Of a stretch of 46,724 bases of DNA, positions 1 through 46,724 are shown piece by piece. The number at the start of each line of letters is the position of its first letter. Positions within the stretch are counted from its first letter, which is position 1. The stretch covers positions 1 through 46,724 of the forward strand of contig CAIVGN010000182.1 of NCBI GenBank assembly GCA_903905455.1, given 5' to 3'. The notes under the pieces were generated by a model. That model did not search any database. It worked only from the letters and a program-made list of their open reading frames with translations, and was not told where the DNA came from. Made by a program: the position numbers and the translations under genes. This DNA is from an uncultured Archangium sp. Its GTDB lineage: Bacteria > Myxococcota > Myxococcia > Myxococcales > Myxococcaceae.

Positions 1-690
1 CACTTGCGCGCGCAGCTTCTCGGCTTCGGCCTCCGACGAGTCCACCCATGCCTGCAACTCGGCGACGCGGGCGTCTTCCTTCCCGCCCGCAGGCTTCTTC
101 GCCTCCAGCTCCGCGACGCGTGCGCGCAGCTTCTCGGCTTCGACCTCCGACGAGTCGACCCACGCCTGCAGCTCCGCAACGCGGGCGTCTTCCTTGCCAC
201 CCGCCGGCTTCTTCGCCTGCAGCTCGGCCACTTGCGCGCGCAGCTTCTCGGCTTCGGCCTCCGACGAGTCCACCCACGCCTGCAGCTCGGCGACGCGGGC
301 GTCTTCCTTGCCACCCGCAGGCTTCTTCGCCTGCAGCTCGGCCACCTGCGCGCGCAGCTTCTCGGCTTCGGCCTCCGACGAGTCCACCCACGCCTGCAGC
401 TCGGCGACGCGGTCGTCTTCCTTTCCACCCGTCGGCTTCTTCGCCTCCAGCTCCGCGACGCGTGCGCGCAGCTGCTCGGCTTCGGCCTCCGACGAGTCCA
501 CCCACGCCTGCAACTCGGCGACGCGGGCGTCCTCCTTCCCGCCCGTCGGCTTCTTCGCCTGCAGCTCGGCCACTTGCGCGCGCAGCTTTTCGGCTTCGGC
601 CTCCGACGAGTCCACCCACGCCTGCAACTCCGCGACGCGAGCGTCTTCCTTCCCGCCCGTCGGCTTCTTCGCCTCCAGCTCCGCGACCCG
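1..690 (-). repeat. 114-bp in-frame tandem repeat array
   Basis: The motif ctccgacgag (or its close variant) recurs at 31, 145, 259, 373, 487 and 601, a spacing of exactly 114 bases, or 38 codons. Copies differ by scattered substitutions, mostly synonymous or swapping Gln/Glu and Thr/Ala. The exact period and high identity point to recent unequal recombination. The array continues to the window edge, so copy number is a minimum. Confidence 0.9.
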
Positions 691-876
691 GCCGCGCAAG
701 CGTGCAGCCTCCGCCGCGAGCGCATCGTCGCCTGGCTTGTCTGCCTCGAGCGTCGTGACGCGAGCCCGGAGTTCCTCGGACTCGGCGTCCGAAGCGTCGG
801 CCCACGCCTGGAGCTCCGCGGCGCGCCGCTCGGCCGCCTTCAGCAGTTTCTCGAGTTCGTCGACCGAGTGCGCCAC
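1..876 (-). CDS. tandem-repeat coiled-coil protein (3' end outside window)
   Basis: The minus strand is open from a GTG at 876 to the window edge (292 codons visible). An in-frame TAG at 886-888 limits the start to GTG 876 or CTG 885; no clear ribosome binding site is seen. The product is an Ala/Glu/Leu/Lys-rich helix former. After a divergent first unit it consists of exact 38-residue repeats built around RVAELQAWVDSSEAEAEKLR and a KKPTGGKEDA linker. The heptad-like spacing of Leu/Val predicts coiled coils broken at each Pro-Thr-Gly-Gly. No enzymatic motif, signal peptide or membrane segment is seen in the visible part. It lies 86 bases downstream of sohB on the same strand and could be co-transcribed. 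Function unknown; a structural or scaffold role is inference from composition. Confidence 0.75.
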   Translation of the reverse strand, partial: MAHSVDELEKLLKAAERRAAELQAWADASDAESEELRARVTTLEADKPGDDALAAEAARLRGRVAELEAKKPTGGKEDARVAELQAWVDSSEAEAEKLRAQVAELQAKKPTGGKEDARVAELQAWVDSSEAEAEQLRARVAELEAKKPTGGKEDDRVAELQAWVDSSEAEAEKLRAQVAELQAKKPAGGKEDARVAELQAWVDSSEAEAEKLRAQVAELQAKKPAGGKEDARVAELQAWVDSSEVEAEKLRARVAELEAKKPAGGKEDARVAELQAWVDSSEAEAEKLRAQV

Positions 877-962
877 GTCGATCAGCTAACGGGGCCCGGC
901 CCCACATTCCGCGACACGCGCCGCCCGAGAGTCACCCGGGACCTCACGACGACGAATGACCC

Positions 963-1982
963 TCACCGCAGCTGCAGCGTCTGCAGGCGCGACCACACCG
1001 TCACTGCCACGCGCTCGAGCACCTCGGCGCCGGCGCGACCGATGCGGGTTCGCCACCCTTCGTGGGGCTTGAAGTGCACCTGGAAGAGGTTGGCGTCGGC
1101 GACGCGGGAGAGCAGGTATTCGTCGCTCGTCGCGAGCTGATCCACGAGGCCCAACTCGAGCCCGCGACGCGCCAGCCAATACTCGCCGGTGGAAACCCTG
1201 GAGACGTCGAGGGCCGGCCGCTGCGAGTGCACGAAGTCCTTGAACAGGAGGTGCGTCTCCTCGAGTTGCTCGGTGAACTTCTGGCGGCCCTTGTCGGTGA
1301 TCTCCCCGAAGAAGCTCACGGTGCGCTTGAACTCGCCCGACGTCATCTCCTCGAAGTCGACGTCGTGCTTCTTGAGCAGCTTGTGCACGTTGGGTACCTG
1401 GGCGACCACGCCGATGGAGCCGACGATCGCGAACGGGGCGGCGACGATGTGGTCGGCGACGCAGGCCATCATGTAGCCCCCGCTGGCCGCGACGCGGTCG
1501 ACGCACACCGTCAGGCGCACCTTCTTCTCTCGCAGGCGGGCGAGCTGGGCCGCGGCGAGGCCGTAGTGCGGCACCGCGCCACCGGGGCTCTCGAGGCGCA
1601 CCACCACCTCGTCCTCGGGGCGGGCCACGGCGGTGATGGCGCTGATCTCCTCGCGGAGGCTGGTGACACCGGTGGCCATCAGGTCACCGTCGAAGTCGAG
1701 CACGTAGACGTTCTTCCTCGCGGCGTCGGCGGCAGTGTTCACCTTGTGCTGCTTCTTCTTCTCGCGGTGCAGGGCCTTGAGCTGCTTGCGGTCGAGCACC
1801 CCGTGTCGGAGCGCCTCGCCCAGGGCCTCGAAGCGCTTGTTGAGCGGCTTGACGTCGAGCCGGGGAAAGGCGGCGCGGCGACGGCGGGTGAGCGCGACGA
1901 CGACCGCCACGGTGGCGATCGCGGTGAGGAAGATGATGAAGCCCTTCGCAGCGAAGCCGAGCGTTTCCAGGAGAAGGTCCAT
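963..1982 (-). CDS. sohB: SohB-like inner-membrane serine peptidase, S49 family
   Basis: This 339-residue protein matches the SohB branch of the SppA/S49 signal-peptide peptidase family in length (E. coli SohB is about 350) and layout. It has an N-terminal membrane segment (about residues 8-32, GFIIFLTAIATVAVVVAL), a basic linker rich in Lys/Arg, then the peptidase domain. The nucleophile Ser lies in RVAASGGYMMA (about residue 167) and the general-base Lys in SGEFKRT (about residue 219); their spacing is that of SohB. The start at 1982 (MDLLLETLGF) is chosen because it places the membrane anchor at the N-terminus; an upstream extension is unlike the family. The inferred role is cleavage of membrane or signal peptides in the periplasmic face of the inner membrane. 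It is divergent from the gene at 2126. Confidence 0.9.
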   Translation of the reverse strand: MDLLLETLGFAAKGFIIFLTAIATVAVVVALTRRRRAAFPRLDVKPLNKRFEALGEALRHGVLDRKQLKALHREKKKQHKVNTAADAARKNVYVLDFDGDLMATGVTSLREEISAITAVARPEDEVVVRLESPGGAVPHYGLAAAQLARLREKKVRLTVCVDRVAASGGYMMACVADHIVAAPFAIVGSIGVVAQVPNVHKLLKKHDVDFEEMTSGEFKRTVSFFGEITDKGRQKFTEQLEETHLLFKDFVHSQRPALDVSRVSTGEYWLARRGLELGLVDQLATSDEYLLSRVADANLFQVHFKPHEGWRTRIGRAGAEVLERVAVTVWSRLQTLQLR

Positions 1983-2125
1983 GCCTCTGGCTAACACACG
2001 CCCCGCGCATGCCCCGGCGGCGGCTGGCCAAAGAGACAGGCTTCCCCCTTCGTTGCCGGCGCCCCGCAAGGCGATCCACGCGCGCAGCCGATGAACGCCG
2101 TCGCCCGGTGAAGACACTCCACCGC

Positions 2126-2719
2126 ATGCGCCGACTGCTCCTGCTCTCGCTGACCCTCAGCTCGCTGGCCTTCGCGGAAACCACCACCGAGGTGCAGCGA
2201 TTCCGCGACCGCAGCCCCTTCGATCGCACCTTCGGCATCGGCGCGTACGCCACGGGCTGGGCGGGGGCCTACGGAGGCGCGGGCCTCGGAGCCCGGGTGC
2301 GCATCGAGTTGCTCCCCTGGCTGGGCACCGATCTCTTCGGCGAGGCGCTGGTGGTGACCGCGCCCTCGGGCATTCGCCACGATCACCCCATCGGCTTCAA
2401 CCTGTTCTTCCCCATTCGCCTCGGCAACGTGGTGCGGCTGCGCCCGTTGATCGGCATGTGCGTGGTGGCGAGCTTCATCGAGCCCACCGAGCCCCAGGCC
2501 CCGCGGGCGGACGACGTGCTGGTCGGCGCGCACGCGGGAGCGGGGCTGGAGATCGCGCTCCACCACCGGCTCTCCTTCTTCGTGGAGGGCAAGGCCGTGG
2601 TGTGGATGGGACACGATCGCAGCGTGCAGGGCTGGACGGGCGCGGTGGGGAACGAGGTGCAGCCCTTCCTCGTGGGCCAGGCGCAGCTCGGGCTCACCTT
2701 GCACCTGGGCGGTTCGTGA
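2126..2719 (+). CDS. predicted outer-membrane beta-barrel-like protein
   Basis: A 197-residue protein begins with a clear signal peptide (MRRLLLLSLTLSSLAFA, cleavage after AFA). The mature part alternates hydrophobic and polar residues with many Gly and aromatic positions (GIGAYATGWAGAYGGAGLGARV, FFVEGKAVVW), as in small outer-membrane beta barrels. No catalytic motif is seen. ATG 2126 is preferred because it puts the signal peptide at the very N-terminus; GTG 2108 in frame is an alternative. Its TGA overlaps the GTG start of the following cytochrome by two bases, so the two are very likely translated together. The barrel could host or serve the cytochrome, but that is inference from the overlap only. 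Confidence 0.7.
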   Translation: MRRLLLLSLTLSSLAFAETTTEVQRFRDRSPFDRTFGIGAYATGWAGAYGGAGLGARVRIELLPWLGTDLFGEALVVTAPSGIRHDHPIGFNLFFPIRLGNVVRLRPLIGMCVVASFIEPTEPQAPRADDVLVGAHAGAGLEIALHHRLSFFVEGKAVVWMGHDRSVQGWTGAVGNEVQPFLVGQAQLGLTLHLGGS

Positions 2720-3723
2720 GGGGACTGCTGGCGCTGGCGGGCGTGCTCGCCGGCTGCGGCGTCGAGACCGCGACCGGCCCGCGCGCCGAACAGTGCGGGA
2801 CGTGCCACCAGGCGCAGTACGCCCAATGGCAGGGCTCGCGGCATGGCCAGAGCACGAGCTCTCCGGTCTTCACGGCGCTGCTGCCACGGGTCGAGCGGGC
2901 CTGGGGAGCGACGGCGCGCGCGCGGTGCGTGGCCTGCCACCAGCCCGGGCATGGAGGCGACGAGACCATCGGCTGCGTGAGCTGCCACCAGGCCATCGGC
3001 AACCGGGGGGACGCCAACGGCGCGCTGGTGGTGAAGCTGGGCGCGCCCATCGCCTCGCGCCACGAGCCCACCGGCCACGCGCCCCACGAGGTTGCGACGC
3101 GCGGGTTCTTCACCTCGGCGAGCCTCTGCGGCACCTGTCACGAGGTCCGCGGGCCGGGGCACCTCGACGAGCCGACGCTCACCGAGTACCGCGCGACGAC
3201 GCAAGCCACGGACGACAGCTGCCTGGGCTGTCACTTCGACGAGGGCCACCGCTTCGGCGGCCTCGAACCTTCCTGGGGCGCGCCTCCCGAGGAGGCAACG
3301 TCGGCGACCGCGCGAGCCCGGGTGTTGCTCGAGAAGGCGCTGCGACTCGAGGTGGTCCTGGTGAACGGGGCCTGGACGGTGCGCCTGACCAACCGCGGCG
3401 CGGCGCATGGCGTGCCCACCGGCATGACGTCGCTGAGGGACGTGTGGGTCGACGTGAAGGTGGGCGCGCGAGAATTCCCGCGCGTGATGGAGCTGGGGGC
3501 GCGGTTGGAAGACGAGGCCGGCGTGGTGGCGCTGATCACCGACGCCACGCGGGTGACGTCGCGGAGCCTCGCTGCCCAGGCCTCGCGCGAGTGGACGGTG
3601 CCGGCGTCGCCCGGCGAGAAGATCGAAGCGACGCTCCGCGCCCGGGCGGTCCGCGAAGAGGCCCTCGTGGCGCTGGGCCTCGACGGGGCCGAAGTGCCGC
3701 TGCTCGAGGTGCGCGCCCGCTGA
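2716..3723 (+). CDS. five-haem c-type cytochrome lipoprotein
   Basis: The 335-residue product starts at a GTG overlapping the upstream stop (GTGA). It has a short lipoprotein signal, GLLALAGVLAGC, with lipidated Cys about residue 14. Five CxxCH haem-attachment motifs follow at about residues 27-31, 71-75, 87-91, 138-142 and 169-173 (CGTCH, CVACH, CVSCH, CGTCH, CLGCH). Many additional His residues could serve as distal ligands. The C-terminal third has no haem motif and looks like a beta-rich domain. The layout resembles cytochrome c554-type multihaem proteins. It should be anchored in a membrane facing the periplasm (or outer surface) and carry electrons; donor and acceptor are unknown. Neighbouring oxidoreductase genes are absent. 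Confidence 0.88.
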   Translation: MRGLLALAGVLAGCGVETATGPRAEQCGTCHQAQYAQWQGSRHGQSTSSPVFTALLPRVERAWGATARARCVACHQPGHGGDETIGCVSCHQAIGNRGDANGALVVKLGAPIASRHEPTGHAPHEVATRGFFTSASLCGTCHEVRGPGHLDEPTLTEYRATTQATDDSCLGCHFDEGHRFGGLEPSWGAPPEEATSATARARVLLEKALRLEVVLVNGAWTVRLTNRGAAHGVPTGMTSLRDVWVDVKVGAREFPRVMELGARLEDEAGVVALITDATRVTSRSLAAQASREWTVPASPGEKIEATLRARAVREEALVALGLDGAEVPLLEVRAR

Positions 3724-3732
3724 ACTCCGCGC

Positions 3733-5280
3733 CTACCGGTGGCTCCCCAGCACGTGCGTGCTCGAGAAGCCGGTGTCCTCGTCGGTGATCACCACCTGCA
3801 CCAGGCCCCGCGCGTCGATGCTGTACTTCTCGCTCACCAGCGGACCCTGCCCTTCGAGCCGCTTCACGGTGACGCCCTCGAGCGGCTGGCCGCGCAGCGC
3901 CGCGTCGAACGCAAAGTACACGTCGGTCATCGGCGCCATGTCGCCCTGGGGCGTGCCCTTCGCGTCGAAGGCCGCGCACTCGAAGAAGCGGAAGTGGCCC
4001 AGGTTGTGGGCCGCGCGGTAGCGGCGGGTGGTCTCGATCTTCGGCCCCCCGGCGCTGGGCAGCCGGGCCTCGCGCCCGAAGATGGTGTCGTAGGTGGCCG
4101 CGCGCCCGCCCTCGACCTCGCGGAACACACCGAAGTTCCGCGAGAACCGGTCGGAGAGCTCGAAGCGCGTCTCCTGGCTGCCGGCGATGGCCAGGCCGAT
4201 GGCCACGGCCCCGTGGGGGTACGGCGAGCGATGCACCCGCCGCCCAAAGGCCTCGCGCAGCGTGCGCGCCACCACCGGCAGCGAACTCCCGCCACCCACC
4301 ACGTAGACCCCGGCCACGTCGCTCAGGTCTTCGCTCTCGCCGGGCATGCGGCGCACCAGCGGCTGCATCGCCTCGATGGTGCGGTCGACGAGCGGCTGGC
4401 ACGCCTCGGCGTAGTCGGCAGCCGCGATGGTGACCACCGGCGTCGGCGCCTTCGCCCCCAGGCAGCTCTCGAGATCCACGGTCACGCGCTTGGTGTTCGG
4501 CGTGAGCTGCTCCTTGGCGGTGCGGCAGGCGTCGGCGAGGCGGCGCCGGAACCAGGGCGAGAGCGACGGGAGGTCGAGCTTGGCGGCGCTCGCCACCAGC
4601 TTCACCAGCACGTCGTCGAAGTCGTCACCGCCCAGTTCGGCGAGGCCCGCGGTCTGCACCACGTCGTGCTGCACGCCGGTCATCAACACCAGCGAGGCGT
4701 CGAAGGTGCCACCACCGAGATCGTAGACCAGCACGTGCTCGCGCTTGGAGGTCAGGGTGCGCGCGTGGCGGTGGGCGTACTCGAAGCCCGCGGCGCTCGG
4801 CTCGTTGAGCATGGCGCGCACGGTGAACCCCGCGGCGCGGAAGGCCTCGAGGGTGACGAAGCGCTGGGTGCAGAAGGCGTTGGCCGGCGAGGCGAGCACC
4901 GCCTCGAAGCGCGGGGTGTCCTTGAGGGCCGCGGGCAGGTTGCTGCGGGTGCGCAGCGCCAGCTCGAGCGCCTTGAAGAAGCCGGTGAGCAACTCGGTGA
5001 GGCCGACGTCACGCCCGCCCAACGAGATGGTGCCACCGGTGCGCAGCGAGTGACGGGCGAGGAGGCGCTTGAACGAGCGCGACTGGCTCCAGCCGGGGTC
5101 GCTGGCCACGGCGAGCGCGTCGAGGCCGAAGCGGAGTTCACCCTCGCGGGCGGCGACGATGGAGGGGAAGGTGTCGAGGCTCTCGCCGCTCTCGGACTCG
5201 AAGCTGACGAGGGGGAAGTTGCCGCGGTCCGCGTAGGCCACCACGGTGTGCGTCGTGCCGAAGTCGATGCCGAGGCTCAT
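3733..5280 (-). CDS. short Hsp70-family ATPase
   Basis: At 515 residues this is shorter than DnaK (about 640). The actin-like ATPase core is complete: phosphate-1 loop GIDFGTTHTVVAY (residues 4-16), NEPSAAGFEYA (159-169), phosphate-2 DLGGGTFD (187-194) and adenosine loop VYVVGGGSSLP (325-335). Beyond residue about 370 the protein keeps only a short beta-rich region and lacks a recognisable helical lid, so substrate handling must differ from DnaK. The start at 5280 puts the phosphate loop at residue 4, as usual. No DnaJ or GrpE gene is nearby. It ends 9 bases from the convergent cytochrome gene. Similar to YegD-like and other non-canonical Hsp70s; client unknown. Confidence 0.88.
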   Translation of the reverse strand: MSLGIDFGTTHTVVAYADRGNFPLVSFESESGESLDTFPSIVAAREGELRFGLDALAVASDPGWSQSRSFKRLLARHSLRTGGTISLGGRDVGLTELLTGFFKALELALRTRSNLPAALKDTPRFEAVLASPANAFCTQRFVTLEAFRAAGFTVRAMLNEPSAAGFEYAHRHARTLTSKREHVLVYDLGGGTFDASLVLMTGVQHDVVQTAGLAELGGDDFDDVLVKLVASAAKLDLPSLSPWFRRRLADACRTAKEQLTPNTKRVTVDLESCLGAKAPTPVVTIAAADYAEACQPLVDRTIEAMQPLVRRMPGESEDLSDVAGVYVVGGGSSLPVVARTLREAFGRRVHRSPYPHGAVAIGLAIAGSQETRFELSDRFSRNFGVFREVEGGRAATYDTIFGREARLPSAGGPKIETTRRYRAAHNLGHFRFFECAAFDAKGTPQGDMAPMTDVYFAFDAALRGQPLEGVTVKRLEGQGPLVSEKYSIDARGLVQVVITDEDTGFSSTHVLGSHR

Positions 5281-5319
5281 GCCCCGCGTATAGGCGCTGG
5301 GCGCGGGCTTGGGCGAGTG

Positions 5320-5697
5320 TCAATCGTGGAACGTGGAGACGTTCGCGTCGGGCATGCCCTTGAGCCGCTCCAGGGTCCAGTCCGTGGGGCGGGTGGCCTC
5401 GAACTGGGATTCCTCGAGCGAGGCGACGACGAAGGTGACCGCGGTGCGGCGCAAGTAGCGGTGAATGCCGCTGCCGGTGCCGCTCTCGGCGAGCGAGCGC
5501 GCGGTCTCGCCGTTGTGCAGGCGGCCGGCGTCATCGAAGGTGGCGCCGTCTGAGTAGTGCTTCGAGGTCCAGGTCATGGTGCGGTGGTCGACGCGGAACA
5601 TCTCGCACACTGGAGCCCACATTCCCTCGGGCCAGACCATGGCGATGGCGCATTCGACAGTTCGGCGAGCTTCTGAGTCGGTCTCTTCTGCACGCAT
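5320..5697 (-). CDS. small protein of unknown function
   Basis: A 125-residue soluble protein without signal peptide or membrane segment. The start ATG at 5697 has a well-placed ribosome binding site (GAGGTG with 4-5 bases spacing). An upstream in-frame ATG at 5718 is less likely. The composition is ordinary for a globular protein (Trp-, Glu-, Thr-containing) and includes MVWPEGMWAPVCEMFRVDHR and a RRTAVTFVVASLEE strand. It was not matched to a known family. It lies 39 bases upstream of the Hsp70-like gene on the same strand, so they may share a transcript. Confidence 0.6.
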   Translation of the reverse strand: MRAEETDSEARRTVECAIAMVWPEGMWAPVCEMFRVDHRTMTWTSKHYSDGATFDDAGRLHNGETARSLAESGTGSGIHRYLRRTAVTFVVASLEESQFEATRPTDWTLERLKGMPDANVSTFHD

Positions 5698-5785
5698 CAA
5701 GCACCTCGGCGCGCCCAAGACGGGGGCCTCGGAGGGCTATTCACGGCCCTGGCGCAGTCTTCCGCCTCGCGGGTGGAGAGGGTGC

Positions 5786-6544
5786 CTACAGCTTCGCGAG
5801 GGCCGCGGTCGCTTGCGCCACCCAGTCCGCGCCGTCGGCGTCGCCGCGCGCCCGGCCGAGCTCCACGGCCTTCTGGTACGCAGCCTTTGCGGCGTCGGTC
5901 TCGCCGGTCGCCGCCAGGCCCTCGCCGAGGGCGAGGTGATTGAGCGGGTGCGCGGGGGCCCGTTCGACGGCCTTCTGGGCCTGGATCACGCCCTCGTCGG
6001 CGTTGCCCGGACCCACCGGCCACCCCGGCGCGCGCACCAGCAGGAGCGCGAGCACCCGCGCGGCCCCGGCATCGTCGAGCGTCGGCGCCTCGGCGTCAGC
6101 CTTCTTGAGCAGGTCGATGATGCGCGGAAGCCCCGAGAGCGCGGTGAGCGGTTGCTCACGCGCAGCGAGTCCCAGCGCGACGGCCTGCCAGTAGTTGCAC
6201 GGGGCGGTACCCGGCGTGCGTTGCTGGCACTCGGTCCCCGCGGCGACGGCGGCTTCGACCAGCGCCTTGCGGTCTTCCTTCGCGCCGTGTTCCACGAGCC
6301 AGGCCACGCTGCGCACCACGCCCACCGAGCCCTCGGCGCGCGCCGGGTCGGCCACCGCGGCGGTCTGAAAGAGCAGCAGCGCGTGACGGACTTCGGCCAC
6401 GTCGGGGCGCTTGCCGAAGGACGCCTCGGCGTCGGCGAGCGCGGCCTCGGCGGAGGTCCCGGGCGCGACGATGAGCGGCGGAGGCACGCGCGCCGGGGGA
6501 CACGCGGTCAACGCCAGCGCCAGGAGCCACGCCGCGCGCTTCAT
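5786..6544 (-). CDS. TatT-like TPR lipoprotein
   Basis: The 252-residue product has a lipoprotein signal (MKRAAWLLALALTAC, lipidated Cys 15). The rest is Ala/Leu-rich paired helices of TPR type. The stretch YWQAVALGLAAREQPL, the APGWPVGPG turn and the closing LNHLALGEGLAATGETDAA helix pair resemble the TatT component of TRAP-type transport systems. Its ATG overlaps the stop of the upstream PhnD-like gene (ATGA), which indicates translational coupling. A lipoprotein TPR partner coupled to a periplasmic binding protein fits the TatT-TatP pairing known from spirochaetes, but the binding protein here is of a different family and no permease is adjacent. The TatT label is moderate confidence. Confidence 0.7.
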   Translation of the reverse strand: MKRAAWLLALALTACPPARVPPPLIVAPGTSAEAALADAEASFGKRPDVAEVRHALLLFQTAAVADPARAEGSVGVVRSVAWLVEHGAKEDRKALVEAAVAAGTECQQRTPGTAPCNYWQAVALGLAAREQPLTALSGLPRIIDLLKKADAEAPTLDDAGAARVLALLLVRAPGWPVGPGNADEGVIQAQKAVERAPAHPLNHLALGEGLAATGETDAAKAAYQKAVELGRARGDADGADWVAQATAALAKL

Positions 6545-7410
6545 TTCGTGGGGCTCCCGAAGGCCTTCTTCGCCGCCGCGAGCGCCGCCTCATCGAGCGG
6601 GGCAAAGCCGGTGAGCCGCACGCCCTCGAGAGCCGCCTTGCCGCGCTCCACCGAGGGCAGCTTGAGGAACGCGCCCGACGCGGTCTTCCACTCGGCGGCC
6701 GTCAAGCGCTCACCGAGGGTCGCGACGACGGCCACGGGCACCTTCGGGCCGGCGTGGACCACCTCGAGGTCGGCGGCGAAGGGCAGCGTCGAGAGCGCCT
6801 TCGCCTGCTCGGAGTCGAGCACTACCGCGAGCTTCTCCTTGCCGCTGGCGGCCTTGCGCAGCGCCGAGAGCACCTGCCCGCCGCTGGTGACCTTCACCGT
6901 CGCGGGGAGCGGCCCGAAGCCCTGCAGGGCGACCCTGGTCACGAAGTCGGGCGCGTAGCCGGCGGTGGAGAACACCGTGTACCCGTCGAGATCGGCGGCC
7001 TTCTTCACCGCGTCCTTCTTCGCGACCAGCGTCCACTGCTGTGTCGCCTCGAGGCCCTGCTGCACCACCGCGAGGCGGGCGGTGAGCTTGAGCTCGGCTT
7101 CGTGCGAGAGGAAGAACGGCAGCGGCACCAGCGCGAAGACCACGTCAGTCTCGGCGAAGCGCGCGAGGCCGGCCTTCTCGTTGGGGAAGTACTTCGCGTT
7201 CAGCGAGTCCTTCGGCCAGGCCGAGAGTTCACCGATGGCGGTGGCCATCTCGTCCATGCGCGACTGGGCCTCTTCGGTGGTGCCCGGGTAGCCGGGGGCG
7301 CAGAAGACCAGCGCGCGGGGGCCGCTCGGTGCGGGCGGGGCCTTGGGAGGTGCCGCGAGGGACAGGGACGCGGTGAGCGCGACGACGATGGAGCAGAAGA
7401 CGTTCCGCAT
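6541..7410 (-). CDS. PhnD-like periplasmic substrate-binding protein
   Basis: The 289-residue product begins MRNVFCSIVVALTASLSLA, a cleavable signal peptide; ATG 7410 is preferred over 7419 for that reason. The mature part is a two-lobed binding-protein type: ALVFCAPGYPGTTEEAQ opens the first lobe, DVVFALVPLPFFL and WTLVAKKDAVKKAADLDGYTVFS mark the hinge and second lobe, as in PhnD/SsuA-type proteins. The ligand cannot be deduced. No ABC ATPase or permease gene follows; instead the stop overlaps the start of a TPR lipoprotein. It diverges from the RND transporter at 7501. Confidence 0.72.
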   Translation of the reverse strand: MRNVFCSIVVALTASLSLAAPPKAPPAPSGPRALVFCAPGYPGTTEEAQSRMDEMATAIGELSAWPKDSLNAKYFPNEKAGLARFAETDVVFALVPLPFFLSHEAELKLTARLAVVQQGLEATQQWTLVAKKDAVKKAADLDGYTVFSTAGYAPDFVTRVALQGFGPLPATVKVTSGGQVLSALRKAASGKEKLAVVLDSEQAKALSTLPFAADLEVVHAGPKVPVAVVATLGERLTAAEWKTASGAFLKLPSVERGKAALEGVRLTGFAPLDEAALAAAKKAFGSPTK

Positions 7411-7500
7411 GCGGGCCATGGTAACGGAGCCGCGAGAAGCGCGCCGCCCTCGTGTTGCATCGTTGCTTGCGGTGACGGGGCCACCTAAGCCCGTTGCATC

Positions 7501-9798
7501 ATGGAAAAACGCTCACGGATCGAGAGGCTCTTCGCGGCGATCATTGCGCGCCGCTGGTTGGTCGTCGGGTTCTGGGCGTTGCTGGTGCCGGGCGCCGCGT
7601 GGCTCGCGCTGCAGATCCCCAGTGACGGGGCCATCGATCGCCTCGTCGTCGAGGCCGACCCCGACGTGGTGCGGACGCGCGAGTTCCAGAAGGTCTTCCC
7701 CGAGGGGCGGCAGATCGTGCTGCTCTTCGAGCCGGCCGGCGACCCCTTCGCGCCCACCGCGCTGCGCGAGCTCGCGGCCGTGGAAGACGCCGTGGGCAAG
7801 GTCAAGGGCGTGGTGACCTTCTCCGGGCTGTCGCTCTTCCGCCGCCGGGAGGCCGACCTCGCCGCCGAGGGCTACGCCGAGCGCTACCGCACCTTCGCCC
7901 TGGGCACGCCGCTGTTCCGCAAGCAGGGCCTCGTCGGCGATCACCACGTGTCGATGGCGGTGACCTTCGAGGCGCCGTCGTCTCACGAGCGTGACGCGAC
8001 GTTGGTGGAGATCGATCGGGTGCTGGCCGGCGTCGAGCACCCCACCCTGGGCAAGCTGCGCCGCGTGGGCCAGCCCTACGTCGAGCAGTGGCTGGAGACG
8101 GAGACCCGCAGCGCGACGGTGCGCTACTTCCCGCTCTTCGGGGCCTTCGTGGTCATCCTGGTGCTGGCGCTCTACCGCTCGTGGCGCGCGCTGCTGGCGA
8201 TCCTCCTCACCCTGGGCGTGACGGTGGTGATCGCGGTCGGCCTCGGCCACCTCTTCGGCTTCTCGCTGACCATCGTCTCGGAGCTGGTGCCGCTGGTGGT
8301 GCTGGTCACCGCGACGAGCACGCTGGTGTACCTGCACTCCCGCTACATCCAGCAGCCGGAGGGCGTGGACCTCGACCAGCACCACGTGTTCTCGCTGGCG
8401 AACAAGGCCCTGCCGGTCACCGCGTCGATCATCGCGGCGATGCTCGGCTTTGCGGCCCTCGCGGTGTCCCAGATTCGGCCCATTCGCGAGATGGGCGTGT
8501 GGACGGCCACGGGCCTGGCCATCTCGTGGCTGACGGCCTTCACCCTGTTCCCCGCGCTGCAGAAGATCTTCAAGGCGCCGACGCGGCAGGGCACCACGGC
8601 CGCGGGCCGGGCCTACGTGCGGCTCGCCGACGCCCTGCCCCACTTCACCTACCGGTTCCGCTTCCTCATCCTCGCCATCGGCACCGTCATCGCGACCGCG
8701 GGTGGCTTCGCGCTCTTCGGCCTGCCCGGGGTGATCAGCCCGATGCGCATGGAGGTCGACGCCATCGAGTACATCGACGAGTCGCTGCCGCTGCGCGCGG
8801 ACATGATGGCCTACGAGAAGGCCATCGCAGGCCTCGCCGCGGTGCGCATCTGGGTGAAGACCGAGGACGGCGCGGTGGTCGAGCCTGCGACCCTGCAGGC
8901 CCTCGATCGCCTGACCACGGCGGTGGGCGCGGAGCCCGGCGTCTCTTCCGTCATCGGCCCCACCACGCTGCTGCGCCTGCGCCGCTACGTGGCGGGCCAG
9001 GGTGACGCGCTGCCCGACGACCCGGAGGCCTTCGCGGCGACCACCTCGGACCTCGAGCAGTTGCTCCTCACCGAGAAGGAGCTGCGCGGCTTCATCGACT
9101 TGAAGACCCTGGGCCAGGCGCAGCTGATGGTGGTGACGAAGCGCGGCGACGCGGCCTCCTTCGAGGCGCTCCGCGGCCGGCTCGACGCGCTGTGGAAGGC
9201 CGAGCAGGCGCGCTCTCCGGCGTTGGCCAAGGCGAGCGCCACGGTGGTGGGCGAGTCGATCCTCCAGGCGAAGATCAGCGAGCACCTCGTGCCCACCCTG
9301 ACCGAGAGCTTCGGGCTGACCGCGGCGCTCATCTTCCTCACCTTCCTCGTGGTGTTCCGCAGCGGGGCGGCGCGCGTGATGGCCATGGTGCCCTCGGTGT
9401 TCGCGATTCTCGCCACGTTCCTCGTGATGCGGCTGACGGGCATCCCGCTCAACGTCGCCACCATCCTCATCGCCACCACGGTCCTGGGCACGACCGAGAA
9501 CGACCAGGTGCACTTCTTCCACCACTACCAGGAGGCGAAGAAGGAAGGCGCGAGCGCCGAGAAGGCCCTGCTGCACACCCTGCACGTCTCGGGTCACGCC
9601 ATCATCTACGCGACGTTGATCAACGCCAGCGGGTTCCTCGCGCTGGCCTTCTCGAACCTGCCTCCCATGCGGCAGTTCGGCATCGTCACCAGCATCGCCT
9701 TCGCGTTCTCGATGATCGCCGACTTCACCGCGCTGCCGGCGGCGCTGTGGCTGGTGATGCGCGAGAAGCCTGACGCGGCGAAGCTCGAGAAGCGCTGA
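7501..9798 (+). CDS. RND/MMPL-family membrane transporter
   Basis: The 765-residue protein has the duplicated MMPL/RND layout. TM1 is about residues 19-38, followed by a large periplasmic loop, a five-helix bundle (about 215-350), a second half starting with another TM near 395, a second loop, and a last bundle (about 605-755). Typical features include TATSTLVYLHSRYI after TM4 and the matching TTVLGTTENDQVHFFHHY in the second half. RND members of this group export lipids or other hydrophobic molecules using the proton gradient. It resembles the lipid-exporter (HpnN/MmpL) branch, but a specific substrate cannot be assigned. The gene is alone on its strand and its stop touches the stop of the helicase gene. 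Confidence 0.88.
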   Translation: MEKRSRIERLFAAIIARRWLVVGFWALLVPGAAWLALQIPSDGAIDRLVVEADPDVVRTREFQKVFPEGRQIVLLFEPAGDPFAPTALRELAAVEDAVGKVKGVVTFSGLSLFRRREADLAAEGYAERYRTFALGTPLFRKQGLVGDHHVSMAVTFEAPSSHERDATLVEIDRVLAGVEHPTLGKLRRVGQPYVEQWLETETRSATVRYFPLFGAFVVILVLALYRSWRALLAILLTLGVTVVIAVGLGHLFGFSLTIVSELVPLVVLVTATSTLVYLHSRYIQQPEGVDLDQHHVFSLANKALPVTASIIAAMLGFAALAVSQIRPIREMGVWTATGLAISWLTAFTLFPALQKIFKAPTRQGTTAAGRAYVRLADALPHFTYRFRFLILAIGTVIATAGGFALFGLPGVISPMRMEVDAIEYIDESLPLRADMMAYEKAIAGLAAVRIWVKTEDGAVVEPATLQALDRLTTAVGAEPGVSSVIGPTTLLRLRRYVAGQGDALPDDPEAFAATTSDLEQLLLTEKELRGFIDLKTLGQAQLMVVTKRGDAASFEALRGRLDALWKAEQARSPALAKASATVVGESILQAKISEHLVPTLTESFGLTAALIFLTFLVVFRSGAARVMAMVPSVFAILATFLVMRLTGIPLNVATILIATTVLGTTENDQVHFFHHYQEAKKEGASAEKALLHTLHVSGHAIIYATLINASGFLALAFSNLPPMRQFGIVTSIAFAFSMIADFTALPAALWLVMREKPDAAKLEKR

Positions 9799-12700
9799 TC
9801 AGGAATCGGCGGCGTCTTCCACCGGGGTCTCGACCTCGCCCTGGGGAACGCCGTCGACGTAGTACACCGAGCGGCCGAGCATCGACGACACCCGCGCCCC
9901 GGGGGTCACCACGCCCGTGAGGTTGAGCGGGTCGACGGCGGCGATGCGCACGGTCTGACCGTCGTGCGGTGCGCGGCGAACGGCCCGGGCGATCTCCAGG
10001 GCCTCGGGCAGCGCGAATTGTTCGCCCGCGAAACCATGCAGGAAACGCCCGCCACGCACCTCGCCGCGCGCCTCGAAGCGCCGGTAGAGCTGCAGCAGGT
10101 CCCGCCACGGCGGCGCCAGCGCCTCTCGGGCCACGAGGTCGCGGAACACCACGCCGTAGCGGTGCAGGAACTGCCAGGCGAGCTTCTCTTCCAGCACCCC
10201 GGGCTCCATGGGGTCTTGCGGCTGGAGAATGAACCACCGCCCCGGCCCCCCGCGCATCGTGGCGCGCTGGCGCTTTCGCAGCTTGGGGGACTGCAACACG
10301 CGGAGGTTCTGCACGGCGTCGGCGGTGACGAGGCCCCGCGAGAGCAGCTCCCACAGCGCGTCCTCGACCTCGACCGGCAGGCGCCGCGAGCCCGACTGCA
10401 GTTCGTTGAAGAACGACGCCCCGCGGCGCTCGAGCACCTTGAGCACGTCGGTCGCTGCGTGGGTGAGATCGCCCGGCCACGGCCGCGGACCATCGGCGAG
10501 CACCGCGCCCGGCCGCGCCGCCTGCAACAACCACTCGAGATCCGCGCGCCGCGCGAAGGTGAGCGACGCCGCCCGCCCCTGCACGGTGCGCCGCGGCGTC
10601 TCCACGGGGCTGAACTCCACCCCGCGCCGTTGGCCCGGAGGGGTCTTCGGTTCCTTCAGGGTCAGCCGCCCCCACGCCACGTCGCCGCTGAAGCACGCGT
10701 CTTCCAGCCACTCGCCCAGGTACTGGCGCATGCGCGCGGGGAACAGCTCGCGCTCCCAGGCCGCGGCCGGGGCTTCCCAGCCCTGGAGCAACCCGGTGAT
10801 CTTCGCCAGCCCCGCGGGCCCGCGCAGCCGCGACTCGGCGTCCACGTGGTGCCAGCGGAAGAGGAAGCGCATGAAGTCCTGCTGGGAGAGCGGCTCGATC
10901 TCCTTGCGCAGGCGCCCCACGGTGAGGCGATGGATGCGCTGCAACAGCCGGCGGTCGCACCACTCGGTCTCGTCGGTGGGCGGGATCGGCCGGAACTGGC
11001 CGCGGAGCACCTGGCCCAGGGACTCGAGCTTCGCCAGCGCGGCCTCGATGTCGTAGCGGCTGAGCCCCAGGCGAGCCATGAGCTCGGGCGTGGTGACCGG
11101 GCCGAGCACCTCCATCCACCCGCGCACCACCTGGCGCGCCGCGAGCTCGCGGTCGATGGGGAGATCCCCGGGCAGCGCCGTGAGCGCCAGCTTCGCGTCG
11201 GGGTACAGCGCCTGCACCACGGGCACGCGCTCGGCGGCGTAGGCGAAGTGCAGGTGCTGCGCGGCGCGGGACTGGGCGGCCAGCGCCGGGAGGTGCGCGG
11301 CATCGCCCAGCGGGAAGAGGCCCAGCTGGAGCAGGACGTCGTGGAACTCCTCGGCGTCACGGAAGGTGGGCTCGGCCTCGGCGATGACCTGGTCGATGGC
11401 GCCCTGGTCGAGCGCCCCGAAAGCGACCGCGTCGCTCGGAGGCAAGGTGCGGCGCAGCGACACCGAGCGCGCCCGGCGCTCCTCGAGCGGCGCCTCGTCG
11501 AGGAAGGTGTACGGCGCGGAGTTGAGCAGCGCGTGGGCGAAGACCGAGGGCTCCGGGAGATCGACCGCCACCTTGCGGATCTCGCCGCTCTTCAACTTCT
11601 TCAAGACCTCGACGAACCCGTCGATGTCCATCAGGTCCCGCAGGCAGTCCTTCATCGTCTCCGAGACGAGGGGGTGGTCCGGCGGCTCGAGTTCCATGCC
11701 ACCGTGGTTGTCCTGGCAGCCGACCTGCTCGGGGAACACCGCGGCGATGAGGTCTTCCGCGCGCGCCCGTTGGATCGGCGGCGGTACCCGCTTGCCGTTC
11801 TGCAACCGAGAGAGCGCCAGCGCGCGGCCGGCCGCCCAGCGAAACCGGGTGCCGAACATGGGCGCCTGCAGCACGGCCTGGGTGAGCACCTTCTCGGCGG
11901 TCTTCGCGTTGACGAAGTCGAAGATGTCCATCAGCGGGAACGAGTGCTGCTCGCTGAGCGAGAGCAGGATGCCGTCGTCGCTCGCCGCGGCCTGCAGCTC
12001 GAAGTCGAAGGTGCGGCAGAACGACTTGCGCAGCGACATGCCCCAGGCGCGGTTGATGCGCGCCCCGAAGGGGGCGTGGATGAGCAACTGCATGCCGCCC
12101 GCTTCGTCGAAGAAGCGCTCGGCGATGACCGTGTTCTGAGATGGCACCGCGGTGAGCGCGGCCTGCCCGGCCCGCACGTAGCGCACCAGGAGATCGGCCG
12201 CGTGCGCGGGCAACTTGAGGTCCTTCTCCAGCCACAGGTGGGCGTCTTCGCGGGTGACCACCTCCTCGCGCAGCTTCGAGACCTCGAGCGAGAGTTCATC
12301 GGTGCGGGCCGGCGCCTCGCCCTGCCAGAAGGGGATGGTGGGCGCCGAGCCGTGGGCGTTCTCCACCCGCACCTCGCCGCCGAAGACCCGGCGGATGCGC
12401 CACGAGGTACTGCCGAGCACGAAGACGTCGCCAGCCATGGCCTCGACCGCGAAGTCCTCGTCCAGCGTGCCGACCTGCTTGTCCTCGGGCTCGCAGATCA
12501 CCGCGTAGCTGAAGAGATCGGGGATCGCCCCGCCGTTCTGCAGCGCCATCAAGCGCGCCCCGGCCCTCGGGCGCAGCACGCCGTTGACCCGGTCGCGGTG
12601 GAGGTGCACCCGCGAGCGACCGCGGTTGGTGGCCACGCCCTCGCTGACGAGGTGCAGCACCTTCTCGTACTCCTCGCGGGTCAGCCCCTCGTAGGGCATG

Positions 12701-14064
12701 GCGCGGCGGAGCACGTCGAACAGCTCCTCTTCCTTCCACTCGCGCGCGGCGACCTCGGCGACCACCTGCTGGGCGAGCACGTCGAGCGGCTTCTCGGGCA
12801 TGCGCACGGCGTCGAGGTTCAAGCGCGAGATGGCCGAGAGCAGCGCGGTGCACTCGACCAGCTCGTCGCGGGTCATGGCGAAGAGCAGGCCCTTCGAGAT
12901 GGCGGCCTTGTGGTGACCGCTGCGCCCGAGGCGCTGCAACATCACCGCGATGCTGCGCGGGCTGCCGAGCTGCACCACGAGATCGATCGACCCGATGTCC
13001 AGGCCCAGCTCGAGGCTGGCCGTGGCCACCATGATCTTCAGCGTGCCGTTCTTGAGCCGCTCCTCGGCCCCCAGCCGCAGCTCGCGCGCCATGCTGCCGT
13101 GGTGCGCGGCGACCTTCTCGTGGCCCAGGCGCTCGCCGAGATCGTGGGCCACGCGCTCGGCCAGGCGCCGCGTGTTCGAGAAGATGAGCATCGTGCGGTG
13201 CTGGGCCGTGAGCGCGACGAGGCGGTCGTACAGCTGGCCCCACATCTCGTGCGTGGGCGCCGCGGTGAGCTCGTCTTCGGGGGTCTCGAGCCACAGCTCC
13301 CAGGGGCGCACGTGGCCGACCTGAACCACCTCGCAGGGGGCGCGGTCTTCACGGGGCGCCCCCACCAGGAAGTGCGCGAGGCGGTCGAGCGGCCGGGTCG
13401 TCGCCGAGAGCCCGATGAACTGCGGAGGGTGCGTGGTGATCGCCTTGAGCCGCTCGAGCGACAGCGCGAAGTGCGAGCCGCGCTTGTCGCGGGCCAGCGC
13501 GTGGATCTCGTCGACCACCACCGTGCGCACCGAGCGCAGGGTCTCCCGGCTCTTGTTGGCCGTGAGGTAGAGGTACAGCGACTCGGGCGTGGTGATGAGG
13601 ATGTGCGGGGGCTTCTTCACCATCGCCGCGCGCTGCGAGGCGGGCGTGTCCCCGGTGCGCACCATCACGCGGATGTCGGGCAGCACGAACCCCGACAGCC
13701 GGGCGCGCTCCCTCAACTGCTCGAGCGGCAGGAGCAGGTTCTTCTGCACGTCGTTGCCCAGCGCCTTGAGCGGCGAGACGTAGACCACGTGGGTCTCGTC
13801 GGTGAGCGTGCCCTCGGCAGCCGCGCGGAAGAGCCCATCGAGACACGCGAGGAAGGCGGTGAGCGTCTTGCCCGAGCCGGTGGGCGCGGCGATGAGCACG
13901 TCGCGGCCTTCGCGAATCAGAGGCCAGCCCCGAACCTGGGGCTCGGTGGGCTCGCCCAGCGTCTCGTGAAACCATGCCCGGACCACCGGGTGACAGGCCC
14001 GTAGCGCCGCGTGCACCTCGACCGAGGCGGCGCCTGAGAAGTCGATGGGCTGCTGGGGGTCCAT
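9799..14064 (-). CDS. lhr: Lhr-family ATP-dependent DNA helicase, long form
   Basis: The 1421-residue protein is a superfamily 2 helicase of the Lhr type. Visible motifs: Walker A APTGSGKT (about 60-67), VSPLKALGND (Ia), TTPESLYLYL, DEIH (about 185-188), GLSATTRP (III, about 220), AAHHGSMARELR, ATASLELGLDIGSIDLVV (V) and QLGSPRSIAVMLQRLGRSGHH (VI). The long region after the core matches the extended Lhr proteins (E. coli Lhr 1538 residues) with winged-helix and C-terminal domains. The start MDPQQPIDFSG at 14064 is chosen because the 95-codon upstream extension is low-complexity and reads against the divergent gene. Lhr proteins act in DNA repair; the E. coli C-terminal domain has uracil-glycosylase activity, not verifiable here by eye. 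Confidence 0.92.
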   Translation of the reverse strand: MDPQQPIDFSGAASVEVHAALRACHPVVRAWFHETLGEPTEPQVRGWPLIREGRDVLIAAPTGSGKTLTAFLACLDGLFRAAAEGTLTDETHVVYVSPLKALGNDVQKNLLLPLEQLRERARLSGFVLPDIRVMVRTGDTPASQRAAMVKKPPHILITTPESLYLYLTANKSRETLRSVRTVVVDEIHALARDKRGSHFALSLERLKAITTHPPQFIGLSATTRPLDRLAHFLVGAPREDRAPCEVVQVGHVRPWELWLETPEDELTAAPTHEMWGQLYDRLVALTAQHRTMLIFSNTRRLAERVAHDLGERLGHEKVAAHHGSMARELRLGAEERLKNGTLKIMVATASLELGLDIGSIDLVVQLGSPRSIAVMLQRLGRSGHHKAAISKGLLFAMTRDELVECTALLSAISRLNLDAVRMPEKPLDVLAQQVVAEVAAREWKEEELFDVLRRAMPYEGLTREEYEKVLHLVSEGVATNRGRSRVHLHRDRVNGVLRPRAGARLMALQNGGAIPDLFSYAVICEPEDKQVGTLDEDFAVEAMAGDVFVLGSTSWRIRRVFGGEVRVENAHGSAPTIPFWQGEAPARTDELSLEVSKLREEVVTREDAHLWLEKDLKLPAHAADLLVRYVRAGQAALTAVPSQNTVIAERFFDEAGGMQLLIHAPFGARINRAWGMSLRKSFCRTFDFELQAAASDDGILLSLSEQHSFPLMDIFDFVNAKTAEKVLTQAVLQAPMFGTRFRWAAGRALALSRLQNGKRVPPPIQRARAEDLIAAVFPEQVGCQDNHGGMELEPPDHPLVSETMKDCLRDLMDIDGFVEVLKKLKSGEIRKVAVDLPEPSVFAHALLNSAPYTFLDEAPLEERRARSVSLRRTLPPSDAVAFGALDQGAIDQVIAEAEPTFRDAEEFHDVLLQLGLFPLGDAAHLPALAAQSRAAQHLHFAYAAERVPVVQALYPDAKLALTALPGDLPIDRELAARQVVRGWMEVLGPVTTPELMARLGLSRYDIEAALAKLESLGQVLRGQFRPIPPTDETEWCDRRLLQRIHRLTVGRLRKEIEPLSQQDFMRFLFRWHHVDAESRLRGPAGLAKITGLLQGWEAPAAAWERELFPARMRQYLGEWLEDACFSGDVAWGRLTLKEPKTPPGQRRGVEFSPVETPRRTVQGRAASLTFARRADLEWLLQAARPGAVLADGPRPWPGDLTHAATDVLKVLERRGASFFNELQSGSRRLPVEVEDALWELLSRGLVTADAVQNLRVLQSPKLRKRQRATMRGGPGRWFILQPQDPMEPGVLEEKLAWQFLHRYGVVFRDLVAREALAPPWRDLLQLYRRFEARGEVRGGRFLHGFAGEQFALPEALEIARAVRRAPHDGQTVRIAAVDPLNLTGVVTPGARVSSMLGRSVYYVDGVPQGEVETPVEDAADS

Positions 14065-14156
14065 GGGCGCAGAACTGAACAGGAGTTCACCCGGGCGATC
14101 AACTGCTCGATCGGCCCAGTCGGTGACGGTGGCATGCTGGGCGGCGGTTGCTGACC

Positions 14157-14822
14157 ATGTGGTCCCTTTTCCTCTCCGCGCTGCTCGCCACGACGCCTCC
14201 GATGGTGCCCGCGCCGGTTGCCCCGCCGCCGATGCCGTTGCCCTGGCCCGTGCAGAGCCCGCCTCCAGAGGCGCCGCCTCCAGCCGGCCCGACGTCGCGA
14301 GGAGTCTTCGCCGCGCCGCGCGTGAGGCCCCCGCCTCCGCCACTGCCACCGGCGAACTTCGCGCTCAACTTCGCCCCGCTGAGCTTCTTCTCGCTGACGC
14401 TGTGGCTCGAGGCCGAAGGGCACGTGGGCGCGGGCGTCACCCTCTTCGCCAACGCCGGTGGCGGCCCCTTCGGCCAGCTCGGCGGTGACGCGGGCGCCCG
14501 CTACTACGTGGGGGGCGCGCCGTTCGCGGGCTTCTTCCTGGACGCGCGGGGCTCGGTGTTCTCGTTGCCGGCGCACGCGCTGGTGATGGTGGGGCCCGGG
14601 CTGCAGCTGGGCCACGCGTGGCGGTTCGGCCGGCTCACGCTGTCGGTCGCCGCGGGCTTCACCACCTGGCTCGGCCTGGCGCGCGCACCGCCGGGCACGA
14701 CGTTCTTCGGCGCGACGATCACCGACGCCGACGTGATCGTCTTCCCCGGCATCACCCAGCCCCCGGTGGATCACGCCAGCGTACAGCCCACGCTGCGCGT
14801 CACCTTGGGGCCCACGTTCTGA
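14157..14822 (+). CDS. predicted outer-membrane protein with Pro-rich N-terminus
   Basis: A 221-residue protein starting MWSLFLSALLATTPP. The signal peptide is followed by about 45 residues very rich in Pro and Ala (periplasmic linker) and then a Gly/aromatic-rich beta domain. This includes FALNFAPLSFFSLTLWLEAEG and a C-terminal LRVTLGPTF ending in Phe, as outer-membrane barrels do. TTG 14148 is an in-frame alternative start. No enzymatic motif is seen. It is divergent from the helicase gene. The next plus-strand gene starts about 110 bases later. Function unknown. Confidence 0.65.
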   Translation: MWSLFLSALLATTPPMVPAPVAPPPMPLPWPVQSPPPEAPPPAGPTSRGVFAAPRVRPPPPPLPPANFALNFAPLSFFSLTLWLEAEGHVGAGVTLFANAGGGPFGQLGGDAGARYYVGGAPFAGFFLDARGSVFSLPAHALVMVGPGLQLGHAWRFGRLTLSVAAGFTTWLGLARAPPGTTFFGATITDADVIVFPGITQPPVDHASVQPTLRVTLGPTF

Positions 14823-14826
14823 GCAG

Positions 14827-14849
14827 CCGCCGGGGCTCCTCCCCCGCGG
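14827..14849 (+). terminator. weak GC hairpin after the 14157 gene
   Basis: CCGC-c-GGGG pairs with CCCC-c-GCGG around a CTCCT loop, starting 5 bases after the stop codon. There is no T-run, so intrinsic termination is uncertain. Confidence 0.3.
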
Positions 14850-14930
14850 CCAAAGTGGACCCGGTGCACGACTTCACATAGGAGGTCCGTTTCTGTAGCA
14901 ATGATGCTGCAGATCAAGAGGGGGTACATT

Positions 14931-15251
14931 TTGAACCTGAAGAACTTCTCCGTCGTCGCCGGGCTGTTGCTTGCCGTTTCCTTTGCAGCCTGCGGCAGCA
15001 GCGATCCGTGCACGGGGACCAGCAAGTGCTCGGCTGACGTGAAGCTCACCGCCGAGGGGATCACGGCCTGCCAGGCCAACTTCGCGACCGGCGCAGCGTG
15101 CGGTGAGCAGAACAAGGCGCTGGCCAACTGCATGCTCAACAACCAGGTCTGCGGCGCCGACAACAAGACCGACGGCCTCGCCACCCTCGCGAAGTGCACG
15201 AGCGAAGGGGCGAAGTTGGCGATGTGCCAGGCGCCCGACGCCGGCCCGTGA
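14931..15251 (+). CDS. small Cys-rich lipoprotein
   Basis: The 106-residue product has a canonical lipoprotein signal (NLKNFSVVAGLLLAVSFAAC). The TTG at 14931 is chosen because AGAGGGGG lies about 6 bases upstream; ATG 14901 in frame would give a 10-residue longer N-region, and the AGGAGG at 14880-14885 is too far from it. The mature part has eight further Cys (CTGTSKC, ITAC, AAC, NC, VC, KC, MC), enough for four disulfides, and ends in a 'PDAG' motif common in secreted myxobacterial proteins. No known domain is recognised. A strong hairpin follows the stop, so it is probably a single-gene transcript. Confidence 0.7.
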   Translation: MNLKNFSVVAGLLLAVSFAACGSSDPCTGTSKCSADVKLTAEGITACQANFATGAACGEQNKALANCMLNNQVCGADNKTDGLATLAKCTSEGAKLAMCQAPDAGP

Positions 15252-15275
15252 ATTGGTGACGGAGTGAAGACCAGG

Positions 15276-15311
15276 ACGACCCGGCGGGCCCTGATGGGGT
15301 CGCCGGGTCGT
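15276..15311 (+). terminator. strong hairpin downstream of the small lipoprotein gene
   Basis: ACGACCCGGCG (15276-15286) pairs perfectly over 11 bp with CGCCGGGTCGT (15301-15311). It starts 24 bases after the stop codon. The following T-run is short, so termination is likely but not textbook. Confidence 0.55.
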
Positions 15312-15411
15312 TCGATGTCTCGCGGGTGCGCGGTGCGCGGTGCGGAGGCTTCGAAATCGAGCCCTGTTTCCCCATTTTGTTGCTGCTTCAACGGGACGAC
15401 TCAGCCAAAGA

Positions 15412-15438
15412 GTGAACCTTCTCGCTGGGGGGGTTCAC
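15412..15438 (+). promoter_or_regulatory. hairpin over the ribosome binding site of the 15443 gene
   Basis: GTGAACC (15412-15418) pairs with GGTTCAC (15432-15438), ending 4 bases before the ATG. The loop and 3' arm contain the G-run at 15427-15433 that would act as ribosome binding site. Folding would therefore restrict translation; a regulatory role is inference. Confidence 0.4.
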
Positions 15439-15442
15439 ACTC

Positions 15443-17068
15443 ATGGGCTTTCGTCTCTCGACGTTCGTCGTGGTCGCTACTCTTGTGTTCACCGGTTGTT
15501 CCGCGGTCGAACCTGGCGCTGATGCCGGCACGACGCCCGGCGCCGGCCCGTTCAACTTCCAGTTCAAGAACCACAGCTTCTCGTTCGAGAACTACGTCAA
15601 CGTGCAACCGGCCTTCACGGCCACGAACCTGACCCCGGTGGAGCTCGTGCGCCTCTTCGGTGACGGCGTGTGCGCCGAGCCGGCCGACGGTGGCAGCTGC
15701 ACCCTCAACCCGCCTGCGCAGAAGTTCATGGAGGCGACCAACGCGGCGATGAGCGGCGGCCACTGCGAGGGCATGGCGGTGCTCAGCCTGCTCTTCGCGA
15801 CCGGCCAGGCCAGGCCGTCTGACTTCGGGGCCGCCACCGCCTACGAGCTGCAGCTCCCCAACAACGAGCCCCTGCAACGGGAGATCGCCTACTGGTGGGC
15901 CACGCAGTCGACCCAGCCGACCCTCGCGGCCGACACCCGGAACATCAAGACGCCCAACGAGGTGCTGGCGATGCTCGAGGCCTGGTTCGCCTCGGGCGGT
16001 GGCAGCGAGACGTACTCCTTCGGTCTCTACAAGCGCGATGGCACCGGCGGCCACGCCAACACCCCGTACGCGGTGCGCACGCTCGACGCGGGCATCAAGG
16101 AGGTCGTGCTCTACGAGAACAACTTCCCCAACGCGGTGATGTCGGTGGTCATCGACACCAACGCCAACAGCTGGACCTACGTGGCCACGGTCAACCCCAC
16201 GAGCCCCGCGGAGACCTATGACGGTGACGCCACCACCAAGTCGCTGACCCTCACCTCGACCTCGGCGCGGACCCGGCGGCAGATCTGCCCCACCTGCGGC
16301 ACCGTCAACGCCAACGGCGTGGGCGTCAAGGGCAACGCCGTGTCCTTCCGGGAGCTGGGCATCGAGGGCGCGGCGCGGGTGACCGTGGGCGACGGCCTGG
16401 GCCACTCCATCGGGCTCGACGGCGGCGCGTACGTGAGCACCATCCCCGGCGCGACGGTCATTGGCGGCAAGTCATCGCCCTCCACCTGGACCCAGGTCGA
16501 GCTGCCGCGCTTCCGCCTTCCCCTCACCACCCCGATCACCGTCACCCTCGACGGCACGGGCCTGGGCTCGGCCTCGCCTTCCGCGGTGCGGCTCACCGCC
16601 CCCGGCTCCACCTTCGTGGTGGAGGGCGTGAACCTCGACCCCGGCCAGGTGGACACCATCACCTTCTCGGGCGGCAGCGACCATGTGACGTACACCACCT
16701 CGGGCGCCGAGACCCCGGTGGTCGAGCTGGGCCTCACCCTCGACGGCAAGGACTACCTCTTCGAGGTGACCGGCGTGGCGGAGACCACCGGGGTGACCAT
16801 CGACCTCAAGGCCGACGTGCCGGCGGGCAAGCTCGCGGTGAAGATCAACAGCGCCGACGGCAACGCCAGCTACGCCGTCAAGGTGCACGCGCTGTCGACG
16901 GGTGACGTGGTCTTCGGCCACCAGGGCAACACCGTGTCCAGCGCCGCCACGGTGTGGCTCGACTACGGCACCTGGGCAGGCCAGGGCATGCCCATGACCT
17001 TCGAGGTCGACGACGACGGCAACGGGACCATCGAGCAGACGCTGATGGTCACCGACGACGGGGACTGA
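15443..17068 (+). CDS. lipoprotein with putative papain-like cysteine active site
   Basis: The 541-residue product has a lipoprotein signal (LVFTGC, lipidated Cys 19) and a DAG linker. Residues about 35-260 contain, in order, GGHCEGMAVLSLL (Cys 108), GGHANTPYAV (His 204) and VVLYENNFPN (225-227). This order and spacing is that of secreted papain-like folds with a 'GHCxGM', 'HA..Y.V' and 'YDxNxP' triad; here Glu-Asn replaces the usual Asp. Residues about 290-541 are beta-rich and Thr/Gly/Asp-rich, like pre-peptidase or Ig-like adhesion domains, ending in an acidic tail. The substrate is unknown; cysteine peptidase or transferase activity is inference from motif order. The last 20 bases overlap the antisense amidohydrolase remnant. 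Confidence 0.72.
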   Translation: MGFRLSTFVVVATLVFTGCSAVEPGADAGTTPGAGPFNFQFKNHSFSFENYVNVQPAFTATNLTPVELVRLFGDGVCAEPADGGSCTLNPPAQKFMEATNAAMSGGHCEGMAVLSLLFATGQARPSDFGAATAYELQLPNNEPLQREIAYWWATQSTQPTLAADTRNIKTPNEVLAMLEAWFASGGGSETYSFGLYKRDGTGGHANTPYAVRTLDAGIKEVVLYENNFPNAVMSVVIDTNANSWTYVATVNPTSPAETYDGDATTKSLTLTSTSARTRRQICPTCGTVNANGVGVKGNAVSFRELGIEGAARVTVGDGLGHSIGLDGGAYVSTIPGATVIGGKSSPSTWTQVELPRFRLPLTTPITVTLDGTGLGSASPSAVRLTAPGSTFVVEGVNLDPGQVDTITFSGGSDHVTYTTSGAETPVVELGLTLDGKDYLFEVTGVAETTGVTIDLKADVPAGKLAVKINSADGNASYAVKVHALSTGDVVFGHQGNTVSSAATVWLDYGTWAGQGMPMTFEVDDDGNGTIEQTLMVTDDGD

Positions 17069-17345
17069 GCCGCGGGAAGGCCGGGGCCGCTCGGCGGCCG
17101 ACCTGGCCCCGCACGCGCTCGAGCAGCTTCACCGGGTCGAAGCCCACGCCGTCCTCGAACACCAACTCCACGTTCTCGAGGTCGGCGATCCGCTTCGAGG
17201 GGTCGCCGCGGAGCACCACGAGGTCGGCCTGCTTGCCGATGGCGAGGGTGCCCACGCGGGCGCCCTCTCCCAGGAACTCGGCCCCGTTCTTCGTGGCGAT
17301 GCGGATCGCCTCGAGCGGGGTGAAGCCTCCGTGCGATGGAGCGCT
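17049..17345 (-). pseudogene. amidohydrolase C-terminal remnant
   Basis: The minus strand encodes about 95 residues typical of the C-terminus of imidazolonepropionase-like amidohydrolases. GGFTPLEAIRIATKNGAEFL is followed by VGTLAIGKQADLVVLRGDP, then VELVFEDGVGFDPVKLLERV. The metal-binding N-terminal barrel (about 350 residues with HxH, Lys/His and Asp) is missing. Upstream codons diverge immediately before the first motif and the neighbouring gene stops at 17393. This is a 5'-truncated remnant. An open frame upstream to 17495 overlaps the next gene antiparallel in sense and carries no family sequence. Confidence 0.7.
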
Positions 17346-17392
17346 GATCGCCCTGGCCCGCCAGGAGCGAGAACATGCGAAAGCGTAGCGGA

Positions 17393-18694
17393 TCAGCCTC
17401 CCGAGGGCTTGAACACGAAGGGGTACGTCACGCGGTACGCAGCGGCCTGCCTCCCCACGGGGAACTGCCAGGAGCGCACGCGCGAGACGAGGCACTCGCT
17501 CAACTTCTCGCTGTGCGCGGTGTTCTGCTCGACTCGCGCGTCGGCGACCACGCCCGCCGCCGCGACGAGGAACTGCACCGACACCTTGCCGGCCAGCGAC
17601 GGCGACTGCTGCAGCGCGAGCTCGTAACAGAAGCGGATCTGGTCCCGGTGCCCGTTGATCACCTTGCGGATCAGCTCCCGGTCCACGCAGCCAGCGCCCC
17701 CGGTCTCCGCTGAACAGGTGAGCTCCGTGTCCTTGTCGAGCGACGGGGGCACCTTGTCCTTTCCCGCGATGAGCCGACCGATGTCGGTGCGACCCGCCAC
17801 TCCCGAGCGGGGAATCGCCCCGATGCCCACCGGGTCTCCGCCAGGGCCGCCCGCGCCGTTGCCCCGCAGCGACCAGCCGCCGTTGCCGTCACCATTGGAG
17901 GCCACCACGTTGCCCAGGGCGCCCGCGAGTTCCTTGCCCAAGCCGCCCGGCCCCATCACGCCGGCGGCGCCAGGTCCGCCGAAGATGCGCCCCCCGAGCT
18001 GGACCGCGACCTGCGCCGCCGAGCCGCCCGGGTCCTTCACCGGCTTGCTCGGAGGCCGGGGCTTGCCTTCGCTCGCCGTGCGCTTGATCGGCTTCTTGAT
18101 GGGCTCGGCGTTGGTGTCCTGCGTGCGGTGCATGGGCTGCGGCTTCTCGGCCTGCACCAGGATGTGGCGCATGTGCGTCAGCTCGCTGGAGACCTCGTCC
18201 CCCTCGTGCTCCTCGAGGGTGAGCCGGGCCTGCATGGCCATCGCCCCGAAGACCGCGAGGCACACCAGCAGCGTATTGAGGAAGCGGTAGTCGATGGCGT
18301 CGTCGAGCGTGCCCACGGCCTTCGGGGGCGCGCGCACGCGAAAGGCCTCCACCGACACGGGGCCACGGCCCAGGCGCAGCACGTCGGCGCGGCCGATGTC
18401 GAAGCTCCACCCCTTCGGCTCCTCGAAGGCCAGCCCGCGGTGCACGGCGTCACCCAGGGACAGCGGCGTCTCGCCGTTGCGCAGCACCTCGCCCACCACC
18501 CCTTCGCTGAAGCCGATCGAGAAGTGGCCCGGCGCGGTGTGGAAGCGCAGCGGCGCCTCGCTGGCAGGCACCGGCTCCCCCGTCGAAGCCAGGCTCAGCT
18601 GCTGCCCCTGGTGCAGCACGTGGGTCGCGACGCGACGCTCACCCCAGAGCACTCGCACACACAGCGCTTCGTTCCGCAGCTCGGGGTTGGCCAT
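17393..18694 (-). CDS. AgmX/PglI C-terminal domain protein (TonB-like)
   Basis: The 433-residue protein has an N-terminal domain (about 1-130) without recognised family, one membrane segment (about 139-157, FLNTLLVCLAVFGAMAM), a long Lys/Pro/Gly-rich stretch (190-330), and a C-terminal AgmX/PglI domain. The last is recognised from RELIRKVINGHRDQIRFCYE, LAGKVSVQFLVAAAGVV, LSECLVSRVRSWQFP and the closing YPFVFKP. This matches the TonB-like domain found in many myxobacterial energy-transducing or gliding proteins. It likely spans the inner membrane with the C-terminus in the periplasm. It is the last of three minus-strand genes after a kinase and an unknown protein. The partner is unknown. Confidence 0.82.
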   Translation of the reverse strand: MANPELRNEALCVRVLWGERRVATHVLHQGQQLSLASTGEPVPASEAPLRFHTAPGHFSIGFSEGVVGEVLRNGETPLSLGDAVHRGLAFEEPKGWSFDIGRADVLRLGRGPVSVEAFRVRAPPKAVGTLDDAIDYRFLNTLLVCLAVFGAMAMQARLTLEEHEGDEVSSELTHMRHILVQAEKPQPMHRTQDTNAEPIKKPIKRTASEGKPRPPSKPVKDPGGSAAQVAVQLGGRIFGGPGAAGVMGPGGLGKELAGALGNVVASNGDGNGGWSLRGNGAGGPGGDPVGIGAIPRSGVAGRTDIGRLIAGKDKVPPSLDKDTELTCSAETGGAGCVDRELIRKVINGHRDQIRFCYELALQQSPSLAGKVSVQFLVAAAGVVADARVEQNTAHSEKLSECLVSRVRSWQFPVGRQAAAYRVTYPFVFKPSGG

Positions 18695-18767
18695 GGCCCA
18701 CGGACAGCGCTGAAGATTCCAGGTTCCCTCCCCGGAATTCCCAGGCCGATCCGACGGGCTCCGCTGA

Positions 18768-19652
18768 TCAGTCCTTGAGGAAGAAGATCGTCGCGGCGGC
18801 GATGAGCCCGGCGCTCACGATGGCCGAGGTGACCGCCACGGTCGCGTCGGTGTTGGCGGTGTTCGCCAGGGCGCGCGCCTCGGCCTCGGGGAGCCGGCTG
18901 GCCCGGGTGCCGTCACCCAGGTCGACGAGCGAGGCGTCGTAACGGGCCCGCGCGTTCCCGGACAGCGCGCCGAAGGCGATGGCGACCCCGGCGGTGGCCG
19001 CGGCTCCACCGGCGAAGACCCAGGCCGCGACGCGCGGGGGTTTGCCGGGGACGCCGTCCACCAGCGCGGAAGCGCTGGCGAGGGGCTTGGTGGCCGGGGT
19101 CAGCTCGACCTTCTTCGGCGTGTCGGTGCGCGCGACCTCGAGGGGCGGGAGAGAGGGCGGCGGCTCGACGGGCTCCTTCTTCTTGAGGTCGAGGCCCGCC
19201 TTCACGTCGCGCACGAAGACGACGATGGGCGCCGACATCGCGTCGCTCCAGCCATTGAGCGAGGAGGAGACGTCGAGCGTGCCCAGCGACTGGTCCTTGT
19301 CGGCGGCGACGGCCTCGAGGTGAATGGCGAGGGTCTTGCCAATCTTGCCAACGTCAACACCGACCACGACCGCCTTCGGCCCGAGGAGGATGGCGAGCTT
19401 GGCCAGGCAGGCACGGGTGCCCTGGCAGGACTTCGGGTCGGAGAACCCCGCGGCCCGGAGTTCCTGCGCGGTGGCGGCGTCGTCGAGCAGGGAACCCACG
19501 CCCTCGCGCTTGAACGAGTCGAAGACGCGCTGGGTGATCTTCGGGGCCAGGGCCTCGGCGCCCGGCCGCTTGCTGGTGATCACGATGGCGACCGGCGCGC
19601 GGACTTCGGGGGCCTGGCTGAGCGCGAGCTGCAGGAGCACGAGGGGAAGCAC
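18768..19652 (-). CDS. secreted/membrane protein of unknown function
   Basis: The 294-residue product starts with a signal peptide (MLPLVLLQLALSQA). A first domain (about 18-150) of alternating strands and helices contains CQGTRACLAKLAILLGPKAV with a likely disulfide pair. A Pro/Lys-rich linker follows (155-205), then two hydrophobic segments near the C-terminus (about 210-230, AAWVFAGGAAATAGVAIAFG, and 272-292). The layout fits a periplasmic domain tethered at its C-terminus. No family was recognised. It begins 17 bases after the stop of the kinase gene and lies 73 bases before the AgmX-domain gene, suggesting one operon. Confidence 0.65.
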   Translation of the reverse strand: MLPLVLLQLALSQAPEVRAPVAIVITSKRPGAEALAPKITQRVFDSFKREGVGSLLDDAATAQELRAAGFSDPKSCQGTRACLAKLAILLGPKAVVVGVDVGKIGKTLAIHLEAVAADKDQSLGTLDVSSSLNGWSDAMSAPIVVFVRDVKAGLDLKKKEPVEPPPSLPPLEVARTDTPKKVELTPATKPLASASALVDGVPGKPPRVAAWVFAGGAAATAGVAIAFGALSGNARARYDASLVDLGDGTRASRLPEAEARALANTANTDATVAVTSAIVSAGLIAAATIFFLKD

Positions 19653-19669
19653 GCCCGCACCCTACCCCG

Positions 19670-21241
19670 TCAGTGCTTCAACTGCCCCTCGATGTCGCCG
19701 AGGAACCCCCAGGCCTCGCGGCGCTCGGCGTCGTTGGTGGAGCGCTGGATCTGCTTGTTCGCCTGGTCGACGAACTGCCGCAGCACGTTGTCCTTCTGCC
19801 CGGTCTCCGCTTCCTTCGAGGCGAGCTGCGCCTCGATGCGCTTGAGCCGCGCCACGAGCTGGTCCGTGGTGATCACCTTCCCCTTCGGCTTCGGGGTCTC
19901 GACTGGCACGGGCTTCGGCACCTCGACGGGCGGGGGCTCGGGCTTCACCACTTCGACCGGCGTGGGCTCGGGCTTCACCACCTCTATCGGCGTGGGCGCG
20001 GGCTGCACCACCTCTACCGGCGCCGGCGGATCCACCTTCGAGGGGCTGAGCACGACGAGCGCGACCACCCCCAGCACCAGCACCCCGACCACGGCCGCGA
20101 GCACCATGGGCAACTTCGACTTCGCCGGGGGCAGCACGTCCTCATGGCTCGCGGTGAGCGGCCCGGCCATCGTCTGCGAAGAAGCGCCGGCCCGGGGCAA
20201 CTCCGCAGCCGAGGCCCGGGTGCGCCCCGAGAGCGACGACTGGCTGTTGCCGCTGCGCGAGGCCGGCGCCGGCGTTCCCCCGACGACGCGGTTGCGGCCT
20301 GAAGGCGGCGGGGTCAGTGCGATGGGCCGCTGCACGCCAGAGCCGATGGGGGGCGGCGTGAGCTGGCCCGTGGGCGCGAAGCTCTGGCGGATCGCCTGCA
20401 ACTGGTCGCGCATCACCGCCGCGCTCGGAGGCCGGCTCGAGGACTCCTTCTCGAGGGCCCAGAGGATGACGTCGTCGAGTTCCTTCGGGAGGTCGGGGCG
20501 GATCGACGAGGGCACCGGCGGGGGATCTTCGACGTGCATCCACATCGTCTGCAGGGTGTTCTCGCCGCGGAAGACGCGCTCGCCGGTGAGCATCTCGAAG
20601 AGCACGCAGCCCAGGGCGTACAGGTCGGTCTGCGGGCTGATGTGCTTGCCGCGCGCCTGCTCGGGGCTGATGTAGTCGGGCGTGCCGAGGATGACCGAGG
20701 CGCGCGTCTGCGGCGTGGCTTCGCCGGGGAGCGCCCCCAGCTTGGCGATGCCGAAGTCGAGGAGCTTGATGTAGGGGCGCCCGCGGCCGGTGTTCACCAG
20801 GAACAGGTTCGAGGGCTTGATGTCGCGGTGAATGATGCCCGCGGAGTGCGCGGCGTCGAGGGCGTCGAGCATCTCCTCGGCCCAGCCCAGCGCCTCACCG
20901 ATGGGCAGCGGCGCGCGGTGCTTGATCAGCTGGTCGAAGGCCTCGCCGTCGAGGAACTCCATCACGAAGTAGTGCGAGCCCTCGGGGAGCTGCCCGAAGC
21001 TGAAGATGTCCACGATGCCCCGGTGGCGGATCTCGTTGACCGCCCGCGCCTCGGCGAGGAAGCGCTCCACCAGCTCCTTCTCGTTCGAGAGCGAGGGCAG
21101 CAGCACCTTGACCGCGACGCGCTTGCCGATGACGGGCTGAATGCCCTCGTACACCACGCCCATGCCGCCGACGCCCACGCGCTTGGTGAGCTCGTACTCG
21201 CCGATCTTCCGGCCGCTCAGGTCTGGGAGATTGGTCGACAC
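19670..21241 (-). CDS. transmembrane Ser/Thr protein kinase
   Basis: The 523-residue protein is an eukaryotic-like kinase with all catalytic elements: Gly loop VGVGGMGVVYEG (22-33), VAVKVL (Lys 45), HRDIKPSN (Asp 140), LLDFGIAKLG (Asp 162) and GTPDYISPEQA (186-196). A Pro/Ser-rich juxtamembrane segment (about 285-375) is followed by one TM helix (377-399). The outside part contains VEVVKPEPTP-type repeats (403-452) that can span the periplasm, and a C-terminal helical region. It starts with GTG. Such Hanks-type kinases are abundant in myxobacteria. The sensor part shows no PASTA domain, so the signal is unknown. The two following genes may encode its targets or partners. Confidence 0.92.
   Translation of the reverse strand: MSTNLPDLSGRKIGEYELTKRVGVGGMGVVYEGIQPVIGKRVAVKVLLPSLSNEKELVERFLAEARAVNEIRHRGIVDIFSFGQLPEGSHYFVMEFLDGEAFDQLIKHRAPLPIGEALGWAEEMLDALDAAHSAGIIHRDIKPSNLFLVNTGRGRPYIKLLDFGIAKLGALPGEATPQTRASVILGTPDYISPEQARGKHISPQTDLYALGCVLFEMLTGERVFRGENTLQTMWMHVEDPPPVPSSIRPDLPKELDDVILWALEKESSSRPPSAAVMRDQLQAIRQSFAPTGQLTPPPIGSGVQRPIALTPPPSGRNRVVGGTPAPASRSGNSQSSLSGRTRASAAELPRAGASSQTMAGPLTASHEDVLPPAKSKLPMVLAAVVGVLVLGVVALVVLSPSKVDPPAPVEVVQPAPTPIEVVKPEPTPVEVVKPEPPPVEVPKPVPVETPKPKGKVITTDQLVARLKRIEAQLASKEAETGQKDNVLRQFVDQANKQIQRSTNDAERREAWGFLGDIEGQLKH
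19900..20000 (-). repeat. Pro-Glu-Val-Val-Lys repeat region in the kinase
   Basis: Within the kinase gene the stretch encoding about residues 408-445 repeats a 10-codon unit of the form (V/I)EVVKPEPTP four times. On the plus strand the unit is ttcaccacctcgaccggcgt-like. It probably makes an extended, rigid periplasmic spacer, similar to the Pro-Glu/Pro-Lys region of TonB. Confidence 0.55.
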
Positions 21242-21312
21242 CGCGCGCGAACTGTAGCCCGCGGGTTCCGTTTGCGCCTCACTGTGCTCGACGAATGCTA
21301 GAGGCGGCGCCC

Positions 21313-21798
21313 ATGACGCCTGCGGTCTCGCCCCTCGATGGTTCGCTCTTCGGCCCCGGCCAGCCCTGCTTCGGCTGCAGCCCCGATCACCCGGCCGGCT
21401 TCCACCTGCGCTTCGTGATGGACGGAGACGACGTGGTCACCAAGCTGGTGCCCGAGCAGCACCACCAGGGCCCGCTGGGCTTGATGCACGGCGGCCTGGT
21501 GTCGACGCTCGCCGACGAGACCGCAGCCTGGGCAGTGCTGGTGAGCATGGGCAAGTTCGGCTTCACCACCCACTTCGAGGCGCGGCTCTCGAAGGGCGTG
21601 CGCGTCGGCGTGGAGGTCGAGGCCCGGGCGCGGCTGACCAAGAAGACCACGCGCGTGGTGAAGGCCGCGGTGGAGATCCGCCAGGAGGGGGACCGGTGCT
21701 TCACCGGTGACTTCACCTTCGTGCTCCTCGATCGCGCCGGGGCCGAGAAGTTGATGGGCGGGGCGATCCCCGAGGCGTGGGCGAAGTACTGTCGCTGA
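21313..21798 (+). CDS. PaaI-type hotdog-fold thioesterase
   Basis: The 161-residue protein fits the PaaI/YbgC-like acyl-CoA thioesterase superfamily. GLMHGGLVSTLADETAAWAV is the signature HGG helix with the general-base acidic residue (Asp/Glu) in the following turn, and a short N-terminal CFGCSPDHPAGFHLRF segment is also typical. ATG 21313 is preferred over ATG 21295 because GAGG lies about 8 bases upstream of it. It hydrolyses acyl-CoA thioesters; the acyl group is unknown. It diverges from the kinase gene. The next gene starts only one base after its stop, so both are probably in one transcript. Confidence 0.85.
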   Translation: MTPAVSPLDGSLFGPGQPCFGCSPDHPAGFHLRFVMDGDDVVTKLVPEQHHQGPLGLMHGGLVSTLADETAAWAVLVSMGKFGFTTHFEARLSKGVRVGVEVEARARLTKKTTRVVKAAVEIRQEGDRCFTGDFTFVLLDRAGAEKLMGGAIPEAWAKYCR

Positions 21799-21799
21799 C

Positions 21800-22564
21800 A
21801 TGTCGAACCCCCGAAGTTCCGCGATGCGATGGCTCGGTCTCGTTCCCCTGGTGCTGGTGTTCGCCTGCGGCCGCGGGGCCCTGCTGCCAGGCCCTGACGC
21901 GGGGACCACCGGCGGGAGCGGCGGGGGCCACGCGAGCGGGGGGGGTGGCGGAAACACCGGAGGCGGAAGCGGTGGAGGCGGCGGCGCGATCGACGCGGGC
22001 ACGTCCTGCTCGGGCCTGGGCGTCGAGGCCTGCCGTCTCGACGCCGCCTGCGAGCCCGACTTCTGTCGCGCCTGTTCATGCCAACCCAACTTCAAGGGTT
22101 GCCGCGCGAAGACCGACGCCCCCTTCGACTGCCCGGCCCTCGGCTGCCCGTCCCCCGTCTGCTGCCAGGCCAGCGCCGAGTGCCAGGCCATCGGCACCTG
22201 CGCGCCCCCAGGCACCCCGTTCGGCTGCGGCGCGTGCAACAACCAACCCGACACCTGCACCGACGACGCGAGCTGTCCCGCCGACGCGGTGTGCGACCCG
22301 CGCCCGTGCGCCTGCAGTGGCCAGCGCGATTGCCGCCCGGGTTGCGGCGTGAACAACCCCTGCGCGGCGGGCACCACCTGCACCGCGAAGCGCTGCGTCC
22401 CGCTGGCCTGCACCTCGAGCGCGACCTGCCCGGGCACCTTTGCGTGCCTCAATGGCCAGTGCGCGCGCCGCACCTGCACCACCGACCTCCAGTGCGGTGA
22501 CGGGTTCTGCGTGGACGGCACCTGCTTCGAGGGCCTGGGCGAGTGCCGCACGCCGATGCCCTGA
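21800..22564 (+). CDS. Cys-rich lipoprotein with Gly-rich linker
   Basis: The 254-residue product has a lipoprotein signal ending VLVFAC (Cys 23), a 'PGPDAG' motif and then a Gly/Ser/Thr-rich linker of about 35 residues. The remainder carries about 30 Cys in short spacings (CRACSC, CCQASAEC, CGACNNQ, CSGQRDC, CGDGFC), typical of small disulfide modules in secreted myxobacterial proteins. No enzyme motif is seen. ATG 21824 (MRWLGL) is an alternative start that gives a more usual signal peptide. It is likely exposed on the outer membrane surface; function unknown. It starts one base after the thioesterase stop. Confidence 0.72.
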   Translation: MSNPRSSAMRWLGLVPLVLVFACGRGALLPGPDAGTTGGSGGGHASGGGGGNTGGGSGGGGGAIDAGTSCSGLGVEACRLDAACEPDFCRACSCQPNFKGCRAKTDAPFDCPALGCPSPVCCQASAECQAIGTCAPPGTPFGCGACNNQPDTCTDDASCPADAVCDPRPCACSGQRDCRPGCGVNNPCAAGTTCTAKRCVPLACTSSATCPGTFACLNGQCARRTCTTDLQCGDGFCVDGTCFEGLGECRTPMP

Positions 22565-22611
22565 CGTGGGAATTGCCGGGGCGGGTGTGCCGTGTAGGCT
22601 GGCCGCCTCCC

Positions 22612-25440
22612 GTGCGTACCTTCGCCCTCTTCTTCGCGCTCGCGATCGCGGCCCCTGCATGGGCCGACAACACCGCCGACGAGGCGGACGTCGCCTTCGA
22701 GTTGGGCAACCGCGCCTACGCCAAGCGCGACTACGACGGCGCGCTCGGCTCGTACTTCCTCTCGTACCGGCTGGTGCCCAACCGCAACGTGCTCTTCAAC
22801 ATCGCGCGTTGCTACGAGGCGCTCGATCGCTTCGACGAGGCCTACCGCTACTGGAACGATCTCTTCGTCGACCCTTCGCTGCCCGACGGCGATCGCCGGG
22901 ACGTGAAGCAGGCGCTCAACCGCCTCGCGCCGCGCGTGGCCCTGGTCACCATCACCTCCACCCCGCCCGGCGCCGAGCTGTACGTGGATCGCAAGGACCT
23001 CGGCAGCCGCGGCCGCACGCCGCAGACCATCGCCGTCGCGCCCGGGGCGCACACGCTGATCCTCGAGCTCCACGGCCAGCGCCCCGCGCAGGTCAAGGTG
23101 TCGGCCGCCCGCGGGAAGGACGCGCGGCAGAGCGTCACCCTGGAGCGCATCGTGGGCAAGGTCACCGTGCAGGGCACCCCCGAGGGCGCGGTGGTGCGCG
23201 AGAGCGCCGACGGCATCGAGCTGGGCCGCGTGCCCGCCGAGGTCAGCCTGTCACCCGGGCAGCACCTGTTGATCGTCCAGGCGCCGGGCCACTTGCCGCA
23301 GCAGGTGCTGGTCGACGTGAAGGCCGACCAGACGAGCGCGGCCCGGGTGGCGCTGCCCGAGAAGCCGAAGCCTACGGGCAAGGTGGTGGTGACCTCGAAC
23401 CGCGAGAACTCGGTGGTGCGCGTGGACGGCCGTGACTTCGGCTTCACCCCCACCGTGCTCACCCTGCCCGTCGGCGAACACCGCGTGGAGGTGAGCAACG
23501 ACGAGGTGACTCCGCAGGTGCAGGACCTGACGGTCACCGAAGACAGCGAGACGCGCCTGGCCGCCGAGCTGCGCTACTCGCCCCCGAGCGTGACCGCGGC
23601 CTCGAAGTCGCAGCTCACCGTCGACGAGGCCCCGGCTTCGGTCACGGTCATCACGAGGGAAGAGCTGCGCGCCTTCGGCTACCAGACGCTGCCCGAGGCG
23701 CTGCAGGGCGTGCGCGGGTTCTTCTTCACCGACGACCGCGTGTACACCTACGTCGGCGTGCGCGGCTTCCAGCCGGCAGGAGATCTCAACACCCGCATCC
23801 TCATCCTCTGGGATGGCCACTCGATCAACGACGTGTGGGCCGGCCAGGGCTTCAGCGCCCGGGATCTCGAGCCGGATCTCTCGGGCATCGAGCGCATCGA
23901 GGTGGTGCGCGGGCCCGCGTCCATCCTCTTCGGCACCGGCGCCTTCTTCGGGGTCATCAACATCGTGCCGCGCGCCCGGGTGGGCCAGAAGCGCAACGTC
24001 GAGGCGGTGGTCGGCGCGGGTGGGCAGAACGGCGTCAAGGCGCGCGTCACCGGGAGCCTGGGGCAGGAAGGCCGGTCGATCATGATCACCGGCGCGGGGT
24101 TCTTGTCCGAAGGCGCGGCGCTCACCGACCTCGCCGCCGGCACGGTGCGTGGCCTCGATGGCGAGCGCTCGCTGGGCACCTCGATGCGCGCCGAGTTCGA
24201 GGGCTTCACGCTCGTCGCCAAGCTGAACCAGCGGCGCAAGCAGATCCCCACGCAGCCGCTGGGGGCCGACTTCGGCATCCCCGGCACCGAGTACACCGAC
24301 ACCCGCGGCTTCGCCGAGCTCCGCTACGAGAAGGCCTGGAGCCGCGTCACCTTGAACGCGCGCGCCAGCTACGACGGGAGCCGGTACCGCGGCTGGTACG
24401 CGCGCCTCGACAGCGCGGGTGACCGCTTCCGCGACACCGACACCGGCGCCGCTGACTGGTTTGGCGGCGAGGTGCGCGCCGGCATCAAGCTCTTCACCGG
24501 CAACAAGCTCACCGCCTCGGTCGAGGCCCAGGGCCAGTTCGTCGCCCAGCAGCCCGTGGGCTTCACCACCGCCGACGTGCACACCAGGGCGCTCTTCTCG
24601 GCCACCCTGCTCGACGAGTGGCAGCTCTTCGACCGCGTGTTCCTCCAGGGCGGCCTGCGCGTCGACAAGTACTTCGACCTGCCCGACCTCGCGCTCTCGC
24701 CCCGCGGCGCGGTGGTGGCGAAGCTCTACCCGGGCGGGGTCACCAAGCTCGTCGCCGGCCGTGCCTTCCGGGCGCCCACCGTCTACGAGACCTACTTCAA
24801 CGACAACTTCGCCACGCAGCGCGCGCCCACCACCCCGCCCCGCCCAGAGCTGATCACCACCTTCGAGCTCGAGCACTCGCACGATCTCACCCGCGAGCTG
24901 CGCCTCACCGTCGGCGGCTACTTCAACCTCATCAACCAGCTGGTGGTGCTGCGCGAAGAGATGGCCGACATCCCGCTGTGCGGTGGGGGCACGGTGCAGT
25001 GCTACTCGTACGGCAACTCCACGGCGCCGCTGACCGCCGGGGGGGCCGAGGCCCAGCTCAAGTGGCAGCCCGGGCGCTTCACCATGGTCGAGGCGAACTA
25101 CTCGTTCGTGATGCTCGGCGGCAACGACGCGAAGCTCGCCTCGTACCCCATGCACATGGCCTCGCTGCGCGCGATGGTGCCCATCAAGGAAGGGCTGGTG
25201 CGCGTGTCGGGGCAGGCCACCTTCAACTCGGCCCGCCGCGCGGAGGACGGCAGCTTCATCGGCGAGGCCCTGCTGCTCAACCTCGGGCTCTCGGGCGAGT
25301 ACGGCCCCCTGCGCTACTACGCCGGGGTGCAGAACCTGCTCGATCAACGCGCGGTGCTGCCCGTGCTCAGCGAGATCTTCTTCACCCGCGTGCCGCAGTA
25401 CGGCCGCACCTTCTTCATCGAGCTGTCCGTCGGCTTCTGA
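22612..25440 (+). CDS. TPR-PEGA-TonB-dependent receptor fusion
   Basis: The 942-residue protein starts at GTG 22612 with a signal peptide (VRTFALFFALAIAAPAWA). A TPR-like helical region (about 20-105) is followed by three PEGA-type beta modules (about 109-178, 181-250 and 256-321). Each has a turn of the type STPPGAELYVDRKDLG and closes with a PGAHTLILE-like strand. A TonB-dependent plug follows (about 335-450: DEAPASVTVITREEL, IERIEVVRGPASILFGTGAF). The rest (about 450-942) is a beta barrel ending in FFIELSVGF. It lacks a typical short TonB box directly after the signal. Such receptors import scarce ligands across the outer membrane. It is 40 bases upstream of the oxidosqualene cyclase on the same strand. 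Confidence 0.88.
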   Translation: MRTFALFFALAIAAPAWADNTADEADVAFELGNRAYAKRDYDGALGSYFLSYRLVPNRNVLFNIARCYEALDRFDEAYRYWNDLFVDPSLPDGDRRDVKQALNRLAPRVALVTITSTPPGAELYVDRKDLGSRGRTPQTIAVAPGAHTLILELHGQRPAQVKVSAARGKDARQSVTLERIVGKVTVQGTPEGAVVRESADGIELGRVPAEVSLSPGQHLLIVQAPGHLPQQVLVDVKADQTSAARVALPEKPKPTGKVVVTSNRENSVVRVDGRDFGFTPTVLTLPVGEHRVEVSNDEVTPQVQDLTVTEDSETRLAAELRYSPPSVTAASKSQLTVDEAPASVTVITREELRAFGYQTLPEALQGVRGFFFTDDRVYTYVGVRGFQPAGDLNTRILILWDGHSINDVWAGQGFSARDLEPDLSGIERIEVVRGPASILFGTGAFFGVINIVPRARVGQKRNVEAVVGAGGQNGVKARVTGSLGQEGRSIMITGAGFLSEGAALTDLAAGTVRGLDGERSLGTSMRAEFEGFTLVAKLNQRRKQIPTQPLGADFGIPGTEYTDTRGFAELRYEKAWSRVTLNARASYDGSRYRGWYARLDSAGDRFRDTDTGAADWFGGEVRAGIKLFTGNKLTASVEAQGQFVAQQPVGFTTADVHTRALFSATLLDEWQLFDRVFLQGGLRVDKYFDLPDLALSPRGAVVAKLYPGGVTKLVAGRAFRAPTVYETYFNDNFATQRAPTTPPRPELITTFELEHSHDLTRELRLTVGGYFNLINQLVVLREEMADIPLCGGGTVQCYSYGNSTAPLTAGGAEAQLKWQPGRFTMVEANYSFVMLGGNDAKLASYPMHMASLRAMVPIKEGLVRVSGQATFNSARRAEDGSFIGEALLLNLGLSGEYGPLRYYAGVQNLLDQRAVLPVLSEIFFTRVPQYGRTFFIELSVGF

Positions 25441-25457
25441 TCAACCCGGCGCGGGGC

Positions 25458-25480
25458 CGGGCGGTGCTAAGGCCCGCCCG
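25458..25480 (+). promoter_or_regulatory. hairpin directly in front of the cyclase start
   Basis: CGGGCGG (25458-25464) pairs with CCGCCCG (25474-25480) around a 9-base loop; the 3' arm ends at the base before the GTG of the cyclase gene. There is no T-run. It could slow read-through from the receptor gene or limit translation of the cyclase; both are inference. Confidence 0.4.
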
Positions 25481-27466
25481 GTGAGCCCGGACCCCGCGCC
25501 CCTCGACGTCGACCCCGTGCTGACCCGCGCCCTCGACAACCTCGCCCGCCTCCAGGGCCCCCGGGGGAGTTGGCCCAGCGACTACGGCGGCCCGATGTTC
25601 CTGCTGCCCATGTGGGTGGCGCTGGCCTGGGCGGCGAAGCGGTTGCCCGACGCGCAGCGCACCGCGCGGCTGGTGACCTACTTCACCAACGTGCAGCGCC
25701 CCGACGGCAGCATCGGGCTCCACGCCGAGTCGACCAGCGGCAGCATGTTCACCTCGGTGCTCGGCTACGTGGCGCTGCGACTGCTGGGGGTGCCCGCGGA
25801 CGACGCGCGCGCGACGCGGCTGCTCGCGTGGATCCACGCCAACGGCTCGGCCCTGGGCGCGGCCTCGTGGGGCAAGTTCACGCTGTGCCTGCTGGGGCTC
25901 TACGACTGGAAGGGCATCGTGCCGTTGCTGCCCGAGCTGTGGCTGCTCCCGTACGACGCGCCGATGCACCCCGGCCGCCTGTGGTGCCACGCGCGCATGG
26001 TGTACCTGCCGATGGCCTGGCTCTACGGCATGAAGTCGACGGCGCCCGACGACGCGCTGCTCTCGGCCATCCGCCACGAGCTGTACCAGGGCCAGTACGC
26101 GCGCATCGACTGGGCCGCGCAGCGCGCGGTGGTGGCCAAGGCCGACGACTACCGGCCCAACACCCGGGCGCTCCAGGGCGTCAACCGCGCACAGGTGGGC
26201 TTCGAGATGCTGCCCGGGCTGTTGCGCAAGCGCGCCCTGGCCGAGTGCCTCAAGCTCATCCGCCACGAAGACGCGGCCACCAACGATCTCGACATCGGGC
26301 CGGTCAACGCGGTGCTCAACATGTTCGTGCACCACTTCCGCGGGCCCGAGGGGCGCGCCGACTTCGAGCGCGGGTGGCCGAAGTTCGACGAGGCCTACCT
26401 GTGGGACGGCCACGATGGACTGAAGATGCAGGGCTACAACAACGCCGAGCTCTGGGACACGGCGTTCGCCCTGCAGGCCCTGCTCGCCGCCGAGCGCTCG
26501 TTGCCGGCCGAGCGGCTCACCCCGGTGCTCAGCCGCGCCTACGACTTCCTGCGCGACAACCAGATCCTCGAAGACGTGCCCGAGGCCGCGCGCCACTACC
26601 GCCACGCGAGCAAGGGCGGCTGGCCCTTCAGCGACCGCAAGCACGGCTGGCCCATCACCGACTGCACCTCCGAGGGCTTCAAGAGCGCGCTGGCCCTCGA
26701 GGGGCGCTTCGAGCACGAGGTGCCGCTGCCGCTGCTGCGCGACTCGGTGCGCCTCATCCTCTCGTGGCAGAACGACGACGGCGGCTGGGCCTCGTACGAG
26801 AAGCAGCGCGGCGGCACCTGGCTCGAGGCGCTCAACCCCTCGCAGGTGTTCGGCGACATCATGGTCGACGCCAGCTTCGTGGAGTGCACCAGCGCGTGCC
26901 TGCAGGCGCTGGTCAAGGCGAAGCGGCGCTTCCCCGGGGAATTCGAGCTCGACGGCCCCATCGGCCGCGGCGTGGAGTTCTTGAGGAACGCCCAGCGGCC
27001 CGACGGCAGCTTCGAGGGCAGCTGGGCGGTGTGCTTCACCTACGGCACGTGGTTCGGCGTCTCGGCCCTGCTGGCCACTGGCGCGCACCGGGACGATCCC
27101 TCCATCGGCCGCGCAGTGGACTTCCTGTTGCGCAAGCAGCGCAGCGACGGGAGCTGGAGCGAGCACGGCGACACCTGCCGCGAGCGGGCCTGGCTCGACG
27201 GCGCCGAGGGTCACGCCGCGCAGACCTCCTGGGCGCTCTCGACGCTGGTGCGCGCCGGGTGCCGCGACGCGCCGGCCCTCGAGCGCGCCGCGCGGTGGCT
27301 GTGCGCGCGGCAGGCCAGCGACGGCAGCTGGCCCCGCGAGCCGATGGTGGGCGTGTTCAACCGCACCTGCCTCATCAACTACGACTGCTACCGCCACTAC
27401 TTCCCGGTCTGGGCGCTCGCCGAGTGGAAGAACCTTGGCCTGGCACAGGGAACGACACCCCGGTGA
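25481..27466 (+). CDS. oxidosqualene cyclase, predicted cycloartenol synthase
   Basis: The 661-residue protein is a triterpene cyclase with QW repeats (QRPDGSIG, QNDDGGWASYE, QRPDGSFEGSW, QRSDGSWSE, QASDGSWPRE). The acid motif is ITDCTSEG (Asp 394), the DCTAE type of oxidosqualene cyclases, not the DxDD of squalene-hopene cyclases. Three positions that separate cycloartenol from lanosterol synthases are cycloartenol-like: Tyr 319 in KMQGYN, His 388 and Ile 392 in HGWPITDC (Tyr410, His477 and Ile481 of Arabidopsis CAS1). It is about 70-100 residues shorter than eukaryotic enzymes, mainly at the N-terminus. It should convert 2,3-oxidosqualene to a tetracyclic sterol at the inner membrane. It starts with GTG and lies beside squalene synthase and epoxidase genes. 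Confidence 0.92.
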   Translation: MSPDPAPLDVDPVLTRALDNLARLQGPRGSWPSDYGGPMFLLPMWVALAWAAKRLPDAQRTARLVTYFTNVQRPDGSIGLHAESTSGSMFTSVLGYVALRLLGVPADDARATRLLAWIHANGSALGAASWGKFTLCLLGLYDWKGIVPLLPELWLLPYDAPMHPGRLWCHARMVYLPMAWLYGMKSTAPDDALLSAIRHELYQGQYARIDWAAQRAVVAKADDYRPNTRALQGVNRAQVGFEMLPGLLRKRALAECLKLIRHEDAATNDLDIGPVNAVLNMFVHHFRGPEGRADFERGWPKFDEAYLWDGHDGLKMQGYNNAELWDTAFALQALLAAERSLPAERLTPVLSRAYDFLRDNQILEDVPEAARHYRHASKGGWPFSDRKHGWPITDCTSEGFKSALALEGRFEHEVPLPLLRDSVRLILSWQNDDGGWASYEKQRGGTWLEALNPSQVFGDIMVDASFVECTSACLQALVKAKRRFPGEFELDGPIGRGVEFLRNAQRPDGSFEGSWAVCFTYGTWFGVSALLATGAHRDDPSIGRAVDFLLRKQRSDGSWSEHGDTCRERAWLDGAEGHAAQTSWALSTLVRAGCRDAPALERAARWLCARQASDGSWPREPMVGVFNRTCLINYDCYRHYFPVWALAEWKNLGLAQGTTPR

Positions 27467-27530
27467 GCTGGGGCGACGCGAGGTCCTTCGACTTCGCGTT
27501 CGAGATCCAGCGCGTGGGGCAGCCGCTGCG

Positions 27531-28466
27531 TCAAGCCGGGTGGGGGCGTGAGGCGAGCGCCTTGAGGTCGAGCCGCGCCCCCACGTCGAGCTCGTGGTGA
27601 AGTCCCTCGAAGAGCCGCCCCACGTCGTCGCGAGACACCTTGGCGCCCGAGCCCTGCACCTCGAGGGTCGAAAGGGCCTTGAAGGCCAGCGCCAGCGAGA
27701 GGCCGCAGAAGGCGAGGTAGCCGCGCGGGGCGCCCCCGGCCTGCAGGGCCTGCACGTACTGGTTGCCCCCGTCGAGGTCGGCGCTGGCCAGGGCGAAGAT
27801 CTCCGCGCGGGCCACGGTGCGCGGCAGGTACACCCGCCCGTCGCGCGCGTCGTCGCCCGCATCCTTGAGGATGTTGATCAGCTGCAACCCCTCGCCGAAC
27901 GCGAGCATGTGGCCGCGCAGCTTCGCCGCGTCGTCGGCCAGGCTCGCGCAGTCGTGGAGGAAGACCTCCGTGAGCAGCTCGCCCACGATGCCCGCCACGA
28001 TGTAGCAGTACGACTGCAGGTCTCGCGTCGAGGTCAGCTGCAGGTTGCCGCGCTCGTCGGCCCGCGAGACCACCTGGGCCATGCCCTCCGCGGTGCGGAC
28101 GGTGTGCGCGAGGATGACCTCCCGGACCCGGGGCGCCAGCGTCGTGAGGTGCTGGAGCACCGCGGGCGTCTGCTGCAGCAACTCGAGGTAGCCCGCGTGC
28201 TCGACCGGCGGCGTGGTGAAGCTCCAGGCCACCAGCTTCTCGGCCTGGGCGCGCTGCTGCGCGGAGGGCAACTGCAGCACTTCCACGAAGCGCTCCAGCG
28301 CCTCGATGCGCTGCGTGCGTGGCCAGGCGGTCGCGTCCTCGAAGGTGTCGGCGATGCGGAACAGCAGGTACGCCACGCCCACCGCGGCCCGCGTCGGCTC
28401 GGGGAGGAGCGGGATCGCCAGGGCGAAGGTGCGGCTCGTCTTCAACAGCAGGTCGTCGAGGTCCAC
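27531..28466 (-). CDS. squalene synthase
   Basis: The 311-residue protein belongs to the phytoene/squalene synthase family. The two Asp-rich motifs are DTFED (Asp 40-Asp 44) and NILKDAGDD (Asp 202-Asp 206), which bind Mg-diphosphate. YCYIVAGIVGELLTEVF matches the conserved helix of squalene synthases. It should join two farnesyl diphosphates to squalene in the first step toward sterols. GTG 28466 (VDLDDLLLKTSRTFALA) is chosen because family homology begins there and an upstream extension would overlap the divergent gene. There is no C-terminal membrane anchor, unlike the eukaryotic enzyme. It converges with the cyclase gene and diverges from the epoxidase gene. A phytoene synthase role is unlikely in this context. 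Confidence 0.87.
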   Translation of the reverse strand: MDLDDLLLKTSRTFALAIPLLPEPTRAAVGVAYLLFRIADTFEDATAWPRTQRIEALERFVEVLQLPSAQQRAQAEKLVAWSFTTPPVEHAGYLELLQQTPAVLQHLTTLAPRVREVILAHTVRTAEGMAQVVSRADERGNLQLTSTRDLQSYCYIVAGIVGELLTEVFLHDCASLADDAAKLRGHMLAFGEGLQLINILKDAGDDARDGRVYLPRTVARAEIFALASADLDGGNQYVQALQAGGAPRGYLAFCGLSLALAFKALSTLEVQGSGAKVSRDDVGRLFEGLHHELDVGARLDLKALASRPHPA

Positions 28467-28508
28467 GGCGCGGCTCGGTAGCTGATGTCTCGGAGTCGCG
28501 CACGTTCT

Positions 28509-28535
28509 GACACCCGTCACTGGCTGACGTGTGTC
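28509..28535. promoter_or_regulatory. inverted repeat between squalene synthase and epoxidase genes
   Basis: GACACCCGTCA (28509-28519) and TGACGTGTGTC (28525-28535) form an 11-bp inverted repeat with one mismatch around CTGGC. It lies in the 118-base divergent intergenic region, 43 bases upstream of one start and 49 of the other. Its position and symmetry suit a dimeric regulator controlling both genes; the regulator is not known. Confidence 0.5.
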
Positions 28536-28584
28536 GTCCGACGAGTGTTGCGAGCGCTTCGAGCGGCCCGGTAAGCACGCGCGC

Positions 28585-29937
28585 ATGTCGCTCGAGGTGA
28601 TCGTCGTCGGTGGTGGCTTTACCGGAATGGCGTCGGCCGCGGCGCTCGCGCAGCAGGGCGCGACGGTGCGGGTGTTCGAGGCCGCGCAGACCACGGCGCC
28701 GCAGTTTCGGGGCGAGCTGATTCACCCGCGCGGCGTGCGCGGCCTCGAGTCGCTGGGGCTCAAGGTGCCGCTGTTCGAGCGCGGCGGCGTGGCGGTCAAC
28801 GGCTTCGCGGTCAGCCAGCACGAGGGCGCGGCGCCGGTGCTCCTGCCCTACGAAGACGCGCAGGGGCCGGGCCTGGGCATCGATCACCCCGCCATGGTGT
28901 TGACCATGCGCGCGCAGCTCGCCGCGCGCCCCAACGTGAGCATCACCACCGGCGCGCGCATCGCCGACTTCGTGCGCAGCGGCCCGCGCATCGTGGGGGT
29001 GCGCACCGCCGACGGGCAGGAGCACCTCGCCGACCTCGTGGTGGTCGCCGACGGCCGCAGCTCGAAGCTGCGCCCGCTGCTGGGCCTCGAGCCCGAGGTG
29101 AAGCTGCTCTCGTACACCGTGGCCTTCGGCGTCGACGGTGAGCTGCCGCACGGCCGCATGGGCCACGTGTTCCTCGGCGCGCCCGGGCCGATCCTCGCGT
29201 ACCCCTACGCCGAGGGGCGCATCCGCTTCTGCGTCGACGTGGCGCTGGGCGCACCGAAGGGTCGCGAGGCGCTGGTGGCGCTGATCTGCGAGCAGTACGC
29301 GCGCGTGGTGCCCTCTCCGCTGCGCGAGGCGATGGTGAAGTCGCTGCGCGAGACCCCCTTCGAGGCGTGCGCCAACCACTCCATCAGCACCGCGGCGTGC
29401 GCGGCGCCGGGCGTGGCGCTGGTGGGCGACGCGGGCGGCTGCGGCCACCCCTTGACCGCCTCGGGCATGACCAACGCGATGAACGACGTGCTCACGCTCG
29501 CCGAGCTGGTCGGGGCGCGCGGGCCCGACGACGCGGCGCTCACCGAGTACCAGCGCCGTCGCTACGACTTCGTGCGCATGCGCGAGCTGTTCACCGAGGC
29601 GCTCTACGAGGTGTTCCGCGGCCACGACGACGGCTCGAAGGCCCTGCAGAGCGGCGTGTTCCGCTACTGGTCGTCGTCCGCGCGCTCGCGCCGGGCGTCG
29701 ATGAACATCCTCTCGGGTGAAGAGGTGCGGGTCTCGCGCTTCGTCGCCGAGTATTCGCGGGTGTTCCGCGGCTCGGCCGTCGACGTCATCAAGCGCTCGG
29801 CCTGGCAGCCGAGGGCCGGTGGCGCCCGGCTCAAGTCGCTGGCGAAGACGAGCCTCGGGCGCTTCAGCGCCGCGGCCGGGCGCACCGCGCGCAAGGTCGT
29901 CGACCGTTACCGCCTGGGGCTCCACCCGCTACCGTGA
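28585..29937 (+). CDS. squalene epoxidase (monooxygenase)
   Basis: The 450-residue flavoprotein has an N-terminal FAD-binding fold (VIVVGGGFTGMASA, residues 4-17, with acidic Glu 32 ending the second strand). Diagnostic squalene-epoxidase motifs follow: GELIHPRGVRGLESLGL (43-59), a DGRSSKLR motif (156-163) and GDAGGCGHPLTASGMT (281-296), close to the GDA..RHPLTGGGMT signature. It should epoxidise squalene with O2 to 2,3-oxidosqualene, the substrate of the cyclase at 25481. ATG 28585 is used because it places the FAD motif at residue 9; GTG 28531 is an in-frame alternative. There is no long N-terminal membrane anchor; the C-terminal basic tail may help membrane contact. It diverges from squalene synthase. 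Confidence 0.88.
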   Translation: MSLEVIVVGGGFTGMASAAALAQQGATVRVFEAAQTTAPQFRGELIHPRGVRGLESLGLKVPLFERGGVAVNGFAVSQHEGAAPVLLPYEDAQGPGLGIDHPAMVLTMRAQLAARPNVSITTGARIADFVRSGPRIVGVRTADGQEHLADLVVVADGRSSKLRPLLGLEPEVKLLSYTVAFGVDGELPHGRMGHVFLGAPGPILAYPYAEGRIRFCVDVALGAPKGREALVALICEQYARVVPSPLREAMVKSLRETPFEACANHSISTAACAAPGVALVGDAGGCGHPLTASGMTNAMNDVLTLAELVGARGPDDAALTEYQRRRYDFVRMRELFTEALYEVFRGHDDGSKALQSGVFRYWSSSARSRRASMNILSGEEVRVSRFVAEYSRVFRGSAVDVIKRSAWQPRAGGARLKSLAKTSLGRFSAAAGRTARKVVDRYRLGLHPLP

Positions 29938-29941
29938 CGTC

Positions 29942-31474
29942 TCAGTGCGGGCCGCGGCCGATGACGCCGTCGTTGCCCACGGCCCAGAGATCTTCTTCGC
30001 TGGTGCCGCTCAGGTCGTTGAAGCGCACGCCCGCATCGTTGCGGAAGACGGTCTGCCACTGGCTGCGCGCCCAGCGCCGCACCCGGCCGTCGGCCTGGGA
30101 CACGTAGAAGCGGCCGTTGGAGAAGGCGCGCACCGACGTGAGGTCGACCTGGGTGTCGCTCTCGAGGGTGCGCCAGCCCGCGCTGGTGCGGCGCAGCACG
30201 ACCCCCTCGTCGCCCACGGCGACCGCGTCGCTGGCGCTGGTGACCCACACCGCCCGCAGCACCCCGCGCGCTTGATCTATCGCGTCGAGCGACTCCGCCG
30301 ACCAGCCGCCATCGGCCCCCAGGGCCCACACCGCGAGCCTCCGGTTGCTGCTCGCCCCGACCTGCGTCGAGCCCACGGCGAAGAGCCCGGTGGGCGAGCT
30401 GCCATGGAGATCGAACACCTCGTCGCGCGAGGTGAGGTTGCCAGGCGTGGTCACCACGACGCCGCCGCGCGCCCAGCGGGTGAGCTGGCCGTCCCGGCTC
30501 ACGCCGACATACTGCGCCACGCCGGCCTCCACGAAGCCGGTGATGGCGATGGGCGCGGCGGGCACCGGGCGCGAGTCGGTGCACGCGGCCCCGAAGAGCG
30601 CCTGGCTGGCGATGCGCCCCGTGCCGGCCAGCTCGACCTCGCCGCCGGGCTCGGCCCACAGCGCGACCATGCCGGGCGGGCACGAGGCCCCGACCTCCGT
30701 GAAGCCAGCGTCGCCCTGGCGCACCAGGAGCTTCGTGCCACCGGCGACCCACAGCGAGCCGGGGGCGAACGACGAGGCGACCAGGAGATCGTTCGACGCG
30801 CCCCGCACCTCGTCGACGGCCGACCACCCGCCGTCGGCGCAGCGCCCCTCGTCGATCTGCCCATCACAGTTGTCGTCGAGGCCGTTGCACAACTCCGGCG
30901 CGAGCGGGTGGGTGAGCGCGTCGCGATCATCGCAGTCACCGGCCACCGCGACCCACCCCGGACCACACACGTTGCTGGCCGTGCCGGCGCCGAAGCCATC
31001 GAGGTCGCGATCGCGGTAGTTGCGCGTGGTGCAGGTGACCACGCCGCTGTCGGTCATGCCGCCGTCCGCGAGGGGGCAGTCGACCTCCGCGCAGTCGAGC
31101 ACGGTCAGGGCCTGGGGCAACACCAGCTCGCGGCCCTTGGGCTCGACGAGGACCACGTCGTAGGCGCCGCCGGCGACGGGCGCGGCCACCCGGCCGGTGA
31201 CGTGCTCGGCGTCGACCCACGTCACCTCGAGGAGGTCGACCCGGCCCTGGTCGTTGCGCAGGTAGGCGCTGACCACCACCGCGGGCACCACCGACTTCGA
31301 GGGGTGGTCGAAGTCGAGCGTCGCCGCGGGCACCAGGCCCGATCCCACCAGTTCGACGGCGCCGCCCAGCGCGGTGTCCATCACCGTGGGCGTCACCTCC
31401 AGCAACGAAGGCTCCGCCGGCTTCGGCAGACAGCCGACGAGCAGGGCAACGCTGAGGACGGGGAAGAGGCGCAT
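29942..31474 (-). CDS. lipoprotein with MopE-like metal-binding motif
   Basis: The 510-residue product starts MRLFPVLSVALLVGC (lipidated Cys 15). An IPT/TIG-like or other Ig-type domain (about 25-125) precedes a Ca-binding-like segment DRDLDGFG (155-162) and the CNGLDDNCDGQIDEG motif (196-210). The latter is the 'putative metal-binding motif' shared with MopE-type proteins and very common in myxobacterial surface proteins. The rest (about 215-510) has repeated strands such as ALWAEPGGEVELAG and LWAVGNDGVIG, suggesting a beta-propeller. It is probably anchored in the outer membrane facing outward. It converges on the epoxidase gene with only 4 bases between them. ATG 31474 is chosen for the signal peptide. 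Confidence 0.78.
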   Translation of the reverse strand: MRLFPVLSVALLVGCLPKPAEPSLLEVTPTVMDTALGGAVELVGSGLVPAATLDFDHPSKSVVPAVVVSAYLRNDQGRVDLLEVTWVDAEHVTGRVAAPVAGGAYDVVLVEPKGRELVLPQALTVLDCAEVDCPLADGGMTDSGVVTCTTRNYRDRDLDGFGAGTASNVCGPGWVAVAGDCDDRDALTHPLAPELCNGLDDNCDGQIDEGRCADGGWSAVDEVRGASNDLLVASSFAPGSLWVAGGTKLLVRQGDAGFTEVGASCPPGMVALWAEPGGEVELAGTGRIASQALFGAACTDSRPVPAAPIAITGFVEAGVAQYVGVSRDGQLTRWARGGVVVTTPGNLTSRDEVFDLHGSSPTGLFAVGSTQVGASSNRRLAVWALGADGGWSAESLDAIDQARGVLRAVWVTSASDAVAVGDEGVVLRRTSAGWRTLESDTQVDLTSVRAFSNGRFYVSQADGRVRRWARSQWQTVFRNDAGVRFNDLSGTSEEDLWAVGNDGVIGRGPH

Positions 31475-31545
31475 GGGCAGGGCCCGGAAGGACCGGGGCG
31501 TCCACTGTAGCGGCCTGACGCGCGAGGGTGCTACCTCGTGGGCCC

Positions 31546-32364
31546 ATGAGCTCACTCAAAGGTCGCACCCTGTTCGTCACCGGCGCCAGCCGCGGCATCG
31601 GCCTGGCCATCGCCCTGCGGGCCGCCCGAGACGGCGCCAACGTCGCCATCGCCGCCAAGACCGCGGAGCCGAACCCCAAGCTCGAGGGCACCATCTACAC
31701 CGCGGCGGCCGCCATCGAGGCGGCGGGCGGCAAGGCGCTGCCCATGATGTGTGACATTCGCGACGAGGCCCAGGTGCAGGCCTGCGTGCAGAAGACCGTC
31801 GAGACCTTCGGCGCGCTCGACATCTGCGTGAACAACGCCAGCGCCATCAGCCTCACCGGCACGCTGGAGACCACCATGAAGCGCTACGACCTGATGCACC
31901 AGGTCAACACGCGCGGCACCTTCCTCGTCAGCCGCACCTGCCTGCCCCACCTGCTGCAGTCGAAGTTCACGCCGCACATCCTGAACCTCTCGCCGCCGCT
32001 CTCGATGAAGACCAAGTGGTTCGAGAACCACACCGCGTACACCATGGCCAAGTTCGGCATGTCGATGTGCGTGCTGGGCATGGCCGGCGAGTTCAAGGAC
32101 CAGGTGGCGATCAACGCCCTGTGGCCGCGCACCACCATCGCCACCGCGGCGGTGAACATGCTCGGCGGGGACGAGCTGATGAAGGCCAGCCGCACGCCGG
32201 AGATCATGGCCGACGCGGCGCACGTCATCTTCACCCGCGGCAAAGACTTCACCGGGAACTTCCTCATCGACGACGAGGTGCTGCGCAGCGCGGGGGTCAC
32301 CGACTTCAAGCGCTACCAGGTCGACCCCAACATCGAACCCACGCCCGACTTCTTCGTCGACTGA
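31546..32364 (+). CDS. HSDL2-like short-chain dehydrogenase
   Basis: The 272-residue protein is an SDR with TGASRGIG (12-19), NNAS (96-99), an active Ser in LNLSPPL (149) and YTMAK (Tyr 165, Lys 169). Stretches such as KTAEPNPKLEGTIYTAA, NNASAISLTGTLET and AYTMAKFGMSMCVLGMA are close to vertebrate hydroxysteroid dehydrogenase-like protein 2, without the C-terminal SCP2 domain. NAD(P)-dependent oxidation of a lipid alcohol is likely; the substrate is not fixed. Its place 1.6 kb after the sterol genes makes a sterol or fatty-acyl substrate worth testing, but the family is also common outside sterol clusters. ATG 31546 is used; no clear ribosome binding site is seen. Confidence 0.87.
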   Translation: MSSLKGRTLFVTGASRGIGLAIALRAARDGANVAIAAKTAEPNPKLEGTIYTAAAAIEAAGGKALPMMCDIRDEAQVQACVQKTVETFGALDICVNNASAISLTGTLETTMKRYDLMHQVNTRGTFLVSRTCLPHLLQSKFTPHILNLSPPLSMKTKWFENHTAYTMAKFGMSMCVLGMAGEFKDQVAINALWPRTTIATAAVNMLGGDELMKASRTPEIMADAAHVIFTRGKDFTGNFLIDDEVLRSAGVTDFKRYQVDPNIEPTPDFFVD

Positions 32365-32373
32365 CCCCGCGCC

Positions 32374-33006
32374 ATGGTGACCGGCCTGCTGGTGGGGATG
32401 CTGCTGTGGGGGACCCCGGACGTGGCTGACGCCGGGCAACTGCGCGCCCAGATGGGCACCCGCGCCACCCTGGTCGGCGTCATCGAGCGCGTGGCCGTCG
32501 GCCAGGGCGCCTCGCAGCGGCAGGGCACCGCGGTGGTGCTCGATGACGACACCACGGTGTACGTCTCCTACGGCGAACCTCCCGCGGGGTGGGCGCCGCT
32601 GCTGGGCGCCCGTGTGCGAGTGGAGGGCCTGCTGAGCCCCTCGCTGACCGACCACGATCCCTCGCTGCTCGCGCCGCACCTCCGCTCGGTCAACGCGCCG
32701 CAGCGGGACACCCGGCCGCTGTCCACGTTCGACGGCCAGCGGGTGCGGCTGGGGGGCACCGCGCGGGACGCGAAGGGCGGCGCGGTGCTGCTGGTGGGCA
32801 AGACGCCGGTGTACCTCCCGGGCCTCGACGCGTGGCCGGCGGGAGCCCAGGGCCAGCAGGTCGTCGTGGGAGGCACGCTGGTGCAGAAGCAGCACCTCCC
32901 CGAGGCCCGCCGTGACGCCCGGGGCGCCATGAGCCAGGGCGCGAGCGGGCCGCAGTGGGTGCTCGAGTCACCGCAGTGGCGCCTGGGTCGGGAGCCGAAG
33001 CGATGA
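32374..33006 (+). CDS. secreted protein, possible OB-like repeats, unknown function
   Basis: The 210-residue product has a weak N-terminal signal (MVTGLLVGMLLWGTPDVADA). Two similar beta-rich segments follow: about 27-90 (ATLVGVIERVAVGQG, GTAVVLDDDTTVYVSYG, ARVRVEGLL) and about 118-170 (QRVRLGGTARD, AVLLVGKTPVYLPG, QQVVVGGTL). They look like consecutive OB-type barrels, but no family is certain. The stop overlaps the start of the SpoIID-like gene (ATGA), indicating translational coupling. It begins 9 bases after the SDR stop, so SDR, this gene and spoIID-like may be one operon. A function with cell-wall modification is only suggested by the coupling. Confidence 0.65.
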   Translation: MVTGLLVGMLLWGTPDVADAGQLRAQMGTRATLVGVIERVAVGQGASQRQGTAVVLDDDTTVYVSYGEPPAGWAPLLGARVRVEGLLSPSLTDHDPSLLAPHLRSVNAPQRDTRPLSTFDGQRVRLGGTARDAKGGAVLLVGKTPVYLPGLDAWPAGAQGQQVVVGGTLVQKQHLPEARRDARGAMSQGASGPQWVLESPQWRLGREPKR

Positions 33007-34064
33007 GCGCCCTGCTCTGCCTGGTGCTGGCCGCGGCCCCTCTCCAGGTGCGCGTGCTCGAGCGGGAGACCCCGGCGCGGGTGCACCTCGAGGCCGCGCG
33101 CTTCACCTGTGATGGCCAGCCGTTGCCGGGCACGACCTTCGACGCCGAGGCGTCGATTCGCGAAGTGAAGGTGGGCGACGCGAAGTGTACCCAGCTCGTC
33201 GGCGAGGACGGCGTCACGGTGAGCGTGAAGTCGACCACCCGGAAGTACGAAGGCCAGGTGCGCGTCTCGCTCGAGGGCGGGCTGCTGCGGCTGATCAACG
33301 TGGTGGACGTCGAGGCCTACCTCCCCTCGGTGGTGAAGGCCGAGGCCGACGGGGGAAAGCCCGCGGCGCTCGAGGCCCAGGCCGTCGTCTCGCGCACCTT
33401 CGCGGTCACGGGCCGCAAGCGCCACGAGCGCGCCGGCTACCACCTGTGCGACCTCGCGCACTGCCAAGTCTACCGGGGGCAGACCGGTTCGAGCCCCGAG
33501 GCCGAGGCGGCGGTGAAGAAGACCGCCAACCTGGTGCTGCTCATCGGCGGCATCGTGCTCAAGCCGGCCTTCTTCCATTCGTCGTGCGGGGGGCACACCA
33601 GCCGCGCCAGCGAGGTGTTCGGCGAAGACGCCGCGGGCTCGGCGGTCAGCGACGTCGAGAACGGCAAGGCGCGCTGCCAGGGCCCCGACTTCACGTGGAG
33701 CTTCGAGGTGGAGAAGGACGCCCTGGCCCGGGCCATGGGCACGGCCCCCGCGGGCATCGCCATCGAGCCCCTGCGCCGCGACGAGGCGGGCCGCATCGTG
33801 GAGGTGCGCGTCTTCGGCAAGCGCCTGGGCGGCCAGGAGTTCCTCTCGCGCGCAGGGAGGGCCTTCGGGTGGCAAGCGGTACGGAGCCTCAAGTTCACTA
33901 CCTCGGGCGAGACCGACACCGCGCTGCGCCTCGACGGCACGGGCCTGGGCCACGGGGTGGGCCTGTGTCAGCTCGGGGCGAAGTCGCTGGCCGAACGGGG
34001 GGTCGAGGTGCGGGGCATTCTCGCCCGCTACTTCCCCGAGTCGCAGCTCAAGCCGATGCCCTGA
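33003..34064 (+). CDS. SpoIID/LytB-family peptidoglycan-acting protein
   Basis: The 353-residue protein starts at the ATG overlapping the previous stop (MSALLCLVLAAAP, signal peptide). SpoIID-domain motifs are present: VVDVEAYLPSVVKAEAD with the catalytic-type Glu, AALEAQAVVSRTFAV, CDLAHCQVYRG, FFHSSCGGHTSRASEVFG and the closing GLGHGVGLCQLGA. SpoIID enzymes are lytic transglycosylases that act on denuded glycan strands in sporulating Firmicutes; homologues in other phyla act in division or wall remodelling. Here it should be periplasmic. Myxobacteria remodel their wall in spore formation, but this gene's role there is unproven. Confidence 0.88.
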   Translation: MSALLCLVLAAAPLQVRVLERETPARVHLEAARFTCDGQPLPGTTFDAEASIREVKVGDAKCTQLVGEDGVTVSVKSTTRKYEGQVRVSLEGGLLRLINVVDVEAYLPSVVKAEADGGKPAALEAQAVVSRTFAVTGRKRHERAGYHLCDLAHCQVYRGQTGSSPEAEAAVKKTANLVLLIGGIVLKPAFFHSSCGGHTSRASEVFGEDAAGSAVSDVENGKARCQGPDFTWSFEVEKDALARAMGTAPAGIAIEPLRRDEAGRIVEVRVFGKRLGGQEFLSRAGRAFGWQAVRSLKFTTSGETDTALRLDGTGLGHGVGLCQLGAKSLAERGVEVRGILARYFPESQLKPMP

Positions 34065-34161
34065 GCCGGCCTACCTGAACGCACAGCCGCGCCCTTGCCG
34101 AGCGCCGCGGTCTTCGGAAAAGCTACGAAGGCCCTTCGGGGCAACGAAAGGAGGTGGTGCC

Positions 34162-34206
34162 TTGCCAAACGAAAGTCAGGGACCCATCTCCGCGACGAAC
34201 CTCTGA
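34162..34206 (+). CDS. 14-residue leader peptide
   Basis: TTG 34162 has AGGAGG (34149-34154) upstream with a 7-base spacing, the best ribosome binding site in the window. It opens a 14-codon frame (LPNESQGPISATNL, first residue Met when translated) ending at TGA 34206. The stop codon lies in the 5' arm of the CTGAAGT hairpin, so a ribosome at the end of the ORF would cover the 5' arm of the larger stem. The peptide has no run of one amino acid, so a simple amino-acid-starvation sensor is not obvious. Confidence 0.5.
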   Translation: MPNESQGPISATNL

Positions 34207-34255
34207 AGTTTGCACTTCAGTGACTGTCGCGGAGTGGCCCGAAAGAAAAGCTGTG

Positions 34256-34293
34256 GAGCCGCCTCTGCCGTATGAGAGGCGGCTCTCTTTTTT
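34256..34293 (+). terminator. perfect intrinsic terminator in front of the hydrolase gene
   Basis: GAGCCGCCTCT (34256-34266) pairs over 11 bp with AGAGGCGGCTC (34275-34285) around an 8-base loop, followed by TCTTTTTT. It is the strongest intrinsic terminator in the window and sits 11 bases before ATG 34305. Confidence 0.9.
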
Positions 34294-34304
34294 CCCAGGC
34301 GCCC

Positions 34305-35252
34305 ATGCCCACGCTCCCCGACGACTTCCGCCCGGCCTTCGGGCTCTCGTACGGCCACGCGCAGTCGCTCTTCGGGGTGATGGCGCGGCCGAAGCTCGCG
34401 CTGCCGGTACGCCGCGAGCGCCGGCAGACGCCCGACGGTGACTTCGTCGACCTCGACGTGCTCGACGGCCAGCCGGGCAAGCCCACGGTGGTGCTGCTGC
34501 ATGGCCTCGAGGGCTCGTCGACCTCGGGCTACATGCAGCTCACCCTGAAGGAAGTGCAGGCGCGGGGCTGGTCGGGGCTGGCGCTCAACGCGCGCAGCTG
34601 CTCGGGAGAACCCAACCGCCAGGCCGCGTCGTACTCGTCGGGCGACTTTCGCGATCTCTCGTGGCTGACGAAGACGCTGACGGGCCCGGTGTACGCGGTG
34701 GGCTTCTCGCTGGGCGCCTCGGTGCTGCTCAACTTCCTGGCCCGCGACGAGGGGGCGTCGCGGCTCAGCGCGGCGGTGGCCATCTCCGCCCCCTACGAGC
34801 TGGCCCTGGGCGCGCGCTTCCTCGACGCCGACGCGCTCATCTCGCGGCGGTACCTCGCGCGGTTCCTGCCGGTGATGAAGGCCAAGGCGATAGAGAAGGC
34901 GTCACGCCACCCGGGGCAGTTCGACGTGCGCGCCATCGCCGCGACCACGGGCATTCGCGACTTCGACCACCTGGTGACCGCGCCGCTCTTCGGCTTCAGC
35001 TCGGCCGAGGACTACTACGCGCAGTGCTCCGCGGGCCCGCAACTGCAGCGCATCCGCACCCCGACGCTGCTGCTCTCGTCGCTCGACGACGCGCTCGCGC
35101 CGCCGGTGCTGCCGCCCGACGTGGGCCAGAACCGCGCGCTCGACGTGTTGCTCACCCGGCGCGGAGGCCACGTGGGGTTTGCCGAAGGCTCGCTGCGGCG
35201 GCCCCACTTCTGGGCCGAGCCGCGCGCGCTGCAGTGGCTCGACGGGCGCTGA
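34305..35252 (+). CDS. YheT-like alpha/beta hydrolase
   Basis: The 315-residue protein is an alpha/beta hydrolase of the YheT/ABHD1-3 type. TVVLLHGLEGSSTSGYM forms the oxyanion region, GFSLGASVLLNFLA the nucleophile elbow (Ser 135), SSLDDALAP supplies the acid (Asp 261/262) and RRGGHVGF the His (289). The N-terminal FRPAFGLSYGHAQSLFG matches the family's typical start, which supports ATG 34305 over the in-frame ATG 34272 inside the terminator loop. The family acts on lipid or ester substrates, not precisely known. Its expression must pass through the terminator at 34256-34293 unless a start lies in the last 11 bases, suggesting regulated read-through. It converges tail-to-tail with the next gene. 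Confidence 0.86.
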   Translation: MPTLPDDFRPAFGLSYGHAQSLFGVMARPKLALPVRRERRQTPDGDFVDLDVLDGQPGKPTVVLLHGLEGSSTSGYMQLTLKEVQARGWSGLALNARSCSGEPNRQAASYSSGDFRDLSWLTKTLTGPVYAVGFSLGASVLLNFLARDEGASRLSAAVAISAPYELALGARFLDADALISRRYLARFLPVMKAKAIEKASRHPGQFDVRAIAATTGIRDFDHLVTAPLFGFSSAEDYYAQCSAGPQLQRIRTPTLLLSSLDDALAPPVLPPDVGQNRALDVLLTRRGGHVGFAEGSLRRPHFWAEPRALQWLDGR

Positions 35253-35789
35253 CTACTTCTTCTTGCCGGCCCTGGGCGCCTTGAGCGTCACCACGCAGTG
35301 CCGGAAGTTGCCGTCGATCATCGCCGCGACGTACTTGCCGCTGGGGTGAAACCAGCTCTTCTGGAGCTTCGAGTCTTCGCGCGTCGCCGAGGCGTAGCAG
35401 CTCTGCTTCTTGTCGCCGGCCGCCAGGGTGAAGCCGGGGGTCTCGCCGTCGGCCACCAGCTCGCCCTGCAGCACCACGCCGTTGAGCGAGGTCGAGGGCG
35501 CGGGCAGCACCAGCAGGTTCTTCCACTGGTACGGCGCCTTGTTGGGGTCGAGGAAGCGCACGCACGACAGCGCGCCGTCTTCGCGATCGAGCCCGCTCAG
35601 GTTCGCGGGCCACGTGGGGTTCACCGCCGAGTCGCTCTGGCAGAAGAACAGCTCCACGCGGTCATCGTTGGTGTGCTGCTCGAACACGAGCCAGGTGCCG
35701 TCTTTCGACCACCCGTAGAAGGTCTCTGCGTCCGACGCCGCCGCCACCGCCGAGCACCACAACACGACCGCGACTGCCAGGACTCGCAT
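35253..35789 (-). CDS. small secreted protein of unknown function
   Basis: The 178-residue product has a signal peptide (MRVLAVAVVLWCSAVAAA, cleavage after AAA or nearby). The mature part is beta-rich with Trp/Phe strands such as FYGWSKDGTWLVFEQ and SWFHPSGKYVAAMID. The 'GWSKDGTWLVFE' and 'FHPSGKYVA' turns resemble WD40/TolB-like propeller blades, though only two or three could fit. Cys residues (FFCQ, LSCVRF, QSCYAS, RHCVVT) may form disulfides. The C-terminus is Lys-rich. It starts 25 bases after the stop of the small lipoprotein gene at 35815-36219, likely co-transcribed. ATG 35789 is chosen for the signal peptide. Confidence 0.65.
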   Translation of the reverse strand: MRVLAVAVVLWCSAVAAASDAETFYGWSKDGTWLVFEQHTNDDRVELFFCQSDSAVNPTWPANLSGLDREDGALSCVRFLDPNKAPYQWKNLLVLPAPSTSLNGVVLQGELVADGETPGFTLAAGDKKQSCYASATREDSKLQKSWFHPSGKYVAAMIDGNFRHCVVTLKAPRAGKKK

Positions 35790-35814
35790 GATTCTCACTC
35801 GACGCAGCGGACCT

Positions 35815-36219
35815 TCAGCCATTCGAGGCCGGCATCCCGGCATCGACGACCGCAGGGACGACGTCCATCACCGGCGCCACGACCGGGGCCACGGGCGCCG
35901 GGGGAGGCACCAGCACCACCTTGTACTGCTCGACGCCCTTGGGGAGCGTCACCACGAAGACCGGGTTCTCGTCGACGTACTTCTTCTCGACGGGCAGCTT
36001 GAAGGTGCCGTCCTCGGCGGTGGTCAGCTGGAGGCGGTTGCGCAGCTCGCTGACTTCGACCTTCGCGCCGGGCACGGGCTTCGAGGTGGCGGTGTCGACG
36101 ACGACGAAGGTGACTTCCTTGCCCTCGGTCTTCGAGGTGACGAAGTCGCCGTAACGGGAACGAAGCGCGCAACCGGTGGAAACCAGCGCGAGGACTGACG
36201 CGAGCAGGACGAAACGCAT
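35815..36219 (-). CDS. small lipoprotein with carboxypeptidase-regulatory-like domain
   Basis: The 134-residue product begins MRFVLLASVLALVSTGC (lipidated Cys 17). The mature part holds one Ig-like carboxypeptidase-regulatory (CarboxypepD_reg-like) module: EVTFVVVDTATSKPVPGAKVEV, a turn, then LQLTTAEDGTFKLPVEKKYV. The end is Pro/Val-rich (about 105-134). Such modules act as stalks or adhesion domains on secreted proteins. Start ATG 36219 is fixed by the lipoprotein signal; a much longer frame upstream is a shadow of the plus-strand transglutaminase gene. It probably heads a two-gene transcript with the gene at 35253-35789. Confidence 0.7.
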   Translation of the reverse strand: MRFVLLASVLALVSTGCALRSRYGDFVTSKTEGKEVTFVVVDTATSKPVPGAKVEVSELRNRLQLTTAEDGTFKLPVEKKYVDENPVFVVTLPKGVEQYKVVLVPPPAPVAPVVAPVMDVVPAVVDAGMPASNG

Positions 36220-36270
36220 GAGGCGTCTTCTAGTCTTCGAGGGAGAAAAGGCCAGCGGTTCCAAGGCACA

Positions 36271-37758
36271 ATGCGGGGCACATTGGTTCGCTTCGCCTGG
36301 GTGTCCACGCTGCTCACCATCACCTGCCTGGGGGTGTGGCTGGCCTCGTCGCTGGTGGCCTTCGCCGGAGGCCCCGCGGAGCTGGCCCTGGTGGGCGCGG
36401 TGCTGCTCTTCCCGGTGCTCCCACTGTGGTGGGAGAAGCGCGCCACCGACGCGTTCTACGCCCGGCTGCGGCGCTCGACGCGGCTGCTGCCCAAGCAGCG
36501 CGCGCTGACCGGCCCCACGAGGGTCGCGCTGCGCACCCTCTTCGTCAACCTGGCCTTCATCGCCGCGCTGTTGCTGCTGTGGCCGAAGATCGCCTTCTCG
36601 GCCCTGGCCACGCGCGGGGACTGGTTCCTGGGCGACGCGCAGGGGCCGTGGGTCGAGCGCACCCGCAGCGCCCTGGTGGCCACCGCCTCGGGCCTGGAGT
36701 GGCTGCACACCGCCTCGCAGGACAACCCCAACCGGAGACCCGAAGACACCCGGGCACCGGTGCCCGACGACGTGAAGCCGCTGGAGTCCGTCGTCGTGCC
36801 CTATGGCAGCGGCGCGCGCTGGCGCCGGCCGGATCCGCCTCCGCAGCCCCGGGTCGTCGAGCCGGTGGTGCACGAGCCGCCCCGCCCGCCCGAGCCGCCG
36901 GAAGAATCGGCGTACACCGTGGGCGCGACGAGCTGGCCGTGGGCGGCGACGGTGCACCCGGTGGTGCAGGGCATGACCGCGGCCGACGAGACGAGCCCCG
37001 AGGCCGTGGTGCGCTACATCGCCGCGCGCACCAGCGATCCCTTCGAGCGCGTCAAGGCGCTGCACGACTGGGTGGTGACGCGGCTGCGCTACGACCGCGC
37101 GTCGCTCACCGGGGTACGCAAGCCGCAAGACGCGCACACGGTGTTCCTCTCGCGGCTGGGGGTCTGCGAGGGCTACGCGCGGCTGCTGGTGGAGTTCGGA
37201 AGGCTCTCGGGCGACCGCATCGTCTACGTCACCGGCGAGGTGCGCGAAGAGCACGGCGAGCTGGCGCCGGTGGGGCACGCGTGGAACGCGGTCGAGGTGA
37301 AGGGCGCCTGGTACCTGCTCGACGCCACCTGGGACGACCCGGTGATGAACGACGGCAGCGACGCCTACCGCACCGACTACCTCTTCATTCCCCCGCAGCT
37401 CGCGGGCCTCAACCACTTCCCCGACGAGCCGCGGTGGCAGCTGCGCGCCGAGGCCCTGGGCCGCGCGGCGTTCCTCCGCCAGCCGCTGGCCACCCCGGGC
37501 CTCTCGCGCGAGCGGCTGGTGCTCAAGGCCCCGGCGGGCGCGGTGGTCGACGTCGACGACACCTTCGCCCTCGAGCTGGAGAACCCGGCCCGTGCGTGGG
37601 TGCTGGTGCAGGTGGGCGAGCAGAAGTGCGGCCCGAGCAACGAGGCGGCGCTCGCGCTTTCGTGCCCCGTGGGCCGCGGCGCCGGCGAGGCGGTGGTCTT
37701 CGTCAACCACCAGCGCGACGGCACCTACGAGTCGGTCGCCAGCTTCAAGCTGCGCTGA
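36271..37758 (+). CDS. membrane-anchored transglutaminase-like protein
   Basis: The 495-residue protein has three N-terminal hydrophobic segments (about 8-31, 36-54 and 88-112), a Pro-rich linker (160-215), and a transglutaminase-like domain. The catalytic triad is visible: Cys 299 in LGVCEGYARL, His 336 in GHAWNAVEV and Asp 351 in LLDATWDDP. A beta-rich C-terminal part (about 395-495) follows. It likely displays the domain in the periplasm. Transglutaminase-like proteins may be peptidases or protein crosslinkers; which one is not decidable. ATG 36271 has AAGG at a 5-base distance. It diverges from the small lipoprotein gene and converges on atpA. Confidence 0.82.
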   Translation: MRGTLVRFAWVSTLLTITCLGVWLASSLVAFAGGPAELALVGAVLLFPVLPLWWEKRATDAFYARLRRSTRLLPKQRALTGPTRVALRTLFVNLAFIAALLLLWPKIAFSALATRGDWFLGDAQGPWVERTRSALVATASGLEWLHTASQDNPNRRPEDTRAPVPDDVKPLESVVVPYGSGARWRRPDPPPQPRVVEPVVHEPPRPPEPPEESAYTVGATSWPWAATVHPVVQGMTAADETSPEAVVRYIAARTSDPFERVKALHDWVVTRLRYDRASLTGVRKPQDAHTVFLSRLGVCEGYARLLVEFGRLSGDRIVYVTGEVREEHGELAPVGHAWNAVEVKGAWYLLDATWDDPVMNDGSDAYRTDYLFIPPQLAGLNHFPDEPRWQLRAEALGRAAFLRQPLATPGLSRERLVLKAPAGAVVDVDDTFALELENPARAWVLVQVGEQKCGPSNEAALALSCPVGRGAGEAVVFVNHQRDGTYESVASFKLR

Positions 37759-37800
37759 AAAGAAAACGGGAGCGGACCCTTGGTTCGAGGTCCACTCCCG
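37757..37800 (-). terminator. atpA terminator
   Basis: Read on the minus strand, CGGGAG-t-GGACC pairs with GGTCC-g-CTCCCG (plus coordinates 37795-37800/37789-37793 with 37774-37778/37767-37772). A T-rich tract TTTTCTTTT follows. It lies 24 bases after the atpA stop and overlaps the end of the convergent gene. Confidence 0.85.
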
Positions 37801-37823
37801 CCGTCGTCACGCCGTGAGGCGCT

Positions 37824-39419
<1,596 letters not shown>

Positions 39420-39444
39420 TTACCACGGCACTTCTGGACAGGTG

Positions 39445-39460
39445 AGGTGATTTTTCACCT
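39445..39460. promoter_or_regulatory. 16-bp palindrome upstream of atpA
   Basis: AGGTGA-TTTT-TCACCT is a perfect 6-4-6 inverted repeat, 74-89 bases upstream of the atpA start and after the argF hairpin. It could be an operator or the end of the terminator region of argF. No known consensus is assigned. Confidence 0.35.
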
Positions 39461-39476
39461 TCGGGACTTCAGTTCT

Positions 39477-39504
39477 GCTGCTGGGGGACCCTACCCCCAA
39501 CAGC
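39477..39504 (-). terminator. hairpin after argF
   Basis: GCTGTTGGGGG and CCCCCAGCAGC (minus strand) pair over 11 bp with one G-T around a 6-base loop, starting 17 bases after the argF stop. There is no T-run directly after it, so efficiency is uncertain. Confidence 0.5.
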
Positions 39505-39521
39505 CCGGAACGACTGGGCAA

Positions 39522-40454
39522 TCAGCCCTGGCGCTTCTCGTTCTCGATGACCATGTACTCGAGCAGCGCCTTCTGGAGGTGCAGCCGGTTCTCGGCCTCG
39601 TCCCACACCACCGACTGGGGGCCGTCGATCACCGACGCGGTGACCTCCTCTTCGCGGTGCGCAGGCAGGCAGTGCAGGAACAGGGCGTTGGGCTGGGCGA
39701 GCTTCATCAGCGCGTCGTTGACCTGGTAGCCGTGGAGATCCGAGAGGCGCTTCTTCGACTCTGCCTCCTGGCCCATGGAGGTCCACACGTCGGTGATCAC
39801 CACGTCGGCGCCGCGCACGGCCTCGTGCGGGTCGTTGACCAGCTGCACGAAGCCGTGGGCCGGCACCACCACGTCGTCGTCGGGGTGGTAGCCGCCGGGC
39901 GAGGCGAGCTTCAACTGGAAGCCGAAGATCGACGAGGCGGCGGTGAAGCTGCGGCCCATGTTGCTCGCCGTGTCGCCGATGAAGGCCAGGGTCTTGCCCT
40001 TCACCGAGCCGAGCTTCTCTTCGATGGTGAAGAGGTCGGTGAGGATCTGCACCGGGTGGCCGCCGTCGGTCAGCCCGTTGATCACCGGGACCGCGCAGTG
40101 CGCCGCGAACTCCTCGATGCGGGCGTCGGCGAAGGTGCGCATCATCACCACGTCGCAGTAGCTGCCGGTGACGCGGGCCGTGTCGGGCAGGGGCTCGCCG
40201 CGCGACATCTGCGAGTTCGACGCCGAGAGGTCGATGCACGAGCCGCCGAGCTGCAGCATCGCCGCTTCGAAGGACAGGCGGGTGCGGGTGGAGGCCTTCT
40301 CGAAGATCATCACCAGGGTGCGGCCGGCCATGGTGCGCACCAGGCGGCGCTCGCGACGGGCCTGCTTGAGCACGGCCGCGCGGCGGAACAGCCCGTGGTG
40401 CTCGTCGAGGGTGAGGTCGGTGAGTTTCAGGAAATCGCGCTTCTTCGACTTCAC
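39522..40454 (-). CDS. argF: ornithine carbamoyltransferase
   Basis: The 310-residue protein carries the transcarbamylase motifs: STRTR (55-59) for carbamoyl phosphate, HPVQ (133-136; HPCQ or HPTQ in many relatives), SMG (226-228) and HCLPAHR (261-267), which bind ornithine. It makes citrulline from ornithine and carbamoyl phosphate, the step before ArgG and the ArgH encoded at 44027. GTG 40454 is used because GAAGGAG lies 7-8 bases upstream and family homology starts there. The upstream extension to 40631 is not supported. It is separated from the argB/R/H genes by 3.5 kb carrying unrelated genes. Confidence 0.94.
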   Translation of the reverse strand: MKSKKRDFLKLTDLTLDEHHGLFRRAAVLKQARRERRLVRTMAGRTLVMIFEKASTRTRLSFEAAMLQLGGSCIDLSASNSQMSRGEPLPDTARVTGSYCDVVMMRTFADARIEEFAAHCAVPVINGLTDGGHPVQILTDLFTIEEKLGSVKGKTLAFIGDTASNMGRSFTAASSIFGFQLKLASPGGYHPDDDVVVPAHGFVQLVNDPHEAVRGADVVITDVWTSMGQEAESKKRLSDLHGYQVNDALMKLAQPNALFLHCLPAHREEEVTASVIDGPQSVVWDEAENRLHLQKALLEYMVIENEKRQG

Positions 40455-40581
40455 GGGAGGCTCCTTCGCGCTCGATGCGGAAGCGGTGGTGATTGCCTGA
40501 CTTGGGCCCGGGCGGCAAGCGTGACGGTCATGGCGTCGCCGAGGCTGGCGCTCCGAAGCCAGAGCAGGCGAGAATTGCGCC

Positions 40582-41172
40582 ATGCGCGAGCTCCACCGAG
40601 CCCCGGCGACGGCCGAAGACCTGAAGACCATCCCCGAGGGGTGGACCGGGCAGATCGTCGACGGCGAGCTGTGGGCGCTGCCGAGGCCGGCCTACGGGCA
40701 CGGGCGCGTCACCTCGCGGCTGGGCATTCATCTCGGGGGCCCCTTCGACATGGGGCGCGGAGGCCCGGGCGGTTGGATCATCATCGACGAACCAGAGCTG
40801 CGCCTGGGTCGCGACGTCCTGGTGCCCGACCTCGCCGGCTGGCGAACCGAGCGACTCCCCGTGGAGCCCCCCGCCGACGCCCCGTACTTCACGCTGGCGC
40901 CCGACTGGGTCTGCGAGGTGCTCTCGCCCTCGACCGCGCGGCTCGACCGGGTGAAGAAGGCGCGCAGCTACCTCCGCGAGCGCGTGCCCTGGATGTGGCT
41001 CATCGACCCCGTGGGGCGCACCCTCGAGGCCTACGCGCTCCAGGGCGAGGCGTACTCCCAGCTCGGCACCTGGGAATCAGGGGAGCGCGCGCGCAACGCC
41101 CCGTTCGACGCCGTGGAACTCGAGCTCGACGCCTTGTGGGGCGCCGAGCCGAAGGCTCCGACCACCGGGTGA
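40582..41172 (+). CDS. Uma2-family (DUF820) protein, predicted nuclease fold
   Basis: The 196-residue protein matches the Uma2 family: GWTGQIVDGELWALPRPAYGH at the N-terminus, VLVPDLAGWRTER (the conserved PD segment), DWVCEVLSPSTARLDRVKK (the ExL/K core of a PD-(D/E)XK fold), and WMWLIDPVGRTLEAY. The presumed active residues (Asp in PDLAGW, Glu in CEVLSP, Lys in VKKAR) are present. Members are predicted endonucleases of unknown role, and in cyanobacteria and myxobacteria occur in many copies. No toxin-antitoxin partner or transposase is adjacent. It diverges from argF (126 bases between them) and its stop is 14 bases from the convergent DUF4215 gene. Confidence 0.8.
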   Translation: MRELHRAPATAEDLKTIPEGWTGQIVDGELWALPRPAYGHGRVTSRLGIHLGGPFDMGRGGPGGWIIIDEPELRLGRDVLVPDLAGWRTERLPVEPPADAPYFTLAPDWVCEVLSPSTARLDRVKKARSYLRERVPWMWLIDPVGRTLEAYALQGEAYSQLGTWESGERARNAPFDAVELELDALWGAEPKAPTTG

Positions 41173-41185
41173 CTCCGCGTCGTCG

Positions 41186-43972
41186 TCAGTATGCCTGGAC
41201 CGTCACGTACACGCTCGCGCCTTGGACGTACTCGACGACGGCCCCGAGGTGCGCCGGCAGGGCCGCCACGACGGGTGAGCTGCCAGTGGCCGACAGGGCG
41301 CGCGACGTCGAGAAGATCGTCGTGCCGGAGGGCAGCTGGTCGAGCTGCACCCCGCCGCTGTTGAGCTGCGAGGCCACGTAGACGTTGCCGGCGAGGTCGG
41401 CGGCGAGGCTCCGCGTCTGCGCGGTGTTCACCTGGGGCAAGCCGGTCACCCGGGTCGAGGTGCTCGGGCTGCCGGTGGGAATGACGTAGATCGCGGTCGA
41501 ATTGCCGAGGCTTCCGATGTTGATCCCGGAGGAGAAGAGCTGGCCGCCGCCCAGCGCCCAGTCCGAGTAGAATTCCTGGCCTGGAGGGGTCACCTCCGCG
41601 GCGAACGAGGCCCCGTCGTCGGTGCTGGCGCGCACGTGGAACGAAGGCGTGTCGGCCGCCACCGCGAGGAACCGCGTGACCGGGTCGTAGGCGAGATCGA
41701 AGAAGGCGATGCTCATGGCGACGTCGGTGATCGCGAACGGGCCCACCCCCTCGTCGAAGTTGCGCATCACCCGCACGCCGCCGCTGGTGGAGTACCCGAC
41801 GAAGACCTTGTCGTTGAAGGCCTCCAGCGAGAGCCCGGAGCTGGTCGAGGTCGCCACCCCCACCGACGTCGCCGCGGACCACGTGGCGCCCGCGTCGAGC
41901 GAGCGACGCAGGAACACCTCGCCGGTGTCGAGCATGATCGCCGCGAAGACCGCGTCGCTGGGCGTCGCCGCCAGCGCCAGCTGGCTCACCGTGAACGGCG
42001 CGTTGGGCACGGCGGCCATCAGGTCGAACGGCGCCGAGAAGCTGCTGCCGTGGTTGGTGCTCACCGCGACGAAGGCCGAGGTGCCGCACAACATGCCGGC
42101 GTAGATCACCCCGCGCCCGTCGACCGCGAGCTTGTTCGTGGCGTTGGCGACCGCCGTGGTGCACGAGAGCGATCCGCTGACCAGCACCGGCGCGCTGGTG
42201 ACGAAGGTCTCGCTGTGGCAGCTGGCGTCACACCCGTCGCCCGACACGAGGGCCCCATCGTCGCAGGTCTCACCGCGCGAGAGCTGCACCACCCGGTCGC
42301 CGCAGCGCTCGATGACGCAGCGGTGGCTGCAGCCGTCGTCATCGGCGGTGTTGCCGTCGTCGCATGCCTCGGTCACATCGAGGAGGCCGTCACCGCACGC
42401 GGCGGCCTGGCAAGTGCTGGAGCAACCATCGCCGTTGACCTGGTTGGTGTCGTCGCACTGCTCGACCCCGGCCTGGACGAAGCCATCGCCGCAGATGGCC
42501 GCCGTGCAGGTGTTGAGGCAGGCGTCGGTGTTGGCGTTGTTGCCGTCGTCGCACTGCTCGATCCCGGTCCTCACGAAGCCGTCGCCGCACGCCGAGGCGA
42601 CGCAGGTGTTGAGGCACGCGTCGGTGTTGGCGTTGTTGCCGTCGTCGCACTGCTCGATCCCGGCCCTCACGAAGCCGTCGCCGCACGCCGACGCGACGCA
42701 GGTGTTGAGGCAGGCGTCGCCGTTGTTCGAGTTGGCGTCGTCGCACTGCTCGACCCCCGCCCGGACGAAGCCGTCGCCGCACGCCGAGGCCACGCAGGTA
42801 TTGAGGCACGCGTCGCCGTTGCTCGAGTTGCCGTCGTCACAGGCCTCGATCCCGGCCTGCACCACGCCGTCGCCGCAGGCCGCCAGCGCGCACGTGTTGA
42901 GGCAGGCGTCGCCGTTGTTCGAGTTGCCGTCGTCACAGGCCTCGACCCCGGCCTGCACCACCCCGTCGCCGCAGGCCGCCAGCGCGCACGTGTTGAGGCA
43001 GGCGTCGCCGTTGTTCGAGTTGCCGTCGTCACAGGCCTCGACCCCGGCCTGCACCACGCCGTCGCCGCAGAGCGCCACCATGCAGCCGCGGCACGCGTCG
43101 GTGTTCACCTGGTTGCCGTCGTCGCAGCTCTCGCCGGCCTGCACCACCCCGTCGCCGCAGCTGGGCAGCACGCAGTCGTTCCGGCAGCCGTCGTTGTTCA
43201 CCCGGTTGCCGTCGTCGCACGCCTCGACGCCGGCGCGAACGAGGCCGTCGCCGCAGGCGGCCAGCACGCAGGTGCTCCGGCAGGCGTCGGTCTCGACGGC
43301 GTTGGCGTCGTCACAGGCCTCGGTGCCCTCGACCAGCCCGTCGCCGCAGCGGATGACGTGGTCCACCTGGAGCGTGACCGTGGCGACGTTGGAGCGCTGG
43401 GCGCCGTCGACCGCGCGGTAGGTGAAGGAGTCCGTCCCGCTGAAGCCCTCCGTCGGGCGGTAGGTCAGCACCGGCGAGGCGCCGCTGAGCGCGCCGTGGG
43501 TCGGCGGGTCGACCACCTGGAAGAGCAAGGCTGCCCCCGGGGCGCCGGTCGCGCGGAGGGTCACGGTCGCATCGGTGTCCTGGAGGAGGTCGACCGAGAG
43601 GTCTGCCGCCACCGGCGTCACGCCCAGGACGGTGATGGCCACCTCGACGGGGACCAGGTTCGCGCCGTCGGAAATGGACACGGTGACCACGTCGGCGCCC
43701 ACGTAGTTCGCGAAAGGCGCGTAGACGAACTGGGGCCCCGGACCCGTCACGGCGCCGTGGCTGGGCTTGCTGACGCTGAAGGTCAGCGTCGCGCCCTCAG
43801 GGTCGACGACCGGGATCTCGAACGCGACGGTCGCGTTCTCGTAGACGCTGATTTCCAACTTCGCCATGGCGGCGGAGGGCGGTTGGTTCGCTGACGGATC
43901 GACACAGGCGGCCAGCAACGGGAACAGCAGACCTGCAAGGCGGAGGCGGGAGCGTGGATTCACCCGCAACAA
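41186..43972 (-). CDS. large lipoprotein with Ig-like domains, 12 DUF4215 repeats and beta-propeller
   Basis: The 928-residue protein begins with a lipoprotein signal ending LLFPLLAAC (Cys 23). Two Ig/cadherin-like modules follow (about 38-118 and 119-203, each with the THGALSG/SHGAVTG turn and FTYRAVDG-like strand). Twelve Cys-rich DUF4215 repeats (about 209-590) of the type CGDGVVQAGVEACDDGN, 32 residues each, carry acidic DDGN loops and conserved Cys pairs. The C-terminal 330 residues have BNR/sialidase-like strands (FVAVSTNHGSSFSAPFD, FLRRSLDAGATWSAA, FHVRASTDDGASFAAE), so a beta-propeller is likely. It starts with TTG 43972 (GAGG 8 bases upstream); GTG 43966 is possible. Function unknown, surface exposure likely. 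Confidence 0.82.
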   Translation of the reverse strand: MLRVNPRSRLRLAGLLFPLLAACVDPSANQPPSAAMAKLEISVYENATVAFEIPVVDPEGATLTFSVSKPSHGAVTGPGPQFVYAPFANYVGADVVTVSISDGANLVPVEVAITVLGVTPVAADLSVDLLQDTDATVTLRATGAPGAALLFQVVDPPTHGALSGASPVLTYRPTEGFSGTDSFTYRAVDGAQRSNVATVTLQVDHVIRCGDGLVEGTEACDDANAVETDACRSTCVLAACGDGLVRAGVEACDDGNRVNNDGCRNDCVLPSCGDGVVQAGESCDDGNQVNTDACRGCMVALCGDGVVQAGVEACDDGNSNNGDACLNTCALAACGDGVVQAGVEACDDGNSNNGDACLNTCALAACGDGVVQAGIEACDDGNSSNGDACLNTCVASACGDGFVRAGVEQCDDANSNNGDACLNTCVASACGDGFVRAGIEQCDDGNNANTDACLNTCVASACGDGFVRTGIEQCDDGNNANTDACLNTCTAAICGDGFVQAGVEQCDDTNQVNGDGCSSTCQAAACGDGLLDVTEACDDGNTADDDGCSHRCVIERCGDRVVQLSRGETCDDGALVSGDGCDASCHSETFVTSAPVLVSGSLSCTTAVANATNKLAVDGRGVIYAGMLCGTSAFVAVSTNHGSSFSAPFDLMAAVPNAPFTVSQLALAATPSDAVFAAIMLDTGEVFLRRSLDAGATWSAATSVGVATSTSSGLSLEAFNDKVFVGYSTSGGVRVMRNFDEGVGPFAITDVAMSIAFFDLAYDPVTRFLAVAADTPSFHVRASTDDGASFAAEVTPPGQEFYSDWALGGGQLFSSGINIGSLGNSTAIYVIPTGSPSTSTRVTGLPQVNTAQTRSLAADLAGNVYVASQLNSGGVQLDQLPSGTTIFSTSRALSATGSSPVVAALPAHLGAVVEYVQGASVYVTVQAY
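42215..43348 (-). repeat. 96-bp in-frame repeats encoding DUF4215 modules
   Basis: Units repeat every 96 bases; for example, gccgttgttcgagttgcc recurs at 42911 and 43007 and nearly at 42815. The two units around 42911-43102 are almost identical, differing in one base over the sampled stretch, whereas outer units diverge. This gradient indicates recent duplication in the middle of the array. Confidence 0.85.
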
Positions 43973-44013
43973 TTATCGAGCCTCGCCGCCGATCGGAAGC
44001 GCCGTTTGACCCG

Positions 44014-44030
44014 GTAGGAAGGCGTCCTAC
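44014..44030 (-). terminator. small hairpin at the argH stop
   Basis: GTAGGA and TCCTAC pair over 6 bp around a 5-base loop and include the argH stop codon. There is no T-run; a weak terminator or no function. Confidence 0.25.
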
Positions 44031-45472
44031 AGCGACGAGCCGGAGATGCTCGCGTAGAGCTGGGTGAGCCTGGGCACCGTCGCCGCCCGGGCACCCAGCA
44101 CCTTCGCCTGCGCCTCGAGCGAGGCCAGCGTCGCCTGCACCGCCGCGGGGCCGGTGCTGCCAGCCGAGAGCTTGCGCGCCACCGCGCCCGAAGGCTCGAG
44201 CACCGACAAGGTGACCGCGTCGAGCGAGGGGTCGATGGCCTGGGCCATCTCCACCGAGGCCTGGCGCAGGTTGAGGCCCTGCTCCTGGCAGCGGCGCACC
44301 AGCGAGCCGACCACCTGGTACGCCTTGCGGAAGGGCATGCCCTTCTTCACCAGCGCCTCGGCGAGATCCGTGGCCTGGGTGAAGCCCTCGTCGACGCCCA
44401 CGCGGCACTTCTCGGGGTGGAAGGTGACGCGGGGCAACGCGAGGCGCAGCACCGAGAGCGAGCCCAGCAGCAGGGGCCCGGTCTCGAGCAACGAGGCGCG
44501 GTCTTCCTGGAGGTCGCGGTTGTAGCCGCCGGGCAGCCCCTTGACCGTGGTCAGCAGGCCCATGAGGTTGCCGATGGCCTTGCCCGACTTGCCGCGGATG
44601 AGCTCGAACACGTCGGGGTTCTTCTTCTGCGGCATCATCGAACTTCCCATCGAGATGTCGCCGGAGAGCGAGGCGAAGCCGAACTCCTGGGTGCTGAAGT
44701 CGATGAGGTCGGTCGACAGGCGGCTGGCGTGCACGAAGAACTTCGACGTCGCGTAGAGCAGGTCGAGCGCGAAGTCGCGGTCGCCCACGGTGTCCATGCC
44801 GTTGAGGGTCACGCCCTCGAACGAGAGCAACTGGCGCGTCACCTCGCGGTCGATGGGCAACGAGCTGCCGGAGATGGCGCCCACGCCCAGCGGCAACAGC
44901 TTGCACTGCTCGAGCACGAAGGCGAGCGACTGCGCGTCACGCAGGAAGGCCGCGCCGTAGGAGCCCATCCAATACGCGAGGCTGATGGGCTGGGCGCGCT
45001 GGCGGTGCGTGTACGAAGGAAGGATGACGTCCTTCTCGAGGCGCGCGCGGGTCACCAGCTCCTGGATGAAGTCGGTGAGCGCCCCGAGGGCCACGGCGGC
45101 GATCTCGCGCACGTGCAGGCGCAGGTCGGTGGCCACCTGGTCGTTGCGGCTGCGGGCCGAGTGCAGCAGGGCCGCGGGCGCGCCGATGGTGCGGTTGAGC
45201 TCGACCTCCACCGCCATGTGCACGTCTTCTTCGTTGGGCAGCGTGAGGGTGCCGGCATCGGCGCGCTTCCACACCTCGACCAGCCCGGCGCGAATGGCGC
45301 GCGCGTCGGCCAGGGGGATGACGCCGGTGCGCCCCAGCATGGTGACGTGGGCCATGGAGCCCACGAGGTCTTCGCGCAGCAGCTGGCGATCGAGCGACAG
45401 CGAGCTCGAGAAGGCCATCACTTCAGGCAACAGCCCCGGTCCACCCGAGGCCTCGGTCTTGGCAAGCGTCAT
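44027..45472 (-). CDS. argH: argininosuccinate lyase
   Basis: The 481-residue protein has all fumarase/ASL superfamily signatures: HSARSRNDQ (104-112), THRQRAQP (155-162), and GSSMMPQKKNPD (276-287) with the catalytic Ser loop. It splits argininosuccinate into arginine and fumarate, the last step of arginine synthesis. The ATG overlaps the argR stop (ATGA), so translation is coupled. It is the last gene of the argB-like/argR/argH operon. The first 20 residues are less conserved, but the start is fixed by the overlap and length (E. coli ArgH 457). Confidence 0.95.
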   Translation of the reverse strand: MTLAKTEASGGPGLLPEVMAFSSSLSLDRQLLREDLVGSMAHVTMLGRTGVIPLADARAIRAGLVEVWKRADAGTLTLPNEEDVHMAVEVELNRTIGAPAALLHSARSRNDQVATDLRLHVREIAAVALGALTDFIQELVTRARLEKDVILPSYTHRQRAQPISLAYWMGSYGAAFLRDAQSLAFVLEQCKLLPLGVGAISGSSLPIDREVTRQLLSFEGVTLNGMDTVGDRDFALDLLYATSKFFVHASRLSTDLIDFSTQEFGFASLSGDISMGSSMMPQKKNPDVFELIRGKSGKAIGNLMGLLTTVKGLPGGYNRDLQEDRASLLETGPLLLGSLSVLRLALPRVTFHPEKCRVGVDEGFTQATDLAEALVKKGMPFRKAYQVVGSLVRRCQEQGLNLRQASVEMAQAIDPSLDAVTLSVLEPSGAVARKLSAGSTGPAAVQATLASLEAQAKVLGARAATVPRLTQLYASISGSSL

Positions 45473-45945
45473 GAGGTGCTTCCTTTTTTCCAGACGGTGA
45501 GGAGGTCGCGCTTCACGCGGACCGGTTTGATGCCCCGCGCGGGCACGATGAAGATGGTGTCGTCGCCGGCCAGCGTGCCGAGCACCCCGGGGGGACGGGT
45601 GGAGTCGATGGCCGCGGCCACGGCCGGCGCGCCCCCGGGCAAGGTGCGGATGACCACCATGGCGTCGCCGTCGTCCACGGAGGTGACGAGGTGGTGCACC
45701 TGGCGCAGGGCCTCGTCACCGCGGCTTCGCGGCGCGTCGGGCAGCTCGTAGAACGTGCCACCGTCGGGCAGCGTCACCCGCCGCGCCATCACCTTGGCGA
45801 GATCGCGCGAGAGCGTGGCCTGGGTGACCTCGAAGCCCTCCTTCTCGAGGAGCCGGCCCAGGTCTTCCTGGGTGGACACGACGTGGGTGCGCAGGATGCG
45901 GCGGATGACCTCGCGGCGCGCGCGGTGCGTGGCGACGTCAGCCAT
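45469..45945 (-). CDS. argR: arginine repressor
   Basis: The 158-residue protein has an N-terminal winged helix (STQEDLGRLLEKEGFEVTQA and LSRDLAK, about 24-51) and a C-terminal oligomerisation and arginine-binding domain with AAAIDSTRPPGVLGTLAGDD and TIFIVPARG. These are the classical ArgR motifs. It binds arginine and represses arginine genes, probably including this operon. It is embedded between the argB-like and argH genes with overlaps on both sides (8 bases with argB-like, ATGA with argH), an arrangement that allows autoregulation. No clear ARG box was found in the window. Confidence 0.92.
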   Translation of the reverse strand: MADVATHRARREVIRRILRTHVVSTQEDLGRLLEKEGFEVTQATLSRDLAKVMARRVTLPDGGTFYELPDAPRSRGDEALRQVHHLVTSVDDGDAMVVIRTLPGGAPAVAAAIDSTRPPGVLGTLAGDDTIFIVPARGIKPVRVKRDLLTVWKKGSTS

Positions 45946-46724
45946 GGGTCACCAGCGAGCCGATGCCCTGGTCGGTGAAGAACTCCGCGATGATCGAATG
46001 CGGGGTCCGGGCGTCGATGACGTGCACCCGCTCCACGCCGCCCTCGAGGGCGGAGATGGTCCACTTCGCCTTGCGCGTGAGGTTGCGGTTGAAGACGCCC
46101 TTCGCGCTCTTCTCGCGGAGGATGGTGGTGGTCAACTGCCCCAGCAGCTCGTCGTTCTCCACGAAGCCCGGGCCGCCCACGAGGTAGACCAGCTTCGAGG
46201 CCTTCGCGGTGATGGCGATCTCGCTGGCCACCTGGTCGGGCTCGAGGGGGATGGTGCTCCCGTCGTCGAGGAAGCCCACCGGCGAGACCACCGGCACGTA
46301 GTTGCGCTGGAGGAACATCTCGAGCAACTCCGAGTTCACATTGCTCACCTCGCCGGGCAGCCCTTCGCCCATGCGCCGGCCCTTCATGAACGAGGCGTCC
46401 ATGCCCGACAGCCCGATGGCCTGCACCCCGGTGCGGTTGAGCATGGTCACCAGCTCGGTGTTGGTCTGCCCGGAGACCATCATCTCCTTGGAGTGCGAGT
46501 CACCCTTGGAGGTGCCCTCGGGGCTCTCGCCGTGCACCAGGATGGGCACCAGGCCCACGGCGCGCAGCAGGTTCACGTCTTCGACGATGGACGCGCGCAG
46601 CGAGTCCTTGCCCATGGCCTGGCGGCCGAGCTTGAGCACCACGCGCTTGCCGGCGAAGCGCGAGATGTAGGTCAGCGCCTCCTTCACCAGGGTCACCTTG
46701 AACTTCGGCGAGTAGTTGGTGAGC
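45938..46724 (-). CDS. argB: acetylglutamate kinase-like protein (partial, 5' end outside window)
   Basis: At least 261 residues are visible; the frame stays open to the right edge (LTNYSPKFK precedes the first in-frame GTG at 46696), so the true start lies outside. Overall similarity to ArgB is clear: RVVLKLG at the N-terminus, LLRAVGLVPILVHG, VSNVNSELLEMFLQ, YVPVVSPVGFLDDGS and a conserved C-terminus EGGVERVHVIDARTPHS. Several ligand positions are unusual: KLGG becomes KLGR, HGGGP becomes HGESP, the GLRVT arginine is absent and the N-x-D segment is LEPDQ. The function as N-acetylglutamate kinase is therefore uncertain. It overlaps argR by 8 bases and heads the operon. Confidence 0.8.
   Translation of the reverse strand, partial: LTNYSPKFKVTLVKEALTYISRFAGKRVVLKLGRQAMGKDSLRASIVEDVNLLRAVGLVPILVHGESPEGTSKGDSHSKEMMVSGQTNTELVTMLNRTGVQAIGLSGMDASFMKGRRMGEGLPGEVSNVNSELLEMFLQRNYVPVVSPVGFLDDGSTIPLEPDQVASEIAITAKASKLVYLVGGPGFVENDELLGQLTTTILREKSAKGVFNRNLTRKAKWTISALEGGVERVHVIDARTPHSIIAEFFTDQGIGSLVTHG

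Follow-up and report, generated by a model that had tools for sequence, protein, structure and literature searches.

The closest described relatives of the genes analysed here are those of cultured myxobacteria. The Cystobacter, Stigmatella and Corallococcus genes that form group 2c of Wei et al. 2016 (PMC4919349) encode a squalene synthase, a squalene epoxidase and an oxidosqualene cyclase close together, with no demethylation genes nearby, and a passage of the same paper, citing Bode et al. 2003, records the detection of cycloartenol in Stigmatella and Cystobacter. According to a 2025 survey (PMC12004948), cycloartenol-type cyclases occur through the cultured Myxococcaceae, without downstream enzymes except for a C-24 reductase in Cystobacter; its authors infer a single cyclase, ancestral to the Myxococcaceae and vertically inherited. 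A more distant system is that of Methylococcus capsulatus, whose sterols derive from lanosterol and whose cyclase belongs to group 1, the lanosterol type. The sterol genes of Myxococcota are used in debates over the origin of eukaryotic sterols and over the meaning of fossil steranes.

Since cycloartenol synthesis in Myxococcaceae is already known, its extension to another, uncultured genus is to be expected. The interest of the present locus lies not in the fact that a bacterium possesses a sterol module, but in its membership of a separate uncultured lineage, which conflicts with the single-origin account.

The window, by which we mean the whole stretch of 46,724 nucleotides that was analysed, is the entire contig C182 of a Myxococcota genome bin (8.6 Mb in 251 contigs, 97.8% complete) placed in GTDB family f1, the family of Corallococcus and Myxococcus and of the group 2c genes. 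An earlier, sequence-only reading had proposed three adjacent genes here, for a cyclase (25481), a squalene synthase (27531) and a squalene epoxidase (28585). All three are open and identifiable, and the end coordinate of 29937 is right. To that reading, which lacked the strands, we add that the squalene synthase lies on the minus strand and the other two genes on the plus strand. The features are as follows.

25481..27466, plus strand: oxidosqualene cyclase of predicted cycloartenol-synthase type, 661 aa (family models, alignment, tree)
26435..26437, plus strand: codon of Tyr319, equivalent to Thr381 of human lanosterol synthase (LSS) (alignment)
26642..26644, plus strand: codon of His388, equivalent to human Cys449 (alignment)
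26654..26656, plus strand: codon of Ile392, equivalent to human Val453 (alignment)
26660..26674, plus strand: DCTSE catalytic acid motif with Asp394, equivalent to human Asp455 (alignment)
27531..28466, minus strand: likely squalene synthase, ERG9-like, 311 aa (family models; start refined from orthologues)
28467..28584, no strand: divergent intergenic region of 118 bp between synthase and epoxidase, probably a promoter region (gene positions)
28585..29937, plus strand: squalene epoxidase (squalene monooxygenase), 450 aa (PF08491, closest solved relative, orthologues)

The cyclase and synthase genes are thus convergent, with 64 bp between them, and the synthase and epoxidase genes divergent. 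The raw open reading frame of the synthase covers 27531-28694; its orthologues set the start at an inner GTG near 28466 (MDLDDLLLKTSRTFALAIPLLPEP), and they agree with the epoxidase start at the ATG at 28585. The trio is kept together in G067, G069, G070, G154, G108 and L058. Because the same genes in the same orientations are found again in several related genomes, the cluster is not a product of chance.

Since the genome is a draft bin of 251 contigs, it is natural to ask whether this contig is foreign DNA that was binned with it by mistake. In G067 and G070, however, the cluster has the same block of epoxidase, MopE-type, SDR and SpoIID genes at its side, and in G069 and G070 a TonB-receptor gene lies ahead of it; moreover, the cyclase and rpoB trees both group the window with the same genus. 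The synteny with relatives rules out contamination for practical purposes, and we regard it as exceedingly improbable.

Two other genes of the window may be mentioned here. The SDR gene (31528-32364, plus strand), which belongs to the PRK08278 (HSDL2-like) family, stays close to the cluster in two relatives, G067 and G070; neither its family match nor its synteny gives evidence of action on sterols. An MMPL/RND transporter (7501-9798, plus strand), 16 kb from the cyclase, matches PF03176 at 96 bits and the sterol-sensing model PF12349 at 43 bits. BstA, a sterol transporter of methanotrophs, belongs to the same superfamily (PMC10942540), but a PF12349 match may be common to MMPL proteins in general, and the distance to the cyclase is large.

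The identity of the cyclase is supported by several comparisons. The protein matches PF13243 (187 bits) and PF13249 (138 bits), and it passes the cut-off of TIGR01787 (561 bits against 323). Among solved structures, human lanosterol synthase is its best relative with 547 bits, as against 133 bits for squalene-hopene cyclase. The sequence-only reading had pointed to a DCTSE acid motif in place of DxDD, and the motif is indeed present. All of the catalytic residues are kept (H170, D394, C395, E398, Y439 and C469 correspond to human H232, D455, C456, E459, Y503 and C533), whereas the squalene-hopene cyclases of the outgroup differ at C395, E398 and C469. The squalene-hopene cyclases of related Myxococcota (L153-L155) share a superfamily with the window's cyclase, but they are without the DCTxE motif, show 26-30% identity to it, and form the outgroup of the tree. 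The phylogeny that had been suggested as a check places the gene with the oxidosqualene cyclases, outside the squalene-hopene cyclases. Judged by its sequence, the product of 25481-27466 is an oxidosqualene cyclase, and not a squalene-hopene cyclase.

One score requires comment. Against TIGR03463 the cyclase reaches 699 bits, below the cut-off of 851, which is passed by the tested cyclases of the cultured clade and by that of M. capsulatus. A relative from the window's own clade (709 bits) and the cyclase of the methanotroph Methylobacter (651 bits) are also below the cut-off. Since a methanotroph oxidosqualene cyclase falls short as well, the shortfall reflects divergence and not a different function.

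We now turn to the product of the cyclase. In the alignment to the human enzyme, Y319, H388 and I392 fall opposite T381, C449 and V453, and Tyr, His and Ile stand at exactly the positions named in the earlier reading, forming the cycloartenol-type set. These sites correspond to Arabidopsis Y410, H477 and I481, which separate cycloartenol from lanosterol synthases; the role of the three positions is established (Meyer et al. 2000, cited in PMC12004948). In the residue alignment, the full Y/H/I set is present in 24 of 27 sequences of the window's clade and in 23 of 25 of the cultured Myxococcaceae clade, as well as in two Methylothermaceae bins. Human lanosterol synthase (1W6K) is 42% identical to the window's cyclase and has the catalytic residues in common, but it carries T/C/V at the product positions. 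Similarly, the M. capsulatus cyclase shares the superfamily, the acid motif and an adjacent epoxidase gene with the window's, but it is 38% identical, carries A/H/V, and is distant in the tree. Other methanotrophs have mostly Y/N/V or Y/Q/V. Given these methanotroph residues, neither Tyr nor His is diagnostic by itself, whereas the full set is.

The triad is not known to be sufficient in a clade whose identity to the cultured one is only about 50-55%, and the neighbouring residues of the window's cyclase are unusual (YNNAE, as against YNSSQ or YNSSE elsewhere). Even with the triad, the enzyme might therefore be a sterol cyclase that yields chiefly lanosterol or parkeol, or else a mixture of products. 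We consider this unlikely: the full set runs throughout the two Myxococcota clades and is found in none of the sampled lanosterol-type sequences of Methylococcus, Methylobacter and Methylomonas, and the sister clade includes the family of the measured cycloartenol producers (PMC4919349). From the Y/H/I set and the family, cycloartenol is most likely the product. In this sense the sequence supports the earlier proposal that a bacterium here carries a module leading from squalene to sterol and containing a cyclase of cycloartenol type, with the product as a prediction. Genes, of course, do not guarantee a product. For example, Corallococcus coralloides has cyclase and epoxidase genes, and its culture yielded only squalene (PMC4919349, Tables 3 and 4).

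Within the two Myxococcota clades, the cyclases L015 (G165), L063, L075, L161 and L163 carry changed product residues (Y/N/T, Y/N/V, E/Q/V and Y/Q/V), so that the product may vary there.

The two partner enzymes are identified with different degrees of confidence. The epoxidase matches PF08491 (101 bits) over an FAD-binding fold, and among solved structures human squalene monooxygenase is the closest to it, with 113 bits versus 69 for the next. The synthase matches PF00494 at 123 bits, its best solved relative is a squalene synthase, and among the specific models it scores 91 bits for squalene synthase versus 46, 62 and 45 for HpnC, HpnD and CrtB, respectively. Because 91 bits is below the squalene synthase equivalog cut-off of 287, its function as a squalene synthase of the ERG9 type is likely, not certain.

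Furthermore, the genome contains two more PF00494 (SQS_PSY) genes, both closest to HpnD/CrtB, and the cluster synthase may thus not be the sole source of squalene. These two genes, together with the weak score of the cluster synthase against its own model, would also suit a stronger claim: that squalene comes from another enzyme, while the cluster gene makes something else, such as a carotenoid precursor. Both the model scores (91 bits versus 62 for HpnD) and the best solved relative, however, put the cluster gene closest to true squalene synthase, and the gene is conserved beside the epoxidase and the cyclase; we give this claim little credence.

Taken as a squalene synthase, an epoxidase and a cyclase, the three enzymes very probably convert farnesyl diphosphate to a tetracyclic sterol, with cycloartenol as the most likely one. 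The enzymes themselves are identified by sequence, and we infer each reaction and product from their families. The squalene synthase would join two farnesyl diphosphates into squalene, which the flavin monooxygenase would convert with O2 to (3S)-2,3-oxidosqualene. In the cyclase, Asp394 would protonate the epoxide and the chain would fold to the protosteryl cation, and Tyr319, His388 and Ile392 would steer the last deprotonation to the 9,19-cyclopropane. The sterol is probably left as cycloartenol or modified only lightly, since no CYP51 was found in the genome.

This last point depends upon a search of the 97.8% complete genome, which gave three P450 matches, none of them CYP51-like. Two have non-CYP51 best relatives and about 25% identity to bacterial CYP51, as compared with at least 41% among the CYP51s of different bacteria, and are thereby ruled out as CYP51; the third match is short and weak. 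No hopene cyclase was found in the genome either, and among the genes that lie between the cluster genes of relatives (as in the 5 kb that separate cyclase and synthase in L053) no sterol enzymes are obvious by eye. A distant hopene-cyclase-like family (L156-L159, in G154, G070, G069 and G150), which scores 258 bits against TIGR01507, below its cut-off, sits on a very long branch; it occurs in genomes of the window's own genus and of a neighbouring one, and it was not found in the window's genome.

The earlier reading had seen no demethylase or reductase beside the cyclase. Locally this is true, but the same genome carries an ERG4/ERG24-family reductase elsewhere (C65:51833-52876 in G000; L038:9286-10380). 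It matches PF01222 at 154 bits, its best solved relative is the bacterial delta-14 sterol reductase 4quv (143 bits), and it keeps the conserved C-terminal region. Reductases of this type occur in 5 of the 6 genomes of the genus and 17 of the 96 of the family, and in none of the genomes of genera g3-g7 and g19, which include carriers of the cultured-type cyclase.

Together with the ten PF04116 (fatty-acid-hydroxylase/sterol-desaturase-type) genes of the genome, the reductase suggests a more complex pathway, in which it, and possibly some of the ten, would modify the sterol. However, without a CYP51 in the genome the reductase would lack a source of delta-14 substrate, and its gene, which is not close to the cyclase and sits beside housekeeping genes, is also present in genomes that lack a cyclase (G111, G148, G150-G153), so that its distribution does not follow that of the cyclase. 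We hold such a pathway to be conceivable but the lesser prospect. Given the cyclase-less relatives and the missing CYP51, we do not count the reductase as a pathway member, and we retain the three-enzyme route.

The relationship of these genes to those of cultured Myxococcaceae is addressed by a cyclase tree rooted with a confirmed squalene-hopene cyclase outgroup. The window's cyclase falls in a clade of 27 sequences (clade A, support 100/100) from uncultured bacteria, nearly all of them Myxococcota. A clade of 15 sequences (clade B, 98/99) from Corallococcus, Myxococcus eversor and other members of the family is sister to it (support 97/97). Clade A also holds members of families f6, f11 and f18, which branch below the sequences of f1 itself. 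An rpoB tree, made by a quick method, divides the GTDB family into two halves, each of which has cyclases of a single clade, A in one half and B in the other. When all cyclases of the family are constrained to group together, the cost is 102 log-likelihood units (p 0.002) in the fairer, pruned test with doubtful rows out. A stricter test costs 287 units (p 5e-13), and is too strict, in that it leaves the family member L161 outside the set. The window's cyclase is thus separate from the Corallococcus/Myxococcus clade, and forced union with it is rejected.

The partner genes and their layout follow the same division. Quick trees of the epoxidase and the synthase repeat the split of the cyclase tree, and the gene order of clade A, cyclase(+) synthase(-) epoxidase(+), differs from the epoxidase(-) synthase(+) cyclase(+) of Corallococcus and Myxococcus. 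The group 2c genes, which share the cycloartenol triad and the close spacing, differ from the window's in this gene order and in belonging to clade B; identity is about 50-55% for the cyclase and 33-40% for the epoxidase and synthase. By these sequence comparisons, the window's genes belong to a distinct Myxococcota sterol-enzyme lineage, sister to that of cultured Myxococcaceae. We found no characterised cyclase of clade A in the literature.

That one GTDB family contains two cyclase lineages, each with its own gene order and partner enzymes, weakens the reading of a single ancestral cyclase and conflicts with the published inference (PMC12004948). The pattern suggests that the genes were acquired several times, or that an old duplication was followed by losses. 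A more specific version, in which each half of the family separately acquired its own cyclase/epoxidase/synthase set and the uncultured half, with its sterol-type reductase, makes a sterol new with respect to cultured Myxococcaceae, is rather doubtful.

 That bacterial sterol synthesis is rare, as the sequence-only reading had implied, was an overstatement: a nearly full-length relative of the cyclase is present in at least 56 of the 195 Myxococcota genomes searched, and the passage of PMC4919349 cited above already places cycloartenol in Stigmatella and Cystobacter. A search of viral contigs with the cyclase gave no match. Outside the Myxococcota, nine Verrucomicrobia oxidosqualene cyclases (L103, L104, L107, L109-L111, L113, L114 and L130) have Tyr at the equivalent of His232 and Phe at that of Y319, as in the plant cyclase 8j5z, plus Cys at the equivalent of Tyr503; their residues suggest that they possibly make a non-sterol triterpene.
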